Below, piece after piece: positions 1 to 64,000 of a stretch of DNA of 64,000 nt. A program made the position numbers and the translations under genes. The DNA lies in NCBI RefSeq assembly GCF_030756675.1, contig NZ_JAVBXD010000026.1, positions 1-64,000 on the forward strand, in the 5' to 3' direction. This stretch comes from Bacillus multifaciens. Its GTDB lineage: Bacteria; Bacillota; Bacilli; Bacillales; Bacillaceae_G. The notes under the pieces were generated by a model. That model saw nothing but the letters and a program-made list of their open reading frames with translations, was not told the DNA's origin and did no database searches. How positions within the stretch are numbered: the stretch's first letter is position 1; each line of letters begins with the position of its first letter.

Positions 1-323
1 CAAATTTAGACATGAATCTTTAAGAAAAAAGAGAACTGCAAGCCTCTGCACTTTTCGCTGCAATTCTCTGCACTTTCTGCTTGCAAAAAACATTACAATA
101 GCTATTATAAGTTAGAGATATAAGGTTTAAAATCCCCCATTTAGGGGAGGGTTACTTAAAATGAAAGACGTATAAATTAATAAACAGTAGTACTTTAGTA
201 TGAATTTTATTGAAAATTGATTACATGAATATGGGCCAAAGGTAGGTGTTGCAAAAATTAACATTTATGCATCACTTACCTGGGGCTTGATTTTTATGGC
301 GTCATAATGTTGCATATATTCGA
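1..323. other. Gene-free left edge with a 22-bp tandem repeat
   Basis: No supported gene lies here. Positions 36-57 and 58-79 are two adjacent imperfect copies of a 22-bp unit; both copies contain CTCTGCACTTT. A ribosome-binding-like GGGGAGGG at about 143-150 is followed only by a five-codon frame. The repeat could be part of a recombination site for the neighbouring recombinase, but that is conjecture. Confidence 0.4.
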
Positions 324-890
324 GTGTCCACTCCGCAACAAGATTACACATTCCAAAAAAAAGCAATACTTACATATTGTGAAACGAACCAAATTGAATT
401 GTTAGAAGACTATATTTTTGAGGAAAAACAAAGCAGCAAAAATTTGGAGAGAGAACAATTCCAAATTCTTATGCAGCAACTAAACTCAGGTGATACACTT
501 ATTGTCTATAAATTAGATCGTTTAGGTAGAAATCTTTCTGATATGATTCGTACCCATGAAAAACTGATTAAAAATGATATTGGGGGCATTGCTATTAATG
601 ATAACATTGATACGCGGAAGAAAGATGACATGACTACGAAAGTAATGGTTACAACCTTATCTTTGTTTGCTGATATTGAACGAAACTATATACTGGAGCG
701 AACACAGGCTGGTCGTATGAAGTATGTAGAGAATGGCGGGAAACTGGGGAGAACTCCTAAAATTAATAAGTCTAAAACTGATTTGATACTTGAGTTACTT
801 GAACAGGGAAAAGCGAAACAGGAGATTGCTGATTTTTCAAATGTTGACAGGACTACTATTTATCGCACATTAAAACGAAATGGTTATTAG
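324..890 (+). CDS. Serine recombinase/resolvase, 5' end probably disrupted
   Basis: Small serine recombinase of the resolvase/invertase family, which performs site-specific DNA recombination through a phosphoserine intermediate. The catalytic domain shows the family's YKLDRLGR and ERNYILERTQAG motifs, and the last 45 residues form a helix-turn-helix (EIADFSNVDRTTIYRTL). The only in-frame start is a GTG that places the catalytic serine (RVST motif) at residue 2 and so removes the first beta strand. Codons upstream of it (306-323) still read NVAYIR in frame, as in intact resolvases. An ATG at 296 would join this frame if one G of the GG at 298-299 were absent. The gene is probably frameshifted, or there is a sequence error. 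No transposase gene lies beside it. Confidence 0.75.
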   Translation: MSTPQQDYTFQKKAILTYCETNQIELLEDYIFEEKQSSKNLEREQFQILMQQLNSGDTLIVYKLDRLGRNLSDMIRTHEKLIKNDIGGIAINDNIDTRKKDDMTTKVMVTTLSLFADIERNYILERTQAGRMKYVENGGKLGRTPKINKSKTDLILELLEQGKAKQEIADFSNVDRTTIYRTLKRNGY

Positions 891-987
891 GAACATTATT
901 CATAACGAGTGTCATCTATGTATTATTCAGTCTCAAAGAATCGAATTGACAAACAATCATAGGAAGTATACCCGAAAAAACTAAAAC

Positions 988-1029
988 GGATCATAACATG
1001 GAAAATAAACTCCATCCATGTCATGACCC
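988..1029 (-). terminator. Terminator of the secreted wall-binding protein gene
   Basis: Imperfect hairpin with arms GGATCATAACATGG and CCATGTCATGACCC, followed on the minus strand by a T-rich stretch (GTTTTAGTTTTTT). It lies 44 bp past the stop codon at 1073. Confidence 0.6.
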
Positions 1030-1072
1030 ATTTTATACGTATAGATTAACTCTTCAAACTATCACCATGTTA

Positions 1073-3286
1073 TTACATTTTATGTCCCCACTGGTCAAAG
1101 TGATAGTCTTTACCGTCGATTTTAAACCAACCGTCTGCATAAAGTGAACCATCTTCTCTAGCACAGTACCAAAGGTATCCGTATGCAAGAGGCCAAGGTC
1201 TATATCCACCACCAACTTGGAACCATCCTGTTTTTGCTGCCCCTTTCTCATCGAAGTAATAATATTTATTATCGATAGTTTGCCAACCCGTTTGTGCTAC
1301 GCCGTTATTGTCGAAATGGTATAGCTTACCGTCGATTTTTTCAAATCCTGCTCGGTTAACTGATCCGTCTCCATGAAAATAATATTTTTTTCCGTCAATG
1401 TTTTCATAAGCATTGAACGTGTAATTGCGACCATTTGTGAAATAATATCTTTTACCGTCTATCATTTTCCAACCGGTATAGAAAACTCCATCTTCTAAAC
1501 TATAATATTCTAGTAGGTTCTCACTTTTGTTGAGCCCCGTTTTATAAAGCGAACCGTCATGCTTAAATGATAATATTTTGTTGTCCAACCCAACATTAAC
1601 AACGCTGTCTATAACTTTTCCATTTAGATCAGAAACTCTCTCAAGCACACCTTTGTCAGAAACGTGAATAATTTTATTTTGATCTTCTAAGCGTATTTCC
1701 TTTTTATTTACCTCGTAATTTTGGAAGTAATAAATTTTACCATCTACTTCTTTTAGACCTTCTTTAACGATTGCTCCAGAAGCATCGGCATAGGAATCTC
1801 CATCCCAGGTTGATCGTTGTAAAACACCGTCATCATTAAAGTAGTAGTATTTATTCTCAATCAGTGAATCACTTCCACCTCCAGTAACCATGTAGCCATA
1901 AGGCGGTGAGAAATAATAAGTCTTCCCCTTAATTTCTTGCCAGCCTGTCAAAATGACTCCTTCAGCATCCGTAAAGGAATACCCACTACCTCGGTTTACC
2001 CAACTGTTCTTTATCACGTTTCCAGAGGAATCTTTTGCAATCCATTTCGTAGCATCTTTTTCATCAGCTACAGCCTGTACTTTATCATACTTCTGTCTCT
2101 CATTTTCTTTACCCGGATACCACTCTATTAACCAATTGTTAATTTCATTGTTGCTTTTACCAGGGAAGCCAATTTCAGATCGGAAACTCTGATCAGTATC
2201 GAACCCTGAAATATACAGATTACCACCTAAACTTACTCCATTTTTGTTATTCAAACGGAACTGAAATTTACCATCGTTAGAATTTCCTATCTGAACAAGT
2301 TCAAACACTTCATCATCGCCAAGCGAATCGGAATATTGAAGTCCGTTTCCTTCTTTTCCTGAAAGATATTTTGAACCTGTTTTTACGATTACTTTATTCG
2401 TTCCTTTTTTATAAGGGATAATTTGATAAGGTTTACCATCATTTAGTTTAATGAATGGCAGTTCCAGAGATGTCTCTATGACATTAGTACGCTCCGCCAA
2501 TACATCAGATAATCGATCATAAAAATCTGCACGAGCTTTAGGATCATTATTAACATAGTTGTCAAGGACATCTTTAGATACTGGCTTTGAAGTCAATGTT
2601 ACCAATCGTTTTTGCTCATCTGATAATTTATTTGCTATATAATCAAATAGGGTATCCTGACTATAAGTAATCACGTCCCAATCTGGAGTCCAAACGTCTG
2701 CATATTTTTTATAAAGTGGACTAAGTATTCTTGGGTTTTTACCAGATGCTTTTTCTACAAATCCAGTGTGATCTTGATTCATTACAACTCCGGTCTTTCC
2801 TTCGTTTAATTGTGCTTGTGTAATGTAAAGAAGATCGTGTTCTGAGATATTTGCTCCATTAGGATTTAAATCTATAATTGCTCCTGCGTCAGTAATTTTA
2901 AGCTGCTGCCCAGATTTTAGTTGATGATTTTCAATTCTTCCATTTGGATAGCGCACTTTAACTGACTTAGTAAAATTCATATCACCTTGTGTATGATACA
3001 TGGAAATATTAAATTCCCCAGATTTAAAATTAGGAGCCTGATAAGCTAGATTTTCTGCATATACATCAATGGTAGTGCTTGGTGCTATATCCCCTGGTTC
3101 TAGTCCAAGTGCTTCATAAGTGTTTGCTACAGCACCTAATACAGTAATAGTTATATCTAATACCGCACCTACCCCTGCGCTAGCCTTATTTTCTGCTACA
3201 GGAGCCATAGAAAAAAGAATACCTAGTGCTGCTGTTGCAGGGATTACCTTCTTCCCAATTCCATTTGTTTTAAATTTCTTTTTCAT
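1073..3286 (-). CDS. Secreted protein with C-terminal cell-wall-binding repeats
   Basis: A 737-residue exported protein. Residues 1-37 are a signal peptide (MKKKF..., hydrophobic core, cut near NKASA). Residues about 45-290 match no family I recognise. Residues about 295-390 look like a compact beta domain (PYQIIPYKKGTNK, SKYLSGKEGNGLQY). From about residue 415 to the end are roughly ten aromatic repeats of the type GWxxIDGKxYYF, the choline-/cell-wall-binding repeat family also found in clostridial toxins and pneumococcal surface proteins. The start follows GAGAGGAG with good spacing. Transcription probably starts near 3345 from a promoter carrying four 11-bp-spaced boxes, shared with the kinase gene next door. 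The repeats imply attachment to wall or host carbohydrate. An adhesin, lysin or toxin is possible; no catalytic motif was seen. Confidence 0.8.
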   Translation of the reverse strand: MKKKFKTNGIGKKVIPATAALGILFSMAPVAENKASAGVGAVLDITITVLGAVANTYEALGLEPGDIAPSTTIDVYAENLAYQAPNFKSGEFNISMYHTQGDMNFTKSVKVRYPNGRIENHQLKSGQQLKITDAGAIIDLNPNGANISEHDLLYITQAQLNEGKTGVVMNQDHTGFVEKASGKNPRILSPLYKKYADVWTPDWDVITYSQDTLFDYIANKLSDEQKRLVTLTSKPVSKDVLDNYVNNDPKARADFYDRLSDVLAERTNVIETSLELPFIKLNDGKPYQIIPYKKGTNKVIVKTGSKYLSGKEGNGLQYSDSLGDDEVFELVQIGNSNDGKFQFRLNNKNGVSLGGNLYISGFDTDQSFRSEIGFPGKSNNEINNWLIEWYPGKENERQKYDKVQAVADEKDATKWIAKDSSGNVIKNSWVNRGSGYSFTDAEGVILTGWQEIKGKTYYFSPPYGYMVTGGGSDSLIENKYYYFNDDGVLQRSTWDGDSYADASGAIVKEGLKEVDGKIYYFQNYEVNKKEIRLEDQNKIIHVSDKGVLERVSDLNGKVIDSVVNVGLDNKILSFKHDGSLYKTGLNKSENLLEYYSLEDGVFYTGWKMIDGKRYYFTNGRNYTFNAYENIDGKKYYFHGDGSVNRAGFEKIDGKLYHFDNNGVAQTGWQTIDNKYYYFDEKGAAKTGWFQVGGGYRPWPLAYGYLWYCAREDGSLYADGWFKIDGKDYHFDQWGHKM

Positions 3287-3351
3287 TTCGTTCTCCTCTC
3301 GTTGTGAAATTATTCACTTTAAAATCAGTTAAAATTAATGTTCTGAAGTTC

Positions 3352-3406
3352 AGCATAGTTTAAAAACCTTTCAAAAGACTTTCGTAAATGTTACAAAAGT
3401 CTTTCA
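3352..3406 (-). promoter_or_regulatory. Promoter P1: four tandem 6-bp boxes plus -10 (secreted protein)
   Basis: Read on the minus strand, the boxes are TGAAAG (3406-3401), TGTAAC (3395-3390), CGAAAG (3384-3379) and TGAAAG (3373-3368). Each starts 11 bp after the last. Ten bases follow, then -10 TATGCT (3357-3352). An 11-bp period is typical of direct repeats bound by OmpR/PhoB-family regulators. No good -35 is present, which suggests activation. Confidence 0.7.
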
Positions 3407-3411
3407 TAACC

Positions 3412-4470
3412 TTATTTCTTTTCTGATGTAACAGGAAGAGTAAACCAAAATTCACTCCCTTGTTTACCGTCTGAACGATCTCGCACACCAATTTTGCCTT
3501 TGTGTATTTCAATTAATGATTGTGCAATGGCTAATCCAATTCCAGATCCCCCAGATTGTGAACCTCTTGAAGAATCCGTTCTAAAAAAGCGTTCAAATAT
3601 GCGTAGTTGATCACTGTAGGCAATTCCTTCTCCTTCATCACGCAAAATGAATTGAACGTGATGCTTCTGCTTATTTTCTTCTACAATTAATTCAATCGTC
3701 CCAGCCACTGGAGAATATCGAATTGCATTATGTAACAAATTACTGATAACCCGTGCTATCTTACAAGGCATAATCCAGAGCTTAGGCAATGTATCAGAAA
3801 CTTGTAATTGCAAATGGATCTGTTTTTCTTCTAATAAAATAGAATGTGAATCTAGTACTTCTAATAGAATACGATCCATATGTGTGAAACTCGGATAAAA
3901 ATCTTCTTGTCCAAGTTCTAACTTAGAAAGATCAAATAAGTCATTAATTAATCCACTTAATCGTTGTATTTCTTTATGGATTGTCGTTAAGTACTGCGTT
4001 TTCATTTCGGGATTTACAATTACATCATCTTGTAATGCTTCAATCATCAATTGTATGCTAGCCATAGGTGTTCGTAAGTCATGTGAAATATTCGCAATGA
4101 GCTCTGTACGTGCTTTTTCTCCTTCTTCTAATTTCGTAAACCCTTCTTTTAATTTTTTCGCCATTTGTTGAAAGGCTGTTGCTAATTCTTTAAATTCTTG
4201 TGGTCCTTGTCCAATTCTATACGTCGTCCCAAATTGTCTATCACTAAATTCTTTTGTTAATGCAATTAAATTTTGAATAGATTCCGTAATGGGGCGTGTT
4301 AATAGCCAATAAATAATCGTTGAAAACGCCATTGCTACGATTACAATTCCTATAAATAGTTGCGTTTGTTCCGGTTTAAGTAACATTTTCATTTCGCTAT
4401 ACCAAATAGCAACTAGCATAATGCTGGTGCTTAATATATTCATCAATAACAATTGATTTCGTAATTTCAT
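3412..4470 (-). CDS. Membrane sensor histidine kinase without adjacent regulator
   Basis: A 352-residue sensor kinase. There are two transmembrane helices (about 7-25 and 38-58) separated by only a dozen external residues, so the signal is probably sensed in or at the membrane. A HAMP-like linker (about 59-110) follows, then the HisKA domain with phosphoacceptor His130 in SHDLRTP, then the HATPase domain with N, G1 (DEGEGIA) and G2 (GSGIGLAIA) boxes. Such kinases normally sit beside an OmpR-family response-regulator gene, but none lies on either side. The gene has its own promoter, with boxes of the same design as those before the secreted-protein gene downstream. The pair may therefore form one regulon, with the regulator encoded elsewhere or lost. 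Confidence 0.88.
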   Translation of the reverse strand: MKLRNQLLLMNILSTSIMLVAIWYSEMKMLLKPEQTQLFIGIVIVAMAFSTIIYWLLTRPITESIQNLIALTKEFSDRQFGTTYRIGQGPQEFKELATAFQQMAKKLKEGFTKLEEGEKARTELIANISHDLRTPMASIQLMIEALQDDVIVNPEMKTQYLTTIHKEIQRLSGLINDLFDLSKLELGQEDFYPSFTHMDRILLEVLDSHSILLEEKQIHLQLQVSDTLPKLWIMPCKIARVISNLLHNAIRYSPVAGTIELIVEENKQKHHVQFILRDEGEGIAYSDQLRIFERFFRTDSSRGSQSGGSGIGLAIAQSLIEIHKGKIGVRDRSDGKQGSEFWFTLPVTSEKK

Positions 4471-4517
4471 ATTGTAGTTCCCCCTTGTTGTAACATAAAA
4501 CGAATATCAGTTAACAC

Positions 4518-4572
4518 ATCTTATCGTAAACACCTTTCAATTTTCTTTCAAAACTATAACAAATTTCTTTCA
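4518..4572 (-). promoter_or_regulatory. Promoter P2: four tandem 6-bp boxes plus -10 (histidine kinase)
   Basis: On the minus strand the boxes are TGAAAG (4572-4567), TGTTAT (4561-4556), TGAAAG (4550-4545) and TGAAAG (4539-4534). The period is 11 bp. Ten bases follow, then -10 TAAGAT (4523-4518). The spacing is the same as in the promoter at 3352-3406. The predicted start of transcription is about 40 bases before the kinase ATG. Confidence 0.7.
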
Positions 4573-4765
4573 AGAGTATCACTAAAGATTAAAAGGATGG
4601 ATTGAAATTGCGAAACTCACCTTAAACCAAAATTAAATTCATAGCATACCCACAGAAACCTTTTTTAAATTTATCGGTTTGAACACAGAAGGAATAGACA
4701 CATTATCGTTAATATGAATTAGAAACAGAAATTCACTTGTTTTTCTGTTATATGGATTAAGCCAA

Positions 4766-4842
4766 CGAAAGACTTTTGTAACAATTACGAAAGTCTTTTG
4801 TAATGCTTGTGAAAGGAATTTGAAAGATATTTAAAGTAAGAT
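4766..4842 (+). promoter_or_regulatory. Promoter P3: six tandem 6-bp boxes plus -10, facing right
   Basis: On the plus strand the boxes are CGAAAG (4766), TGTAAC (4777), CGAAAG (4788), TGTAAT (4799), TGAAAG (4810) and TGAAAG (4821), all with period 11. Ten bases follow, then -10 TAAGAT (4837-4842). The layout equals that of the promoters at 3352-3406 and 4518-4572, but it points away from the kinase into a stretch without an evident gene. Confidence 0.65.
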
Positions 4843-4848
4843 AAACTT

Positions 4849-5114
4849 ATTGCAAACACACATACGAACTACCTTATAAACTGTATATTTTATTTTTCTA
4901 ATGCAATTAAAATGCTGAATTTGATATTGAATCATTTTTTGAATTTTAAGCGATTTATGAGTTCCAAAATATATTTGGTACAATCATCTTTATTAAATGA
5001 AGAACAAATCGCCCAGATGTGTTAGAAAAATAAAATTAATCAAACCGAGCTTCCCCCAAGCTTCTTTTTTACACAACAAAACCCACAGAAAACAATCTGT
5101 GGGTTTTGTTGTGT
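4849..5114 (+). ncRNA. Candidate regulated small RNA
   Basis: A transcript from the promoter at 4766-4842 would begin near 4849 and reach a strong terminator at 5071-5114, about 265 nt. No frame in it has both a start codon and a ribosome-binding site. It may be a regulated small RNA or the leader of a lost gene. This rests on the promoter and terminator only. Confidence 0.3.
5071..5114. terminator. Strong, nearly symmetrical terminator hairpin
   Basis: Arms ACACAACAAAACCCACAGA and TCTGTGGGTTTTGTTGTGT around a short loop, followed on the plus strand by a T-rich tail. It may serve both strands, ending dbpA transcription from the right as well. Confidence 0.7.
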
Positions 5115-5297
5115 TTATGTTTTTTTACTTGAACAAGTAAGATTTTTTAAGATTTATTGCAGTAAAAATGCCTAACATATTAGTCGTATCAAATATGTTT
5201 GGGTTCTTTATTTTCAAGATTTTTTTCAATTAGGTCTTGATAACGTACAATTTTCTTTTTTTGATATGGTGACCCCTATTAGAGTGGATAGTTCCTT

Positions 5298-6743
5298 TTA
5301 CTTAATCGCCTCATGAACCTTTAACTGCTTACCTTTTATCGTTGTGTTTTTCATTACTTTTAAAACAAGTGGTCCTTTTCCGTTTAATATCTCAACGTAA
5401 GAAACATTATCTTGAATCGTAATAATCCCGATATCATCCGCTGTAACACCTGGAATTTTGGCAATTGTACCAACGAAATCCACTGCTCGGATTTTCTTTT
5501 TCTTTCCGCCATTAAAATAAAGCTTCATGATTCCCTTATTGAGACTAGCGCTTTTATCTTTTTTCACAATTGGCTTAGCATTTATTTTTTCTTCAAATGC
5601 CGCCTTTCTTGTGATAACTGCTTCTTTTGAAGGTGCATCTATTTTTACAATTTCAAAACCGATATACGCTTCGATTTCTGTTAGAAATCTTTCTTCATAC
5701 GGGGTTACAAATGTAATTGCTTTTCCGCTCTTACCAGCACGTCCCGTTCTTCCTGTACGGTGTACATAACTTTCTTTTTCTAATGGAATATCGTAATTAA
5801 TAACGTGGGTAATATTCTCAATATCAATTCCTCTGGCTGCTACGTCTGTCGCTACTAAATAACGGAATTTCCCTCTTTTAAAATCATTCATTACTGCAAA
5901 TCGGTCTTCTTGCACCATACCGCCATGAATTTTATCACAAGGATAGCCAGAACGGTTTAACTGTCTAAATACATCATCTACATTTTCTTGCGTACGACAA
6001 AAAATAATGCAACTATCTGGATTTTCAATCGTTGTTATATCTTTCAGAAGAGAGAACTTCTCTTCTTCCCTCACTTCTAAAAGACTATGTTCAATTTTAT
6101 CTGTCGTAATTCCAGATGCTTGAATCTCAATAGTGATTGGTGATTCCATGTATGTACGAGACAAATTTTCAACATCTTCTGGTAACGTCGCAGAAAAGAG
6201 CATCGTCATTCGGTTCGTAGGTAGTTCGTCAATAATGGCTTCTACTTGATCGATAAAGCCCATATTTAGCATTTCATCTGCCTCATCAATCACCAAATAT
6301 TTCAGACGCTCTAACGAGAAAGTCCCTTTTTCAATATGATCTAATACACGCCCTGGAGTGCCGACAACAATATGTGTCTTTTGCTTCAGTTCTAATTTTT
6401 GACGTGCAAATGGGGATTTCCCATAAACCGCAGTTGCTTTAATACGCTTAAATCTTCCTATATTCGTAATATCTTCTTTTACCTGCACAGCAAGTTCTCT
6501 CGTTGGTGTAAGAATTAACGCCTGCGGTTTATTTTCTTCCCACTCAACCATTTCACAAAGCGGAATTCCAAAAGAAGCTGTCTTACCGCTTCCTGTTTGT
6601 GATTTTACAACAAGATCTTTCTTTTCTAATGCAATTGGGATGACTTTCTCTTGCACTTCTGTTGGCTTTTCATATTGTAAGCTAGCAAGTGCTCTTACAA
6701 TTTCTTTACTCAATGCGTAATCGTTAAAACTTTGTGGACTCAT
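5298..6743 (-). CDS. dbpA: DEAD-box ATP-dependent RNA helicase DbpA
   Basis: A 481-residue helicase of the DbpA/YxiN type, which uses ATP to remodel 23S rRNA during large-subunit assembly. Motifs appear in order: the Q motif near residue 25, SQTGSGKT (Walker A), PTRELA, DEAD (VIDEADEML), SAT, and HRTGRTGR in the second RecA domain. The last 75 residues form the DbpA-type RNA-recognition domain that binds the hairpin-92 region of 23S rRNA in characterised members. Length matches B. subtilis YxiN. It is transcribed alone. Confidence 0.93.
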
Positions 6744-6875
6744 GTACTAACCTCATTTTGTTATAGATTCTTGTATGTATTTTTCACCATTGTATGAATA
6801 CCATATGCATAATTCCTGCTAAACCTGTTTTCAAACCTTCAGAAAATACATCAATGTAGAGTATTAATAAGTATA

Positions 6876-7163
6876 CCTGACACTCCCCATGCATGAATGC
6901 AGGGGGTTCTATTTCATCATCTTAGACTCCCTTGAAACCAACGAGACAAGAAACATTTGTTGGTGTATCGTCCTTGACTTTGATGGGTCTCACGACCGAA
7001 AGAATAGATTTTACGATGCAACATCTCTACAGAACATTTTCTAAAACGAAAAACTGTTCTCCTTCCGCCATTCGGCTTCCATTTGTTGTTTATGCACCAC
7101 GGGGAACATGCCGACACCCCATATTCATTGAAAAATATAGTGAATTTTATTAAAAATAAAATA
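6876..7163 (-). ncRNA. Probable TnpB guide (omega) RNA region
   Basis: In IS605 elements the guide RNA overlaps the tnpB 3' end, runs to the right end of the element, and takes its guide from flanking DNA. Here 287 bp of non-coding sequence rich in inverted repeats lies between the tnpB stop and the end hairpin. The guide would be read from plus-strand positions below about 6876. The boundaries are inferred. Confidence 0.5.
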
Positions 7164-8606
7164 TTATACGCCCATACTAGAAGGAATCGATTTTCCTTCT
7201 TTTCTCTTTTTCTTTAAATCGTTCATACAATCATCTAATAAGACTTGAATGTTCTTCCATTGTTTTTTGGCTTGTGGGAAAGATAATTTTTTTGACTTCG
7301 TGACACATTTGGCTAAAAATGCACTGTACAAATCTCGTTGTGCTTTCATACCACACTCACAGGTATGCCAACGTTCTGATAGTTTTTTCTTTTTGACGTT
7401 TCCACAATGACAGGTTTGAGACAATTTCGTTGTCCTTGTAGGTATATCGATAAACGTACCGTTTCTTCGTTTTAATTTTTCTTTCACTAAATTTACAAAC
7501 ATCGCAGGTGCAGAACGCGCAACAGAACGACCATATAATTTCTGAAATGCTTTATACGATAACTTTTCAGATTTGATGATTTTTGCTTTTTCAATGATTC
7601 GATTACTATGGTAACCATGTAATGTTTTTCGTGTTGTAGTGATTTTACGTTCTATTTCTCGCAACTCTGCTAATGTTTTCTTCATTTGATTAGAAATGTG
7701 CCAACGTTTTCGTCCTTTTTTGATTGTGCCATTTTCATTGTAATATTGCGGATTGTTCGCACGTCTTTGACGATCTGATTTTCGTTGTAATTTACATTTT
7801 TCTTTATCCAAATTAGGAATACCTTCACAAAATGAACGAAGTTCCGCAAAAGAATCTGTTACAGTAGCGATTGTGGATGGCCCAATGTCGAAACCTGCTG
7901 TTTCATCGCCCATTTTGTATTTTTGATATGGATACCCTTCTAAAGTTAATTGAAGGTAAAAGACATCTTTTCCTTTGATGATACGTTTCACAATACGACA
8001 AAATTTCACGCGTTGTTGCAAAGCATGGTTTAACCATTTATCCTTATCACCTTTTGGGAATACACAAGGAATCGTATCCTTTCCCACCATCACATAACCA
8101 TTCGAATAGGTTAAAAAGGTTTTATTGCTTTTTCCTTCTAACGAAACAAATTCGCCTTTTCGTTTGAATTGTACACGCTTCGCTTTATGAAACGCTACTT
8201 TTTGAACAGCACGAAAAGCGCGAGTGGCAATTTTTTGACACACATGTGTTCCTAAATGGTACGCGATCATTTTGCTATCATTTTTTGTTTTCGTTCCGAA
8301 TGACTGAATGCTTGCATCGGTGAAACCAAACGTTTCGTTTAATTGTTTAAAGTTATCTTTTCGTTTTTCTTTGTCTTTGACTTTATCTAAAGCAATTGTT
8401 TCTTTATATAAATCTGTTTTTTTGATTTTTTGTAAACGTTTTAGAGATTCACCCAAACAAGCATTATATAGTAAACGACCCATTTCCCCTTTGACAAGAA
8501 GATTACGTGTTTGTTTTTTATTTGTACGCATACGAATATCGGCAATATAACTAGGTGTTTTTTCTTTTTTCTTTACTTTTTCTTCTGTTTGAGAGGAAAT
8601 GTTCAT
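7164..8606 (-). CDS. tnpB: TnpB, RNA-guided nuclease of the IS200/IS605 family
   Basis: A 480-residue TnpB (OrfB). TnpB family members are RNA-guided DNA nucleases, ancestors of Cas12, that promote retention of the element. RuvC residues can be seen: Asp240 in GFDIGPS, Glu347 in IIKSEKLSY and Asp425 in QRDLYSAF. The zinc ribbon has Cys399, Cys401, Cys416 and Cys418. The frame is uninterrupted and the catalytic triad complete, so the protein may be active. It lies 4 bp after tnpA. Confidence 0.92.
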   Translation of the reverse strand: MNISSQTEEKVKKKEKTPSYIADIRMRTNKKQTRNLLVKGEMGRLLYNACLGESLKRLQKIKKTDLYKETIALDKVKDKEKRKDNFKQLNETFGFTDASIQSFGTKTKNDSKMIAYHLGTHVCQKIATRAFRAVQKVAFHKAKRVQFKRKGEFVSLEGKSNKTFLTYSNGYVMVGKDTIPCVFPKGDKDKWLNHALQQRVKFCRIVKRIIKGKDVFYLQLTLEGYPYQKYKMGDETAGFDIGPSTIATVTDSFAELRSFCEGIPNLDKEKCKLQRKSDRQRRANNPQYYNENGTIKKGRKRWHISNQMKKTLAELREIERKITTTRKTLHGYHSNRIIEKAKIIKSEKLSYKAFQKLYGRSVARSAPAMFVNLVKEKLKRRNGTFIDIPTRTTKLSQTCHCGNVKKKKLSERWHTCECGMKAQRDLYSAFLAKCVTKSKKLSFPQAKKQWKNIQVLLDDCMNDLKKKRKEGKSIPSSMGV

Positions 8607-8610
8607 TTTT

Positions 8611-9015
8611 TTACACCCCTTTCTGATTTTCGATATATTGTTTTACTGTTTCTAACGTTGTTCCACCTACAGTGGAAACAAAATAGCTATTCGTCCATAA
8701 GCTTGGAATCCGGCTTTTTAATGATGGGTATTCTTGACGTAATAGACGAGAAGAAGCCCCTTTTAGATGACGAACAAACTTATTGATTCCGTATTGCGGG
8801 TCTACTTCTACTAATAAATGAACATGATCAGGCATGATTTCCATTTCGATAATTTCTGCTTCGATGGAATTTGCTGTTTCTAATAAAATAGTTTTCAACC
8901 TTTCATCTATTCCGTCTACCAATACAGGTCTTCGGTATTTCGGACACCAAACAATGTGATACTTGCAAGAATACACAACGTTATTATTACTTTTATATGT
9001 TTGATAAGTTTTCAT
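8611..9015 (-). CDS. tnpA: TnpA, Y1 HUH transposase (IS200/IS605)
   Basis: A 134-residue single-strand transposase that excises and inserts the element through a 5'-phosphotyrosine intermediate. The HUH motif is HVHLL (in MPDHVHLLVE). The catalytic tyrosine is in the C-terminal helix (VKQYIENQ). It keeps the normal length and the N-terminal CKYHIVWCPKYR block. It lies just upstream of tnpB and is probably co-transcribed with it. Confidence 0.93.
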   Translation of the reverse strand: MKTYQTYKSNNNVVYSCKYHIVWCPKYRRPVLVDGIDERLKTILLETANSIEAEIIEMEIMPDHVHLLVEVDPQYGINKFVRHLKGASSRLLRQEYPSLKSRIPSLWTNSYFVSTVGGTTLETVKQYIENQKGV

Positions 9016-9324
9016 GAATTTATGATAACATATATTAGATAATAATCAAAAATCTAATTTTAAGAAAAATAAAAAAACGACCTATCCCCATGTCTAAAGC
9101 CAGGGGCTTGCGGTCGTAAAATTTATTGGTCATTTCCAACACATATGCCTACAAAATCTAACACATCTTTTTCTAAAAAAGTTGTCTCTCAACAGAAACA
9201 CATTCCATATATTTTTTATTGTTTTTTCCACTATTCTAGCATTCATTCTGCTTGCCCCCTTGAAAATCAAGTGTTAATCCAATATTCTTATACTATTAAC
9301 TCTCTACTTAAGGTTGTGTTTAAC

Positions 9325-10032
9325 ATGCGTATTAATAAGTTCATTAGTGAATCTGGACAAGCATCGAGACGCGGTGCTGATAAATTAGTCACTGAAGGAA
9401 AAGTCACGATAAATGGAAAGGTTGCGAAAATAGGCAGCCAAGTCGAGCCCGGGGATGATGTTCGTGTAAACGGTAACCAAATACGAATGGCAAGTAATTA
9501 TGTTTATATTGCCTTAAATAAACCCGTTGGTATTACGAGTACAACAGAAAAAAATGTTAAGGGTAATATTGTTGATTTAGTCAATCACCCATTAAGAATT
9601 TTTAATATTGGGCGACTAGATAAAGATTCAGATGGCTTAATACTCCTTACGAACGATGGAGATATAGTCAATGAAATTTTACGTGCTGAAAATAAGCATG
9701 AGAAAGAATACATTGTTACAGTAGACAAGCCGATTAATCCTGAATTTTTAAAACGAATGGCTGAAGGTGTAAAAATTTTAGGTACGAAAACGCTGCCTTG
9801 TAAGGTGGAACAACTTTCCAAATACGTTTTTCAAATCACTTTAACACAAGGACTAAATCGTCAAATTCGTCGCATGTGTGAAGCGCTTGGCTACGATGTG
9901 TATAGACTACAGCGAACTCGAATTATGAATATTCATTTAGGTAATCTACCCGTTGGACAATGGAGAGACTTATCTAAAAAAGAACGTAATCGATTATTCC
10001 AAGACTTGAACTATGAGCCAAAGGAATGGTAA
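9325..10032 (+). CDS. rluF: 23S rRNA pseudouridine synthase RluF
   Basis: A 235-residue pseudouridine synthase of the RsuA/RluB/RluE/RluF group. Residues 1-50 form the S4 RNA-binding domain ([20 protein letters not shown]). The catalytic aspartate is Asp99 in [10 protein letters not shown]. The C-terminal block is [12 protein letters not shown]. The frame stays open upstream to 9145, but those codons have no similarity to the family, and this ATG begins the canonical S4 domain, so the shorter form is preferred. A terminator follows at once. Confidence 0.88.
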
Positions 10033-10033
10033 A

Positions 10034-10080
10034 AAAAGATGGACCAAAACAGTATGAAACTGTTTTGGTCCATCTTTTTT
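10034..10080. terminator. Bidirectional terminator between convergent genes
   Basis: A near-perfect hairpin with arms GATGGACCAAAACAGT and ACTGTTTTGGTCCATC, flanked by an A-run and a T-run. It serves rluF on the plus strand and the small membrane-protein gene on the minus strand. Confidence 0.85.
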
Positions 10081-10100
10081 ACTTCTTTGTTTCAGCCTTA

Positions 10101-10424
10101 TTACTTTGTAATTTTAGAATGTTGACTTAAATACTCCTGAACTCCCGGAGAAATGTCAAAGCGGTTTTGTCCTTTATATTCGATCGTAAAATCCTTACCT
10201 TCATTTGTTTTAAATGAGACTTCATAACTATCCATTTTATGATTGTAAGAAGTGCCTTTGATTTTCGCATCTAAATCGAAGTATTTCGCAATATACTTTT
10301 CTGATTCAGAAATGGCTATTTGTTTTTCCCATGGAGTACCGTTCCATGTGAAGTAAAGAAATAAAGCGGTAACGCCAATGAGAGAGGTTAGTAGAATGGC
10401 TATTCTAGTTATGTTTTTATTCAC
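10101..10424 (-). CDS. Small membrane-anchored protein, YfjL/DUF3139-like
   Basis: A 107-residue protein with one N-terminal transmembrane helix (about 7-26), and about 80 outward-facing residues of mixed alpha/beta character (SESEKYIAKYFDLDAKIKGTSYN). The layout recalls YfjL/DUF3139 proteins of Bacillus, but the assignment is tentative and the function unknown. It starts at GTG after GGAGG with nine bases of spacing. Confidence 0.65.
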   Translation of the reverse strand: MNKNITRIAILLTSLIGVTALFLYFTWNGTPWEKQIAISESEKYIAKYFDLDAKIKGTSYNHKMDSYEVSFKTNEGKDFTIEYKGQNRFDISPGVQEYLSQHSKITK

Positions 10425-10591
10425 TTGAGTAATTCCTCCGTAACATGATATAAATTTATTTTAACAGTAATCCAACGAAATGTCCCCTTCTTCAAGCATT
10501 TGCAGAGCATAGTCCACTTGGTTGAATGGAATGAATATTGATCAGTCTTTCATGTAAGTAAATGTCAACTAACTCCAGAAAGGCATGAAAA

Positions 10592-11116
10592 TCAGAAATC
10601 TCTGCATCCTATATCATACATATCAGCATCTCTATTATCCTTCAAAACAACCACCTTATCACCATATTCCCCTAACATATGCAAAATCTCCGCTTTACTC
10701 TCTCTTTCAAAATCCCTTGTCCACTTAAACATTTTCAAATACATGTGAAAACTTGGTTTATAGTTCGCTTTTTCAAACCGAAGTAGTTGTAAAATGAATC
10801 TTTTCGTTATTCTATATATCCTTTTCGAAAGAGCTACATCTAAAAAAATGATGATGTCTGCATGTTGAAAGCTTTGAGATACCCATGTATAATGGGCGCC
10901 TTCAACGATCCAAGCATCGGAACTAACAATATTGTTCAGCTGCCCATCTCTTTCTTCAGACGTATTTCTTATGTCCCCTTTTTCGGACCTTTTCCAAACG
11001 ACGTTATCGAGCTCATAATATGGAACATTTAACTGTGAAGATAATATTCTTGCTAAAGTTGTTTTCCCGCTCCCAACAGAGCCTATGATATGAATTTTAT
11101 TAGGAATTCCTTTCAA
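10592..11116 (-). CDS. P-loop kinase, FlaR/adenylate-kinase-like
   Basis: A small AAA-type nucleotide kinase of the group often called DNA topology modulation protein FlaR. Walker A is GSVGSGKTT near residue 13. Further marks are YELDNVVW and an acidic IIIFLD strand, and the lid-like region is KRIYRITKRF. The substrate is unknown. A GTG three codons earlier (11125) is also possible; the TTG at 11116 is preferred because it gives the family N-terminus KxIPNKIHIIG. A bcr1-like repeat begins about 20 bp upstream and has probably replaced the original promoter region. Confidence 0.75.
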   Translation of the reverse strand: MKGIPNKIHIIGSVGSGKTTLARILSSQLNVPYYELDNVVWKRSEKGDIRNTSEERDGQLNNIVSSDAWIVEGAHYTWVSQSFQHADIIIFLDVALSKRIYRITKRFILQLLRFEKANYKPSFHMYLKMFKWTRDFERESKAEILHMLGEYGDKVVVLKDNRDADMYDIGCRDF

Positions 11117-11136
11117 TACGACCACCGCTTTATGAG

Positions 11137-11293
11137 TTTATCCCGCATTAACGGGCAGTAATGCTCCCACCTCAAAATTCGGTAAAAACAAAGAAGTTAG
11201 GTGGGAGATAAACTGCCCGTAAAAGCCCGATTGGTTCAACTAATAATCAGTGGGGGATGAAGAAAACCCCCACTGATTAAAGTTTCACTTTAT
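11137..11293. repeat. bcr1-like repeat, copy A (157 bp)
   Basis: Bounded by TTTAT on both sides (11137-11141 and 11289-11293). It contains CCCGCATTAACGGGCAG, the inverted GGTGGGAG/CTCCCACCT arms and AAAGCCCGATTGG. The same features recur at 23513-23635 and 38369-38773. I recall bcr1 as a B. cereus-group dispersed element of about 155 bp with TTTAT borders; the name should be confirmed by alignment. Confidence 0.7.
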
Positions 11294-11303
11294 ATATTCC
11301 TAG

Positions 11304-11770
11304 CTACATCTTCTTCCCCATTCTCCAGCAGCGCTGATTGTAAGAATTTCGCTCTTCTCCCAATCTTTCAAGTCCTTGTTTTTCATAAAATTTGATCGCT
11401 CTCAAATTGGACTGGGCAACGCGAAGATGATATTCGAGTACATTACGTTTTTTAAACTGCTCCTCAGCATATTGAAAAAGTTCTTTACTATATCCCTCCC
11501 GCGTCCCTCGGGAATTACATATACAAAACTTACATACCCAATCTCTCTTCCTTCATACTGATCATACCGAAGCACTAATTCTCCAACTGCCTATTGATCA
11601 CGTTCTAAGAGAACAAATCCTTCCGGGAAATGGAATTGCTTTTGCTTTGCATATTTTATATATTCACTCTCATCAAACGCAAGTTCTTCATCTGTATCTG
11701 TGAAAAATCTAATGATCGTCTGTTTATCCTTTTCAACATCGACACGACGAAATGTAAGCATTGGCATCAT
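11304..11770 (-). pseudogene. Broken GNAT acetyltransferase gene
   Basis: Read from 11770, the first frame gives MPMLTFRRVDVEKDKQT and continues to FVLLERDQ, then meets an in-frame TAG at about 11594. Past that stop the same frame reads AVGELVLRYDQYEGREIGYV. It then loses phase at GGGAGGGATA near 11500. The third segment, one base out, carries the C-terminal GNAT pattern (NLRAIKFYEKQGL) to a stop at 11304. At least two lesions make it non-functional. A start overlapping AAAGGA points to the second or third ATG. Confidence 0.8.
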
Positions 11771-11858
11771 TTCCTTTCATCTCATACTTAAGTTAATCGT
11801 ATAATTTCTTTTATCACGATAAAATAAGTCAAAACTTTAGGGTACACATAAGAAATAC

Positions 11859-12359
11859 TTATGAATATAGAAAATCACTATCATCTTCAATCATGTCTCT
11901 CAAATTCCTTTCATTTAACCCTTTTTGACAAAAACCAAACCGTTTTCCTTTTATTCTTTTCACACGATCAACTACTTGTCCTAAATGATAGCCAGTATGT
12001 TCAACAAGGTGAAGGAGGCTATGTATATCTATCTCTACATTTTGTTCACTATTTACCACTTTCTCAAACTCTCTTTTCCAATTTGCAAATGTCTCTTCAA
12101 TAATTGAACATAACGCCGTTGATGAGATGTCTAAATGAGGAAAATACTCTTCAATTCCTTCTTCAAACTTTATATCCGGATTCGAGTACCGAGCTGTATT
12201 TCTCTTTACATGCTCGCAAATATGTAAGGCGATTCCACCAATTGAATTCATCTCCTGCTTCCACAATTCTTCAGTATTTAAACACCCAATTGCTTGAAGT
12301 AGTTTCAGACGATAATGGTCGTACATACGATGATACGTAATTTTAAAAACCAATTGCAT
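11859..12359 (-). CDS. DinB-family protein
   Basis: A 166-residue DinB/YfiT-like four-helix protein. This superfamily holds metal-dependent thiol transferases and uncharacterised stress proteins. The metal-binding histidines fit H in ALHICEH and the C-terminal HTGYHLGQVVDRV. The chosen ATG (eight codons after the longest possible start at 12383) is preceded by GGGGTGG at good spacing, while the earlier ATG has none. The substrate is unknown. No partner gene is linked. Confidence 0.78.
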   Translation of the reverse strand: MQLVFKITYHRMYDHYRLKLLQAIGCLNTEELWKQEMNSIGGIALHICEHVKRNTARYSNPDIKFEEGIEEYFPHLDISSTALCSIIEETFANWKREFEKVVNSEQNVEIDIHSLLHLVEHTGYHLGQVVDRVKRIKGKRFGFCQKGLNERNLRDMIEDDSDFLYS

Positions 12360-12465
12360 GTCTATCCACCCCATATTCCACATAATATTTTATTAAAACA
12401 ATAATTTTCCATAAAATACATAATTATCTTACAATTAATCTAATATTTTATCCAGAGGTGAAAAA

Positions 12466-13278
12466 ATGATGACGAGTAAAATACACGTATGGCATACCGG
12501 GCAAGTGTACATTGATCAAGCGATGGCATTTCAAGAGAAAACGTGGCATCCGCTCCCTTATACTGGATGGTTCAGAAGTGCCGCTAAAAAAAGGTGGATG
12601 CCTGTTTCCACATACTTAATTGAGCATCCAAAAGGATTCGTCTTAGTCGATACAGGATGGCACGAAGAGATGAGAACAAATCCGAGAAAGCACTTAGGCT
12701 GGCTCACCTCTACTATGTTTACTGGTACTTTACCAGAAGGACAATCCGTCGCGGAAAGACTGCAAGCGCAAGGAATTCAAAACAAGGATATTGATTATGT
12801 ATTACTGACCCACCTTCACTCCGATCATGTAAGCGGGATAAAACACGTAGCAGATGCAAAACAGATTGTAACGAGCGAACTAGAATGGAATGCCGCTCAA
12901 AAAGACGCTGGATACATCAAGTCAATGTGGGAAGGTGTTTCTATCAATACGTTTCAGTTACACGAAATTCCGCACGGTCCCAACCGATTAGGCTATGATG
13001 TATTTCAAGACGGTTCTCTCTATATGGTATTTACACCCGGCCACAGCAAAGGATTATGCTCTGCACTAGTACAAACATCGAAAGGCTGGGTACTATTAGC
13101 AAGTGATGTTGGCTATTCAGAAAGGTCATGGGAACAAAATGTATTACCTGGGGTTACGGCTGATAGGAATGCCGCTCAAAAATCTTTAGATTGGGTCAGA
13201 GAATTTAGGCAACGAGAAGATTGTGTACAGGTAATCGCAAATCATGATCCCGATATTCAGGAGCAAGTGATAGAATAA
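12466..13278 (+). CDS. MBL-fold hydrolase, lactonase-like
   Basis: A 270-residue metallo-beta-lactamase-fold hydrolase. The signature HLHSDH binds two metals. The family's downstream His is in TPGHSKG, and the Asp in LLASDVGYSER. It belongs to the broad group that includes N-acyl-homoserine lactonases, but its order of motifs alone does not establish lactone substrates. The start follows CAGAGGTG. A terminator lies directly after the gene. Confidence 0.8.
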   Translation: MMTSKIHVWHTGQVYIDQAMAFQEKTWHPLPYTGWFRSAAKKRWMPVSTYLIEHPKGFVLVDTGWHEEMRTNPRKHLGWLTSTMFTGTLPEGQSVAERLQAQGIQNKDIDYVLLTHLHSDHVSGIKHVADAKQIVTSELEWNAAQKDAGYIKSMWEGVSINTFQLHEIPHGPNRLGYDVFQDGSLYMVFTPGHSKGLCSALVQTSKGWVLLASDVGYSERSWEQNVLPGVTADRNAAQKSLDWVREFRQREDCVQVIANHDPDIQEQVIE

Positions 13279-13279
13279 C

Positions 13280-13320
13280 AAAACCACACCACCGCTAAAT
13301 CTATAGTGGGGTGTGGTTTC
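13280..13320. terminator. Terminator between convergent genes
   Basis: Hairpin with arms AAACCACACC and GGTGTGGTTT between the MBL hydrolase and ywaF, usable from both sides. Confidence 0.75.
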
Positions 13321-13324
13321 TCAT

Positions 13325-14062
13325 TTAAATGTGTCTCAATAACTTTTTGTTCATACCTCTTCTATTTCTGTTAAATGGCATATACAAGAGTAGACATGCT
13401 ATAAACGCAACAATTTCTAATGAAATAATATAGTAAGGATAAGGACCTAACATATCAAGTAAGGAAGCAGTTTCTGGCTTATGTGCTAAAAACATATAGT
13501 TCCCACCTGTTTCATAGTTTACGAATAAAATAATTGGTAGCAATGCATTTAAAAATAGCATCGTACGCTTAATCGATTGAAAAGTTGGTCTATATCCTTC
13601 CACCCACGTCATAAAGAGCGGTGACAAAATGAGTAATGCATGTGCGGTGAAAAATTCTAAGAAGCGAAAATGCGGAAATGCATACTGTAAATTTGGAGTT
13701 AAAATAGCTTGTGATGCCCCGAGAATTCCTGTAAAAAAGACAATTTCATATAGCTTATAGCTTTTCGTTATCATCATAATGGATGCCAAAAATAAGCTAA
13801 TCGTACATAACTCAAATGGCAATGATGTACTGAGATGAAAAATCCCCGCCTTCACTTGCCATACGTCCAATCCAATTTCACTACCCACAAATAAAAAAGC
13901 AATTGTATAGCGAACCATCATATTCCACTGTTCTTGGCGAAGTAAATCTTGATAGTGGTATAGAAAGTACATCGCTAAACCGATAAGAAGAAGTATAATA
14001 ACGTGTTGTTTCGAGTATGGGACAAACGGTTCTAATGGAGCTGCTCGAAAAAATGTTTCCAT
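13325..14062 (-). CDS. ywaF: Integral membrane protein YwaF (TIGR02206 family)
   Basis: A 245-residue polytopic membrane protein with about seven helices. The family signature region LPFELCTISLFLA and the HALLILSPLFM stretch agree with B. subtilis YwaF. Its function is unknown. The start is preceded by AAGGAGGTGGGAG. It appears monocistronic. Confidence 0.8.
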   Translation of the reverse strand: METFFRAAPLEPFVPYSKQHVIILLLIGLAMYFLYHYQDLLRQEQWNMMVRYTIAFLFVGSEIGLDVWQVKAGIFHLSTSLPFELCTISLFLASIMMITKSYKLYEIVFFTGILGASQAILTPNLQYAFPHFRFLEFFTAHALLILSPLFMTWVEGYRPTFQSIKRTMLFLNALLPIILFVNYETGGNYMFLAHKPETASLLDMLGPYPYYIISLEIVAFIACLLLYMPFNRNRRGMNKKLLRHI

Positions 14063-14185
14063 GCTCCCACCTCCTTTCTACAATATTATTGTAAAAAAGG
14101 AAAGACTCGTCAACTCTTTTACTTTCTGCAAAAACCAAAACAACCACATCACCTCTACAACTGTAGAGATAATGCGGTTTCACTT

Positions 14186-14599
14186 TTACAAATCCAAAAC
14201 CCCTAATATTTCCTTCGTAAATAATTTGAAGTCACCCAAGTGTTTCTCAATAATTTTTTGAACAATGTCTAAGTTTACGCTTTGATAATCATGGACAGCA
14301 ATATTTCGAAATCCTACTATTGCTTTCAAATTATTGCCTAAGTCTTTTTTTATAACGCTCGCTTCAACTAGTAAATCGAATGCCTCTCGGCTAGATTGTG
14401 GTAATCCTAGCTTCTTACTTGCGACAATATGCATCGCTAAATCAATACTTGCTTCACACGCTCGTTGTATATTTAAAATAATTGAATCCTGCTTCGTATA
14501 ATCTTCTAAATTCTCTGGATTGTTTTCGTATACATCTTGAATTCTCTTTATACAACGTTCTATTGTAGCGATTTTGTTTATAATCACTTCACTCTTCAT
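14186..14599 (-). CDS. hepT: HepT, HEPN ribonuclease toxin
   Basis: A 137-residue HEPN-domain protein (former DUF86). HepT toxins are dimeric RNases, or RNA-active proteins, neutralised by a partner nucleotidyltransferase. The motif RX4HXY is exact: Arg98, His103 and Tyr105 in RNIAVHDY. In studied systems the tyrosine is AMPylated by MntA. The chosen ATG follows AGAGGTG with six bases of spacing and overlaps the mntA 3' end by 11 bp, which implies translational coupling. An in-frame start ten codons earlier is less likely. Confidence 0.88.
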   Translation of the reverse strand: MKSEVIINKIATIERCIKRIQDVYENNPENLEDYTKQDSIILNIQRACEASIDLAMHIVASKKLGLPQSSREAFDLLVEASVIKKDLGNNLKAIVGFRNIAVHDYQSVNLDIVQKIIEKHLGDFKLFTKEILGVLDL

Positions 14600-14996
14600 G
14601 TACAGCACCTCTTTTCTTAATAGCATCAAATATAACGCGTCGTTCCTCGTTCAATCTTGCATACATTTTAAGAACTTTCATTTCAAATACAATCTTACGC
14701 TCTTCATCCGAACAATATATTGTCTTTCCTTCATGGATAATCTGTGCTTGAAACACCGTTGATCCCTGTGATAAATCAACTAAATCAACATCTCTATGAA
14801 CAATATCGGCTAACTCCTGCGCTAGTAAAAAACGTTCATAATGATCTAAAGCTACATCACTAACATATGCTATATCGATATCACTATCTGCTCTTATTCG
14901 ATTTTGTGCAGTCGATCCAAATACAATAATCCAATACGGGTGTACTGCTTCTTTTAATTTTTCAATAATGGATGCTATCATGTTTTGAGGAATCAT
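14589..14996 (-). CDS. mntA: MntA, minimal nucleotidyltransferase antitoxin
   Basis: A 135-residue minimal nucleotidyltransferase. The GSX10DXD catalytic motif is intact: Gly27-Ser28, then Asp39 and Asp41 in GSTAQNRIRADSDID. In HepT-MntA (type VII) modules this enzyme transfers AMP to the toxin's tyrosine. Here it is the upstream gene, so antitoxin is made first. A third acidic residue is available in RDVDLVDL. Confidence 0.88.
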   Translation of the reverse strand: MIPQNMIASIIEKLKEAVHPYWIIVFGSTAQNRIRADSDIDIAYVSDVALDHYERFLLAQELADIVHRDVDLVDLSQGSTVFQAQIIHEGKTIYCSDEERKIVFEMKVLKMYARLNEERRVIFDAIKKRGAVHEE

Positions 14997-15277
14997 ATTT
15001 ATCCATCCTCCCTTACCATTCTTATCCTTTATTTTAGCATAAGGAGTACTAGACTACATACAAAACCAAAATCTTGAACACTTAAAAACCCCTGATTCAA
15101 TATTTTTGGTTTTCACACCAATTTCCGGGAGCATCAATATTTTTATGGAATGAATTCCCTTATCCCCTTTATAATTTACTTAATACATATTGGTGGTGTA
15201 ACAATTAAACAGTGCAGTACACTACCTCACTACATACACGAACATATTTTATAGTTTATAAGGATGGAGAGAATAAA

Positions 15278-15493
15278 GTGTTTGAGTTGATAATATTAGC
15301 TTTTTTTATAATGATTTCTAGTCTTTTAGTATTAGTTACCGGTTTATTTTGGTTTTTAGGTTCTTATTTTACCTTAACTACAAATGATAAAAAAGATTTC
15401 ATGAAACAAGAATTAATTAAAGTGAGTTTCATATCTTCCTTTTTTTTAGTAGGTAGTATTCTCATTTTGCTTGCTTTCTATTTTTCTATATAG
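15278..15493 (+). CDS. Small two-helix membrane protein
   Basis: A 71-residue protein with two predicted transmembrane helices (about 2-24 and 48-70) joined by a charged loop (TTNDKKDFMKQE). I do not recognise a family. The GTG start is chosen because GGAGAG lies eight bases before it. The ATG 22 codons upstream has no ribosome-binding site and would add a hydrophilic tail. Confidence 0.55.
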   Translation: MFELIILAFFIMISSLLVLVTGLFWFLGSYFTLTTNDKKDFMKQELIKVSFISSFFLVGSILILLAFYFSI

Positions 15494-15692
15494 CTTCTTA
15501 GTACCTTATTTTAATTTGAAAGCCACCATCAAAGTTACTTATTCTACCTATACAAATATATGTTTTCATTTCCTCCTTCCTCTTATTCGGAGAACACTTA
15601 TTTTCCAATACATTAAATACCAATTAATGTATAATGTTATTTGGTAAATTGTTAAAGTTTATACGGGGAAAAATGGTGAAAGGAGCTACATT

Positions 15693-16484
15693 ATGAAAAT
15701 TCATGTTGAAGCAGTCCCAAACATACCGAGAATTAATAAAGGCGATAATATTGGCGAGATCATTGCCATGTCAGTACTAAAATCGAATTTTGAAATAACA
15801 GATGGTGATATACTGTGTGTGGCTTCAAAAGCAATCTCAACCGCAGAGGGTCGAGAAATAGCTCTTAGCAATGTAAAACCAAGTGAACTAGCCAATCAGA
15901 TACATAAAAAAGTTCCAAGAAAAGACCCTAGAATTATTCAAAAAATGATAGATGAAACTGAGGATCCGTTTGGTAGTAAGCTAGAAATAGACAATAACTA
16001 TATTGGCGCTTGGCTGCCAAATGGAATGCGTTTAACGAGTGCTGGTATAGACAAAATCGATTCTGAACACGTTATGCTCTTACCAAAGGACCCCGATTTA
16101 AGCGCAAAAAGAATTAGCGATACGGTGCAAAAAAGGCTTAATGCCAAGGTTGGAGTGATCATTACTGATAGTGATGGACGTATCGAAAAAGCTGGAGCGA
16201 CTCAGATTGCCATCGGTCTATATGGTGTCCCAGCTTTGAGAACGAGCGAATCAATCGATCCAGTTACCGGTGAAATAAAGAAATCTGTAGAGACATTTTG
16301 TGACCTCCTTGCCGCTACTGCCGCCCTAATAATGGGACAACGAGGCACAAATAAACCAGTAGTTAAAATTAGCGGCGTGGACTACGAATTTAATGAAAAT
16401 AGCCAAATCATCGATTCACTAAGTAGAGTTTCAGAAGAGTATTTCAATTCACATAAGAGAGTAACTAATCCAAGTAAGGAATAA
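15693..16484 (+). CDS. CofE-like F420-0:gamma-glutamyl ligase family protein
   Basis: A 263-residue protein with the CofE fold signature. Near the N-terminus is DGDILCVASKAISTAEGR, equivalent to the metal/GTP region of CofE. RLTSAGIDKIDS matches the NAGID block, and IITDSDGR matches the SDTFGR block. CofE adds glutamates to coenzyme F420-0 in methanogens and actinobacteria. No other F420 gene (cofC/D/G/H) is nearby, so the true substrate is open; a stand-alone gamma-glutamyl ligase is plausible. The start follows AAAGGAG. The next gene begins 5 bp after the stop. Confidence 0.75.
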   Translation: MKIHVEAVPNIPRINKGDNIGEIIAMSVLKSNFEITDGDILCVASKAISTAEGREIALSNVKPSELANQIHKKVPRKDPRIIQKMIDETEDPFGSKLEIDNNYIGAWLPNGMRLTSAGIDKIDSEHVMLLPKDPDLSAKRISDTVQKRLNAKVGVIITDSDGRIEKAGATQIAIGLYGVPALRTSESIDPVTGEIKKSVETFCDLLAATAALIMGQRGTNKPVVKISGVDYEFNENSQIIDSLSRVSEEYFNSHKRVTNPSKE

Positions 16485-16489
16485 CGTAT

Positions 16490-16999
16490 ATGAAAATTAA
16501 AGTATTACTAGCAAGCCTAATCGGACTGATACTCGTATGGTGTCTATCATCTAAGAATACTATAGAAGACGGGTTCACACATCAATTAGACTTTGAAAAC
16601 AAGTTAAAAGAGTACTCAAATGGTACAATTAAAATTAAAGATTCAAGTATAGAGTATCGTGAAAAAGAAAACGACAGTGTCTATACCGCTAACTGGAATG
16701 GATTCACGATTTATTCAAAAATGGGTAAAAACGATTGGTTATCAAACTCATACTCAGTTACAACAGAGAAACAAGTATTTGAAGATAAGAAAGCAAATGA
16801 GCAATATCGTAAACTTATGAAAAGTATAATTCGGATTGCAGACCCAAAACTCTCTATCAAAGAAGTAAATAGGTTAATTGATAGAGGGGTAGACTTGAAC
16901 GAGTTAAAAGGTAAAGAGGGTTTCTACTATCAACTAAAGGTAGGTCAAGACCCAGTAAACACGATTTCCTTTACGATTGTTCCTAAAGACGGATTTTAA
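16490..16999 (+). CDS. Exported or membrane-anchored protein of unknown function
   Basis: A 169-residue protein with an N-terminal hydrophobic segment (residues 4-19, ending VWCLSSK), followed by a hydrophilic, beta-rich body. Cys18 after the hydrophobic stretch resembles a lipoprotein site, but Trp at -1 is not canonical. No family was recognised. It follows the CofE-like gene so closely, with AAGGA as ribosome-binding site, that the two are probably co-transcribed. A terminator lies 22 bp beyond the stop. Confidence 0.6.
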   Translation: MKIKVLLASLIGLILVWCLSSKNTIEDGFTHQLDFENKLKEYSNGTIKIKDSSIEYREKENDSVYTANWNGFTIYSKMGKNDWLSNSYSVTTEKQVFEDKKANEQYRKLMKSIIRIADPKLSIKEVNRLIDRGVDLNELKGKEGFYYQLKVGQDPVNTISFTIVPKDGF

Positions 17000-17020
17000 T
17001 AGAATAATTAATAGAAAGAG

Positions 17021-17051
17021 ATAAGACCATAGTGATTGGTCTTATTTTTTT
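17021..17051 (+). terminator. Terminator after the CofE-like operon
   Basis: Hairpin ATAAGACCAT / ATTGGTCTTAT followed by T6. Confidence 0.8.
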
Positions 17052-17485
17052 GGCTTCTTTTAAACCAATAGCTGAAACAATTTGAAATAGGGGTATCGAA
17101 AATAAACCTTTAATCCTATAATATAAGCATTTGGTGGTTCTTCAAGCGTTGTTAGTTTATGGGTATTTTTTTGTTTATAAGGGGAGAGCACCACATATCC
17201 ATCGGGCTAGTATTTTGAAATGTCCCCCAAACGACAATTTTATTATTTTACAATTATTTATGAGGATTTAGCTCGATTTTTTCGTTTTGAGTAACAACCA
17301 ATTTCTTAACTTGATGAGTATGGGGTACCGTCAGGAAAATACGAATTTACAACGCTAAACCCATTTTCCTGACGATACCCCATGTTAAAGAAGATAATAT
17401 AAGCATACGAACACTTTCTCTCTAAAGTCTTTTGTAAGGACTTAATTAAGCTATGTCTATATAACTATACTAGCTCTACAAATAT
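17052..17485. other. Gene-free interval with a long inverted repeat
   Basis: No gene was seen. Positions 17320-17340 and 17363-17383 are 21-base inverted arms (ATGGGGTACCGTCAGG and its complement) with one mismatch around a 22-base loop. There is no T-run beside the arms, so it is not a standard terminator. Confidence 0.5.
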
Positions 17486-18307
17486 CTAAATTCGCCGTGC
17501 CCACATACCATATGACGGAAAAACCTCTTTCAACTTCGCAAACGTTTCATCACACCACGCTTTGGAGTTGAAATCACCAATAACGATACGCTGATTACCA
17601 TCATCAAGCGATTGCGTCCACATTCCGTAGTCAGGGAAAATATCTTTGATTGTGTGGTATACATCTTCCATCCATCCAATTGAATTGAAGTCTCCTACAA
17701 AAATACGATACAATTCCTGAGCATTTGTGAACCATTCGAGCGGTTTATCTCCGTTTAAAGCATTTAGATCTACTTTTCCAATTCCATCAAGCCATCCCCC
17801 TGTTTCACCATCTGCATATTGCCATAAGTCGCATGCATATTTAGGTTTTCTTCCTCCATATCGTGGAATCCATAAGAAATCAGCTTGTACATTTTGTAAC
17901 CCGTAAGATCCATGCATATGATGCGATACATATAAGCCAACTTTCCAACCCGCATCCTGACAAGTAGTAATAAATACTTGTGTTGCTTCTGCTAGATTCG
18001 TAGCTCCGCAGCTTGCTAGCGTATCATCTTCAACATCTAACACAAGAAATTTTGCATTTGGATTTACGCGTGCCAGAAAATCTTCGGCCTCGACAATGGC
18101 ATCTGTAATGCTTACATAACAGCCGTAAGCATAAGCGGCATGGGGAATTCCATATGTTTCTAAATTTTGGACATGTTCATTGTACAGTGGGTCTATCTTC
18201 CTTGAGCCATATTGAACGCGGCAGATTGCTAGATCCAGTTGCGACGCAGCAATATCCCAATCGATATTATCATTGTATTTTGATAGATCTACGATATGTT
18301 TCGTCAT
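17486..18307 (-). CDS. GH25-type lysozyme/endolysin with two C-terminal repeats
   Basis: A 273-residue muramidase-like protein. Residues 1-195 fit the GH25 barrel: Asp7 in VDLSKYN, the DxE strand LVLDVEDD near residue 95, and DLWQYADGETGG near 165. Residues about 200-273 are two copies of an aromatic unit (RIFVGDFNS...FPDYGMW and RIVIGDFNS...FPSYGMW), presumably wall-binding. No signal peptide is present, as in phage endolysins, yet no holin or other phage gene is near. It may be a phage-derived or spore/mother-cell lysin. Confidence 0.8.
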   Translation of the reverse strand: MTKHIVDLSKYNDNIDWDIAASQLDLAICRVQYGSRKIDPLYNEHVQNLETYGIPHAAYAYGCYVSITDAIVEAEDFLARVNPNAKFLVLDVEDDTLASCGATNLAEATQVFITTCQDAGWKVGLYVSHHMHGSYGLQNVQADFLWIPRYGGRKPKYACDLWQYADGETGGWLDGIGKVDLNALNGDKPLEWFTNAQELYRIFVGDFNSIGWMEDVYHTIKDIFPDYGMWTQSLDDGNQRIVIGDFNSKAWCDETFAKLKEVFPSYGMWARRI

Positions 18308-18430
18308 GATTCAACATCTCCCTTTTTCGTTTTCATAATATAAATAATCGTTCTACAAGCATATTTGGCAATTGCTGTCTTAAAATAATTCTGATTTAAA
18401 GTAATCTCCACCTACTATCCATTCACACAA

Positions 18431-18473
18431 AAAAACCACACTGTTTCTAAACATTTAGAAACAGTGTGGTTTT
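18431..18473 (-). terminator. Terminator of glpD
   Basis: Hairpin AACCACACTGTTTCTAAA / TTTAGAAACAGTGTGGTT just downstream of the glpD stop, with a T-run on the minus strand. Confidence 0.8.
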
Positions 18474-18478
18474 CATTT

Positions 18479-20161
18479 TTATGCTAACGCAGATGCCTGA
18501 TCTTGTTGATCGACCGGTACAACTGCATCTGTTAATGCTGCGTCTAATTCAGCTGTATATTTCCGCTTCTCTTCCCCGCTCCAGTTTAATGCTTCTGCCA
18601 TGTAGCCAGTAACAGCGTCTTTCCATTCATATACCCAGTGAATATTGAAGAATACTGCTCCAGTGCGGCGTACGAAGAAATCGACTGGTTTTGTTGTCAT
18701 TTCGAACTCCATTGCGTATACAAGTGGAAGAAGTACATCAAGCGGCATGTTATGGCGCTCTGCATCTCCTTTATATTCTTTCGCTAATTCGAAGAGTACA
18801 TCGACGTTTGAACCGTAGAATTTTGCAAATTGCTCTGCTTGTTCTACTGTTAAACCGTATTTTTTTCCTTCTTGTGCTTTTTTCGCAATGAATGCCCTGA
18901 AGTGTTTCGAACCGCCCACATGACCGCCAGAGATTGGCATATGTTTCGTTGTACTTGCTGGGTATGAGCCGTGACCTTCTTTTTGCATTAAAGATGTTAC
19001 ATAATCTAGAACCATCTCTGCCATTTTGCGGTATCCTGTTAATTTTCCGCCGGCAATTGTGATTAAACCAGATTCAGAAGTCCAAATTTCATCTTTACGA
19101 GAAATTTCAGATGCGCTCTTTCCTTCTTCATAAATTAATGGACGAACGCCTGCCCAGCTTGATTCAATGTCCTTCTCTGTAATTTTTACGCTCGGGAACA
19201 TGTAGTTAATCGCGTTAATAATGTATGTGCGATCTTCTGTTGTCATTTTTGGCACCGCTGCATCTTTATCATAGAATGTATCAGTTGTACCTACGTATGT
19301 TTTACCTCCGCGCGGAATCGCAAATACCATACGTCCATCTGGCGTATCAAAGTAGATTGCCTGCCCTAATGGGAAACGTTTTTGATCGATGACAAGGTGC
19401 ACACCTTTTGATAACTGCAGTACTTTCCCTTTTTTCGAATTATCTTTTTCACGAAGTGTATCGACCCAAGGACCTGCTGCGTTAACGATCTTTTTACCGT
19501 ACACTTCATATACGTTTCCGTCTAATAAGTCGACTACACGGACGCCGCATACTTTTCCATCTTTGTATAAGAAGCTGTCTACTTTCGCATAGTTGACTGC
19601 TTTTGCACCATGTTTGATTGCTTCTTTCATGACTTCGATTGTTAAACGTGCATCGTCTGTACGATATTCTACGTAGTAACCGCCGCCTTTTAACCCTTCT
19701 TGTTTCACAAGCGGTTCTCTCTTCATCGTTTCTTCGCGGCTAAACATTTTTCTGCGCTCGCTTTTCTTAACCCCTGCTAAAAAGTCGTATACACGAAGAC
19801 CGATTGATGTACTAAATGCACCGAACGTACCGCCTGTATGGAACGGCAGCAGCATCCACTCCGGTGTTGTTACGTGAGGACCGTTTTCATATACAATGGC
19901 ACGTTCCTTCCCAACTTCAGCGACCATTTTCACTTCAAATTGTTTTAAATAACGTAAACCGCCGTGAACAAGCTTTGTAGAACGACTTGATGTACCTGCT
20001 GCAAAGTCTTGCATTTCAAATACAATTGTTGATAATCCGCGTTTTGCTCCGTCTAGTGCAATACCAGCACCCGTGATTCCACCGCCGATAACAATCACAT
20101 CTACCTCTTGTTTATTTACTTCATTTAAAACATTTTGACGTTGTTTACTTGAGAATTTCAT
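18479..20161 (-). CDS. glpD: Aerobic glycerol-3-phosphate dehydrogenase GlpD
   Basis: A 560-residue membrane-associated FAD enzyme that oxidises glycerol-3-phosphate to dihydroxyacetone phosphate and feeds electrons to quinone. The FAD-binding motif is VIVIGGGITGAGIALDGAKRG at residues 24-44. GTSSRSTKLVHGGLRYL and TIAGGKLTGYRKMAE are further family blocks. The start follows GGGAGG. It is separated from glpK by a leader carrying a terminator, the target of GlpP antitermination. Confidence 0.97.
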   Translation of the reverse strand: MKFSSKQRQNVLNEVNKQEVDVIVIGGGITGAGIALDGAKRGLSTIVFEMQDFAAGTSSRSTKLVHGGLRYLKQFEVKMVAEVGKERAIVYENGPHVTTPEWMLLPFHTGGTFGAFSTSIGLRVYDFLAGVKKSERRKMFSREETMKREPLVKQEGLKGGGYYVEYRTDDARLTIEVMKEAIKHGAKAVNYAKVDSFLYKDGKVCGVRVVDLLDGNVYEVYGKKIVNAAGPWVDTLREKDNSKKGKVLQLSKGVHLVIDQKRFPLGQAIYFDTPDGRMVFAIPRGGKTYVGTTDTFYDKDAAVPKMTTEDRTYIINAINYMFPSVKITEKDIESSWAGVRPLIYEEGKSASEISRKDEIWTSESGLITIAGGKLTGYRKMAEMVLDYVTSLMQKEGHGSYPASTTKHMPISGGHVGGSKHFRAFIAKKAQEGKKYGLTVEQAEQFAKFYGSNVDVLFELAKEYKGDAERHNMPLDVLLPLVYAMEFEMTTKPVDFFVRRTGAVFFNIHWVYEWKDAVTGYMAEALNWSGEEKRKYTAELDAALTDAVVPVDQQDQASALA

Positions 20162-20189
20162 GGTAATTCCTCCCTTTTATTACGAAAAA

Positions 20190-20243
20190 AAGAGACCACA
20201 AACATCACCATAGAATTGCTTCTATAGCGCGCTGTGGTCTCTC
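20190..20243 (-). promoter_or_regulatory. glpD leader terminator/antiterminator (GlpP target)
   Basis: On the minus strand, arms GAGACCACA and TGTGGTCTC enclose a secondary CTATAGAAGC/ATTCTATGG stem, followed by T7, between glpK and glpD. In B. subtilis GlpP binds the glpD leader and prevents termination when glycerol-3-phosphate is present. The glpF leader has a stem of the same type with the shared segment TCTATAGAA. Confidence 0.75.
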
Positions 20244-20294
20244 CAAATCTCCTACCGAATTATTAACTTATCATTATTATAACACTGTTTATAA

Positions 20295-22620
<2,326 letters not shown>

Positions 22621-22697
22621 ATAACCCCTCCATGCTCAAATTAAAACACCCTCAGTGAAAGAGAAAATTGAATGTCCATTCATTTTCAAAAGAAAAA

Positions 22698-22749
22698 AAT
22701 CCACAAATGCACGCTTCTATAGAATCATAGAAACAATGAAATGTGGATC
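22698..22749 (-). promoter_or_regulatory. glpF leader terminator/antiterminator (GlpP target)
   Basis: On the minus strand, arms ATCCACA and TGTGGAT enclose a TTCTATGATTCTATAGAA stem and end in a T-rich run, between the glpF promoter and gene. It parallels the glpD leader. Confidence 0.75.
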
Positions 22750-22786
22750 TCTTCTTTTCTCCGTCACGTTTATTAACTTGTTTATA

Positions 22787-22815
22787 ATGTTAACCCCAAT
22801 TGAAAGCGGTGTCAA
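22787..22815 (-). promoter_or_regulatory. glpF promoter overlapped by a cre site
   Basis: On the minus strand, -35 TTGACA (22815-22810), a 17-bp spacer and -10 TAACAT (22792-22787). The -35 region overlaps TGACACCGCTTTCA (22814-22801), which fits the CcpA cre consensus TGWAANCGNTNWCA at 13 of 14 positions. Catabolite repression of glycerol uptake is therefore expected. Confidence 0.8.
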
Positions 22816-22836
22816 TTAATTTTTTTCATTTTTTTG

Positions 22837-23397
22837 TCACTTTTTATGAAAATGTTTCCATAATTCTTTCTTTGACGTTGTAATCGCTGTCGCACCAGCT
22901 GCTAGAGCCCTTTCCACATCATCCACACTGCGAATAAATCCGCCTGCTAAAATAGGTAACCCAGTCCGCTCTTTCACCTCCGTAATTACATCCACTAAAG
23001 CCCCTGGCAGCACTTCAATGTAATCTGGCTTTGTCTTTTCTAAAAGAGCACAACTCTTTTCCATTGCACTAGAATCAATTAAGAAAACACGTTGAATCGC
23101 AACAACACCTTTTTGCTTCGCTTTCATAATCACACTAGACCTCGTAGATAACACCCCGTACGGGTGAAACTCTTGGCATATATATTCCGTTGCATACGCA
23201 TCACTTTGCAAGCCGTGAATTAAATCCACGTGTAAAAAGACTTTTTTACAATACTGCTTTGCAAGAGTAATAACACTTTTCAACTGAGCAACATGAATAT
23301 CAAGAATAACGATATATTCATAGGAACTATGCAATAACTTCTCTAAATCTTTAATTTGCCGAACTGCTGGTAATATTTTTTGTTCATGAAATTCCAT
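22837..23397 (-). CDS. glpP: Glycerol uptake operon antiterminator GlpP
   Basis: A 186-residue RNA-binding antiterminator that, with glycerol-3-phosphate, allows read-through of glpFK and glpD leaders. It has the compact TIM-barrel-like pattern of the family: VFLHVDLIHGLQSDAYATEYI, GVLSTRSSVI, IEVLPGALVDVI and LPILAGGFIRS. It lies immediately upstream of the glpF promoter, as in B. subtilis. Confidence 0.95.
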   Translation of the reverse strand: MEFHEQKILPAVRQIKDLEKLLHSSYEYIVILDIHVAQLKSVITLAKQYCKKVFLHVDLIHGLQSDAYATEYICQEFHPYGVLSTRSSVIMKAKQKGVVAIQRVFLIDSSAMEKSCALLEKTKPDYIEVLPGALVDVITEVKERTGLPILAGGFIRSVDDVERALAAGATAITTSKKELWKHFHKK

Positions 23398-23512
23398 ACG
23401 AAAAGCCCCTTTTTTTGTATCTTCCTATTTCTTATAGTACACAAATTAAGGAAAAAGAAAAGATGGGACCTTTTTCGTTCCAGCTTTTACGTCGTTTTTT
23501 TGTCGAATGGTC

Positions 23513-23635
23513 TTTATCCCGCATTAACGGGCAGTAAAAGCAGGGAATCACTGAGAAGAAAACTGCCCGTAAAAGCCCGATTGGTTCAACTAACCATCAG
23601 TGAGAAAAGCGTCACTGATGGAAGTTTCACTTTAT
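23513..23635. repeat. bcr1-like repeat, copy B (123 bp, internally shortened)
   Basis: Bounded by TTTAT at 23513-23517 and 23631-23635. It has the same ends as copy A (CCCGCATTAACGGGCAG, AGTTTCACTTTAT) but a shorter internal arm. The terminal stem-loop differs in sequence from copy A while staying complementary (CATCAGTGA / TCACTGATG). Confidence 0.7.
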
Positions 23636-23641
23636 CCCGTG

Positions 23642-23724
23642 TCGAATCGCCGATATATTGTAAAAAGCGCCGATAAATGATCTACTTCCGCCGATATATT
23701 GCGAAAAGCGCCGATATTAGCAGA
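23642..23724. repeat. Short repeat array CGCCGATATATTG / CGCCGATAAATG
   Basis: Four units based on GCCGATAtA(t/a)TG separated by AAAAGCG or short spacers. A related four-unit array in the opposite orientation lies at 36957-37042. The role is unknown. Confidence 0.6.
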
Positions 23725-23728
23725 CACG

Positions 23729-23757
23729 AAAAAACGGGACTGATCGTCAGTCCCGTA
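23729..23757 (-). terminator. Terminator of the PhnB-like VOC gene
   Basis: Hairpin ACGGGACTGA / TCAGTCCCGT with a T-run on the minus strand. Confidence 0.8.
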
Positions 23758-23764
23758 CAATGAC

Positions 23765-24193
23765 TTACATATTAGCGCCTTGCGTTGAAACTTGCCACTC
23801 TACGCCGAATTTATCTTTGACTTGGCCGTATGCTGGACTCCAAAACGTTTCTTGAAGCGGCATTATAACTTGGCCACCATCTTGTAATTTTTCAAACACT
23901 TCTTGTGATTTTTCTGCATTTTGTATGTGAATAGCGATCGTTACTTGCGATCCAACTTGTTGCGGCTGACCTGGGAATGTGTCAGAAATCATCAAATCCG
24001 TATTGCCAATTTTTAAATGCGCATGTATAACGCGGTCTTTCGCCTCAACAGGAACCGGGAATTCCGGATTTTCAGGCATGTCTCCAAACGTTTGAAGGCT
24101 TACAACTTTTGCATCCAATGCATGTTCATAAAACTTAACAACCTCTTGTCCATCACCATTCGTCACTACATACGGGTTAATACCTAAAATCAT
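23765..24193 (-). CDS. VOC-family (PhnB/glyoxalase-like) protein
   Basis: A 142-residue two-module VOC protein of the PhnB-like type (MILGINPYVVTNGDGQEVVKFYEHAL ... FWSPAYGQVKDKFGVEWQV). Such proteins bind small substrates or drugs in a dimeric metal pocket. The actual reaction is unknown. The ATG at 24193 is preferred over a GTG three codons earlier because it has AGAGG at eight bases. Confidence 0.8.
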   Translation of the reverse strand: MILGINPYVVTNGDGQEVVKFYEHALDAKVVSLQTFGDMPENPEFPVPVEAKDRVIHAHLKIGNTDLMISDTFPGQPQQVGSQVTIAIHIQNAEKSQEVFEKLQDGGQVIMPLQETFWSPAYGQVKDKFGVEWQVSTQGANM

Positions 24194-24490
24194 CACAAGC
24201 ACCTCTTTCTAAAATGTTTAACATATGCAATCGCAATACAGAACATACGTTTCTATTATTTTATCATATATTACATGTTTATGGAACTATTCTACTTCGT
24301 TTGTGCAATGAAAAAAATCGACATTTTTTTATAACCCCGCTCGAGTTTCGTGATACCCATCTTCTTTTAAAGTACTCATACCATAGACTCCTTATGTATA
24401 AATTCACAATATCCTTTCGCTTATACATGAAAATGTTCTAAAGGTAGAAATGCTTGAAATATAAATATAATTGAAAGGAGTGAGACAGGA

Positions 24491-24871
24491 ATGGAAACCA
24501 GTACCTTTTTCGGACTGTTTTGGGGATGGGTGATTGTTATCATATCAGGAATACTTTTCGTACGCCCATCAGTACTGCGTGAGCTAAAAAAATTAGTAGT
24601 CGTAGACAGAGGATCTGGAATTATGTATGGCTTTCTATCTATTTTTTTAGGGCTAGGCACTATTATCCTGCATAATGTATGGACACTCAACTGGCAAGGA
24701 TTTATCACAATCATTGCATGGCTCTCGCTATTAAAAGGAATTTACATCATTGCATACCCAGAACCATCTAAGAAAACCGACTTCGAAGTACGAATACTAT
24801 CTACACGTATAGTACTTGCTATTATTAGTGCGTTGGCTCTATGGATGCTTGTAGTAATCTATATGAAATAA
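24491..24871 (+). CDS. Four-helix integral membrane protein
   Basis: A 126-residue protein with four predicted membrane helices (about 5-24, 44-62, 67-88, 103-123). The charged loop ELKKLVVVDRG after helix 1 is presumably cytoplasmic. No family was recognised. The start is preceded by GAAAGGAGTG. It stands alone, 51 bp before the next gene in the same direction. Confidence 0.65.
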   Translation: METSTFFGLFWGWVIVIISGILFVRPSVLRELKKLVVVDRGSGIMYGFLSIFLGLGTIILHNVWTLNWQGFITIIAWLSLLKGIYIIAYPEPSKKTDFEVRILSTRIVLAIISALALWMLVVIYMK

Positions 24872-24922
24872 ACTAGAAATCCGCATGTTCCTGATGCTAC
24901 CCCGTTTAAAGGAGATGAGTAG

Positions 24923-25336
24923 ATGAAGCTGAATCACTTGAATTTATGCGTAAATGACTTGTCAGAAGCGAGAAATTTTTTTGAAACATTTTTTGATTTT
25001 CAATTTTTAGAAGCGAAAGGAAAAGCTCTTGTAGTAATGAGTGATAATGATGGATTTATTCTTGTATTAAGCGATCCAAAAGCGTTTAAAGATGGAAAAG
25101 ATGCGACATACCCAGAAGCTTTTCATATTGGCTTCTTAGTAGAAGAACCAAGTGGAGTTGATCAAGTATATAATCGCTTAATAGAGGGAGGTATAAGAAT
25201 AGATAAAGAACCATATAAGGTGAGAGGAAATAGTTACGGCTTCTACTTTACAATGTTTAATGGATTGATGATCGAGGTTTCTTGCCTTGACTATAAAGAT
25301 GGGAAAAGAATCTCAAGACTTAATAGCACAACATAA
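24923..25336 (+). CDS. VOC-family glyoxalase/bleomycin-resistance-like protein
   Basis: A 137-residue single-domain VOC protein. HLNLCVNDLSEARNFFETFFDF gives the first beta-alpha-beta module with a potential metal His5. FHIGFLVEEPSGVDQVYNRL begins the second, and MIEVSC supplies the C-terminal Glu ligand. The substrate is unknown. Ribosome-binding site AAAGGAGATG. Confidence 0.8.
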   Translation: MKLNHLNLCVNDLSEARNFFETFFDFQFLEAKGKALVVMSDNDGFILVLSDPKAFKDGKDATYPEAFHIGFLVEEPSGVDQVYNRLIEGGIRIDKEPYKVRGNSYGFYFTMFNGLMIEVSCLDYKDGKRISRLNSTT

Positions 25337-25401
25337 CTTATAAAGCATCACAACAGAAAAAGGATGGTAACCAATCGGCTACTCATCCTCTTTCGGAGTT
25401 A

Positions 25402-25602
25402 TTAAAGTAAAACAGAATCCTTATCGCTTTCTTGATTACGTCGCTCGCGCTCTTCCGCGAGGCGTTTCATATAGACTTCGCCTTCTTTTTCAATAAACTC
25501 ATTATCCATTTCTTGCTCTTTTTTAGACGTATATAAGACCATATAACCACTCACAACAATTCCAATAATAATGAGATAAACCCACCATGGTAAAGTTTGC
25601 AT
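25402..25602 (-). CDS. yhaL: Sporulation protein YhaL
   Basis: A 66-residue single-pass membrane protein. PWWVYLIIIGIVVSGYMVLY is the N-terminal helix, followed by the charged tail EFIEKEGEVYMKRLAEERERR typical of the Spore_YhaL family. In B. subtilis yhaL adjoins yhaM. Here about 6 kb with inhA and a drug-exporter operon lie between the two. Confidence 0.82.
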   Translation of the reverse strand: MQTLPWWVYLIIIGIVVSGYMVLYTSKKEQEMDNEFIEKEGEVYMKRLAEERERRNQESDKDSVLL

Positions 25603-25681
25603 TCGAGTTCCTTCCTTTCATCAGACAAGCTTTGTTAGTTTCACTGTATGAAAGAAAGAGAGATTTTATGACTACTATATT

Positions 25682-25845
25682 TATTCTATATGAATCCATT
25701 TTGATTTTCCGACATATAGATTGCTGCTATGCAGAAAAAAAGGAGCTTCCACCCGCTTTCTCCCTTTGTTTAAACTTCGCATGTGGCAGTCTTCTATGCA
25801 TGGCCAGATGCTCTCGCCCACCTAAAAAAGATGATTTTATATAGT
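25682..25845. repeat. Dispersed repeat family R, copy 1
   Basis: Core words include TTTCTCCCTTTGTTTAAACT, GCATGTGGCAG, and TCTATGCATGGCCAGATGCT followed by CTCGCCCACC and an A-run. The same order is found at 28542-28789, 31369-31610, 32645-32842, 55568-55782 and 57930-58133. This copy lies just downstream of inhA. Confidence 0.7.
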
Positions 25846-25864
25846 TGTAAGCACTAAAACAAAA

Positions 25865-25899
25865 GAAATAAGAGTAGTTAAAATACCTACTCTTATTTC
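25865..25899 (-). terminator. Terminator of inhA
   Basis: Hairpin AAATAAGAGTAG / CTACTCTTATTT followed by T residues on the minus strand. Confidence 0.75.
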
Positions 25900-25935
25900 T
25901 AGTTACATAACTATGCATCAGTTTACCTTCTGAAC

Positions 25936-28323
25936 TTAACGATGAATCCAAACTGCTCCTGCAGTCTTATCATCCGCTTGACCTACTACTTCAAACTTCA
26001 GTCCAAGCTTCGGAACTTTTCGTCCTGCATCTGGAATTAACGTGTTCATGTATACTTTAGAATCATCAAACTTCGCCACACCTGGTAATCCTTTATAATC
26101 AAATACTCCGCGTGATGGTGAATTTACTTTCCACGCTGGTGTTTGATCAAATGAGAACGCAGCATCTGCAATTTGATAACGCGTACTACTTTTCACAGAC
26201 GGCTGACCATTTAATGTTCCTACAATCGCTTCTGGATGAGAATCTACTACCCCAAGGAATCCTTCGCCTGGATGTACACCAACCCAGTTATCTGTAAAGC
26301 TTTGGTCTGCATACCATACAACAAGTCCTGTATTGTAGACTGGACCGCGTCCGTATTGCAACGCTTCATCAGAACCAGAATAGTTTCTCCACTCCAAATA
26401 GTAGTTATTTTTCTTATAGTCAATTCCATTAGAAACAGTAAAGCCTTTTAAAGTAAAGCTTGATTGCCCCTCTGCATCATCAGATAACACAACTTTACCA
26501 TCTACTGTTAAAGCCGCATTATCAAGTGCAAATCCTCTGTAAGCTACAGCAATATCTGTTAAATAGTCAAATTGTAGTTTTACTTTCTTGCCTTTGAATT
26601 GACTTAAATCATAAGATTTATCAATCCACTTATCATTTGTTGTATCGACACCATTCTTGATGTCTTTGTCACCCATTCTATCAAGCTTTGTTTTCGTTCC
26701 ATCTTCTGCAATCGCATATACATCAACGAAATCATATTTTGCTTCTAATTCATAGAATGCTTTGTAATCAAATTTTGCAGTCGTTGCATTTGTTAAATCG
26801 AATAATGGCGTTTCTAATGTTGTGTGGATGTCATTTCCTTTTGTACTATAGTAAAACTTCTGTCCAAAACCAGGTTCAATGTTTTTCACTTCTTTATCAG
26901 GTAAGTTCACACGAACAATTCCTGGACGTTTTGACTTCGTAACACTTTGATCTAAATACACTGCCGACCCGATACCACGAAGTTTATCATAGTCTACCTC
27001 AGTAATATTCGCCCAGTTACCCTTCATATTTTTTTGGAAGAACTCTTTATTTTGCGGAGAGAAACTTGTCGGTTCTGTTCCAGCAACTCTTCCAGCCCAG
27101 CTGCCGCCGCTCATAATAGACCAAGCTTCAACCGGCTCACCTTGTCCTGAATACTTTGTGTCGTACTCATCTGGTAAACCTAAATCATGACCGAATTCAT
27201 GAGCAAATACACCAACCGCACCGTCTTCAGGCTCAATTGTGTAATCATACGCAGCCATCTTTCCATCCCATCTTTGTACAGATGATTTCGTGCCATCAAT
27301 TGCATAAGGTTTTGCACCAAGTTTTGAACGGTGAGACCAAATTGCATTATCTTTCAACTTTCCACCGCCAGCTTCTTGACCAACACCAGCGTGAACAACC
27401 ATTAAATGATCAATAATTCCATCTGGCTCATTTTTATTGCCGTCACCATTGTAATCGTATTGATCAAACTGATCATAATCAGCTAAATTAATTCCCTTTT
27501 CCACTGCTGCTTTTAACGCGTCTTTTACTAAATCACGTGGCCCTAAAGGTCCTTTATTATCATGACCGCTACCAGCATCAGAACCGTAATCAGCTGCTTT
27601 ACCTGGAACAGTCAACCATTCTGTTACCGTACCGTCAACTGTATAGCTGCCGCCTGATTGCTCTTCATAATATTGCTTAAATGTTTTAATGTCCGTGCCA
27701 TTGAATAATGTAAACGGCTCATCCCCAAACAGCATATTTTGATAATGCTCACGATTAAAATCATTTGAATACATATATCCTTGTTCTTGATCAATATTGT
27801 TATGTTTAAAATCACTATATTCTACAAGAAGCACAAGAACTTTATCTTTGCGCACAGAACCATTATAATGTGCTTGCTTCGCTGAAGAAGTTGGCACTTT
27901 CCCATTTAGCTTTCCAGAATTTAATCCAGGTACTTGTCCATTTCCTGCACCATTCTCTTTTTGATTCTGCTGCTCTTTCTCTTTCATCTTTTCATCTTTT
28001 ACTTTTTTCATAAAGTCAGTAGCTTCTTGCGTAAGGCTGTCTTCTGGCGTTGTTTCCTTTCCAGGATTTTCGCCTTTCTTCTTCTCTATATATTTCTCTA
28101 CAGCCTTTGCCGTTTCTGCTTGTGATGCAGAAGAATCAATAACCCCGCGTTCCTTCAACGCATTTGCCAAGCGATCCTCCGGTATTAAATGCTCATCTAT
28201 GAAACTAGATGACGCTGATGGTGATTCTGCATAAGCAGCATGATCACCGAAAGCAAACATAGAACTTAGCATAGCCCCAGTTGCCAACACTGAAAAAGTT
28301 TTTAATTTTCTGTTCTTTTTCAA
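25936..28323 (-). CDS. inhA: Immune inhibitor A-type M6 metalloprotease
   Basis: A 795-residue secreted zinc protease. The signal peptide ends near AAYA (residue 32). A propeptide with an acidic, Lys-rich segment covers about 33-150. The zinc motif is His375-Glu-Phe-Gly-His379 in [15 protein letters not shown], with the distal met-turn [10 protein letters not shown]. The C-terminal half carries a jelly-roll-like domain ([17 protein letters not shown]) and a VEG-like domain. InhA proteases cleave host antimicrobial peptides and matrix proteins. Which of the InhA paralogues this is cannot be settled here. No PlcR box (TATGNAN4TNCATA) was seen upstream. It is bracketed by two copies of repeat family R. 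Confidence 0.93.
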
Positions 28324-28541
28324 CGTAGTCCCTCCCCTATTATGTATAAGTTGTCGACTTTTTGTGTCGACATTTCTATATTATTATCGATTGATGTAAT
28401 TTTCAATATTTTTGTAATATACCGAAAATTACAAACTGACTTTATGTTAGAATAACAAAACAACTACAGAAATGATGGTTATTTCAAATCATTTCCACTT
28501 TTTGTGTTGAATAATAAAGGCATTAAAAGTAATAGCAGCTT
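28324..28541. promoter_or_regulatory. inhA upstream region
   Basis: No gene. It contains GTCGACTTTTTGTGTCGAC at about 28354-28373, two GTCGAC palindromes able to pair, near the expected promoter of inhA. A regulator site is possible but unproven. Confidence 0.35.
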
Positions 28542-28789
28542 GTAACTACTCAGCCATACATTTCATTTAGAAGTTTGATAAGGAGTATAATTCCAGCGAA
28601 AATACACTTACCTATAATTGCTTCCATGAAGATAAAAATGGACCTAGCCCTCGCTGCCTTTCTTTATTTTCAAACTTTGCGCGTGGCAGGAAAAGGCCCT
28701 GACCGCTTCTACAACATAGCCAGTCCCTCCCAGGCCACTTAAAAAAAATGCTTTTCTATCGGTTTTTCATAGAGTGACTGAGTAGTTAT
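28542..28789. repeat. Dispersed repeat family R, copy 2, with terminal inverted repeats
   Basis: Begins GTAACTACTCAG (28542-28553) and ends with the complement CTGAGTAGTTAT (28778-28789). The core GGCAGGAAAAGGCCCTGACC lies between. It separates inhA from the MFS exporter gene. Confidence 0.7.
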
Positions 28790-28811
28790 AGTAGCTTTTT
28801 CATTTATAGAA

Positions 28812-28875
28812 AACATAAAAGTAGCTAACAATCAATGAAAAAATTTTCAACCTCCACTGATTATTAGCTACTCTC
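28812..28875 (-). terminator. Terminator of the MFS exporter gene
   Basis: Imperfect hairpin GTAGCTAACAATCAATG / CACTGATTATTAGCTAC with a large loop and a T-rich end on the minus strand. Confidence 0.6.
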
Positions 28876-28910
28876 TAACTTCTTTACTAAATTTTGAAAT
28901 GAAAATATCG

Positions 28911-30650
28911 CTATACATTCACCTGTTTTCTCTTACCAACTTCAAATTGCTTATTACGAAACATAAAAGCAACTAAACTACAAAGCAATATAATTGGTAT
29001 ACTCGCTTTATATAAGTCTGTAAAACTTGCTGCCATCTCTTTTTCGGCGTAATGACTAATATCATCTGAGAATGTATCAACTTCTCTCCTTACGTCTTCT
29101 ATTTTTCCCTCAACCGCTTTCGTTACTTGATTTGTAATTTCTTCCCGCTTCATTTCTCTGTATTCTATCGGAACTTCATTTAAAGCATTGTTTACTTTCT
29201 CTTGAATTATGTTTTCCTTTTGTTTCTGACTTAAATCAACATTATCAGTTCCTTGTTTCTTTTCTATATTTGATTCTAAGTTTTTATTTTGTATTTTTCC
29301 CTTTGTTACTGTTAATATTTGATCTTGTTCTGCTTTATCAACATGAAGATCATGCACTTTGTTTTCTGCATAGCTATACACATTTTCTTTATTAATAGAT
29401 AAATTATGAGTCAAACCTGATACAAAAATAGCCACAGCTAATACAATTCCTATTTGTCTTAGCATGGACACGACACTTTGGGAGGCAGTTAATAGTTCTC
29501 CCTCAAATGAGGAAGCGGTTAATATAGTGATTGGCCCGATGATTAAACCGTAACCAACACCTAAAATTATACACGGAACGATAATTTCTTGATTAGTTGA
29601 ATCAACGCCTATCATCTGTAAACAATAATAAGCAAAACTCATAACTATGAATCCTATTAATATAACCAGAACCTTACCAAGTTTCTTCATAATTAGTGAA
29701 GCAAACGGAGAAACTAAAAATATCATGGCAGAAATAGGTGTCACTAAAAGAGCTGCTTCAATTTCTGTTCGGTGTTGTATTTTTGTAAGGAATGTCGGAA
29801 GTAAAACAGTTACACCAATTAGAAATAAATTACTTAGTATAACTACGATAGAAGCCCCAACAAAGGTTCGATCTTTAAATAGCTGTAAATTTACCATCGG
29901 TGATGCAACTTTTCTTTCAACTAAAATAAATAAAATAAAAGAAGTAGCACTAATGATATAGCAACTCCATGAAAAGTTACTCAGCCATCCCCAGGCATTC
30001 CCTTTAACTAAAACAAGTGTAGAAAAGAAAATAGCACCACTGGAAAGTACTAATCCAGTCCAGTCAATTTTAGCTACAACTTGTTCTTCATTTTTTATTT
30101 TTAACATAATGAAACATAAAACAATACCAATAATACAAATTGGAATATTCACAAAGAATACCCATCTCCACCCTAAATTTTGTGTAATAACACCTCCTAG
30201 TACAGGACCTATAGCTGCTGATAATCCTTGTGTCACTCCTAAAAGACCGAGCGCAATATGCCTTTTTGCCAATGGAACGGCTGATACTCCAATTACCATA
30301 CTTATTGGAAACAAAATAGCAGCCCCTATACTTTGAATAAACCGAGAAAAAACAAGAAAATCTCCCGTATTCGCAAACGCACATAACGCTGAACCCACTC
30401 CGAAAATTATTAAACCCATAATATATAATTTTGCCTTTCCAAATATATCAGCAATTCGCCCTAGTGGTATCGATAATACTGCAATAGACATCGTATATAC
30501 ATTCAATATCCAAGACATTTTCTCTAACGATGTGTTCACATCAGCCTGTATTGCTGGCAAAGCAATATTCATAATTGTCGTATCAATCATACATAGAAAA
30601 ATACCTAAACACATTAAAAAAACAATTTTGATTCCTTTTGATTGCTCCAT
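28911..30650 (-). CDS. MFS drug exporter, DHA2 (14-helix) family
   Basis: A 579-residue EmrB/QacA-type proton-coupled exporter. It has the motif DTTIMNIALPAI in helix 1 and VPLAKRHIALGLLGVTQGLSAAIGPVLGG (motif C) in helix 5. Between the last two helices is an unusually long charged loop of about 140 residues (KNLESNIEKKQGTDN...REVDTFSDDISHYAEKE), likely outside and partly coiled-coil. The ATG at 30650 follows GGGGGAT and is preferred to one 13 codons earlier, which would overlap padR. It follows padR by 28 bp, so the regulator probably controls it. Confidence 0.87.
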   Translation of the reverse strand: MEQSKGIKIVFLMCLGIFLCMIDTTIMNIALPAIQADVNTSLEKMSWILNVYTMSIAVLSIPLGRIADIFGKAKLYIMGLIIFGVGSALCAFANTGDFLVFSRFIQSIGAAILFPISMVIGVSAVPLAKRHIALGLLGVTQGLSAAIGPVLGGVITQNLGWRWVFFVNIPICIIGIVLCFIMLKIKNEEQVVAKIDWTGLVLSSGAIFFSTLVLVKGNAWGWLSNFSWSCYIISATSFILFILVERKVASPMVNLQLFKDRTFVGASIVVILSNLFLIGVTVLLPTFLTKIQHRTEIEAALLVTPISAMIFLVSPFASLIMKKLGKVLVILIGFIVMSFAYYCLQMIGVDSTNQEIIVPCIILGVGYGLIIGPITILTASSFEGELLTASQSVVSMLRQIGIVLAVAIFVSGLTHNLSINKENVYSYAENKVHDLHVDKAEQDQILTVTKGKIQNKNLESNIEKKQGTDNVDLSQKQKENIIQEKVNNALNEVPIEYREMKREEITNQVTKAVEGKIEDVRREVDTFSDDISHYAEKEMAASFTDLYKASIPIILLCSLVAFMFRNKQFEVGKRKQVNV

Positions 30651-30678
30651 AACAATCCCCCCTTTCTCATATGTAACT

Positions 30679-31215
30679 TTACTTTTCATCTTCTTTTTTT
30701 TGCATTGTAAGCTGAGCTAATTTATTTTTTAATGTTTCAACTTGTGCAGTATAAGATGCAATCCCAAGATCTAATGAAATCTCTTCCGCAAATGTAATTC
30801 CTTCTTTCCACTTTTCATATTTCAAACGGAGATCTGTAATGTATGCTTCTTTTCTTTCAATTTCTTCTTCAATCCACTTTTCCATCGTATTCGTATCGCT
30901 ATATTCCCCAAAATACATACGCATTAAAAAGTCAGAACGTAGAACATCCTTCTCTACATCTGTCTTCATATATTGATAAAATTCTTCTCTTCCTTCATCT
31001 GTTATAAAATACATTTTTTTATTCGGCTTCCCTTCTTGCATCACAACCTCTTTTTTTATTCTCCCTTCTTTTTCTAACTGTCTTAAAGTCGGATAAATCA
31101 TTCCAAAACTGCCATCGAAAAAATGAGTGAATACTTCTTCAAAAACAATTTTTATATCATAACCAGATAATTCTTTTTCCATGAGTAATCCTAAAACAAC
31201 ATCTCTTCCTTTCAA
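30679..31215 (-). CDS. PadR-family transcriptional regulator
   Basis: A 178-residue PadR regulator. The N-terminal winged helix has MKGRDVVLGLLMEKELSGYDIK, then YPTLRQLEKEGRIKKE, and a C-terminal Vir_act_alpha_C helical domain. The TTG start has GAGGTG at six bases; a GTG three codons earlier is less well placed. PadR repressors are usually released by small toxic compounds exported by the linked pump. A 49-bp palindrome immediately upstream is the probable operator. Confidence 0.87.
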   Translation of the reverse strand: MKGRDVVLGLLMEKELSGYDIKIVFEEVFTHFFDGSFGMIYPTLRQLEKEGRIKKEVVMQEGKPNKKMYFITDEGREEFYQYMKTDVEKDVLRSDFLMRMYFGEYSDTNTMEKWIEEEIERKEAYITDLRLKYEKWKEGITFAEEISLDLGIASYTAQVETLKNKLAQLTMQKKEDEK

Positions 31216-31236
31216 AATATGCACCTCACATAATCA

Positions 31237-31285
31237 ATATAATCAACAATCATATTAACATTGTTAATATGATTGTTGATTATAT
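31237..31285. promoter_or_regulatory. Large perfect palindrome, probable PadR operator
   Basis: Two 24-bp arms with no mismatch around a central base at 31261. The left arm contains AATCAACAATCATATTAACA and the right arm is its complement. It lies 22 bp upstream of the regulator's start codon. Confidence 0.75.
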
Positions 31286-31368
31286 ACTTTATTCCTTCAT
31301 TTGTAAAATGTAACCATTAAAATACAATTTTAATGAGGGGTTTTTCCGTCAGGATTCCCTCTAAAATA

Positions 31369-31610
31369 AATGAATTCAGGTAACTACTCAGCTATACCTT
31401 TTAGAAATTTAGAAAAGGGTATGATTCTAGTGAAAATGTGTCTCTCTATTACTTATAAATTCATTTTTCCGCATATAGACTGCTGTCATGTAAACCGGGC
31501 AGGAAAAGGCCCTGACCGCTCCTATGCGTTGCCAGTCCCTCTCGATCATTTAAAAAAATGCTTTTCTGTCGGTTTTTCATAAAGTAACTGAGTAGTTACG
31601 AATTCATTTT
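31369..31610. repeat. Dispersed repeat family R, copy 3, with terminal inverted repeats
   Basis: GTAACTACTCAG (31380-31391) and its complement CTGAGTAGTTAC (31588-31599) bound the copy. The pairing continues outward with AAATGAATTC on both sides, apart from a two-base bulge. Core words are as in the other copies (GGCAGGAAAAGGCCCTGACC, GCCAGTCCCTCTCG). It separates padR from yhaM. Confidence 0.7.
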
Positions 31611-31615
31611 AAACA

Positions 31616-31655
31616 AAAAGCCTTACTACATCAAAAAGTAGTAAGGCTCTTTTCC
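31616..31655 (-). terminator. Terminator of yhaM
   Basis: Hairpin AAAGCCTTACTAC / GTAGTAAGGCTCTTTT immediately after the yhaM stop on the minus strand. Confidence 0.75.
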
Positions 31656-31663
31656 CATCTTGT

Positions 31664-32842
<1,179 letters not shown>

Positions 32843-32847
32843 CTACC

Positions 32848-35676
32848 TTACTTCTTTAGTCGTTGCATTTCATCTTCTGCAAAGAAAGATAAAAGATGCT
32901 TGTGACAAGTAAAGAAAATTACTTGTCGTTCTTTCGCTAACTCCTTCATGAGATGCACGGTTCGCTCTGTTCGCAGCACGTCAAAATGTACGAAACTATC
33001 ATCAATAATAAACGGATACTGCCCTTCAAACGTATGCGCGAGCGCAAATCGCAGTGATAAATAGAGCTGCTCCGCTGTCGCTTGGCTTAATTCATGGCTA
33101 TAAAAACGCAGTCCATCTTTTCTCTCTACAATAAACGGTTCATCTGCATCTGGCGAATAGACTTTTACATAGTTTCCGCCTGTTAAATAGACAAAATACT
33201 CTTCTGCTTTTTGCAAAATACGCGGCAGCTGCACTTCATGATAATACTTCTTCGTTTTACTTAATACCGCCTTTGCCGCAGCGTAAGCTGCCCACTTTTT
33301 CACCTGTTCACGCACTTGCGATTTTTTCAGTTCCCACTCATGAAGAACATCACTGTACGTCCGGCCTTCTTCTAACTGCGCGATATCGTGGCACAGAGCG
33401 GCAAGTGTATGCGTTAATTCTTTTTCCTCGCGCACGAGCCCATCTATTTGCTCCTGCTCTTTTTCCCGCTCTTCTTCATATCCTTCTAGACGATAACCGC
33501 TCTCCAATGCTGACGTCATTAGTCGTCCTTCTAGCACATCCATTTGCGGAATTAATCGATCAAGCTGCTGCTTTTTCTCTTCAATCTGCTCCGCTCGCTT
33601 TGCCGCCGCTAAAAACGCCTCTTCATCAGTTGCCGCGGCAATGCCCCAAAGCTGCTGACGTTCTTCTACTAGATGTTGCATTTGCTGGTGCGCTGCGGCA
33701 TGCTCTTCTTCCCACGCCATAGCCTTTTCTAGCAACTGCTTTTTTTGCAATTGCTTTTCCTTTTCTTTCTGCACATCTTTACTTAACCCATACAAAAATA
33801 ACGACGGTGTATCAACGCTTCTTTCGGTAACAACCGTTAGCTTCATTAGTTTATGTTCAAATTGAGAAATCATGTCTCCCTGTAATTCTTTTCGTTCTTG
33901 TTGCTTTGCGAGCTCCCGGTACAATTGCTGCATCTTTTCGATCCGTTCAAACGCCGGTAAGATGTGAGCGTATGTAAACTGATGTGGCAATGCGTATGTC
34001 TCTTTATACAATTTGACCTGTTCATTCACACCAAACAGATCACGTTCCCACTCATCATATTCAGAAAGAACACGGTCATACCCGCGCTCAATTTGCTTTA
34101 ACTTAAATTCTTCGCGCTCTAATAACTTCCGCACTTCATCGTCTTTCTCTAGGCGATACTTAAGTTCAAGCGCTTCATCGCTTTCCTGTTCACCTGACCC
34201 TTTACTATACATCACATAAAAAACAACAAGGCCAATTAATAAAAAGACTCCTGCAAACAATAACTTACGACTATCCATGAAAACACCCACAAGCAACAGC
34301 AAAACATCCATAATGAACAAAACCATCGCCATTTTATTCATCTGCGGTGCATTGCGATTTCGCTTCTGACGAGACGCGGCACTTTGCACCTTTGGCAAAT
34401 GGTGCTCCCGCTCCCGATCTGGCAATGTTTGCGACTGCAGCTTGTTCACTGTTTCTTCCTGTTCCTCTAATTGCTCCTGCGCTGTTTTAAATCGTTCATC
34501 TAACTGTTGCTTTCGCTTTTCTAACTCTTTTGCCTGCTGCACCATTTGCGTAATCGTTTCTTTCATCGCTAAGCTCACATTGAAAGAAAGAACGTCCTCA
34601 CGCGCAAATGCAGTGCCGATTTGCTGCTGCAAATCTTGTATTTCTTCTTCGATATGTAAAATGCGCCCCGTCAAATCCCGTACTTCTTGCAGCGCTGCTT
34701 CATAAGACATGTGCTGCAAACGAAGCTCCTCTACGTACATATCTTGCTGAAGCAATTCTTCATTTACGTGCAATGCTTCTATTTCAGACTTTGCACCATT
34801 TAATTTCTGTTGCAGCGCCTCTCCTTGGATTTGAAGTGGTTCAAGCCGTGCTTTTATCCCTTCATAACGCGGCAACCCCTCAACAGGAAACGCATGCTCT
34901 GCATGTTGTTCTAAAAACCGTTCACACGTACGCCTTTCTAAAAAGAGCGGCTGCAACGCTTCTAACACTTCATAATCTTGCTTTCGTTTCCCCGCTTCTT
35001 GCTGCTCGGTGCGAATAATAGAAAGACGCTCTTCCATGCTTTTCTTCTTTGCAACAAGCTCTTCATACGCGGCAATTTTCCCTTGCCAATCTGCGAGCTG
35101 ATCTTGCAGTTTTTTCAACTCCTGCAGCGCCACATTAATTTCCGGCTTGCGGCCATTTGGCTTAAAGCGCTGCTCCATTTCTCTCTCCAGCATTTTTTCC
35201 AGGCGTAGCAACCCGTCGCTGCCAACTGCACTTGCTGAAAATAAATAGTTGCCAATATCCCCCGCACCGATATGGTGAATGTTTTGCAACCCATGCATGT
35301 CAAAGGAAAAGACAGCATCAAACAACTGCTCATTCATACCCTTTAACAGCTGCTTTAAAATTTCCTCACCGCCTGTTTTTCCATCCGCAAAATAAACCGT
35401 CACTTCTCCGGCCGCCGTTTTCGGAAGACGCTCAATTTTTAATCGCCCGTACTCCTCTGTATAAACCGTAATCGCACCGCCATACTTCCCGCCTTCTTTC
35501 GGCTCATAGCGGCGCTGCCCTCTTGTGGGAAAACCAAATAAGATGCTCTTCATAAATGAACGAATCGTCGACTTCCCCGCCTCATTTTCTCCGTACAGTA
35601 CGGTAAGCATAGAAAGGTTCAGATGGGTATTTTCTAATTTTCCATATCCGTAAATATGAAGCTTTTCAACTCTCAT
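32848..35676 (-). CDS. yhaN: SbcC-like ATPase YhaN
   Basis: A 942-residue SMC/Rad50-type ATPase. Walker A is YGENEAGKST near residue 31, and the ABC signature and Walker B regions lie at the C-terminus (LSQATAEQLYLSLRFAL, YPFIIDDSFVHFD). Long coiled coils fill the middle. Two adjacent transmembrane segments near residues 445-490 (MVLFIMDVLLLLVG, LLFAGVFLLIGLVVFYVMY) are unusual for this fold and suggest membrane tethering; the B. subtilis homologue is similar in size. Its ATG overlaps the yhaO stop by four bases, so the pair is co-translated. It probably processes DNA ends with YhaO. Confidence 0.9.
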   Translation of the reverse strand: MRVEKLHIYGYGKLENTHLNLSMLTVLYGENEAGKSTIRSFMKSILFGFPTRGQRRYEPKEGGKYGGAITVYTEEYGRLKIERLPKTAAGEVTVYFADGKTGGEEILKQLLKGMNEQLFDAVFSFDMHGLQNIHHIGAGDIGNYLFSASAVGSDGLLRLEKMLEREMEQRFKPNGRKPEINVALQELKKLQDQLADWQGKIAAYEELVAKKKSMEERLSIIRTEQQEAGKRKQDYEVLEALQPLFLERRTCERFLEQHAEHAFPVEGLPRYEGIKARLEPLQIQGEALQQKLNGAKSEIEALHVNEELLQQDMYVEELRLQHMSYEAALQEVRDLTGRILHIEEEIQDLQQQIGTAFAREDVLSFNVSLAMKETITQMVQQAKELEKRKQQLDERFKTAQEQLEEQEETVNKLQSQTLPDREREHHLPKVQSAASRQKRNRNAPQMNKMAMVLFIMDVLLLLVGVFMDSRKLLFAGVFLLIGLVVFYVMYSKGSGEQESDEALELKYRLEKDDEVRKLLEREEFKLKQIERGYDRVLSEYDEWERDLFGVNEQVKLYKETYALPHQFTYAHILPAFERIEKMQQLYRELAKQQERKELQGDMISQFEHKLMKLTVVTERSVDTPSLFLYGLSKDVQKEKEKQLQKKQLLEKAMAWEEEHAAAHQQMQHLVEERQQLWGIAAATDEEAFLAAAKRAEQIEEKKQQLDRLIPQMDVLEGRLMTSALESGYRLEGYEEEREKEQEQIDGLVREEKELTHTLAALCHDIAQLEEGRTYSDVLHEWELKKSQVREQVKKWAAYAAAKAVLSKTKKYYHEVQLPRILQKAEEYFVYLTGGNYVKVYSPDADEPFIVERKDGLRFYSHELSQATAEQLYLSLRFALAHTFEGQYPFIIDDSFVHFDVLRTERTVHLMKELAKERQVIFFTCHKHLLSFFAEDEMQRLKK

Positions 35677-36914
35677 CCCTTGCTCCTTTCTTGCTCTAAC
35701 AATTGCTCTAAAATAATATTCTCGGCACCCTTTTGAATCTCTTTCTTTTCTTCCTCAGAAAATGAATGAAGTACGTTCCTTGCAACAGGTGAAGTCCAAA
35801 TTGTCCGCAGCACCTCATCCATATCCGAAAACGATTCAAGCTCTTGCAACACATTCCCGATAAAATGGTTCTCATTCTTCAACTTCTCAATTTCCGCAAA
35901 CGAAACAGTTTCGTTCTTCCACTTCACAACATATACAAAATTACTGCGTTCCTCGCCAGATGAGACAATGTGAAGAATTTCTTCTACACGCCTCTCATCA
36001 CGCAAATAAGAAGCAAGCGGACCTTTTCCTGTAAACGTCATCGTCACAAGCAACCCTTCCTCGTCTCTTCGCACATCGTTCATGCTCTCTTTACACGCAT
36101 GAATAAGATCATCAACCGTTTCTAACTTATCAATAGGAATCGAGATTTCATCCCAAACAACATCATTCGTTCGGAAAAATGCTAGCTCTGCTCCTTGCTT
36201 AGACAAAGAAACAACGTACGCACCTTTCTCTCCTGTTTCTTTTCGGTGTCGCCCTTGAATATTACCAGGATACACAATGCATGGTTCTTCTAATAACACT
36301 TCACGTTTATGTATATGACCAAGTGCCCAGTAATCAAACTCTTTCTCCTTCAGTTCACGAATTTGAAACGGCGCATACCGATTATGCTCCGCATCTCCTT
36401 CTACACTTCCGTGAAGCATGCCGATATGAAACAGCGCATCTGTCATCTTTTTATATTGCTCTGTCATATTATCCGTCACAGCTTGCTGCTGATAACTAAA
36501 TCCGTAAATAGAGGCAAGCAGCTCCCCGTTTCTATAAAATGATTTTTCTTCTATATAAGGCTCTGTGAAAATATGTACATTACTTGGAAACTCAATAGCT
36601 GCCCAGCTTCCGCCTAAATGATCATGATTACCGTGAATCACATATACCGGAATATCATACTGCGCGAGACGATTCATTTGCTCACGAACAAACACCTGCG
36701 CTCGTAAACTCCTCGTCTCTGCATCATACAAATCACCTGCCAGTAAAACAAAATCAACTTGTTCTTGAATCGCTTTATCCACAATACGCGCAAACGAACG
36801 AAACGTACTTTCCTTCATTCTTTCCCATATAAAAGCCGGCACATTCAGCTCCATCCCTTTAAACGGACTATCCAAATGCAAATCTGCCGCATGAATAAAC
36901 TTTACTTTTTTCAC
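35673..36914 (-). CDS. yhaO: SbcD-like DNA repair exonuclease YhaO
   Basis: A 413-residue calcineurin-like phosphoesterase of the Mre11/SbcD group. Metal motifs are visible: HAADLHLDSPF, LLAGDLYD, YVIHGNHDH, and WALGHIHKRE. It would form a nuclease complex with YhaN. The GTG at 36914 places the catalytic strand at the N-terminus and gives a length close to the B. subtilis protein. An ATG 24 codons earlier lies within a run of CGGC repeats and is rejected. Confidence 0.9.
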   Translation of the reverse strand: MKKVKFIHAADLHLDSPFKGMELNVPAFIWERMKESTFRSFARIVDKAIQEQVDFVLLAGDLYDAETRSLRAQVFVREQMNRLAQYDIPVYVIHGNHDHLGGSWAAIEFPSNVHIFTEPYIEEKSFYRNGELLASIYGFSYQQQAVTDNMTEQYKKMTDALFHIGMLHGSVEGDAEHNRYAPFQIRELKEKEFDYWALGHIHKREVLLEEPCIVYPGNIQGRHRKETGEKGAYVVSLSKQGAELAFFRTNDVVWDEISIPIDKLETVDDLIHACKESMNDVRRDEEGLLVTMTFTGKGPLASYLRDERRVEEILHIVSSGEERSNFVYVVKWKNETVSFAEIEKLKNENHFIGNVLQELESFSDMDEVLRTIWTSPVARNVLHSFSEEEKKEIQKGAENIILEQLLEQERSKG

Positions 36915-36956
36915 AACGTAACGTCCTTTCTCCGTCCTACTTTGCTTGGTCAGCCG

Positions 36957-37042
36957 ACTCACAATATATCGGCAAAAATGTATCATTTATCGGCGCTTTT
37001 TCTAATATATCGGCGAAAATACAACATTTATCGGCGCTTCGA
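36957..37042. repeat. Short repeat array, ATATATCGGCG / CATTTATCGGCG
   Basis: Four units of the family seen at 23642-23724, in opposite orientation, just upstream of yhaO. Confidence 0.6.
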
Positions 37043-37195
37043 CACAATTTAAAGATTCCTCGACCACATTCGACACGCGAGTAGGCAAAGTTTCACTTTA
37101 TTGTAACACTTTATATCACATATTTCTTTTGCATAATCGCTCATTTTATGACACAATAGTTATAACATTCTGATTATTTTTTGGAGGGAATTTTC

Positions 37196-37381
37196 ATGGG
37201 CGTATACACACTAACAGTTTTCGAAAAAGACGGTTCCAAATTACTAGATGAATCATTTGAGGCTACGACGGAAGCTGATGCAAAATCAAAAGGCGAAACA
37301 CTTTTACGAGACAAACAATTGTATGATCACACGCACCGCTGCACATCTTCAAGCGGAAAGCTTGTCTTATTCCAACGCTAA
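37196..37381 (+). CDS. YhzD-like small protein
   Basis: A 61-residue protein starting at ATG after TTGGAGGGAA. It reads GVYTLTVFEKDGSKLLDESFEA and ends in HRCTSSSGKLVLFQ, which I associate with the YhzD family of Bacillus. The function is unknown. A terminator shared with the convergent neighbour follows. Confidence 0.75.
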   Translation: MGVYTLTVFEKDGSKLLDESFEATTEADAKSKGETLLRDKQLYDHTHRCTSSSGKLVLFQR

Positions 37382-37410
37382 AAAAAGAAGCGTCACACCG
37401 CTTCTTTTTC
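37382..37410. terminator. Bidirectional terminator
   Basis: AAAGAAGCG / CGCTTCTTT hairpin between two convergent genes, flanked by A- and T-runs. Confidence 0.75.
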
Positions 37411-37768
37411 ACACTATATCTTCTTCACACCACAGAAACACAACTTCTACAATTCGATTACCAAATCGAGCGCGCTTATTCCACATACCTGTTTGAATCA
37501 GGCGCTTTAACTCATCCTTCATTTTATCCGTCCACTGCTGAATACTTTCTTTCTGATCGTACGGATAAATACTTGGAAACTCTTCATGCAAGAGACGCAG
37601 ACTTTCCGCATCTAGATGAAAATGAAAAAAATAATTCGCAGTCAGAGAAGGCTCCTGCAATTGTAAAAACTGGTGGTCAATTTGCTTCTTATTACGATAA
37701 AACGTAATAATATTGACCTTCCCACTCGTAATCTGATCAATTTGAATTTCGTGTTTTTCAATAATCAC
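37409..37768 (-). CDS. Hypothetical cytoplasmic protein
   Basis: A 119-residue protein starting at GTG after GAGGTGG. It is soluble and rich in aromatic and basic residues (YFFHFHLDAESLRLLHEEFPSIYPYD, WNKRARFGNRIVEVVFLW). I do not recognise a family. Its position next to yhzD and yhaO suggests a conserved chromosomal gene, not recent gain. Confidence 0.65.
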   Translation of the reverse strand: MIIEKHEIQIDQITSGKVNIITFYRNKKQIDHQFLQLQEPSLTANYFFHFHLDAESLRLLHEEFPSIYPYDQKESIQQWTDKMKDELKRLIQTGMWNKRARFGNRIVEVVFLWCEEDIV

Positions 37769-37905
37769 GCTGTTCAGTCCACCTCAATATATGCTACTTC
37801 TAGTATATATGTCTTTAACCAATAAGTTAACCACTTTCCTATGGAAATTCATCATTTCACAAAAATACAATCAGAATGACTCCAAACAAGGAAGGAAGCG
37901 ATCAT

Positions 37906-38046
37906 ATGCATTTCGGTAGCAAAGGTTGGTACGTACACGAACTAAAAAAATTAGGAATCCGTACTTATGAAGGCAGAAAACTAGAGTCATATCGTACGCA
38001 TATTTTGGCTAGTTTACTTGAGAAGGCGAAGAGACAGTCGGCTTAA
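37906..38046 (+). CDS. DUF2639/YflJ-like small protein, copy 1
   Basis: A 46-residue protein reading GSKGWYVHELKKLGIRTYEGRKLESYR. The pattern GxKGWYVxELKKLGI is that of DUF2639 (YflJ) proteins of Bacillus. The start follows GGAAGG. A paralogue lies at 43703-43891. Small soluble protein, function unknown. Confidence 0.75.
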   Translation: MHFGSKGWYVHELKKLGIRTYEGRKLESYRTHILASLLEKAKRQSA

Positions 38047-38368
38047 TGAAAGGAAGCTCCTTCTTATACAGGACTAAATCAATAGTAAGCATTTTTATAT
38101 ACAAACGTGGGCAAATATGTTCGTATACTTGCTATTGATTCGGTTTCAAGCAACTGGCGAAATCGAAAAAGGACATCACGATGAGCTCGTTTATTGTTTG
38201 AAATTAACAAATAACTTAACATCACTTGTATGAGTAATACCTTTTTCTTTTACTGATGTAGCTTAATAACTTATCAATACCTAAATGGTAAAAAGTCATA
38301 AAAAATAAGGGGTGATACATATTAGTCATGTATAATATGTATCACCCCTTTTTCCGCAATCGCGCCCT
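38047..38368. other. Interval with inverted repeat and terminator
   Basis: No supported gene. Positions 38077-38140 contain outward-facing complementary words (AATCAATAG and CTATTGATT; TATACAAAC and GTTCGTATA). At 38309-38349 a hairpin GGGGTGATACAT / ATGTATCACCCC with T5 is a clear terminator. A 38-codon frame from 38118 lacks a ribosome-binding site. Confidence 0.5.
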
Positions 38369-38773
38369 ATAAAGTGAAACTTTAATCAGTGGAGGTTTTC
38401 TTCATCCCCCACTGATTATCAGCCCTCACCAATCGGGCTTTTACGGGCAGTTTATCTCCCCCACCTAACTTCTTAAGAAAAGCGGAAGCGGCTCGCTCAG
38501 AATCGTAGGACGCCCACGCACAGGGCGGAGAGGCGCTTTTTGCCTCGTCCGAGGGGGTGAAACGACCGGAGATTCTAGCCGCTAGAGCTAGACAACAAAG
38601 AAATGCGGAAGTGGCTCGTTCAGAATGTGAGGGGGATGGAGCTTCTGACGTAGAGGTGTTTTTTACCTCGTAGGAAGAAGCGAAGCCACCGAACATTCTA
38701 GCCACTGAAGCTAGACAATGCTTTTGCCGAATTTTGAGGTGGGAGTATTACTGCCCACGAATAGCGGGATAAA
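38369..38773. repeat. bcr1-like repeat, copy C (reverse), split by a nested insertion
   Basis: Bounded by ATAAA at 38369-38373 and 38769-38773. The two halves match copy A in reverse orientation. About 243 bp with two tandem units is inserted at the loop of the element's internal hairpin, between CACCTAACTTCTT and GCCGAATTTTGAGG. Confidence 0.7.
38478..38717. repeat. Two tandem structured repeats nested in bcr1 copy C
   Basis: Units at 38478-38595 and 38600-38717, each about 118 bp, begin GCGGAAGYGGCTCG and end CTAGACAA. The outer stem is AGCGGCT/AGCCGCT in the first and AGTGGCT/AGCCACT in the second, a compensatory change. Confidence 0.65.
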
Positions 38774-38814
38774 TTATGCAATTGCTAAAACCAATAACTT
38801 CCATAAGGTTGAAT

Positions 38815-38875
38815 AAAAACCTCATTTACTTTATGACACGGTTCTCCGTTGTATATCTAAATGAGGTTTTTTCTC
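38815..38875. terminator. Terminator-like hairpin
   Basis: Arms AAAAACCTCATTTA and TAAATGAGGTTTTTTC around a 30-base loop. It follows no intact gene on either strand; on the minus strand it follows a possible gene remnant ending at 38878. Confidence 0.6.
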
Positions 38876-38981
38876 TTTTATAAATATCCTAACAACGCAT
38901 TTAAGCAATCATTTTCCATCCTACTAAGTAGTATACGGGCTTGTTCGATAATTCTATTTATAAAAATTCGCTCCTTTTTTA

Positions 38982-39047
38982 TTGACAGAAAATTCAAACT
39001 CATTATATAATTTTTGGTATTACCAATTTCTTTAACATGTATTACCA
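38982..39047 (+). promoter_or_regulatory. Promoter and FadR-like operator of the GntR gene
   Basis: -35 TTGACA (38982-38987), an 18-bp spacer, -10 TATAAT (39006-39011). Immediately after is TTGGTATTACCAA (39014-39026), a perfect 6-bp palindrome around one base that fits TGGT-N3-ACCA, the core recognised by proteobacterial FadR. A further half-site TTACCA is at 39042-39047. Autorepression is the likely result. Confidence 0.75.
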
Positions 39048-39068
39048 TAAAATAAAGGGGACGATGGC

Positions 39069-39752
39069 TTGAAAGAAAAGGAACGCTCCTCAGATAAAAT
39101 TGAGAATGGATTAATTAGATCCATATTGGCTGGTGTTTATTCTGTAGGAAGTACTTTACCGCCAGAAAGAGAGCTTGCGAAAGAATTTGGTGTTGGTCGC
39201 CCAACTATTCGGGAGGCGCTTCAACGTTTAGAAAGGAGTGGATGGATAACTGGAAGAAAAGGAATGCCAGCGATTATTAATGATTATTGGAGCAATGGGA
39301 ATCTAACGACACTTATTAATATTGTTGAGAATCATCATACCATTACAGATGAATTTATTATGTACTTATTAGAATTTAGAAGTTCGTTGACTCCGACTTA
39401 TATTCGTAATGCTGTTACGTTTAATCAACCTAAAGTGGTTGCTCTCCTTGCCAATCTTGAGCAGCTTGAAGATAGTGCAGAAAGCTATGCAGCATTTGAT
39501 TGGGATTTGCAAAAAAGGTGTGCTGGGCTTGCTGCCAATCCGATTTTTCTACTCATTTTAAATAGCTTCGATTCCATTTATGTAGATATGGCGAAAAGAT
39601 ATTTTTCTGTAAAAGTTCATCGTGAGTTGTCCTTCAACTATTATCACGACTTATTAAAAGCTGCATTAAAGGGAGATGCAATTGAAGCGGAAAGATTGTG
39701 TAAGACAACACTGGAGAAAAGCTTGGCTCTCTGGAAAGATAGAAAAAAATAA
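39069..39752 (+). CDS. FadR-type GntR-family regulator of fatty-acid genes
   Basis: A 227-residue GntR-family regulator. The winged helix (about 8-72) reads GSTLPPERELAKEFGVGRPTIREALQRLERSGW. The C-terminal domain is of the FadR acyl-CoA-binding type, not FCD: INDYWSNGNLTTLINIVENH, then FDWDLQKRCAGLAANPIFLLILNSFDSIY and FNYYHDLLKAALKGDA align well with E. coli FadR from memory. The TTG start follows AAAGGGG; an ATG five bases earlier meets a stop after two codons. FadR domains are best known in gamma-proteobacteria. The next gene encodes a fatty-acid hydroxylase-like enzyme 21 bp downstream. Confidence 0.85.
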   Translation: MKEKERSSDKIENGLIRSILAGVYSVGSTLPPERELAKEFGVGRPTIREALQRLERSGWITGRKGMPAIINDYWSNGNLTTLINIVENHHTITDEFIMYLLEFRSSLTPTYIRNAVTFNQPKVVALLANLEQLEDSAESYAAFDWDLQKRCAGLAANPIFLLILNSFDSIYVDMAKRYFSVKVHRELSFNYYHDLLKAALKGDAIEAERLCKTTLEKSLALWKDRKK

Positions 39753-39773
39753 AGAAAGCTGGAGGCGTGATAA

Positions 39774-40406
39774 ATGAAACTAAAATATTTTAAAGAGTAT
39801 TTTTCCTACCCTGATATATTGATCATGAGCTGTCTTTTCCTTATTAGCTTTGGATTTATGATTCTACATTTAACCTCTATCGGAATTTGGGGTGCTTTTA
39901 TTTTGGGAATGATTATGTATTCCTTATCTGAGTACGCTACTCACAGGTTTATTTTTCATCTAAAGCCACCAAAGAATGCATTTTTATTAAAAATGCTTAA
40001 GCGCCTACATTATGACCATCATACAAATCCGAATGAATTACATTTATTATTTTTACCCTTATGGTATAGTGTGCCAAACATCGCAATTGCAGGAGCAATA
40101 TTTTATTTTCTTTCATCGAGCTTTGTCATGACAAACGCATTTATTGCAGGTATTATGCTCTTTTTATTATTTTATGAGTGGAAGCATTATATCGCCCATC
40201 GCCCTCTTCAACCAATATCACCGTGGGGGCGCTGGATGAAAAAGGTTCATTTATGGCATCACTTCAAAAATGAAAATTACTGGTATGGTGTTACAAACCC
40301 AGCCTATGATTTTCTCATGGGCACCTTTAAAGACCAAAAGGATGTTACCCAAAGTAAAACTGCTAAAAATCTAGAAAAACGTGGTGACCAGAAAATAGAA
40401 TTATAA
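39774..40406 (+). CDS. Fatty-acid hydroxylase/sterol desaturase superfamily protein
   Basis: A 210-residue di-iron membrane oxygenase of the FA-hydroxylase superfamily. The histidine boxes are in order: HRFIFH near residue 62, HYDHH near 83, HYIAHR near 140 and HLWHH near 158. Four or so hydrophobic helices surround them. The enzyme probably hydroxylates a lipid acyl chain. The substrate is unknown, and carotenoid or sterol roles cannot be excluded. It is co-transcribed with the FadR-type regulator. Confidence 0.85.
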   Translation: MKLKYFKEYFSYPDILIMSCLFLISFGFMILHLTSIGIWGAFILGMIMYSLSEYATHRFIFHLKPPKNAFLLKMLKRLHYDHHTNPNELHLLFLPLWYSVPNIAIAGAIFYFLSSSFVMTNAFIAGIMLFLLFYEWKHYIAHRPLQPISPWGRWMKKVHLWHHFKNENYWYGVTNPAYDFLMGTFKDQKDVTQSKTAKNLEKRGDQKIEL

Positions 40407-40466
40407 AAAACAATCCACTGTCATCATCCTGGAAATGTCGAATGAATTTTGCAGCTTCGACATTTC

Positions 40467-40785
40467 TCAGGGAGTGACTGGCATTTTTACCCATCGAGTA
40501 GTAAGCATGGTAATAGATTGCATAAGGCTCGTTTGCAAGTTTTTCTTACCGAAAAATGCATCCGCCTTGTTCTCTATTTCTCTTAGCATTGCGGCATTTT
40601 CACGAAATGTTTCGCGGATTCTATCTACAATCTGCATCGCGTTTGCCCCAGTGATTTCTTTAGCGACTCGTTCCAGAAGAATCTTTATATCAACAGAAAA
40701 TTTCCGCGTAAAGCTATGGCACCTGACAATGTTATTGCGGAGAAACTCGAAATATTCAGGCGTGAAAGCACGGCTTATACAGCCC
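40467..40785 (-). pseudogene. Open frame remnant without a start
   Basis: An uninterrupted minus-strand frame of about 100 codons (FTPEYFEFLRNNIVRCHSF ... GKKNLQTSLMQSITML) that follows a TGA and has no plausible start codon. It overlaps the end of the upstream TnpC-like frame. The family was not recognised. It may be the downstream part of a damaged mobile-element gene. Confidence 0.35.
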
Positions 40786-41106
40786 CCTCATCCCTGCATA
40801 AGCAACCTTCAATTGCTCTCTAAGTTGTTTGTTATCATCTTCTAATTTCTTAATCTTCCGTTTCAGTGATTCAATAAGGGCATCCTTGTTACTCTCATTT
40901 ATTTCTCGCTTAACTTGTTTTGAAGTAGGGGCTTGTGATTGTTGCTGCCTCAACGCTTCAATCCGGTTGCCAATGACTTGAATTCCCAGAATATATGACC
41001 TGCTCTTGAAAAGTAGTCCTAGCAATGCATATCGAATTACCATTCTTAAAACTCCTAACATTGCTCTTAAATTGTGAATTATTTGTTTCAAAACTCTTAT
41101 ATCCAT
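40756..41106 (-). pseudogene. DUF6262/Tn554 TnpC-like remnant
   Basis: A 116-codon frame. Its C-terminal 65 codons (NRIEALRQQQSQAPTSKQVK ... KIKKLEDDNKQLREQLKVAY) have the coiled-coil ending of the DUF6262 accessory proteins of Tn554-type transposons. The N-terminal 45 codons do not look like the family, so a frameshift or rearrangement is likely. No TnpA/TnpB integrase genes are nearby. Confidence 0.55.
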
Positions 41107-41136
41107 TGTCCAAATTTTAACAAACCAATATGATAA

Positions 41137-41371
41137 ACATATGCCCTTTTAGTCATATGTGTTTTTGATAATAATAAAAAAGAAAAATATGATGATTTTG
41201 CTACGCGTCATTATCAACAACAACAAGTGATATATCGAGGGTATTTCATTTTATTTATCCTTGTCATATTTCAAGCTACCGAAGGAATTTTATTTGTATA
41301 CAAAGATTTAAATCTGATAATGGCATTGCATTTACTATTTATTTCCTGCTTGTTTGCTGTACAATATTAAT
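41137..41371 (+). pseudogene. 5'-truncated membrane protein gene
   Basis: A frame open from 41137 with no start codon. It encodes [20 protein letters not shown], then two hydrophobic segments ([16 protein letters not shown] and [16 protein letters not shown]) and a stop. The amino-terminal part is missing exactly where the Tn554-like remnant ends, which suggests that the element removed it. It lies 67 bp before the ABC transporter genes. Confidence 0.5.
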
Positions 41372-41438
41372 TAACCATGTTAAGTACAAGAAGGAAAAGA
41401 GAAGAAAGAAATAGAGATAAATAAGGGGGACAAGCAGA

Positions 41439-42503
41439 ATGTTTTTAGCTCTGCGTGAATTAAAGCAATCAAAATTAAAATATGGATTAATTGGGCTTAT
41501 GATGATTTTATTATCATTTTTGGTCCTTGTGATTTCTGGATTAGCAAATGGTTTAGCGTATAATACTGTCTCTTCCATTCAAAATATGGATGCTAAAAAG
41601 TTTGTATTAGCAAATGATGAGGAAAATTCATTGCTCCGTTCACAAATTAAGAAAGAAGATGTGGATGATGTAGTAAAGCAAGTGGGGGCAAAAGATGCTG
41701 TACCATTCCATGTGAAAATTTCGACATATGAAAAGAAGGATAGTTCAAAAAAGGTTGATATTGCAATATTTGCAAGTGAACGCGAAACATTTTTGGAACC
41801 AAAGATTGTGAAAGGGCATGCATTAGGAACAGCACAAAATGAAATGATTGCTGACGAATCGATTAAAGAAAAGGGCATAGATATTGGAGATATGATTATC
41901 GATCCGGTTTCTAAAAAAGAATTTAAAATTGTTGGCTTTACAAGAGGTCAAAAATTCAGTCACACACCTGTTGTTTATGTGAATCAAGATGTATGGGGAG
42001 AAATTGCACAGCCGATCCAAAAGGATTACAACGCAATTGCTCTTCGTACTGATAAGGAAGTAAAAAATGCAAATGTAATAGAGAAAAACGAAGTTCTTCA
42101 AAGTATTCCAGGCCATAAAGGGCAACAAAACTCATTAAAAATGATTATTGCATTCTTACTCGTGATTGCAACACTCTTAATCGGTGTATTCTTCTATGTT
42201 ATTACATTACAAAAAACACAGCAATTAGGTGTACTAAAAGCAATTGGAACGAAAAATTCGTATTTAGCAAATATGTTAGTTGTACAAGTCTTATTCTTAT
42301 CTGTTGGCGCGATGACGATAAGCATCGTACTTGTAGAAGTGTTACAAAGAATTTTACCAGAAAGTATGCCGTTCTTATTGACAACGACAACGATTGTCCA
42401 ATATGCAGGAATCTTTATTGTAATTAGTATACTAGGATCACTGATTTCCTTATATCAAGTATTAAAAGTAGATGCACTAGAGGCGATTGGAGGAGGCATG
42501 TAA
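41439..42503 (+). CDS. hrtB: HrtB-like ABC transporter permease (FtsX fold)
   Basis: A 354-residue MacB/FtsX-type permease. The first transmembrane helix is near 18-40. A large extracellular domain of about 180 residues follows, then three helices from about 230 to 345. The ending DALEAIGGGM and the FFYVITLQKTQQLGVLKAIGTK block match the S. aureus haem-efflux permease HrtB. In that system HrtBA exports toxic haem under HssRS control. No hssRS genes are in the window. The stop overlaps the next start by one base (TAATG). Confidence 0.82.
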   Translation: MFLALRELKQSKLKYGLIGLMMILLSFLVLVISGLANGLAYNTVSSIQNMDAKKFVLANDEENSLLRSQIKKEDVDDVVKQVGAKDAVPFHVKISTYEKKDSSKKVDIAIFASERETFLEPKIVKGHALGTAQNEMIADESIKEKGIDIGDMIIDPVSKKEFKIVGFTRGQKFSHTPVVYVNQDVWGEIAQPIQKDYNAIALRTDKEVKNANVIEKNEVLQSIPGHKGQQNSLKMIIAFLLVIATLLIGVFFYVITLQKTQQLGVLKAIGTKNSYLANMLVVQVLFLSVGAMTISIVLVEVLQRILPESMPFLLTTTTIVQYAGIFIVISILGSLISLYQVLKVDALEAIGGGM

Positions 42504-43174
42504 TGACATCGCTATTGAAGCTAGATAGAGTTAGTAAAGTATACGGCGAAGGAAACACAGAGGTAACAGCCCTTCATCCAATTTCACTTGATGTGAAGGC
42601 TGGAGAATTCATCGGTATTGTCGGGCCTTCTGGCTCAGGAAAAAGCACATTATTATCGATTGCTGGAGCATTATTATCACCATCAAAAGGTAATATTTAT
42701 ATTGGTGAGCAAAATATTACTCATTTATCAGAAAAGGAAATGACAGATATTCGGTTAAGAAAAATCGGGTTCATTTTTCAATTTGCTAACCTTGTTCCCT
42801 ATTTACATGTAAAAGAACAATTACTATACATTGCCAAATTAAAGAAAGAAGACCGAAAAGAATCTGAAACGCGTGCGAATCACTTGCTAACAGTATTTGG
42901 ACTATCTCAGAGGAAAAATCACTATCCACATCAGTTATCTGGCGGGGAAAGACAAAGAGTTGCAATTGCTCGTGCTTTTATGAATAATCCAGATTTAATA
43001 TTAGCAGATGAACCAACGGCAAGCCTTGATTCAAAACGTGGGCGAGAAGTTGTCGAAATGATGAAACGAGAAGTAAAAGAAAATCAAAAAGCTGCGATTA
43101 TGATTACGCATGATGAGAAAATTCTTGATGTATGTGATCGGATATTAACACTTAGAGACGGAAATTTAATATAG
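42503..43174 (+). CDS. hrtA: HrtA-like ABC transporter ATP-binding protein
   Basis: A 223-residue ATPase of the MacB/LolD group. Walker A is GPSGSGKST near residue 38, then the LSGGERQR signature and ILADEPTASLD Walker B. FIFQFANLVPYLHVKEQL and AFMNNPDLILADEP match HrtA closely from memory. It energises the adjacent permease. Haem is the likely but unproven substrate. Confidence 0.85.
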   Translation: MTSLLKLDRVSKVYGEGNTEVTALHPISLDVKAGEFIGIVGPSGSGKSTLLSIAGALLSPSKGNIYIGEQNITHLSEKEMTDIRLRKIGFIFQFANLVPYLHVKEQLLYIAKLKKEDRKESETRANHLLTVFGLSQRKNHYPHQLSGGERQRVAIARAFMNNPDLILADEPTASLDSKRGREVVEMMKREVKENQKAAIMITHDEKILDVCDRILTLRDGNLI

Positions 43175-43186
43175 AAAGTATGTGAA

Positions 43187-43217
43187 ACAGCACAGGAGGA
43201 ATTCCTGTGCTGTTTTT
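43187..43217 (+). terminator. Terminator of the HrtBA-like operon
   Basis: ACAGCACAGGA / TCCTGTGCTGT hairpin with T5. Confidence 0.85.
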
Positions 43218-43294
43218 GTGAATTATTATCTATAGATCAAATGTTATCATGGTTTTATTAAGTACCACACCTAAAGAAAAACAAAAAGCCCACC

Positions 43295-43573
43295 TCACTT
43301 TTCTTCCTTTTCTTTACGGACCTTTTCGACGTCTTCGAGCGTTACACCTTGGTACTGCGCTAGGGCGTTAACAAGCTCTAATAGATCAGCTAGTTCTTCT
43401 AACTTATGTTCTGGAGTTTCCGCTTCTACATACTCTGCTAATTCCTCTTGTATTTTTTTACAGATTTCGTCTATATATTCTTTTTCATTTAAGATTCTTG
43501 TTGTGCATGTCTTTCCTGTCTTTTCAATAATTTCTGGGATACGATCGCGTACTAATTTGTTATAGACTGGCAT
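43295..43573 (-). CDS. MazG-like nucleotide pyrophosphohydrolase, possibly shortened
   Basis: A 92-residue all-alpha NTP pyrophosphohydrolase of the MazG/PRA-PH superfamily (MPVYNKLVRDRIPEIIEKTGK). The metal-binding EExxE...ExxD pattern lies in EELAEYVEAETPEHKLEELADLLE. The product ends EKEEK. The next codons past the TGA read GGLF, resembling the KRGGF tail of relatives, so a CGA-to-TGA change may have removed the last dozen residues. The core fold should remain. Confidence 0.78.
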   Translation of the reverse strand: MPVYNKLVRDRIPEIIEKTGKTCTTRILNEKEYIDEICKKIQEELAEYVEAETPEHKLEELADLLELVNALAQYQGVTLEDVEKVRKEKEEK

Positions 43574-43702
43574 CGCAAGTCCTCCAATATTTTTCTATTT
43601 ATTATAGCACGCACAAAAATCCACACTTTCCGCAAGTAAGACAAGCTTTCCTTTTCATGCTCCTACATATACTATTAAAAATTAAAAAGGAGAAGGTTCA
43701 CC

Positions 43703-43891
43703 ATGTATTACGGAACAAAAGGCTGGTACGTGTATGAGTTAAAAAAGCTTGGAATTAATTATTATGAAGGGCGGAAATTGGAAAGTTACCGAGCGCATGT
43801 GCTTAGGAATTTGTTGCTGAAGGAGCAGAGTGAAAAGGAAAATAAATCAAGTGCAGCTTCCATCAATGAAGGTTTTACTGCCCACGAATAG
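43703..43891 (+). CDS. DUF2639/YflJ-like small protein, copy 2
   Basis: A 62-residue paralogue of the protein at 37906-38046 (GTKGWYVYELKKLGINYYEGRKLESYR). The N-terminal 42 residues are conserved. The C-terminal part is longer, and its last codons and TAG stop (GFTAHE) coincide with a bcr1 end fragment (TTTTACTGCCCACGAATAGC at 43874-43893). The ribosome-binding site is AAAGGAGAAGG. Confidence 0.72.
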   Translation: MYYGTKGWYVYELKKLGINYYEGRKLESYRAHVLRNLLLKEQSEKENKSSAASINEGFTAHE

Positions 43892-44030
43892 CGGAGTAAA
43901 TTTGAAAAAACCTTAAAAAATTTAAGGTTTTTTCTATAAAAATGGAATGCTATATTACAAACAATAATTATTATCAAAACAACAAGGAGGCTCTTCTTCC
44001 CCCACCACTTCAAATTCTCCTTTTCCGTCT

Positions 44031-44351
44031 CTATGGAGCAAAAAGAACAAAATACCTAAACATAAATGCCATAAATGCAAAAACAGAGATTGTACATATA
44101 CATGCTAAATGCAATATGATATAAAGAATTTTCATTTTCCCTTTAATAAAAAACGAATAGATAAACCCAAATAAAGGGTTCAATATTAAAAAAGGTAAAG
44201 AAATAGCGATAACTACTTTACCAATCATATGTACAATCGTTGAATCGAATCCTGATAAATTCAAGACACACATGAGTAAAATTAATACACATATAGTTGC
44301 AATTAAAGAGGTTACCGCAACCTTAAAAGGATTTCGGAAAAACTCCTTCAT
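44031..44351 (-). CDS. Three-helix membrane protein
   Basis: A 106-residue protein with three predicted membrane helices (about 12-33, 43-64, 77-98). The chosen ATG has AAGGGGA at eight bases and begins MKEFFRNPFKVAVTSLIAT; the earlier ATG is less well placed. No family was recognised. Confidence 0.6.
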   Translation of the reverse strand: MKEFFRNPFKVAVTSLIATICVLILLMCVLNLSGFDSTIVHMIGKVVIAISLPFLILNPLFGFIYSFFIKGKMKILYIILHLACICTISVFAFMAFMFRYFVLFAP

Positions 44352-44592
44352 AAAATATATCCCCTTTTTCATATTTTCTGTCGATATTTACTCCTTCTCA
44401 TATATATATTCCGTTAAATAGAAATAATTACCTTCTTCAATTCGTGGACTCTCAGTTATGTGCATTTTAAACAAACTTTTTTCCTTTTCCCCTCACTCAA
44501 ACCCGAATTCCGCCGTCCGCTGACGCACTCCACATGACTTGGATAGTGATGTAGCAGTGTTTATATTAGTTTGGTATTAAAAATCCGTCTAT

Positions 44593-44619
44593 ACCGCCCT
44601 ACATGAAATTCATATGATA
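44593..44619 (+). promoter_or_regulatory. SigK-like promoter of cotA
   Basis: -35 AC (44593-44594), a 16-bp spacer, and -10 CATATGATA (44611-44619), which fits the CATANNNTA consensus of the mother-cell sigma factor SigK. This agrees with late spore-coat expression. Confidence 0.65.
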
Positions 44620-44661
44620 TATAACAAACAATATTTCATTTTTTTGAAAGGAGGCAGTTCA

Positions 44662-46347
44662 TTGTCTTTAAAGAAATTTGTCGATGCATTACCAATTCCT
44701 CCTGTCTTAAAACCAGAAGGTACCCATAATGGAATCCCATTCTATGAGGTAACGATGGAGCAAGTTAAACAAAAACTACATCGTGATTTGCCGCCAACTA
44801 CCGTCTGGGGGTACAACGGTATGTATCCGGGCCCGACATTCGAAGTAGAAAGAAATCGCCCTATTTTTGTAGAATGGAACAATAAATTGCCCTTTGAACA
44901 TCTGTTGCCTGTCGACCAAACGGTTCATGGTGCGGAAGCATCCGTACCTTCTGTTCGGACAGTTGTCCATTTACATGGAGGCCGGGTTCGTCCAGAAAGT
45001 GACGGATATCCTGATGCATGGTTCACAAGAGATTTTAACAATGTTGGGCCGAAATTCGTAACTGAAGTCTACTATTATCCAAACTGTCAACGCCCTACAA
45101 CACTTTGGTATCATGATCACGCCCTTGGAATCACTCGTTTGAACGTTTATGCAGGGCTTGCGGGCTTCTACCTTATCAGAGATGAAGAAGAGAAAAAGTT
45201 GAATCTTCCGAGCGAAAAATTTGAAATCCCGCTGGTCATCCAAGATCGCTCGTTCTATGCCAATGGTGAACTCTTCTATCCATCCCAACCAGGAAATATG
45301 GCGCCCCCAGCAACGCAGCCACCTCCACCAATCGATCCTACATTACCAAATCCGTCAGTCACACCTGAATTTTTCGGTAACACTATTTTAGTAAACGGAA
45401 AAGTATGGCCTTATCTTGAGGTTGAACCGCGGAAATACCGATTCCGCATCCTCAATGGCTCCAATTCTCGTTTTTATCGTATGCAGCTGAGCTCTGGGCA
45501 AAATTTTGTTCAAATTGGTACGGATGGAGGGCTTTTGGAAAAACCAGTCCAAGTATCCGAAATCATCCTTGCACCTGCGGAACGCGCCGATGTCATTGTC
45601 GATTTTTCAAACCATAATGGTCAAAATATTATTTTAACAAATGACGCACCAACCCCATTCCCTGACGGCGATAGTCCTTCTGAAGATTTGAAGCAGATTA
45701 TGCAATTTCGCGTCAAAGAAACATGCCGCAAACCTGACAAAAGCAAAATTCCAGAAACGTTGAGTTGCTTAGAACACCTGAATCCTCAGGATGCTGTAAT
45801 AACACGAAAAAACACTTTACTTGAAGCTACCGATAATTTTGGACGCCCCATGCCATTATTAAATAACATGGAGTGGGATCAGCCCATTACAGAAACCCCG
45901 TATAATGGAACGATAGAGATTTGGGAGCTGTACAATACGACACCAGACACTCACCCGATTCACTTGCACCTTGTCAATTTTCAAATTTTGAATCGTGCTG
46001 TATTTACTGGCGATCCAAATGGTTCTAACCTCAAAGTCGGACCGCCCATACCACCTGATCCAAACGAGAGAGGATGGAAAGATACGGTTCGTGCTAATCC
46101 CGGCGAAGTAACCCGGATTATCGCACGCTTTGGGCCATTTACAGGTATCTACCCGTGGCACTGTCACATTCTTGAACACGAAGATTACGATATGATGAGA
46201 CCATACGAAGTTCTAGCTAATCCTAGCTTTAATCCATGCGAACGAGATCCAAAACAATGTAGCGATAACGCCTTTTCTCAATGTTTTGACTGCTATAAAC
46301 AACGTAAAAATAAAGACCGTAGAAAACGCCGATGCGATGATGATTAA
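44662..46347 (+). CDS. cotA: Spore-coat laccase CotA, with Cys-rich C-terminal tail
   Basis: A 561-residue multicopper oxidase of the spore coat that oxidises phenolics and makes protective pigment. Copper ligands appear in HLHGG, WYHDHA, HPIHLHL and WHCHILEHEDYDMM. The N-terminus KKFVDALPIPP matches B. subtilis CotA. The TTG start follows AAAGGAGG at six bases; an upstream ATG at 44614 lies inside the -10 element and cannot be used. Compared with the 513-residue B. subtilis enzyme it has inserted proline-rich residues (MAPPATQPPPPIDP) and a tail of about 40 residues with five cysteines and a basic cluster (QCFDCYKQRKNKDRRKRRC). Confidence 0.93.
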   Translation: MSLKKFVDALPIPPVLKPEGTHNGIPFYEVTMEQVKQKLHRDLPPTTVWGYNGMYPGPTFEVERNRPIFVEWNNKLPFEHLLPVDQTVHGAEASVPSVRTVVHLHGGRVRPESDGYPDAWFTRDFNNVGPKFVTEVYYYPNCQRPTTLWYHDHALGITRLNVYAGLAGFYLIRDEEEKKLNLPSEKFEIPLVIQDRSFYANGELFYPSQPGNMAPPATQPPPPIDPTLPNPSVTPEFFGNTILVNGKVWPYLEVEPRKYRFRILNGSNSRFYRMQLSSGQNFVQIGTDGGLLEKPVQVSEIILAPAERADVIVDFSNHNGQNIILTNDAPTPFPDGDSPSEDLKQIMQFRVKETCRKPDKSKIPETLSCLEHLNPQDAVITRKNTLLEATDNFGRPMPLLNNMEWDQPITETPYNGTIEIWELYNTTPDTHPIHLHLVNFQILNRAVFTGDPNGSNLKVGPPIPPDPNERGWKDTVRANPGEVTRIIARFGPFTGIYPWHCHILEHEDYDMMRPYEVLANPSFNPCERDPKQCSDNAFSQCFDCYKQRKNKDRRKRRCDDD

Positions 46348-46385
46348 TATTCGAATTTGGTAACATTTTTTAGCAACATTCTAAA

Positions 46386-46434
46386 AAAAGAAGAGAAATA
46401 ACTATTCCTTAATTTCTCTTCTCTTTAATTTGTA
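46386..46434. terminator. Terminator between cotA and the DinB gene
   Basis: Hairpin AGAAGAGAAAT / ATTTCTCTTCT between convergent genes. Confidence 0.75.
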
Positions 46435-46453
46435 GCAATATGAATTTGTAGCA

Positions 46454-46957
46454 CTATAGTGGTGGATTTTCCACGCCTAAATGAATCCAATCTTCTTTTG
46501 GTGGACCATACACTCCAAATGGTTTTATTCCTGCTTGACGCATAAGAACTGTAACTTGTCCACGATGATGAACGATGTGCTTAATGAGTCCCATTAAGAT
46601 TGCAGCGTTTGATTCCTGTCTTCCAAATGCTTCTTGGATTTGCTTTAAGGATTCATCTGTCCATTGTTCTTCAATAACTTTTGCTGCATCGAGACTTATA
46701 TTTTTGAAAGTGTCAGCAATTTCCTTCGCTGAAGTTGGTACACTTTCTTTATTGTCTACTCCATCTATCTTCAACCCGAAATGAGCTAAGTAGTTTGGAA
46801 TATTTGTTGTAAAGTGCCATGCAATTCTTCCTAAAGTACGACCTTCTGGATAAACTTGTTGTTGTAACGATTCATCTGTCAAACCATCCAAAACTTTTTG
46901 AGTTAGCATCGCTTCCCTATTCCATTCACTAATAAAGTCTGAAATTGTTACATACAT
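46454..46957 (-). CDS. DinB-family protein
   Basis: A 167-residue DinB four-helix protein. Metal-binding histidines are His48 in IAWHFTTNI and the pair in LIKHIVHHRGQVTVLMRQAG near 130. The C-terminal GVYGPPKEDW is common in this subgroup. It is not closely similar to the other DinB protein at 11859. Role unknown, possibly thiol-dependent detoxification. Confidence 0.85.
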   Translation of the reverse strand: MYVTISDFISEWNREAMLTQKVLDGLTDESLQQQVYPEGRTLGRIAWHFTTNIPNYLAHFGLKIDGVDNKESVPTSAKEIADTFKNISLDAAKVIEEQWTDESLKQIQEAFGRQESNAAILMGLIKHIVHHRGQVTVLMRQAGIKPFGVYGPPKEDWIHLGVENPPL

Positions 46958-47313
46958 AAATCATTCCTCCACAATTAAATTTTTTCTCAAAATACAATGC
47001 AAAACATTCGTTTCTATATCTCAATTCCCCTGCTTGAATTAGAACTTCTCGTTGATAGACTTGCTTTTTTTATGTAGTAATTTATCCCTACGCTCATCTT
47101 TGTAACCAATAGAAACATACGTTCTTATAATATCGAAAATTCAGGAAAACTTCAAATAGACGGCAATCATTTAAAAAATTAAAAATGAGGTTATTACATT
47201 TTTAATACTAATGAAAAAACAAAAAAACCATTCATAATAAAATGGTTTTGAACATTATTACTTGCTTCCTCATCATCACAATCCGCTTTTCCTGTGCACA
47301 TACTTTTTATATT
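46958..47313. other. Gene-free interval
   Basis: No gene is supported. A small hairpin AAAACCATT / AATGGTTTT is at 47223-47249. Confidence 0.5.
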
Positions 47314-47354
47314 GGAGCTTGTTCAAAAAACACATTTTTTGAACAAGCTCTTTA
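47314..47354 (-). terminator. Terminator of the GH3-esterase operon
   Basis: GAGCTTGTTCAAAAAA / TTTTTTGAACAAGCTC hairpin immediately after the esterase stop. Confidence 0.8.
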
Positions 47355-47357
47355 AAA

Positions 47358-48467
47358 TTAAACAAACACTCTCTTCATTTCTTTCGCAATTTCATTCATC
47401 AAATCTTCCGCCTGCGGATATAAACCAATTTTGTCCATAAACGCATGATCTGTACCGTTGTATTGAATCAGCTTCGTAGGAACGCCGCTGCGTGCAAGTT
47501 TTGCCGCGTAGGCTTCGCATTCTACTTTTAAATAATCAAATTCGGCCGTTGCAATTAGTGTTGGCGGCATACTGCCGAGCTTATCTGAAAGGAGCGGAGA
47601 AACGTGAGGATCAGTGATTTCCGCTTTACTTTGCAAATAGAGACTGAAAAATAACTCGCCGCTTTCAGCCAACCCTTTAATCATTGGAGTGATGAGCTCA
47701 GAATAGTTGCGAATCTCATATTGGTCGATGCTCCAGTTGAAATCCTCAGTTTGAACGCCAGCCATATTCACTGTTGGGTAAATAAGCGCTTGAAACTTAA
47801 TCATATCTGTTCCTTTTTCAATATCCATGAGCGTGCACACCGTCGCTAAATTCCCACCTGCACTGTCTCCAGATACAGCAATTTGCTGCGGATTCACATG
47901 CATTTCGTCAGCGTGCTCATACACCCATGTTACCGCTTCGAAACAATCTGTCAGCCCTGCTGGATATGCATGTTCAGGCGCTAAGCGGTAATCAACGGAA
48001 ATCACAACGGCGCCAGCTTTTTCTGCCAATGATTTACACGGATTTTCCACGACATCCACACTGCCGCCTATGAAACCTCCGCCGTGAAAGAAAACAACTG
48101 CAGGCAGAATCCCTTCGTTAGCAGGCGTGTAAATTCGTAGTGGAATCGGTCCATTTGTGCCATCAATTGTTTTATATGTCGTTTCGACTTTACTTTTCGT
48201 TACGTCGTCATTGTTCCACCCCATCATAGCTCGGATTCCTGTAACAAAACCTGCCGTATCTGAAGGATCAAATGATTCACTTTCCATCGCAGCCATTTTT
48301 TCTGCCGCTTGTAAAGTCACTTGGAGAACCCTAGGATCTAATTCGCAGGTTGCATCAGAGTCAGGAATTCGTTTCACAATAAAATCGAAGCCTCTTTTTT
48401 GGATAGTTTGCACATCCTCACTCATTTTCGAAACTAGATTCATGTAAGAAGTTGTATTACTCATCAT
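47358..48467 (-). CDS. Alpha/beta hydrolase, HSL-type esterase
   Basis: A 369-residue esterase of the hormone-sensitive-lipase family. The oxyanion motif is HGGGF and the nucleophile serine is in SGDSAGGNLA. The catalytic Asp and His are in EFDYL and TDHAFMD. It is cytoplasmic (no signal). It begins 23 bp after the GH3 gene, so it is probably part of the same transcript and may remove acyl groups from plant-derived glycosides. Confidence 0.88.
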   Translation of the reverse strand: MMSNTTSYMNLVSKMSEDVQTIQKRGFDFIVKRIPDSDATCELDPRVLQVTLQAAEKMAAMESESFDPSDTAGFVTGIRAMMGWNNDDVTKSKVETTYKTIDGTNGPIPLRIYTPANEGILPAVVFFHGGGFIGGSVDVVENPCKSLAEKAGAVVISVDYRLAPEHAYPAGLTDCFEAVTWVYEHADEMHVNPQQIAVSGDSAGGNLATVCTLMDIEKGTDMIKFQALIYPTVNMAGVQTEDFNWSIDQYEIRNYSELITPMIKGLAESGELFFSLYLQSKAEITDPHVSPLLSDKLGSMPPTLIATAEFDYLKVECEAYAAKLARSGVPTKLIQYNGTDHAFMDKIGLYPQAEDLMNEIAKEMKRVFV

Positions 48468-48490
48468 TACCGTCTCCTTTTTTGATTATT

Positions 48491-50767
48491 TTAATTTCTC
48501 CCATATTTCGCTGTTCGCGAATCTTCCATTACACCGTTCCAATTGAGTCCAAAGGCGAAATCATATTCATTTCCTTCAGAATCAACGTGGCATTCCATAT
48601 CATGTGCAACATCTTCTAACTGCTGTTCAACTGTTCTCATATTCGCCGGCATTTGCATCGGCAATAAGCCTGATGGCTCATAAACTCCTGTTAAAACATC
48701 CATAATCACCTGATCCTGAACGCCAAAGTTCGCTACAATCGCATCAACTTCCGCTTCGAATTCTACGACAACCATTGGATTCGACAATAAAATTGATACG
48801 ATGACCGGCTTTCCTTTCATCATTTCTTTCGTTTCAAGCACCATGTCCAAGTCAGATGAATTGTGCGTTGTCACTGTTTTCCCTTTATACGAACGGTTTA
48901 GTACATCGTTTTCTCTAGGATCGCCGGCAATACTTTGTTCGCGGGCATGCACGGCTGTATACGGCTTGTACTGAAGGCTAATTGGTACATAACCGTTCCC
49001 TCCATTATCGGCATCTTCCTGGCTGTACCCCGCACCTGACTTCGGACTTTGGATAAACACAAGACCGAAATCTGCTTCGTCTGGATCATTGGTAATATCG
49101 AAATATTTTGCCACAACGTCAAGATTGACTGGATGCTCCAGTTTCTCCGGCGTTGACATACCAAACCAATCCTTTCCAGCTGGCAAATATCGCTTCGGAA
49201 TGTATACTTTGCTTTTTTGCTTCATCGGCAACGTCTGTCCTTTATTTTTCAAGAGGACGATTGACTTCAACTGCGCTTCATAACCCGCTTTTACAAACTC
49301 TTGATTGCAGACGATTTTCTTGCTTTCCTCAGGCAATAGATAAGGATTTTCGAAAAGGCCGAGCCTAAACATATTCATAAGCAGACGAACTGCTGATTGT
49401 TCGAACCGTTTTCTCATATAAGCCTCTCCGTGCTCACATACACCTAATTGGTAAGCTTCTAAAACAGGACCAACTTCGTTATTCCCTCCAAACTGGTCCA
49501 CACCAGCCATGAGCAGCTTATAGTGACGCTCGGCAACGCTCAGATGCTCAACGCCCCATGACTTACCGGTCAAAAATGTATCTTTAGCGCCGTCCTCATC
49601 AGCAGTAATTAGCCAGTCGGTGCAAACAACGCCGTCATAACCATATTGCTCTCGCAGTAAATCAGTAATTAAATAAGAACTATAAGAGTTGCCGACATTC
49701 TCTCCGTTTACTTGATCTTGATCGAACGAAATCGTGTAATACGGCATAACCGCAGAAGCCTTGCTTGTCTTGCCTTCTAGCTGAAAAGCCCCCTCGACAA
49801 ACGGCTTCAAATGCTCATCAAAATTGTTTCCTGGATAAACAGCATACTTTCCGCAGCCAAAATGCGCGTCTCTGCCGCCTTCACCGCTGCCTCCTCCGGG
49901 CCAATGTTTTACCATCGCATTTACACTGTCCAGTCCCCAGCCATCTTCTATTTCTCTCGTACCTTCTGATGTTTGAAAACCGTCCATATAAGCGCGGGCC
50001 ATATCCGTAGATAGAAGTGAATCCTCACCAAACGTGCCATTAAATCGGAACCAGCGCGGGTCAGTCGCAATATCAATTTGCGGCGACAGTGCTGTTGTCA
50101 TGCCAAGCGCCCTATACTCCTTCGCGGCAACTTCTCCAAATTGACGTGTCACTTTAGGATCAAATGTTGCCGCAAGTCCAAGCGTTTCTGGCCAAAATGA
50201 TACGCGAGAATCCGCTCCTGCACCGACGTTAAATTCAGAGCTGGCATCAGAACCGTGACGCGGGTCTGAGCTATTGTTTGCTGGAATGCCTAAACTTGTC
50301 CCTTCCGCAGCAGCCTGCAGCTTGTTGTTCCAGCGTGCAGCCGTTTCTGGATTTTCAACTGTTGTAATAAGAACATGGCGGAGATGATCGTTCGTCAAAA
50401 AGGCAATTTGCTCATCCGTCAAATCCCACGGCTTAGCGCCGCTCTCTTCATAAGATTTTCCGCCATAAGTTCCCGGAAACCAACTATCGCTCGCAGCTGG
50501 AACTGCTTGATGCCGGCTGTACAGCATCAAGCCAGCAATTTGTTCGATAGACATGCGCGCCGCAAGATCTTTCGCCCGTTCCTCAGCCGATAATCTCCAG
50601 TCCTCATACGGCTTCAAAACTCCATCTTTACTTAAGTTTTTAAAAAGCAAACCGTTCTGCTCAATGATGCGGACCCCTGATAAAGCGGAGCAGCCTAGTA
50701 GCGGCCCGCCTTCGTTACGGACGTATTCAACTAACGGCTCACCTGCGTTTTTTTCCTTGGCTGACAT
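48491..50767 (-). CDS. Glycoside hydrolase family 3 protein
   Basis: A 758-residue GH3 enzyme, probably a beta-glucosidase or beta-xylosidase. KHWPGGGSGEGGRDAH is the substrate-binding KH block, and VVCTDWLIT contains the nucleophile Asp. The C-terminal alpha/beta sandwich follows. The ATG chosen is preceded by GGAGGG; the ATG five codons upstream lies in that signal. No signal peptide, so it acts on imported oligosaccharides. A cre site lies about 70 bp upstream of the start. Confidence 0.88.
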   Translation of the reverse strand: MSAKEKNAGEPLVEYVRNEGGPLLGCSALSGVRIIEQNGLLFKNLSKDGVLKPYEDWRLSAEERAKDLAARMSIEQIAGLMLYSRHQAVPAASDSWFPGTYGGKSYEESGAKPWDLTDEQIAFLTNDHLRHVLITTVENPETAARWNNKLQAAAEGTSLGIPANNSSDPRHGSDASSEFNVGAGADSRVSFWPETLGLAATFDPKVTRQFGEVAAKEYRALGMTTALSPQIDIATDPRWFRFNGTFGEDSLLSTDMARAYMDGFQTSEGTREIEDGWGLDSVNAMVKHWPGGGSGEGGRDAHFGCGKYAVYPGNNFDEHLKPFVEGAFQLEGKTSKASAVMPYYTISFDQDQVNGENVGNSYSSYLITDLLREQYGYDGVVCTDWLITADEDGAKDTFLTGKSWGVEHLSVAERHYKLLMAGVDQFGGNNEVGPVLEAYQLGVCEHGEAYMRKRFEQSAVRLLMNMFRLGLFENPYLLPEESKKIVCNQEFVKAGYEAQLKSIVLLKNKGQTLPMKQKSKVYIPKRYLPAGKDWFGMSTPEKLEHPVNLDVVAKYFDITNDPDEADFGLVFIQSPKSGAGYSQEDADNGGNGYVPISLQYKPYTAVHAREQSIAGDPRENDVLNRSYKGKTVTTHNSSDLDMVLETKEMMKGKPVIVSILLSNPMVVVEFEAEVDAIVANFGVQDQVIMDVLTGVYEPSGLLPMQMPANMRTVEQQLEDVAHDMECHVDSEGNEYDFAFGLNWNGVMEDSRTAKYGRN

Positions 50768-50837
50768 AGAAGATCCCTCCATTTCTTTAAACTAAATTGA
50801 TATTTATCACTGTATAGCATATAAGTCACATATCTTC

Positions 50838-50851
50838 AGAAAGCGTTTACA
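50838..50851. promoter_or_regulatory. CcpA cre site upstream of the GH3 gene
   Basis: AGAAAGCGTTTACA matches the cre consensus TGWAANCGNTNWCA at 13 of 14 positions. It lies 71 bp upstream of the GH3 start, near the expected promoter, so glucose repression is likely. Confidence 0.75.
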
Positions 50852-50866
50852 GTTTTATTATAATGA

Positions 50867-50897
50867 AAACCGCTCGTCTCCGAAGAGACAGCGGTTT
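50867..50897. terminator. Terminator after the AraC-GH39 gene's neighbour region
   Basis: AAAACCGCT(C)GTCTC / GAGACAGCGGTTTA hairpin between the AraC-GH39 stop (50983) and the GH3 promoter; on the minus strand it ends in T residues and would stop read-through from the upstream gene. Confidence 0.7.
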
Positions 50898-50982
50898 ATC
50901 GACTTTTATTTCCATATTTAATCTGTTTGTGTAAGCAACATCATTCATTCCATGAAAAAAGGTTAAATTTTAACACAATTTG

Positions 50983-53493
50983 TTACCAAACAGGAATGAG
51001 TTCAATCAGCTCGACTCCATGCGGCTCCAACATGGAAATACAAGTGTAACTGTTATCCACTTTAATATACTGACTCGTCATACGAGGACAGGCGCCCGCT
51101 TTCAAGTATTCCACATCTTCTAAAGAGATTGATTTCGGCGCTCCCATCTCAACCCAACGGTCGTAGCTGCTCCCATGCTTTCGGCCAAGCGTACGAGTAA
51201 CCATTCGATACTTGCTGCTCGGTAAACCTGTCAGCTCCAGCTCTAATTTTACCGTCTTTACGTCCTTAAAACCGTTATATCTGTTCACTGCATCGATAAA
51301 GGAAATATCACCAAGCGCGTAAAAATCATCGAAATGACAATAATTAAAGGTCAGCACTTGATAACCGTCCCGTCCAGACGTCACGATGTAACGGTCACCA
51401 CGCTCAATAAGTCGATCACCCAATTTCGCCAGTAATTCATAAGCAATCATCCCAGCCTTAGGTATGCCATATTGAGCAATCAGGCCAAGCCCACCATGAA
51501 ACAAATCCGGCGGCGCAGCCGTTTCTTCAATGTTGTCGCTTAGCACCCAATAGCCAAAGCCTTCAATGCTGTCCAAGTTTTCGATAATATTTTTGACGAT
51601 ATAGGCAGCTTTGTACAACGTATCATTTGTTAGCTCGCGATGATACGAAGTCGAATTCCACTCCGTCAAATACAGATTGGTCCCGGACATCTGATATTTC
51701 TCAAGCAATCTTTTCTCATTTGCTAATCGATCCTTTAGAAAATATGGATTCGGAGATCCACCGCCAAACTCTTCAATCAGTTTCCGAAACGACTCCAATT
51801 CATTAAATATGTTACATTGCTCTAAATTACTCACCATTTCATGCGGGTAAAAATGAAGCGGAACGAAATCGGGCATGCACTGCCGCTCATGGCAAAACGC
51901 GAAAAACTCATCGTAAAACTTTTCCCCGTCAATGGTAATGATTCGGCCGGGTGCCCCGATTTGAAGACGAGGCGATATACGTTTCACAGTTTCATAGGTA
52001 CGGGCATACAACTCCATATATTCCTCCATCGTCCCCGGCCAAAACGCCTTCAACTCCGGTTCGTTCCAAAATTCGAATTTCCAAGATTCTACCTCTTCCT
52101 TGCCGTACCGATTCAGACAGTGGCGTAAAAAGCGATCGACAAGCTCACACCATGTATCCATAGACTTTGGCGGACTCATATAGCTCTTTACATAAAAAAT
52201 CGTTTTGTCTTGATCCGCAGCCAAGGCAGATGGCATAAAGCCAAGCTCAATAAACGGCTTCAGCCTAACAGAAAGAAGAAAATCAAATAACTCATCGACC
52301 AATCTAAAATTGTATACCGGCTGCCTTATCTCATTCTCCGTGTATACCATCATAGAATCATCAAATATGCCATGAAACCGCAAATAGCGAAACGGGCAGC
52401 GCTCCTGAACTCGTTTCAGCTGCCACTGCACATCCGCATGCAATCCTTCTTTTGCTTTTCCAATCGTAATTAAGTTCTTCCATGTATGCCTTATCGAATT
52501 GCTGTGAGCGGATACACCAACCTGATATGCCTCCGTTTCTAGCGCCGTAATCTCTTCTGCCTGCTGCGAAGGACTTCTCTGTAAATATTGGCTAATAATT
52601 CCGAGTGCGCTCGATTGATTAAACGTCAAATAATTGGCAGATTCCCGTTCCTTCTTCTTCCCAAAATCCGGACGAAAATGCCTCCGATATTCACTTGGCG
52701 TTACGTTATACCTTGCTTTAAAAGCAGTATAAAACGACTTTGCATTCGGAAAACCGTGCTTTAAGGCAATATCAACAATAGACATTTCGCCGTTGTAAAG
52801 CAGTTCCTCCACCGTATGTTTCAAACGAATACTCGTCAAATAAGATTGAAAATTAAGGCCGATGTTATCACTGAAAAACTTAGACAAATACGGAACAGAC
52901 AAAAATTCGCGCTCGGCAATTGCCTGTAACGTAATCGGCTCCTTATAATGCTCATCTATGTAAGTAATAATCCGGAGCATCCGCTCCATATACTTCTCAT
53001 TCATAACGCCAGCAGATGCAGGAACCTTAAAGTGTTTTAAAAGAATAGAGAGCACTTCCAGCATTCGAATTTGCATATCAATCTCATACGCATCGCCTTT
53101 CTGATAATTGAGTTGCACCATCTCAGCAAGCAAATGCCGCATCTCATCTAAAGCATGACGCCGCTCCTTATCCCCCGAATAACAATTGAAGCTAATCTCA
53201 TCCGCCTGTACTATATGTTCCTTCAAATAACTGAAAGGAATCAGAAACGTTACAATAATGTTCCGATCAAGGCCAATCACCTCATGCACATGACATTGGT
53301 TGATAAGCAGCACGTCTCCCTCAGAAAGCGTTCGTTTCTCATGACTTAGCCGAACCTCCACAGTACCGCGCAGCACCAAAATAATCTCTACGCTATTATG
53401 CCAATGGCTCGGTACATAATTCACACTGTTTAGTGAAACATCAAAGGGCAGACTGTCATTCGTCTCAACCAACTCGTATACAGCATTTCGCAT
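50983..53493 (-). CDS. AraC-type regulator fused to a GH39 glycoside hydrolase domain
   Basis: An 836-residue two-part protein. Residues 1-100 form a cupin-like sensing domain (SHWHNSVEIILVLRG). Residues about 170-275 form a double helix-turn-helix of the AraC family (LQAIAEREFLSVPYLSKFF, IALKHGFPNAKSFYTAFK). Residues about 330-836 form a GH39 beta-xylosidase-like barrel with acid/base Glu478 in WNEPE and nucleophile Glu611 in LYLTEWNS. Both catalytic residues are kept, so the domain may cleave as well as sense sugar. The protein lacks a signal peptide. Its position just upstream of the GH3-esterase pair suggests that it regulates them. The start follows GGAGGAG. Confidence 0.88.
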   Translation of the reverse strand: MRNAVYELVETNDSLPFDVSLNSVNYVPSHWHNSVEIILVLRGTVEVRLSHEKRTLSEGDVLLINQCHVHEVIGLDRNIIVTFLIPFSYLKEHIVQADEISFNCYSGDKERRHALDEMRHLLAEMVQLNYQKGDAYEIDMQIRMLEVLSILLKHFKVPASAGVMNEKYMERMLRIITYIDEHYKEPITLQAIAEREFLSVPYLSKFFSDNIGLNFQSYLTSIRLKHTVEELLYNGEMSIVDIALKHGFPNAKSFYTAFKARYNVTPSEYRRHFRPDFGKKKERESANYLTFNQSSALGIISQYLQRSPSQQAEEITALETEAYQVGVSAHSNSIRHTWKNLITIGKAKEGLHADVQWQLKRVQERCPFRYLRFHGIFDDSMMVYTENEIRQPVYNFRLVDELFDFLLSVRLKPFIELGFMPSALAADQDKTIFYVKSYMSPPKSMDTWCELVDRFLRHCLNRYGKEEVESWKFEFWNEPELKAFWPGTMEEYMELYARTYETVKRISPRLQIGAPGRIITIDGEKFYDEFFAFCHERQCMPDFVPLHFYPHEMVSNLEQCNIFNELESFRKLIEEFGGGSPNPYFLKDRLANEKRLLEKYQMSGTNLYLTEWNSTSYHRELTNDTLYKAAYIVKNIIENLDSIEGFGYWVLSDNIEETAAPPDLFHGGLGLIAQYGIPKAGMIAYELLAKLGDRLIERGDRYIVTSGRDGYQVLTFNYCHFDDFYALGDISFIDAVNRYNGFKDVKTVKLELELTGLPSSKYRMVTRTLGRKHGSSYDRWVEMGAPKSISLEDVEYLKAGACPRMTSQYIKVDNSYTCISMLEPHGVELIELIPVW

Positions 53494-53685
53494 GAAGCTC
53501 TCCTCCTTTTGGAACGGTACTTTTGCTTATTTTTTAGAATGGTAGTTTCTTTTTAAGTATTGTGAAAGATTCATATTGCAGTACTTTTCCATATATTATA
53601 CATTGGATAAAAAGTAATTTTCAAAAGATAACCTATAAAGAAGGAACCGTCATACATAAACATCTTTCAGGGGAGAGAGAAAACG

Positions 53686-54684
53686 ATGAAACTTAGCAGA
53701 TTACAAAAAGGAGATATAATCGGGATTTATTCCCCTTCATCACCAGCAACTTATACAGCACCGAAAAGATTTGATCGAGCTAAAAAATTTTTAGAGAACA
53801 AAGGGTTTCATATAATAGAAGGAAATTTAACTAGAAAACATGATCACTATCGGTCTGGAAGCATTAAAGAGAGGGCTGAAGAACTAAATGAGTTAATAAG
53901 AAATCCAAACATCAAATGCATCATGTCAACCATTGGCGGGATGAATTCTAATTCAATATTGCCTTATATTGATTACGAAGCTTTTATAAAAAGCCCGAAA
54001 ATCATGATCGGTTATTCTGATGTGACTGCCATCTTACTCGGGATATATGCCAAAACTGGAATCCATACATTTTATGGCCCTGCATTAATCCCTTCATTTG
54101 GTGAATTTGAACCATTTGTTAACTTTACATACGAATATCTTAGTGACGTGTTAGAAGAGAAACAAACATTACCATATATGATTAAAAAGCCGCCGTATTG
54201 GACGGACGAGTTTATCAATTGGGAAGAAAAAACGAAGGAAAAACAACGTATAAAAAATGAGTGGATCTGTGTAAATTCTGGAAAAGCAACAGGACGATTA
54301 ATTGGAGGGAATTTGAACACCTTAAGCGGTATTTGGGGTAGCGAATATATGCCAGAAATAAAAGAAGGAGATATTCTTTTTATCGAAGACACATCAAAAG
54401 ATGCCGCTACCATTGAAAGAAGTTTTTCTTTACTAAAACTCAATGGCGTATTTCATAAAATCTCTGGTTTAATTCTTGGCAAACATGAGCAATTTAACGA
54501 TTGTGGCACAAATAAAAAACCATATGAAATTCTATTAGAAGTTTTAGATGGCATTAACATACCCTTTATTGCGGATTTTGATTGCTGCCACACCCACCCG
54601 ATGTTAACCGTTCCAATTGGTATGAAAATAGAGATGGATGCAACGAATAAAACGGTACGAATTCTTGAAGAGTGGATACGTTAG
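53686..54684 (+). CDS. S66-family LD-carboxypeptidase, MccF-like
   Basis: A 332-residue serine peptidase of family S66. The catalytic Ser111 is in MIGYSDVT, the Glu in ILFIEDTSKD, and the His in DCCHTHPM. Family members are either LD-carboxypeptidases of cell-wall recycling or MccF enzymes that inactivate microcin C-type peptide-adenylates. The length and the extended insertion before IFIED fit the MccF subgroup. No microcin genes are near, so it is probably a detoxifying enzyme. Ribosome-binding site GGGGAGAG. Confidence 0.85.
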   Translation: MKLSRLQKGDIIGIYSPSSPATYTAPKRFDRAKKFLENKGFHIIEGNLTRKHDHYRSGSIKERAEELNELIRNPNIKCIMSTIGGMNSNSILPYIDYEAFIKSPKIMIGYSDVTAILLGIYAKTGIHTFYGPALIPSFGEFEPFVNFTYEYLSDVLEEKQTLPYMIKKPPYWTDEFINWEEKTKEKQRIKNEWICVNSGKATGRLIGGNLNTLSGIWGSEYMPEIKEGDILFIEDTSKDAATIERSFSLLKLNGVFHKISGLILGKHEQFNDCGTNKKPYEILLEVLDGINIPFIADFDCCHTHPMLTVPIGMKIEMDATNKTVRILEEWIR

Positions 54685-54830
54685 GTCTATTCAATAAAAA
54701 ATAGATTCATATTCTCTCAAGTATATGTATTACAAAGAAATGTAATACATAAGAAATAATCTTCTTATTGAACTGTACCCTGTAAAATGGACAGTTTAAT
54801 AAATATACACGCTGAGCGATTTCGCCATAT

Positions 54831-54862
54831 AAAAAACCGACTCCAAGAAGGAGCCGGTTTTG
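54831..54862 (-). terminator. Terminator of the 23-codon peptide gene
   Basis: AAAACCGGCTCC / GGAGTCGGTTTTTT hairpin on the minus strand, 11 bp after the TAG. Confidence 0.85.
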
Positions 54863-54872
54863 TCTTTATTTA

Positions 54873-54944
54873 CTAGCAACGTGGAAGATGGAAAAAATTA
54901 ATAATTGCATTTAAAATAGCATCCCATACAGGTGTTTGCATCAT
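54873..54944 (-). CDS. Isolated short amphipathic peptide (23 codons)
   Basis: A complete small gene. It encodes MMQTPVWDAILNAIINFFHL followed by PRC; initiation at the second ATG would give 22 residues. AAGGAGGG lies four and seven bases before the two ATGs. A promoter (-35 TTGAAA at 55010-55005, 17-bp spacer, -10 TACAAT at 54987-54982) and a strong terminator flank it. The helix would have one apolar face (VW, AIL, AII, FF) and ends in a cysteine. There is no signal sequence. It could be a membrane-active peptide or a signalling peptide; no family is recognised. Confidence 0.6.
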   Translation of the reverse strand: MMQTPVWDAILNAIINFFHLPRC

Positions 54945-54981
54945 AATCCCTCCTTAAATATTAATAAATCTATATATTTAT

Positions 54982-55010
54982 ATTGTAAAATTATTTGGAG
55001 ATTTTTTCAA
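54982..55010 (-). promoter_or_regulatory. SigA-type promoter of the 23-codon peptide gene
   Basis: -35 TTGAAA (55010-55005), 17-bp spacer, -10 TACAAT (54987-54982), on the minus strand. Confidence 0.65.
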
Positions 55011-55083
55011 ACTTTTTTTGTTATTAATTTACATATGATTCAACTTCACACTTCTTATCTCCTATATACCAATGGGATAAAAA

Positions 55084-55279
55084 GGTTCATCACCATAACA
55101 TGTGGTTGATTTTTCTGAGATGAATTCGTTTTAGTACACGGAACGGAGAGTGGTGACTCCTGCGGGAAATAGCGAGGAAAGTGAGACCCCGCAGGCTTGC
55201 CGAGGAGGCTCGCTCTCGCCCCGCGGAAAGCATCCACTCGGAGTGCAGTGTACGCAACCATGACTTTTGGTGATGAACC
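55084..55279. repeat. MITE-like structured repeat with terminal inverted repeats
   Basis: Terminal arms GGTTCATCACCA...GGTTG (55084-55109) and CAACC...TGGTGATGAACC (55256-55279). Inside are GC-rich complementary words (CTCCTGCGGG...CCCCGCAGG, CCGCGGAAAGCATCCACTC with GGAGAGTGGTGAC). The internal block resembles a repeat I know from many Bacillaceae genomes. The 196-bp length, arms and lack of a gene suggest a non-autonomous mobile element. Confidence 0.65.
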
Positions 55280-55303
55280 GATAAAAAACAAAAAAGGAAT
55301 ATT

Positions 55304-55411
55304 CATCCAAATCCATATATACTGCAAGTAACGAAACAAACAAGAGAAGCAAAAGAATGGCTAAGAGAAGACAATAAAAGATTTAACTATAAGCCTTATA
55401 GCTATTTTTGA
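55304..55411 (+). pseudogene. C-terminal gene fragment next to the MITE-like repeat
   Basis: A 35-codon stretch reading HPNPYILQVTKQTREAKEWL then REDNKRFNYKPYSYF and a stop. Its composition looks coding but it has no start codon, and it begins directly after the repeat at 55084-55279. It is probably the remaining 3' end of a gene cut by that insertion. The family is unknown. Confidence 0.35.
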
Positions 55412-55508
55412 ACTTATGTAAGCGAGAAAAGCAGACCTAATATGGTATATTGTTATAGTTTTTTCCTTTTTGTTGCCCAACATACAGAGTATAATCGCAA
55501 AACTTTAA

Positions 55509-55532
55509 GAGATATGCAATATTGCATATCTC
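55509..55532. promoter_or_regulatory. Perfect 24-bp palindrome
   Basis: Arms GAGATATGCAAT and ATTGCATATCTC with no spacer. It lies about 320 bp before the subtilase gene, with no other gene beside it. Possibly an operator. Confidence 0.45.
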
Positions 55533-55567
55533 GATATATTGATGTTGTTTCAAGTGTTCATTATAAT

Positions 55568-55782
55568 TTATCTATATAAATCAATTTTAATTTTCCGACA
55601 TATAAGTTGCTGTTATGCAGACTGCAACACCACCTGTACTCGCTTTTTCCCTTTGTTTTAAAACATCGCATGTGGCAGAAAAAGGCCCTGACCGCTTCTA
55701 TGCACGGCCAGATGCTCTCGTCCTCCCCTAAAAAGAAAGAGGTTTTTATGTCGGTTTTTTAATTTGGATATATATAGTATAA
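55568..55782. repeat. Dispersed repeat family R, copy 5
   Basis: Terminal arms of about 30 bp (TTTTAATTTTCCGACATA and TATGTCGGTTTTTTAATTT). The core has GCATGTGGCAGAAAAAGGCC and TCTATGCACGGCCAGATGCT. It lies immediately upstream of the subtilase gene; copy 6 lies downstream. Confidence 0.7.
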
Positions 55783-55852
55783 AGATTTGTACGTAATTAC
55801 TTTGATATTTTTGTAGGAAATTATTTAGAAAAGAAAAGTAGAGGGGAAATTT

Positions 55853-57703
55853 ATGAAAATTTTAAAAGGAATGCTCGCATCTACAATAGCAATTACAACT
55901 TTTACTGGAGTAGGACAAACTTCTAATATAGTAAGTGCTGCTTCAAACGATTCAGTAGTACAAAAAAAAGAAGCGAATGTAGAAAAACAAGAAGAAAAGC
56001 AAGTTATTGTAAAGTTTAAAAATGAGATCAATTTACCATACGAGGATGGGATAGAAAAGCGAATAAAACAGGAAAAAAATGATATAGTACTAGAAAAGTT
56101 TTTTTCTGAATTCCCAGATTTAACATTAACACGCTTATTTACATCTGTAAGTCCTGACGAAATTCAAAGTCTAAATAAAAGTGCTGAAACCGATAATAAT
56201 ACTTCATCTTCTAACTTATTAAATTATTATGTAATTCAAGTTTCAAAGAATGGACAAGCAGAAGTATTAGTAGAAAAGTTAAAACAATCATCTTTAATAG
56301 AGGATGTATACATAAAAGAACCGGAAAATGTAACACCACCGGAAGTACAAATGCCAAACTTATTTCTTAATCCTTATGATGACCCTAGATTTGAAAGCCA
56401 AGGATACCTAAAAGAGGCACCATACGGTATTAATGCGCCTTACGCTTGGGGGATCAAGGGAGGCGATGGAGAAGGTATAACATTTACAGATATGGAGTAT
56501 GGCTGGCTATTAAATCATGAAGACCTAGAAAAGCAAAATATCGAACTTATATCCGGAAAAAATGTAGAGGGTCACGTTGCGCACGGAACATCTGTTTTGG
56601 GCATTGTTTCTGCGGAAGATAATCAAATCGGCAATATTGGTATTGCACCAAAAGCCACAGTAAAAGTAGTATCTCAAATTAGGGATGATGGTAGTTATAA
56701 CACAGCGGATGCCATATTAAGTGCTGTAAAACATCTACATGCCGGTGATGTTTTATTGTTAGAGGCACAATCATCTTATGAAGGATATCGTGATAAATAT
56801 TTACCAGTTGAAGTGCAACCAGATGTATTTGATGCGATTCGCACTGGAACGGATAAAGGAATTGTAATCATCGAGGCTGGAGCAAATGGTTGGAATGACT
56901 TAGATGAATTTAAAAATAAAGATGGAAAAAAAGTCTTGAACCGTAATAGCAAAGATTTTAAAGATTCCGGTGCAATCATGGTCGGAGCTGCTGTACCAGC
57001 TGTTCATCACGGACGTTCATGGTTTTCAAATTATGGCAGTCGAATTGATGTATATGGATGGGGTGAAAAGGTAGATACAACTTCTGCAGATCCAAATAGA
57101 AATGTTAAAAATTTATATACGTCTAGCTTTAATGGTACATCGAGCGCTTCACCAATTATTGCCGGTGCAGCCGTTTCCATACAAAGTATTGCGAAGGAGC
57201 ATTTGGGTCAATCCTATAAACCAAGTGAGTTAAGAGACATCTTAAGTAACCCAAATACAGGAACACAATCTGGAGAGCCAGATTATGATAGAATTGGTGT
57301 TTTACCAGATTTAAAAGCTATATTGTTAAAATTAGGATTTCAACCAAATGGAGAAGATTCAAAATACCTAAGAGAAAAAGAACCAAATAACGAAGATTCA
57401 AAGGCAAATCTAATAGATTTCAATACGACTATTAAAGGAAATCTTAACGACAATGATAAGTCAGATATCTATACTTTTACGATTAATTCACCGCAAAATA
57501 TAGATATTTCCGTAGTAAATGAAAAACAAATTGGAATGACATGGACACTTTATCATGAATCAGATTTAGAAAATATGGTAGCCTATGGGAAAAATAACGA
57601 TAATACCATTAAAGGTGAATATAATGCGAAACCAGGAAAATATTATTTGCATGTCTACAAATATGAAAATAAAAATGGGTCGTATTTATTAAATGTAAAA
57701 TAG
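55853..57703 (+). CDS. Secreted S8 (subtilisin-like) serine protease
   Basis: A 616-residue secreted protease. The signal peptide ends near VSAAS (residue 31). A propeptide covers about 32-180. The catalytic triad is Asp213 in FTDMEYG, His244 in GHVAHGTS and Ser430 in NGTSSASP. Residues about 505-616 form a pre-peptidase C-terminal (PPC) beta domain (KGNLNDNDKSDIYTFTI ... KPGKYYLHVYKYENKNGSY). The Met of the usual GTSMA motif is replaced by Ser. The ribosome-binding site is AGGGGAAA. It is bracketed by repeat copies 5 and 6, like inhA by copies 1 and 2. Confidence 0.9.
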   Translation: MKILKGMLASTIAITTFTGVGQTSNIVSAASNDSVVQKKEANVEKQEEKQVIVKFKNEINLPYEDGIEKRIKQEKNDIVLEKFFSEFPDLTLTRLFTSVSPDEIQSLNKSAETDNNTSSSNLLNYYVIQVSKNGQAEVLVEKLKQSSLIEDVYIKEPENVTPPEVQMPNLFLNPYDDPRFESQGYLKEAPYGINAPYAWGIKGGDGEGITFTDMEYGWLLNHEDLEKQNIELISGKNVEGHVAHGTSVLGIVSAEDNQIGNIGIAPKATVKVVSQIRDDGSYNTADAILSAVKHLHAGDVLLLEAQSSYEGYRDKYLPVEVQPDVFDAIRTGTDKGIVIIEAGANGWNDLDEFKNKDGKKVLNRNSKDFKDSGAIMVGAAVPAVHHGRSWFSNYGSRIDVYGWGEKVDTTSADPNRNVKNLYTSSFNGTSSASPIIAGAAVSIQSIAKEHLGQSYKPSELRDILSNPNTGTQSGEPDYDRIGVLPDLKAILLKLGFQPNGEDSKYLREKEPNNEDSKANLIDFNTTIKGNLNDNDKSDIYTFTINSPQNIDISVVNEKQIGMTWTLYHESDLENMVAYGKNNDNTIKGEYNAKPGKYYLHVYKYENKNGSYLLNVK

Positions 57704-57728
57704 GTTTTATGCATACACTCAAAAAATG

Positions 57729-57776
57729 AACTCCCCCCAATTGTTAGACACAACTAATAATTGGGGGGAGTTTTTT
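57729..57776 (+). terminator. Terminator of the subtilase gene (family hairpin 1)
   Basis: Stem AACTCCCCCCAATT / AATTGGGGGGAGTT with T6. The loop TGTTAGACACAACT is shared with the hairpin at 60975-61017. Confidence 0.8.
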
Positions 57777-57929
57777 ATGGCACTTCAATACCTTCTTTTG
57801 GATTTCCTACTTGAGTCTTACACTATTAATCTAAAATTATTTTTTTACCTGTTGGGAAAGCATACAATTTCTCTTTTAAAACAGTATTTAGGATTTTATA
57901 TCCTTTCGAACCAGTGCAATGACAAGAAT

Positions 57930-58133
57930 ATATAAATACAAGTTGACTTTTAACATCTAAGTCGCTGCTATGCAGAACAAAACATGGCCGCTACTTGCTT
58001 TCTCTCTTTGTTTTAAACTTTGCACGTGGCAGGAAAAGAAACTGACTGCCTCTATGCATGGCCAGTTGCTCTCGCCCACCGAAAAAGAAAAGGGTTTTTA
58101 TGTTAGTTTTTCAATTTGCATCTATATATAGTA
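57930..58133. repeat. Dispersed repeat family R, copy 6
   Basis: Contains TTTCTCTCTTTGTTTTAAAC, GCACGTGGCAGGAAAAG, TCTATGCATGGCCAGTTGCT and CTCGCCCACCGAAAAAG, then ATGTTAGTTTTTCAATTTG. It lies downstream of the subtilase gene. The rest of the 57777-58208 interval holds no supported gene. Confidence 0.7.
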
Positions 58134-58208
58134 TTAATAGGCATTTGCTTTAATTCATTGGCAATAGAAATGATTTCTTCCTTTGTTTTCTCAAGTGTAA
58201 CTTAAATT

Positions 58209-59216
58209 CTATTTATTCTTTTTATTTTCAACTTCTACACTTTTTTCTAAATCAGCAAGCCAATAAAGATCACTATAATTTTCTTTTTGGCCAATATCCT
58301 GTAACTTATTATTACTATAATTAATAGATAATATTAAATCTGGCATCGCATCAAAACCATTTTCTGCTAATTTATCATACCTTGAACCATATACTGATGC
58401 CGCAAGACTCACATAATTACGCTCATACGGGTTTTGACGCATATGATTCAAATAGAGTTCAAATACATCTTGACCATCAGAAGTTAAAAACTTACCATCT
58501 TTACGCTCTAAATCATGTAAATTATACCCCGTTCCTGATCTAAGTGTAGAAATTAAACCATATTTACGTATTGCCTCTGGCTTCATTTGTTCAGATTTAA
58601 AATCACTACTTTGAAAAATATGCGAAAATAATTCCTCACCATTATTTTTATCATTTAAAACTTTTTCAATTTGTTGCAGCAATTGTATATTCTTACTACC
58701 TTTCACCGTAACTTGAAAATTATTCGGATCAACACTAAAAGTTAAGTTCTCATCATCTGGGATATCAATATTTTTTTGAATAAATAAATTTTGAATCTGA
58801 CGATTTACTTGTTCACGCTGAAAAGCTTTCTCTTTATGATTTTCAACTACACCATTAATAGAATCTGAATTTCTAAACAAAGAATCCCTTATATCATAAA
58901 AATCAACTTTACCGTTTCTCAACATATTCATTTCTGCTCGCCATGCAATATCTCTCTCTTCTTTACTTAAATCATGACGAGATTCTGCTGAATAATAACT
59001 AAGATATTTATTATTAATATGTTGTTCAGGATTAGCATATAACATGTTTTCCTCATGAATCTTGCTATACTTTTCTTGCATTAAGCTCATTCTCTTATCT
59101 GATTCACTCTCATATTTATTATTATGTTTAATTTCTACAGTAGATTGATCCTTTTTTTCAGATTCATTAAATTTAGTATTAGTAATATACGATGATGTAT
59201 AATTTGTTATTTTCAT
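58209..59216 (-). CDS. DUF4885-like protein of unknown function
   Basis: A 335-residue hydrophilic protein, Asn- and Lys-rich. It begins MKITNYTSSYITNTKFNESE and has the segment RHDLSKEERDIAWRAEMNML. A C-terminal block reads YERNYVSLAASVYGSRYDKL. The layout resembles DUF4885 proteins common in the B. cereus group, though this is from memory. No signal peptide or membrane helix is present; the function is unknown. The ATG chosen has AAGGGAA upstream; one eight codons earlier overlaps that signal. Confidence 0.65.
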   Translation of the reverse strand: MKITNYTSSYITNTKFNESEKKDQSTVEIKHNNKYESESDKRMSLMQEKYSKIHEENMLYANPEQHINNKYLSYYSAESRHDLSKEERDIAWRAEMNMLRNGKVDFYDIRDSLFRNSDSINGVVENHKEKAFQREQVNRQIQNLFIQKNIDIPDDENLTFSVDPNNFQVTVKGSKNIQLLQQIEKVLNDKNNGEELFSHIFQSSDFKSEQMKPEAIRKYGLISTLRSGTGYNLHDLERKDGKFLTSDGQDVFELYLNHMRQNPYERNYVSLAASVYGSRYDKLAENGFDAMPDLILSINYSNNKLQDIGQKENYSDLYWLADLEKSVEVENKKNK

Positions 59217-59384
59217 TAGGAATATTCCCTTTCTTTCCATGATATCCCTTTATTATATAATAAAAACCAAATATTTAACTTAATAAATTTCCAAAGATGT
59301 TATAATAAGGAATTGAGTTTACCAAGATTCACCCAAAATGAGAATAATAATGCAAAACATGTCACCATTCCAATAATAATTTTT

Positions 59385-59485
59385 TTCTTAGCGTGGGTTT
59401 TATGTTAGTACGTTCCCACATCCATCAACTTAAGGATGTGTAGCGGTACCCCTCTATACAAAAACAGAAGGCGGATATACATCCC
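59385..59485. repeat. Structured non-coding block, possible IS605-type end remnant
   Basis: On the minus strand, GTGGG and CCCAC pair across ACGTACTAACATAAAA, and CACATCC/GGATGTG pair around AACTTAA. No transposase gene is present. The layout resembles the right end/guide-RNA region of IS605 elements, but the match is only by eye. Confidence 0.3.
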
Positions 59486-59506
59486 CCCTCTTGTGTCCAA
59501 CCCATA

Positions 59507-59776
59507 TTATTCTTGCTCGTCCATAATTTTCTCAAATGCAGCAGATACTTTTTCAAATTCCTCATCACTCTCAATGTATGAGAAGTCACTACCTTCTTCT
59601 ACTTTTAAAAAGAAGATATCAATGTCTTCCTCTGTTTCCGTTTGAATGTCTTCTACAAAGCCAACAGCAATGTATTCTGCTCCTTCGACATTCATCGTTC
59701 CGAGCACTTCAACTTCCTGCTCCTCATTATTCTCATCGCTAAGGGTAAAAATTTCGCCTACTTCAATTTCCGACAT
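59507..59776 (-). CDS. DUF1292-family protein
   Basis: An 89-residue acidic protein (EIEVGEIFTLSDENNEEQEV, FEKVSAAFEKI) of the DUF1292 family (YrzB-like), widespread in Firmicutes, role unknown. The second ATG (59776) is at good distance from AGGAGGAG; the first lies too close. Confidence 0.85.
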   Translation of the reverse strand: MSEIEVGEIFTLSDENNEEQEVEVLGTMNVEGAEYIAVGFVEDIQTETEEDIDIFFLKVEEGSDFSYIESDEEFEKVSAAFEKIMDEQE

Positions 59777-60083
59777 ATTCATTCTCCTCCTGTTATACTC
59801 TAAAAAATAGAACGTTCAAATCGTATACTTACTAATATATATTTCCATAAAAAAACAAATTAATGCGTAAAGAACAACAATTTCTTGCTGCTTCAGCGCA
59901 AGAATCCAACTAAAAGGATATCATCTGTGAATATGAATGTATACATTTTGGGCTCTCATCACCCTTTCTCATTAACAAAAGAGAATAGTAACGTGCTTTT
60001 AACTTCAAAAATAGTCTATGATGGATGTGTGACTGTACCCCATATATAGCTTTATATTCACTCAACTCTTTTTTGTGGTGTAA
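59777..60083. other. Gene-free interval
   Basis: No gene, hairpin terminator or repeat family was recognised here. Confidence 0.5.
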
Positions 60084-60731
60084 TTATTTATTTAATCGTT
60101 TCAATAATAACTCTCGTAAGCTTTCCGATAGTGCATCCACCTCAATAATCCTTTCTAGCGCTTCTTTATTGTATCTATCGTGAAATTTAACATGATTGAC
60201 TTGTGAAATCGATACCTTTTTTGGATGCGATGCAACAAGTTGTAAATAATCACTTGACGACACCTCCCCTTCTTGTAGCACTCGACATAGGAAACCTGTA
60301 TATCCTATTTGTTGCATTTCAAGCGCTAAAGTAGGAACGTCATATTTTTTTGCAAGCTTATAACATGGATTTCTTGGCTCGGAAACCTGTAGGATTGCTT
60401 CTCCGAAAGCGAAGATATCTCCAATATGAACTTTTTCTTCAGTCAACCCGTATACTGTAATATTTTCTCCAAAGAGTGAATCATTTATCATGTTATGGAT
60501 TATATTGCTCCAATGAGCGTAATGATCATAAGAATATACACATAAAGCTTTATCTTTTCCACCATGATCTTTATAGGCTTGTTCATCTCCAGCTAAACCT
60601 GTTTTCGTTAAAAAAAGCCTTCCTTGAACAGGGCGCTTTCTTATTGCTGTTGAAATAATAGTTTTTCCATAGTTTAGATTTTCAATTTTACCAATATTGA
60701 CAGACTTTACTTGAAAAATCGTTCCAGACAT
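60084..60731 (-). CDS. MOSC-domain protein (YiiM-like)
   Basis: A 215-residue MOSC-domain protein. Such domains bind molybdenum or molybdopterin-bound sulfur and reduce N-hydroxylated compounds in characterised members. GLAGDEQAYKDHGGKDKALCVY and LFGENITVYGL are typical blocks. The conserved Cys that binds the cofactor is in EPRNPCYKLA. A C-terminal helical extension (3-alpha type) follows. Ribosome-binding site AAAGGAGA. Confidence 0.87.
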   Translation of the reverse strand: MSGTIFQVKSVNIGKIENLNYGKTIISTAIRKRPVQGRLFLTKTGLAGDEQAYKDHGGKDKALCVYSYDHYAHWSNIIHNMINDSLFGENITVYGLTEEKVHIGDIFAFGEAILQVSEPRNPCYKLAKKYDVPTLALEMQQIGYTGFLCRVLQEGEVSSSDYLQLVASHPKKVSISQVNHVKFHDRYNKEALERIIEVDALSESLRELLLKRLNK

Positions 60732-60783
60732 TTTTCTATCTCCTTTTATAATTCATAATATCATCTGATATTTTACATGTTAT

Positions 60784-60885
60784 TTAATATTTCAGCTCCA
60801 AATTTTGCATAGCATATGCTTGTGCCTCTTCTGCATTTTGATTTAAAATAGCCTGAAACAATTTTTCATGAATAACGACGAAATG
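60784..60885 (-). pseudogene. GntR/FCD regulator C-terminal remnant
   Basis: About 30 codons reading IHEKLFQAILNQNAEEAQAY and AMQNLELKY before TAA. This is the ending typical of FCD-domain GntR regulators. Stops upstream and the lack of a start show that only the tail remains. Confidence 0.4.
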
Positions 60886-60974
60886 TCAAAAGGTAGATGG
60901 ATGGTAAAGTAGAGTCCGTTTTCTTTATTACTGGAATAATTTGCTGGTATCGGCATAAAAATACTCAAAAAATG

Positions 60975-61017
60975 AACTACACCTCAATTGTTAGGCACAA
61001 CTGAGGTGTAGTTTTTT
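60975..61017. terminator. Hairpin terminator (family hairpin 2)
   Basis: Stem AACTACACCTCA / TGAGGTGTAGTT with T6. The loop ATTGTTAGGCACAAC is shared with the hairpin at 57729-57776, although the stem bases differ. Confidence 0.7.
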
Positions 61018-61090
61018 ATAACCAAATATACGATAACTTCGAACCTTCTATTCACAAAATAGAATAACGTTTTTTTCGTAAACTAAAACG

Positions 61091-62221
61091 CTATTTTAAT
61101 CTCTTTTTTACAAACAAAATAAAAAGTACCAGACTAATAAACCCAGATACAGCACAAACAATAAATAACATTTGATATCCCATAATTTGTGAAACAAATC
61201 CTAAAAGAATAGATCCTAAACCAATCCCTAAATCAAAAGCAGTAAAGAATGTAGCGTTCGCTACTCCTCTTTTCTCTGGTGGGGCTAATCGTATCGTTGC
61301 TACTTGAAGAGCAGGTTGTGCCGATCCAAATCCAATTCCGTACAAAATAGCTGTTATAACGAGTCCAACAAGCCCTTTTGTCATCGCTAGGACGAATAGT
61401 GCAATTATCATTATAAAAAGCGCAGGAACAATAATGATTCCTTCTCCACGCTTATCGGATATTTTTCCTGCAATCGGTCTAATGACTATAAGTGTGACAG
61501 CATAAACTAAGAAAAAAGTACCAGCATTCACTTGAATCTTTGCCGCAAACAGTGGTAAAAACGTTGTTATGCCACCAAAAGTAAGGGATAAGAAAAATGT
61601 CACAATGGCGATTGGTAAAACCGTTTTTTCAAAAAATGAGATTGGTTGTTTTGATGTATGTTGAACAGCTTGTATTTTTGTACCAAATGCAAGTATGAAT
61701 GCAATAAGTGCTAATGCTGTGCATAGTAGAAATAAATAATGAAATGAAAATGATTTCGCTACCCAAAGACCTAATATTGGTCCTAAAGCCATGCCTAACG
61801 TCATTGCAAGTCCGTACCAACCCATTCCTTCTCCGCGACGAGATGGTGGAATCACATCGGTCACAGCCGTTCCAATCGAAGTTGTCGCAATTGCCCAGCT
61901 GATTCCATGAAGGATACGTAATGCCACTAAAAATATAATACCTGTTACCCAATCGTAAAAATACATTGTCACTGCAAAAAAGAGTAGTCCGCTTATTATA
62001 AATACGTGCCTGCCATATCGATCCATTAATCCGCCAACAATCGGGCGTAAAATGACTGCCGATATTGTAAAGACGCCGATAATAAATCCAACTTGAGATT
62101 CACTTCCACCTAATTGTTTAATAAACATCGGTAGTGTTGGCATTAATAAATAAAAACCACTAAATAGTAATAACGCTGTAATTGTCAGCATGATATAGTT
62201 TTTTGTCCATAAACGTTCCAT
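61091..62221 (-). CDS. MFS transporter (12-helix, YwoG-like)
   Basis: A 376-residue major facilitator protein. Twelve helices are expected. The DxxGR-like motif after helix 2 is GGLMDRYGRHVFI, and RILHGISWAIATTSIGTAV and GLAMTLGMALGPILG are in helices 4-5. The substrate is unknown; drug or sugar efflux is possible. The order of hydrophobic segments resembles B. subtilis YwoG. It follows azoR in the same direction. Confidence 0.85.
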   Translation of the reverse strand: MERLWTKNYIMLTITALLLFSGFYLLMPTLPMFIKQLGGSESQVGFIIGVFTISAVILRPIVGGLMDRYGRHVFIISGLLFFAVTMYFYDWVTGIIFLVALRILHGISWAIATTSIGTAVTDVIPPSRRGEGMGWYGLAMTLGMALGPILGLWVAKSFSFHYLFLLCTALALIAFILAFGTKIQAVQHTSKQPISFFEKTVLPIAIVTFFLSLTFGGITTFLPLFAAKIQVNAGTFFLVYAVTLIVIRPIAGKISDKRGEGIIIVPALFIMIIALFVLAMTKGLVGLVITAILYGIGFGSAQPALQVATIRLAPPEKRGVANATFFTAFDLGIGLGSILLGFVSQIMGYQMLFIVCAVSGFISLVLFILFVKKRLK

Positions 62222-62261
62222 TGTAATGTAATCCTTCTTTCTATCGGTTCAATAAGAAAGC

Positions 62262-62296
62262 AGTACCACCGCTATATAAGTGTTGGTACTGCCATG
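62262..62296 (-). terminator. Weak hairpin between azoR and the MFS gene
   Basis: GCAGTACCA / TGGTACTGC stem without a long T-run. It may only reduce read-through from azoR. Confidence 0.45.
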
Positions 62297-62308
62297 ATGT
62301 TTTGTTCA

Positions 62309-62935
62309 TTAGAACGTACTTGCTACTTTAACCGCCTTTTCAAGCCCTGCAGCAATAATTTCTTCTGTTTTATCTGGGAATTGATAATGACCTTCAATCA
62401 CTACTTTCTCTATATCTTTTGCACCGAAGAAGCCCATCATACTTACTACATATTTAACAGCCATTTCCATTTCAGCTTTTGGTCCTTCAGAATATACACC
62501 GCCACTTGCGTTTAATACTGCGATTTTCTTATCTCCAATCAGACCTACTGGACCTTCTGGCGTATATTTAAACGTTTTGCCTGCGCGGTTTAAGTAATCA
62601 ATATATGTGTGTAGTACAGCTGGAATTGTTAAATTCCATAACGGGAAACCAAATACAACTTTATCAGCTGCAAGGAATTGATCTAAATATTTATCAGCAA
62701 TAGCTACTGCTTTTGCTTCTTCTACTGTTAAATCGAGTCCTCTACTAGCCTTAAAAGTGCCGTTAATCATATCTACTCCTACATATGGTAATTCTTCATT
62801 AAATAAATCAAGCTCTACCACTGTATCATTTGGATGCGATTCTTTATAGCTCGCTAAAAAAGCCTCATATAATTTCACGCTAACTGCTTGGTCAGCTGGT
62901 CGATTGTTTGCTTTTACAAATAAAACTGTTGTCAT
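62309..62935 (-). CDS. azoR: FMN-dependent NADH-azoreductase
   Basis: A 208-residue flavodoxin-like quinone/azo reductase (AzoR/AcpD). VLFVKANNRP is the phosphate-binding strand. FGFPLWNLTIPAVLHTYIDYL surrounds the flavin. NASGGVYSEGP matches the family's second loop. The enzyme reduces quinones and azo dyes with NADH and protects against electrophile stress. Ribosome-binding site AGGAGGAA. A MarR-type regulator with operator sites is two genes away. Confidence 0.92.
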   Translation of the reverse strand: MTTVLFVKANNRPADQAVSVKLYEAFLASYKESHPNDTVVELDLFNEELPYVGVDMINGTFKASRGLDLTVEEAKAVAIADKYLDQFLAADKVVFGFPLWNLTIPAVLHTYIDYLNRAGKTFKYTPEGPVGLIGDKKIAVLNASGGVYSEGPKAEMEMAVKYVVSMMGFFGAKDIEKVVIEGHYQFPDKTEEIIAAGLEKAVKVASTF

Positions 62936-63006
62936 TATCTGTTCCTCCTGTTATCCACTCTTATGTTGTTATATATTTATTCACTAAAAAAGAGATCATA
63001 TTGTCT

Positions 63007-63591
63007 TTACAATATCTTTTTAAAACGATACTCCATGTCTCCGCCTAGAGCTTCCGGTGTATCACCAGTTTCTCTGAAATCATGTGTATAAATTTGTTCG
63101 AACGAACCAAAATCTACTTGCTTATAAAACTCAAAACATGGGAATCCATCATGTTCTCCTTGAATCTCAACAGTACCATCTTTTTTAACATGTACAGTTA
63201 ATAGATAATCAACTGGAGGTGCATATACATTTAATGGGTTGCTAGCACTTGCACTCATTTGGAATTTGACGTCATCTGATCCCCATACAACATGAGTACA
63301 CAAAATACCTTCCGTACTCGCTTTTCCTGTTCGTTTCCTAACGGAACCATCTGGAGTTGTAACTCTTTCTGTTGTGATGCCCGTATTCGCATATGTGAAT
63401 ACTTCTTTTTTGTAAAAGTCTACAACTACCTCTTGTTCAACTCTGGAACGCATAGCGTTTACAACATAAGGTGTAAATTCACGTGAGTCACCTTCGAATT
63501 GGATTATATCCCCTGTTTGCATATCCTTCTTCGCTTCAGTCCAAGGCATTGGAATAAATACACTTGCTCTAACTTTAACGATATCAGACAT
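63007..63591 (-). CDS. DUF3238-family protein
   Basis: A 194-residue protein with VKVRASVFIPMPWTEAKKDM at its start and FQMSASASNPLNVYAPPVDYL in the middle, which fits DUF3238. No signal peptide. Function unknown. The ATG follows GGAGG at seven bases; a longer frame to 63651 has no such signal. It is divergent from the marR gene and shares its operator region. Confidence 0.8.
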   Translation of the reverse strand: MSDIVKVRASVFIPMPWTEAKKDMQTGDIIQFEGDSREFTPYVVNAMRSRVEQEVVVDFYKKEVFTYANTGITTERVTTPDGSVRKRTGKASTEGILCTHVVWGSDDVKFQMSASASNPLNVYAPPVDYLLTVHVKKDGTVEIQGEHDGFPCFEFYKQVDFGSFEQIYTHDFRETGDTPEALGGDMEYRFKKIL

Positions 63592-63654
63592 AAGAAACCT
63601 CCAATAATTTATTAATTTTCTTTTGGTGAATCCTATTTCTTTCACAATCAAATA

Positions 63655-63726
63655 TAGTCAACTTGATTGACCATATTACACATAGTACAATGGGATTCGA
63701 ATAAAGTCAATTTAATTGACTTTATT
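63655..63726. promoter_or_regulatory. Two MarR-type operators between divergent genes
   Basis: Site 1, about 63655-63673: AGTCAACTTGATTGACC. Site 2, 63700-63726: a perfect palindrome with 13-bp arms AATAAAGTCAATT around one base. Both contain GTCAA...TTGAC. They lie in the shared control region and probably bind the product of the rightmost gene. Confidence 0.75.
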
Positions 63727-63742
63727 TAAGGAGGTTATGTAC

Positions 63743-64000
63743 ATGAAACATCAAGTGTTTAGCGAATTAGATCTTACATCCCTTTTATCATTATCCTTTA
63801 GTGCATCGATTAATGAACTACATGAGAAATTAAGTGAATTGGGATTTGAAGACATTAGACCTGCACATGGTTTTCTGTTTAAATGTATCACCCCTAATGG
63901 CGCAACAGGTATGGAACTAGCCGAATACTTAGGAATTACAAAACAAGCTGTGAGTAAAATGGTGGATTACCTTGAGAAACATGGTTACGTAACGCGCCAA
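63743..64000 (+). CDS. MarR-family regulator (5' part; runs past the edge)
   Basis: The first 86 codons of a MarR regulator. A helix-turn-helix is visible in TGMELAEYLGITKQAVSKMVDYLEKHGYV. The frame continues past the window. The ATG at 63743 has GGAGG at eight bases. MarR proteins commonly sense phenolics or quinones; the link to an azoreductase gene 0.8 kb away supports such a role. Confidence 0.85.
   Translation, partial: MKHQVFSELDLTSLLSLSFSASINELHEKLSELGFEDIRPAHGFLFKCITPNGATGMELAEYLGITKQAVSKMVDYLEKHGYVTRQ

Follow-up and report, generated by a model that had tools for sequence, protein, structure and literature searches.

Arrays of 11-bp-spaced boxes at three promoters around a histidine kinase gene of Bacillus multifaciens: putative sites for the regulator of a possible envelope-oxidation sensor family in Bacilli

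The window analysed here, a stretch of 64,000 nucleotides (64 kb) from Bacillus multifaciens, contains three promoters built on tandem boxes with an 11-bp period, all of them close to the gene for a sensor histidine kinase. We consider it probable, at roughly 0.7, that these arrays are putative tandem sites for the OmpR-family regulator that accompanies this kinase family in other Bacilli, that the family senses oxidative damage in the envelope and that the system has been rearranged in the window. A fuller account is more tentative, and we would put it a little short of an even bet: that this is an undescribed envelope-oxidation two-component system of Bacilli, an analogue of HprSR of Escherichia coli rather than a member of that family, which senses through one methionine in a loop of about 10 residues and drives Msr enzymes and sacrificial methionine-rich proteins from a conserved four-box promoter with no −35 element, the window copy having become separated from its regulator and having acquired a cell-wall-binding secreted protein as its target.

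The three promoters had been pointed out in an earlier note on this DNA, and they hold up in every detail. The first array (3352..3406, minus strand, boxes and −10 element together) serves the gene for the secreted protein, and consists of TGAAAG (3406-3401), TGTAAC (3395-3390), CGAAAG (3384-3379) and TGAAAG (3373-3368), followed after 10 bp by the −10 element TATGCT (3357-3352); its first box begins 5 bp past the kinase stop codon. The kinase promoter (4518..4572, minus) has TGAAAG (4572-4567), TGTTAT (4561-4556), TGAAAG (4550-4545) and TGAAAG (4539-4534), then 10 bp and TAAGAT (4523-4518). The third array (4766..4842, plus) faces right, with CGAAAG at 4766, TGTAAC at 4777, CGAAAG at 4788, TGTAAT at 4799, TGAAAG at 4810 and TGAAAG at 4821-4826, and again 10 bp and TAAGAT (4837-4842). 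Box numbers are four, four and six, the period is exactly 11 bp, and the gap from last box to a −10 of the form TANNNT is 10 bp in all three. Runs of at least three boxes at this spacing occur nowhere else on either strand of the 64 kb, and 100 simulated (first-order) windows gave a mean of 0.01 such runs, and 0 runs of at least four. An ordinary −35 element is absent from all three promoters, as the hexamer 17 bp upstream of the −10 matches TTGACA at only 0/6, 2/6 and 2/6 positions; the proposal that these are direct repeats of the OmpR/PhoB type in activator-type promoters is borne out to that extent.

The arrays before the secreted-protein gene and facing right have a 34-bp stretch in common (97% identity) and, with the kinase gene between them, make up an inverted repeat. 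The idea of transposon ends to which this gave rise was rejected, since the arrays carry −10 elements and recur beside the kinase family. The same two arrays each contain an internal near-palindrome (13/14 and 14/16 pairs, respectively), which is lacking from the kinase array; it lies within the first three boxes (3401-3372 and 4771-4800), and its centre is the same in an array of Marinithermofilum (L001 391-445). In a check of 16 relatives' arrays, the latter had 13/16 pairs at this window-like place, and palindromes elsewhere in the array were found in L062 (9/11) and L034 (8/10). The exact sequence shared by the two window arrays was not found in viral contigs.

The kinase itself (352 aa; 3412..4470, minus) has HAMP, HisKA and HATPase_c domains above the Pfam cut-offs, and alignment shows the H, N, G1, F and G2 motifs all in place, so that it is intact. 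By eye, the alignment also suggests two hydrophobic segments separated by a very short outer loop, in which Met29 sits; such a layout may be that of an intramembrane-sensing histidine kinase, with two membrane helices. A methionine is present in this loop in all 21 family rows of the alignment, the window protein included, and is missing from three outgroup rows, which were cut to their last 370 aa and are perhaps not comparable at the loop. The window kinase is 51–52% identical to its best relatives (39–52% across relatives in other Bacilli), and its sister in the tree, with support of 99/98, is the kinase of genome G356 (L012), which belongs to an operon of the order msrA-msrB-Pyr_redox-VTT-RR-HK (RR, response regulator; HK, histidine kinase). 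It is, then, an intact member of a Bacilli RR–HK family with Msr-type neighbours. Relatives were found in 16/398 Bacilli genomes at E<=1e-70 and, at E<=1e-75, in 10/397 genomes of the order that contains G756 (the nearest genome to the window by glpK among those searched, at 87% identity). The kinase was not found in viral contigs; 32 phage records matched it, the best 10 of the 32 being at most 35% identical, and five Priestia plasmids carry an RR–HK pair with a kinase 40.8% identical. None of the matches listed from the open-licence literature is a publication describing this Bacilli kinase family.

Which protein might read the boxes? The kinase had been called an orphan, and this remains true of the window, where tblastn gave no response regulator match in the 64 kb even at E<=10; for want of a tblastn match, the remnant of a deleted regulator was likewise rejected, both between array and kinase and beyond the array that faces right. 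It is not true of the family. In the first 18 loci (among which L033 and L034 are near-identical plasmids), a full-length OmpR-family regulator is encoded next to the kinase in 15; in two more it is cut off by the edge of the locus, and one locus is at a contig end. The full-length regulators are 55–77% identical to that of Marinithermofilum. In a later set of 28 loci (which includes the short contigs L061 and L068, and the near-duplicates L082/L083 and L065/L071/L090/L091), 27 have the regulator gene on the kinase gene's strand and within 4.5 kb of it; L068, the exception, lies at the end of a contig.

The relatives' loci also have arrays of the window's kind. A matrix made from the 14 window boxes alone, excluding the −10, was run on 15 relatives' loci (40 shuffles each) and 37 comparison loci (20 shuffles each); that the window arrays themselves top this matrix carries no weight, as it was derived from them. 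It exceeded all 40 shuffles in 9/15 loci, in eight of them at arrays and in L058 at another site, and exceeded 20 shuffles in 0/37 comparison loci; it did no better than shuffles in L060, L064, L065, L068, L069 and L071. Eight of the 15 best matches have a TANNNT downstream at a distance of exactly 10 bp from the fourth box (three of these eight, in L060, L065 and L071, being among those not exceeding shuffles), and in L059, L066 and L067 it is a fifth box that is followed by a TANNNT at 10 bp. A strict pattern (four YGWAA boxes, 10 bp and TANNNT, with at most three mismatches), picked after the relatives' arrays had been viewed, gave 15 matches in 10/15 family loci, none in the 37 comparison loci and none in the window from position 5001 on. 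When periods from 8 to 14 were tried it matched at 11 only, and the 10-bp gap gave 15 matches versus 2–6 at gaps of 4–9 and 11–16. On nine held-out Bacillales loci it found none.

A whole-promoter matrix, covering boxes, spacers and −10, was built from 20 training arrays, with the L069 row one box out of register. In five of the nine held-out loci it exceeded all 100 shuffles, and in two more it was equalled once in 100; no array was found by it in L085 and L089. All seven of these held-out arrays are shortly upstream of a DM13 or RR gene, and the position 10 bp on is occupied by TANNNT in five and by GATTAT in two. Three loci that score as arrays with this matrix (L070, L055 and L056) had been listed as controls here and in the two comparisons above, yet belong to the wider family (their kinases are 39% identical), and L070 has RR, DM13 and MsrA/B genes as well; with these removed, 3/34 controls exceed 20 shuffles, versus 1 to 2 expected, in a comparison where family loci had 40 or 100 shuffles and most control loci were shorter. 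Two simpler searches told less than the box matrix: a scan for strict window-type boxes in the 18 loci examined first yielded one pair and not a single run of three, and a generic score of self-similarity over three boxes, applied to the DNA upstream of 14 RR genes, picked out no relative, even the window arrays not exceeding simulations. The array of the sister genome G356 is weak, and with the window matrix it does not rise above simulations.

Boxes in the rest of the family are mostly YGTAAG or YGTAAT. Free drift of boxes or spacing, which the earlier note had set against its own proposal, is seen in the box letters, which vary from species to species, but the arrays keep returning to a period of 11 bp and a gap of 10 bp. 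They recur also in position: at the kinase gene's 3′ end or directly past it in L001, L059, L061, L062, L063, L066 and L067, which is the window's arrangement too; before the regulator-containing operon in L001, L034, L058 (the weak array), L060, L065, L066, L067 and L069; and divergent from that operon in L064. TGAAAG, which the earlier note could not assign to any regulator, can now be assigned to that of the kinase family, because the regulator is present in 27/28 loci and RR–HK pairs have promoters of this architecture beside them.

The neighbours point to what such a regulator might control. They were identified by Pfam and NCBIfam scans of chosen proteins (10 + 10 and 8) and by phmmer within 4.5 kb over the 28 loci. 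MsrA together with MsrB is encoded in 12/28 loci and an MsrP-like protein in nine others, together 21/28 (a count with no matched background of other kinase loci). The remaining loci have DM13 (L069, L082, L083), hydroxyisourate hydrolase (L034, in a plasmid-borne hiuH-RR-HK operon of Priestia) or a methionine-rich protein (L061, L064, L065). The genes named next, like those for DM13 in L069 and for the hydrolase in L034, stand behind an array or share its operon. In G356 (L058 9604-14795, minus) the weak array is followed by msrA, msrB, Pyr_redox, VTT, RR and HK genes. The MsrP-like molybdoproteins have MsrP as their best NCBIfam match, at 123 and 102 bits versus a cut-off of 207, and are accompanied by cytochrome b561 or have an N-terminal extension which, to the eye, seems to be membrane-bound. 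Small methionine-rich lipoproteins are encoded in L001, L059, L061 and L062, and methionine-rich Cu_amine_oxidN1 proteins in L065 (20% Met) and L066 (15%) and, by likeness without a domain scan, in L067 and L071; L064 has a methionine-rich secreted protein with no Pfam match. A script flagged methionine-rich proteins in 22/28 loci, by a loose rule that lets in frames that are not genes; the methionine-rich proteins named here were instead picked by reading the loci.

Some features of particular loci may be mentioned here. The G356 operon, with an exported MsrA and a lipoprotein-like MsrB, resembles a complete extracytoplasmic methionine-repair module. In L066 (7247-8596, plus) and L067 (9890-11221, minus) an MsrP-like molybdoprotein with an N-terminal extension of about 280 residues is encoded between RR and HK. 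DM13 proteins are found near RR–HK pairs in the Bacillales loci L069, L070, L081, L082, L083, L085 and L087, those of L082 and L085 being 9–10% methionine, and DM13 might have some connection with methionine oxidation.

HprS of E. coli has a periplasmic domain, in the place of which the Bacilli kinases have their short loop. HprSR (YedVW) is an OmpR-type pair that induces hiuH-msrPQ (PMC9302797), and HprS is reportedly activated through methionine oxidation (PMC13367049). The likeness is that the relatives carry MsrP-like or MsrA/B genes and, in Priestia, that for hydroxyisourate hydrolase too. There are several differences: the relatives' regulators fall below the HprR family cut-off (166.2 bits in Marinithermofilum and 157 in Priestia, versus 353); the Bacilli arrays are direct repeats, whereas the HprSR box is the palindromic CATTACAAAATTGTAATG (PMC9302797); and the Bacilli family adds MsrA/MsrB and methionine-rich proteins, with the window copy having no Msr genes. 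A second comparison is with OrhK/OrhR of uropathogenic E. coli, which, according to PMC8550376, activates an MsrPQ-like pair, the methionine-rich peptide C3568 and the secreted protein hemolysin. There, too, repair and an unrelated secreted protein are under one sensor, but the organism is Gram-negative and the regulator is present. By analogy, the window's family may be a functional counterpart of HprSR and OrhKR in the defence of envelope methionine.

The promoters themselves are best compared with those of PhoB. In these the pho box stands in for the −35 element at a distance of 10 bp from the −10; the Bacilli arrays would occupy the same place. The pho box, too, is made of 11-bp direct repeats, of 7+4 bp (PMC2648988), but the Bacilli boxes have another sequence, number four or more and belong with another regulator. 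On this model, oxidation in or at the membrane would be sensed by the kinase, perhaps at the one invariant methionine of its short loop, and phosphorylated regulator dimers would align head to tail on the four (or six) 11-bp boxes. The last box, ending 10 bp short of the −10, would substitute for the −35 element, and the regulator would there recruit RNA polymerase, turning on repair (MsrA/MsrB, MsrP-like) together with sacrificial methionine-rich and redox surface proteins. Since the kinase gene has its own array, autoregulation is predicted. If this is right, a previously unassigned TGAAAG motif gains an owner and a likely purpose, and the family would point to a Gram-positive counterpart of HprSR and OrhKR; and, with box, spacing and −10 defined, candidate regulons of the family should be readable from Bacilli genomes.

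How does the window fit this scheme? No match to MsrA, MsrB or hydroxyisourate hydrolase was found in it at E<=1, and MsrP-like and DM13 proteins gave only weak matches (E 0.53–0.89). The slot 3′ of the kinase gene, which in seven relatives is taken by methionine-rich or MsrP-like genes, is here taken by the gene for a secreted, wall-binding protein of 737 aa (1073..3286, minus; signal peptide by eye; Pfam Choline_bind_3 and Choline_bind_1), in which an N-terminal part of about 440 aa is followed by choline-binding/cell-wall-binding repeats. This protein is not methionine-rich (8 Met/737). For residues 1-438 there was no PDB match at E<=1, nor were relatives of the N-terminal part found in viral contigs, and the predicted structure of these 438 aa was set aside (pLDDT 41.5). 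Four plasmid records match the protein, in the C-terminal repeats only (query 430-731). We suppose that it occupies the target slot, and that the regulator is supplied from elsewhere in the genome or has recently been lost, so that in the window copy the sensor may have lost its tie to repair and gained a new surface protein as its output. The earlier suggestion of a single regulon of kinase, secreted protein and third transcript keeps its plausibility under one regulator. Behind the right-facing array no credible gene was seen, there being only a 37-codon ORF with no ribosome-binding site, and no gene remnant was found there; a strong terminator-like stem lies beyond it, at about 5071-5114. 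The right-facing array may once have served as promoter for a gene since lost or moved.

Somewhat unlikely, in our estimation, is that the cognate regulator has been lost for good, and that what remains, kinase and arrays alike, is left over from a transferred island, with promoters now silent or read by another OmpR-family protein. The want of a regulator in 64 kb speaks for this, as do the nearby resolvase gene and the sparseness of kinase relatives (at E<=1e-60, in 0/13 genomes of the genus of G756 and in 1/19 of its family, the 13 being included in the 19). Long decay is hard to square, however, with an intact kinase and with the exact period and gap that all three arrays have kept; and the regulator search extends only rightward, 64 kb from base 1.

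Of equal standing, and so also improbable, is the suggestion that the family and its sites are as we propose but that the signal is copper or another metal, the methionine-rich proteins being there to bind copper. Two of those proteins do contain the Cu_amine_oxidN1 domain (those of L065 and L066), and hiuH-msrPQ of E. coli is also induced by copper, via CusSR (PMC9302797). On the other side, MsrA/MsrB or MsrP-like genes accompany three-quarters of the loci (the 21/28 above), and no copper pump or chaperone was named by the Pfam scan among 20 chosen neighbour proteins. An oxidative signal is still the one that we prefer.

There is far less to be said for the idea that the boxes serve WalR, PhoP or some other resident OmpR-family regulator and have nothing to do with the kinase, which we regard as very improbable. 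The earlier note had remarked on a likeness to the WalR box, and TGTAAC, TGTAAT and TGTTAT each fit the half-site TGTWAH (PMC9210968), and the period is the same. Moreover, WalK is the closest NCBIfam model to the window kinase and WalR the closest regulator model to the Marinithermofilum RR, but the scores are far below both cut-offs (220.8 bits versus 725, and 249.4 versus 340), and the neighbours are other than those of WalRK. The likeness to the box goes no further than single half-sites: there are 0 TGTWAH-N5-TGTWAH pairs on either strand of the window. WalR was rejected on this form of the site and on the pairing of the arrays with the kinase family, PhoP on that pairing, and a resident regulator in general is disfavoured by the lack of any match to TGAAAG-N5-TGAAAG-N10-TANNNT in 13 genomes of one related genus. 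Least probable of all, if by a narrow step, is that the near-palindrome in two of the window arrays is the functional operator and the 11-bp period a consequence of it, for although it has the same centre in both, and in L001 391, and the E. coli HprR/CusR box is palindromic (PMC9302797), it is absent from the kinase array, only L001 391 among the 16 relatives' arrays is as strong, and it is period and gap that recur among those arrays.

Finally, some observations concern the rest of the window. At its left end (324-890, plus) there is a gene for a resolvase-family recombinase, and positions 312-910 are 88.5% identical to a recombinase-gene stretch on a 217-kb Bacillus arachidis plasmid; together these suggest a mobile region at the left end of the window. 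The secreted protein bears no likeness to the RICIN-domain protein encoded next to a related plasmid resolvase. To the right of the arrays, at 7164-9015 (minus), two adjacent frames resemble by eye an IS200/IS605-type pair (134-aa TnpA-like and 480-aa TnpB-like), and the translation of 25936-28323 (minus), also judged by eye, is of a secreted metalloprotease resembling immune inhibitor A.
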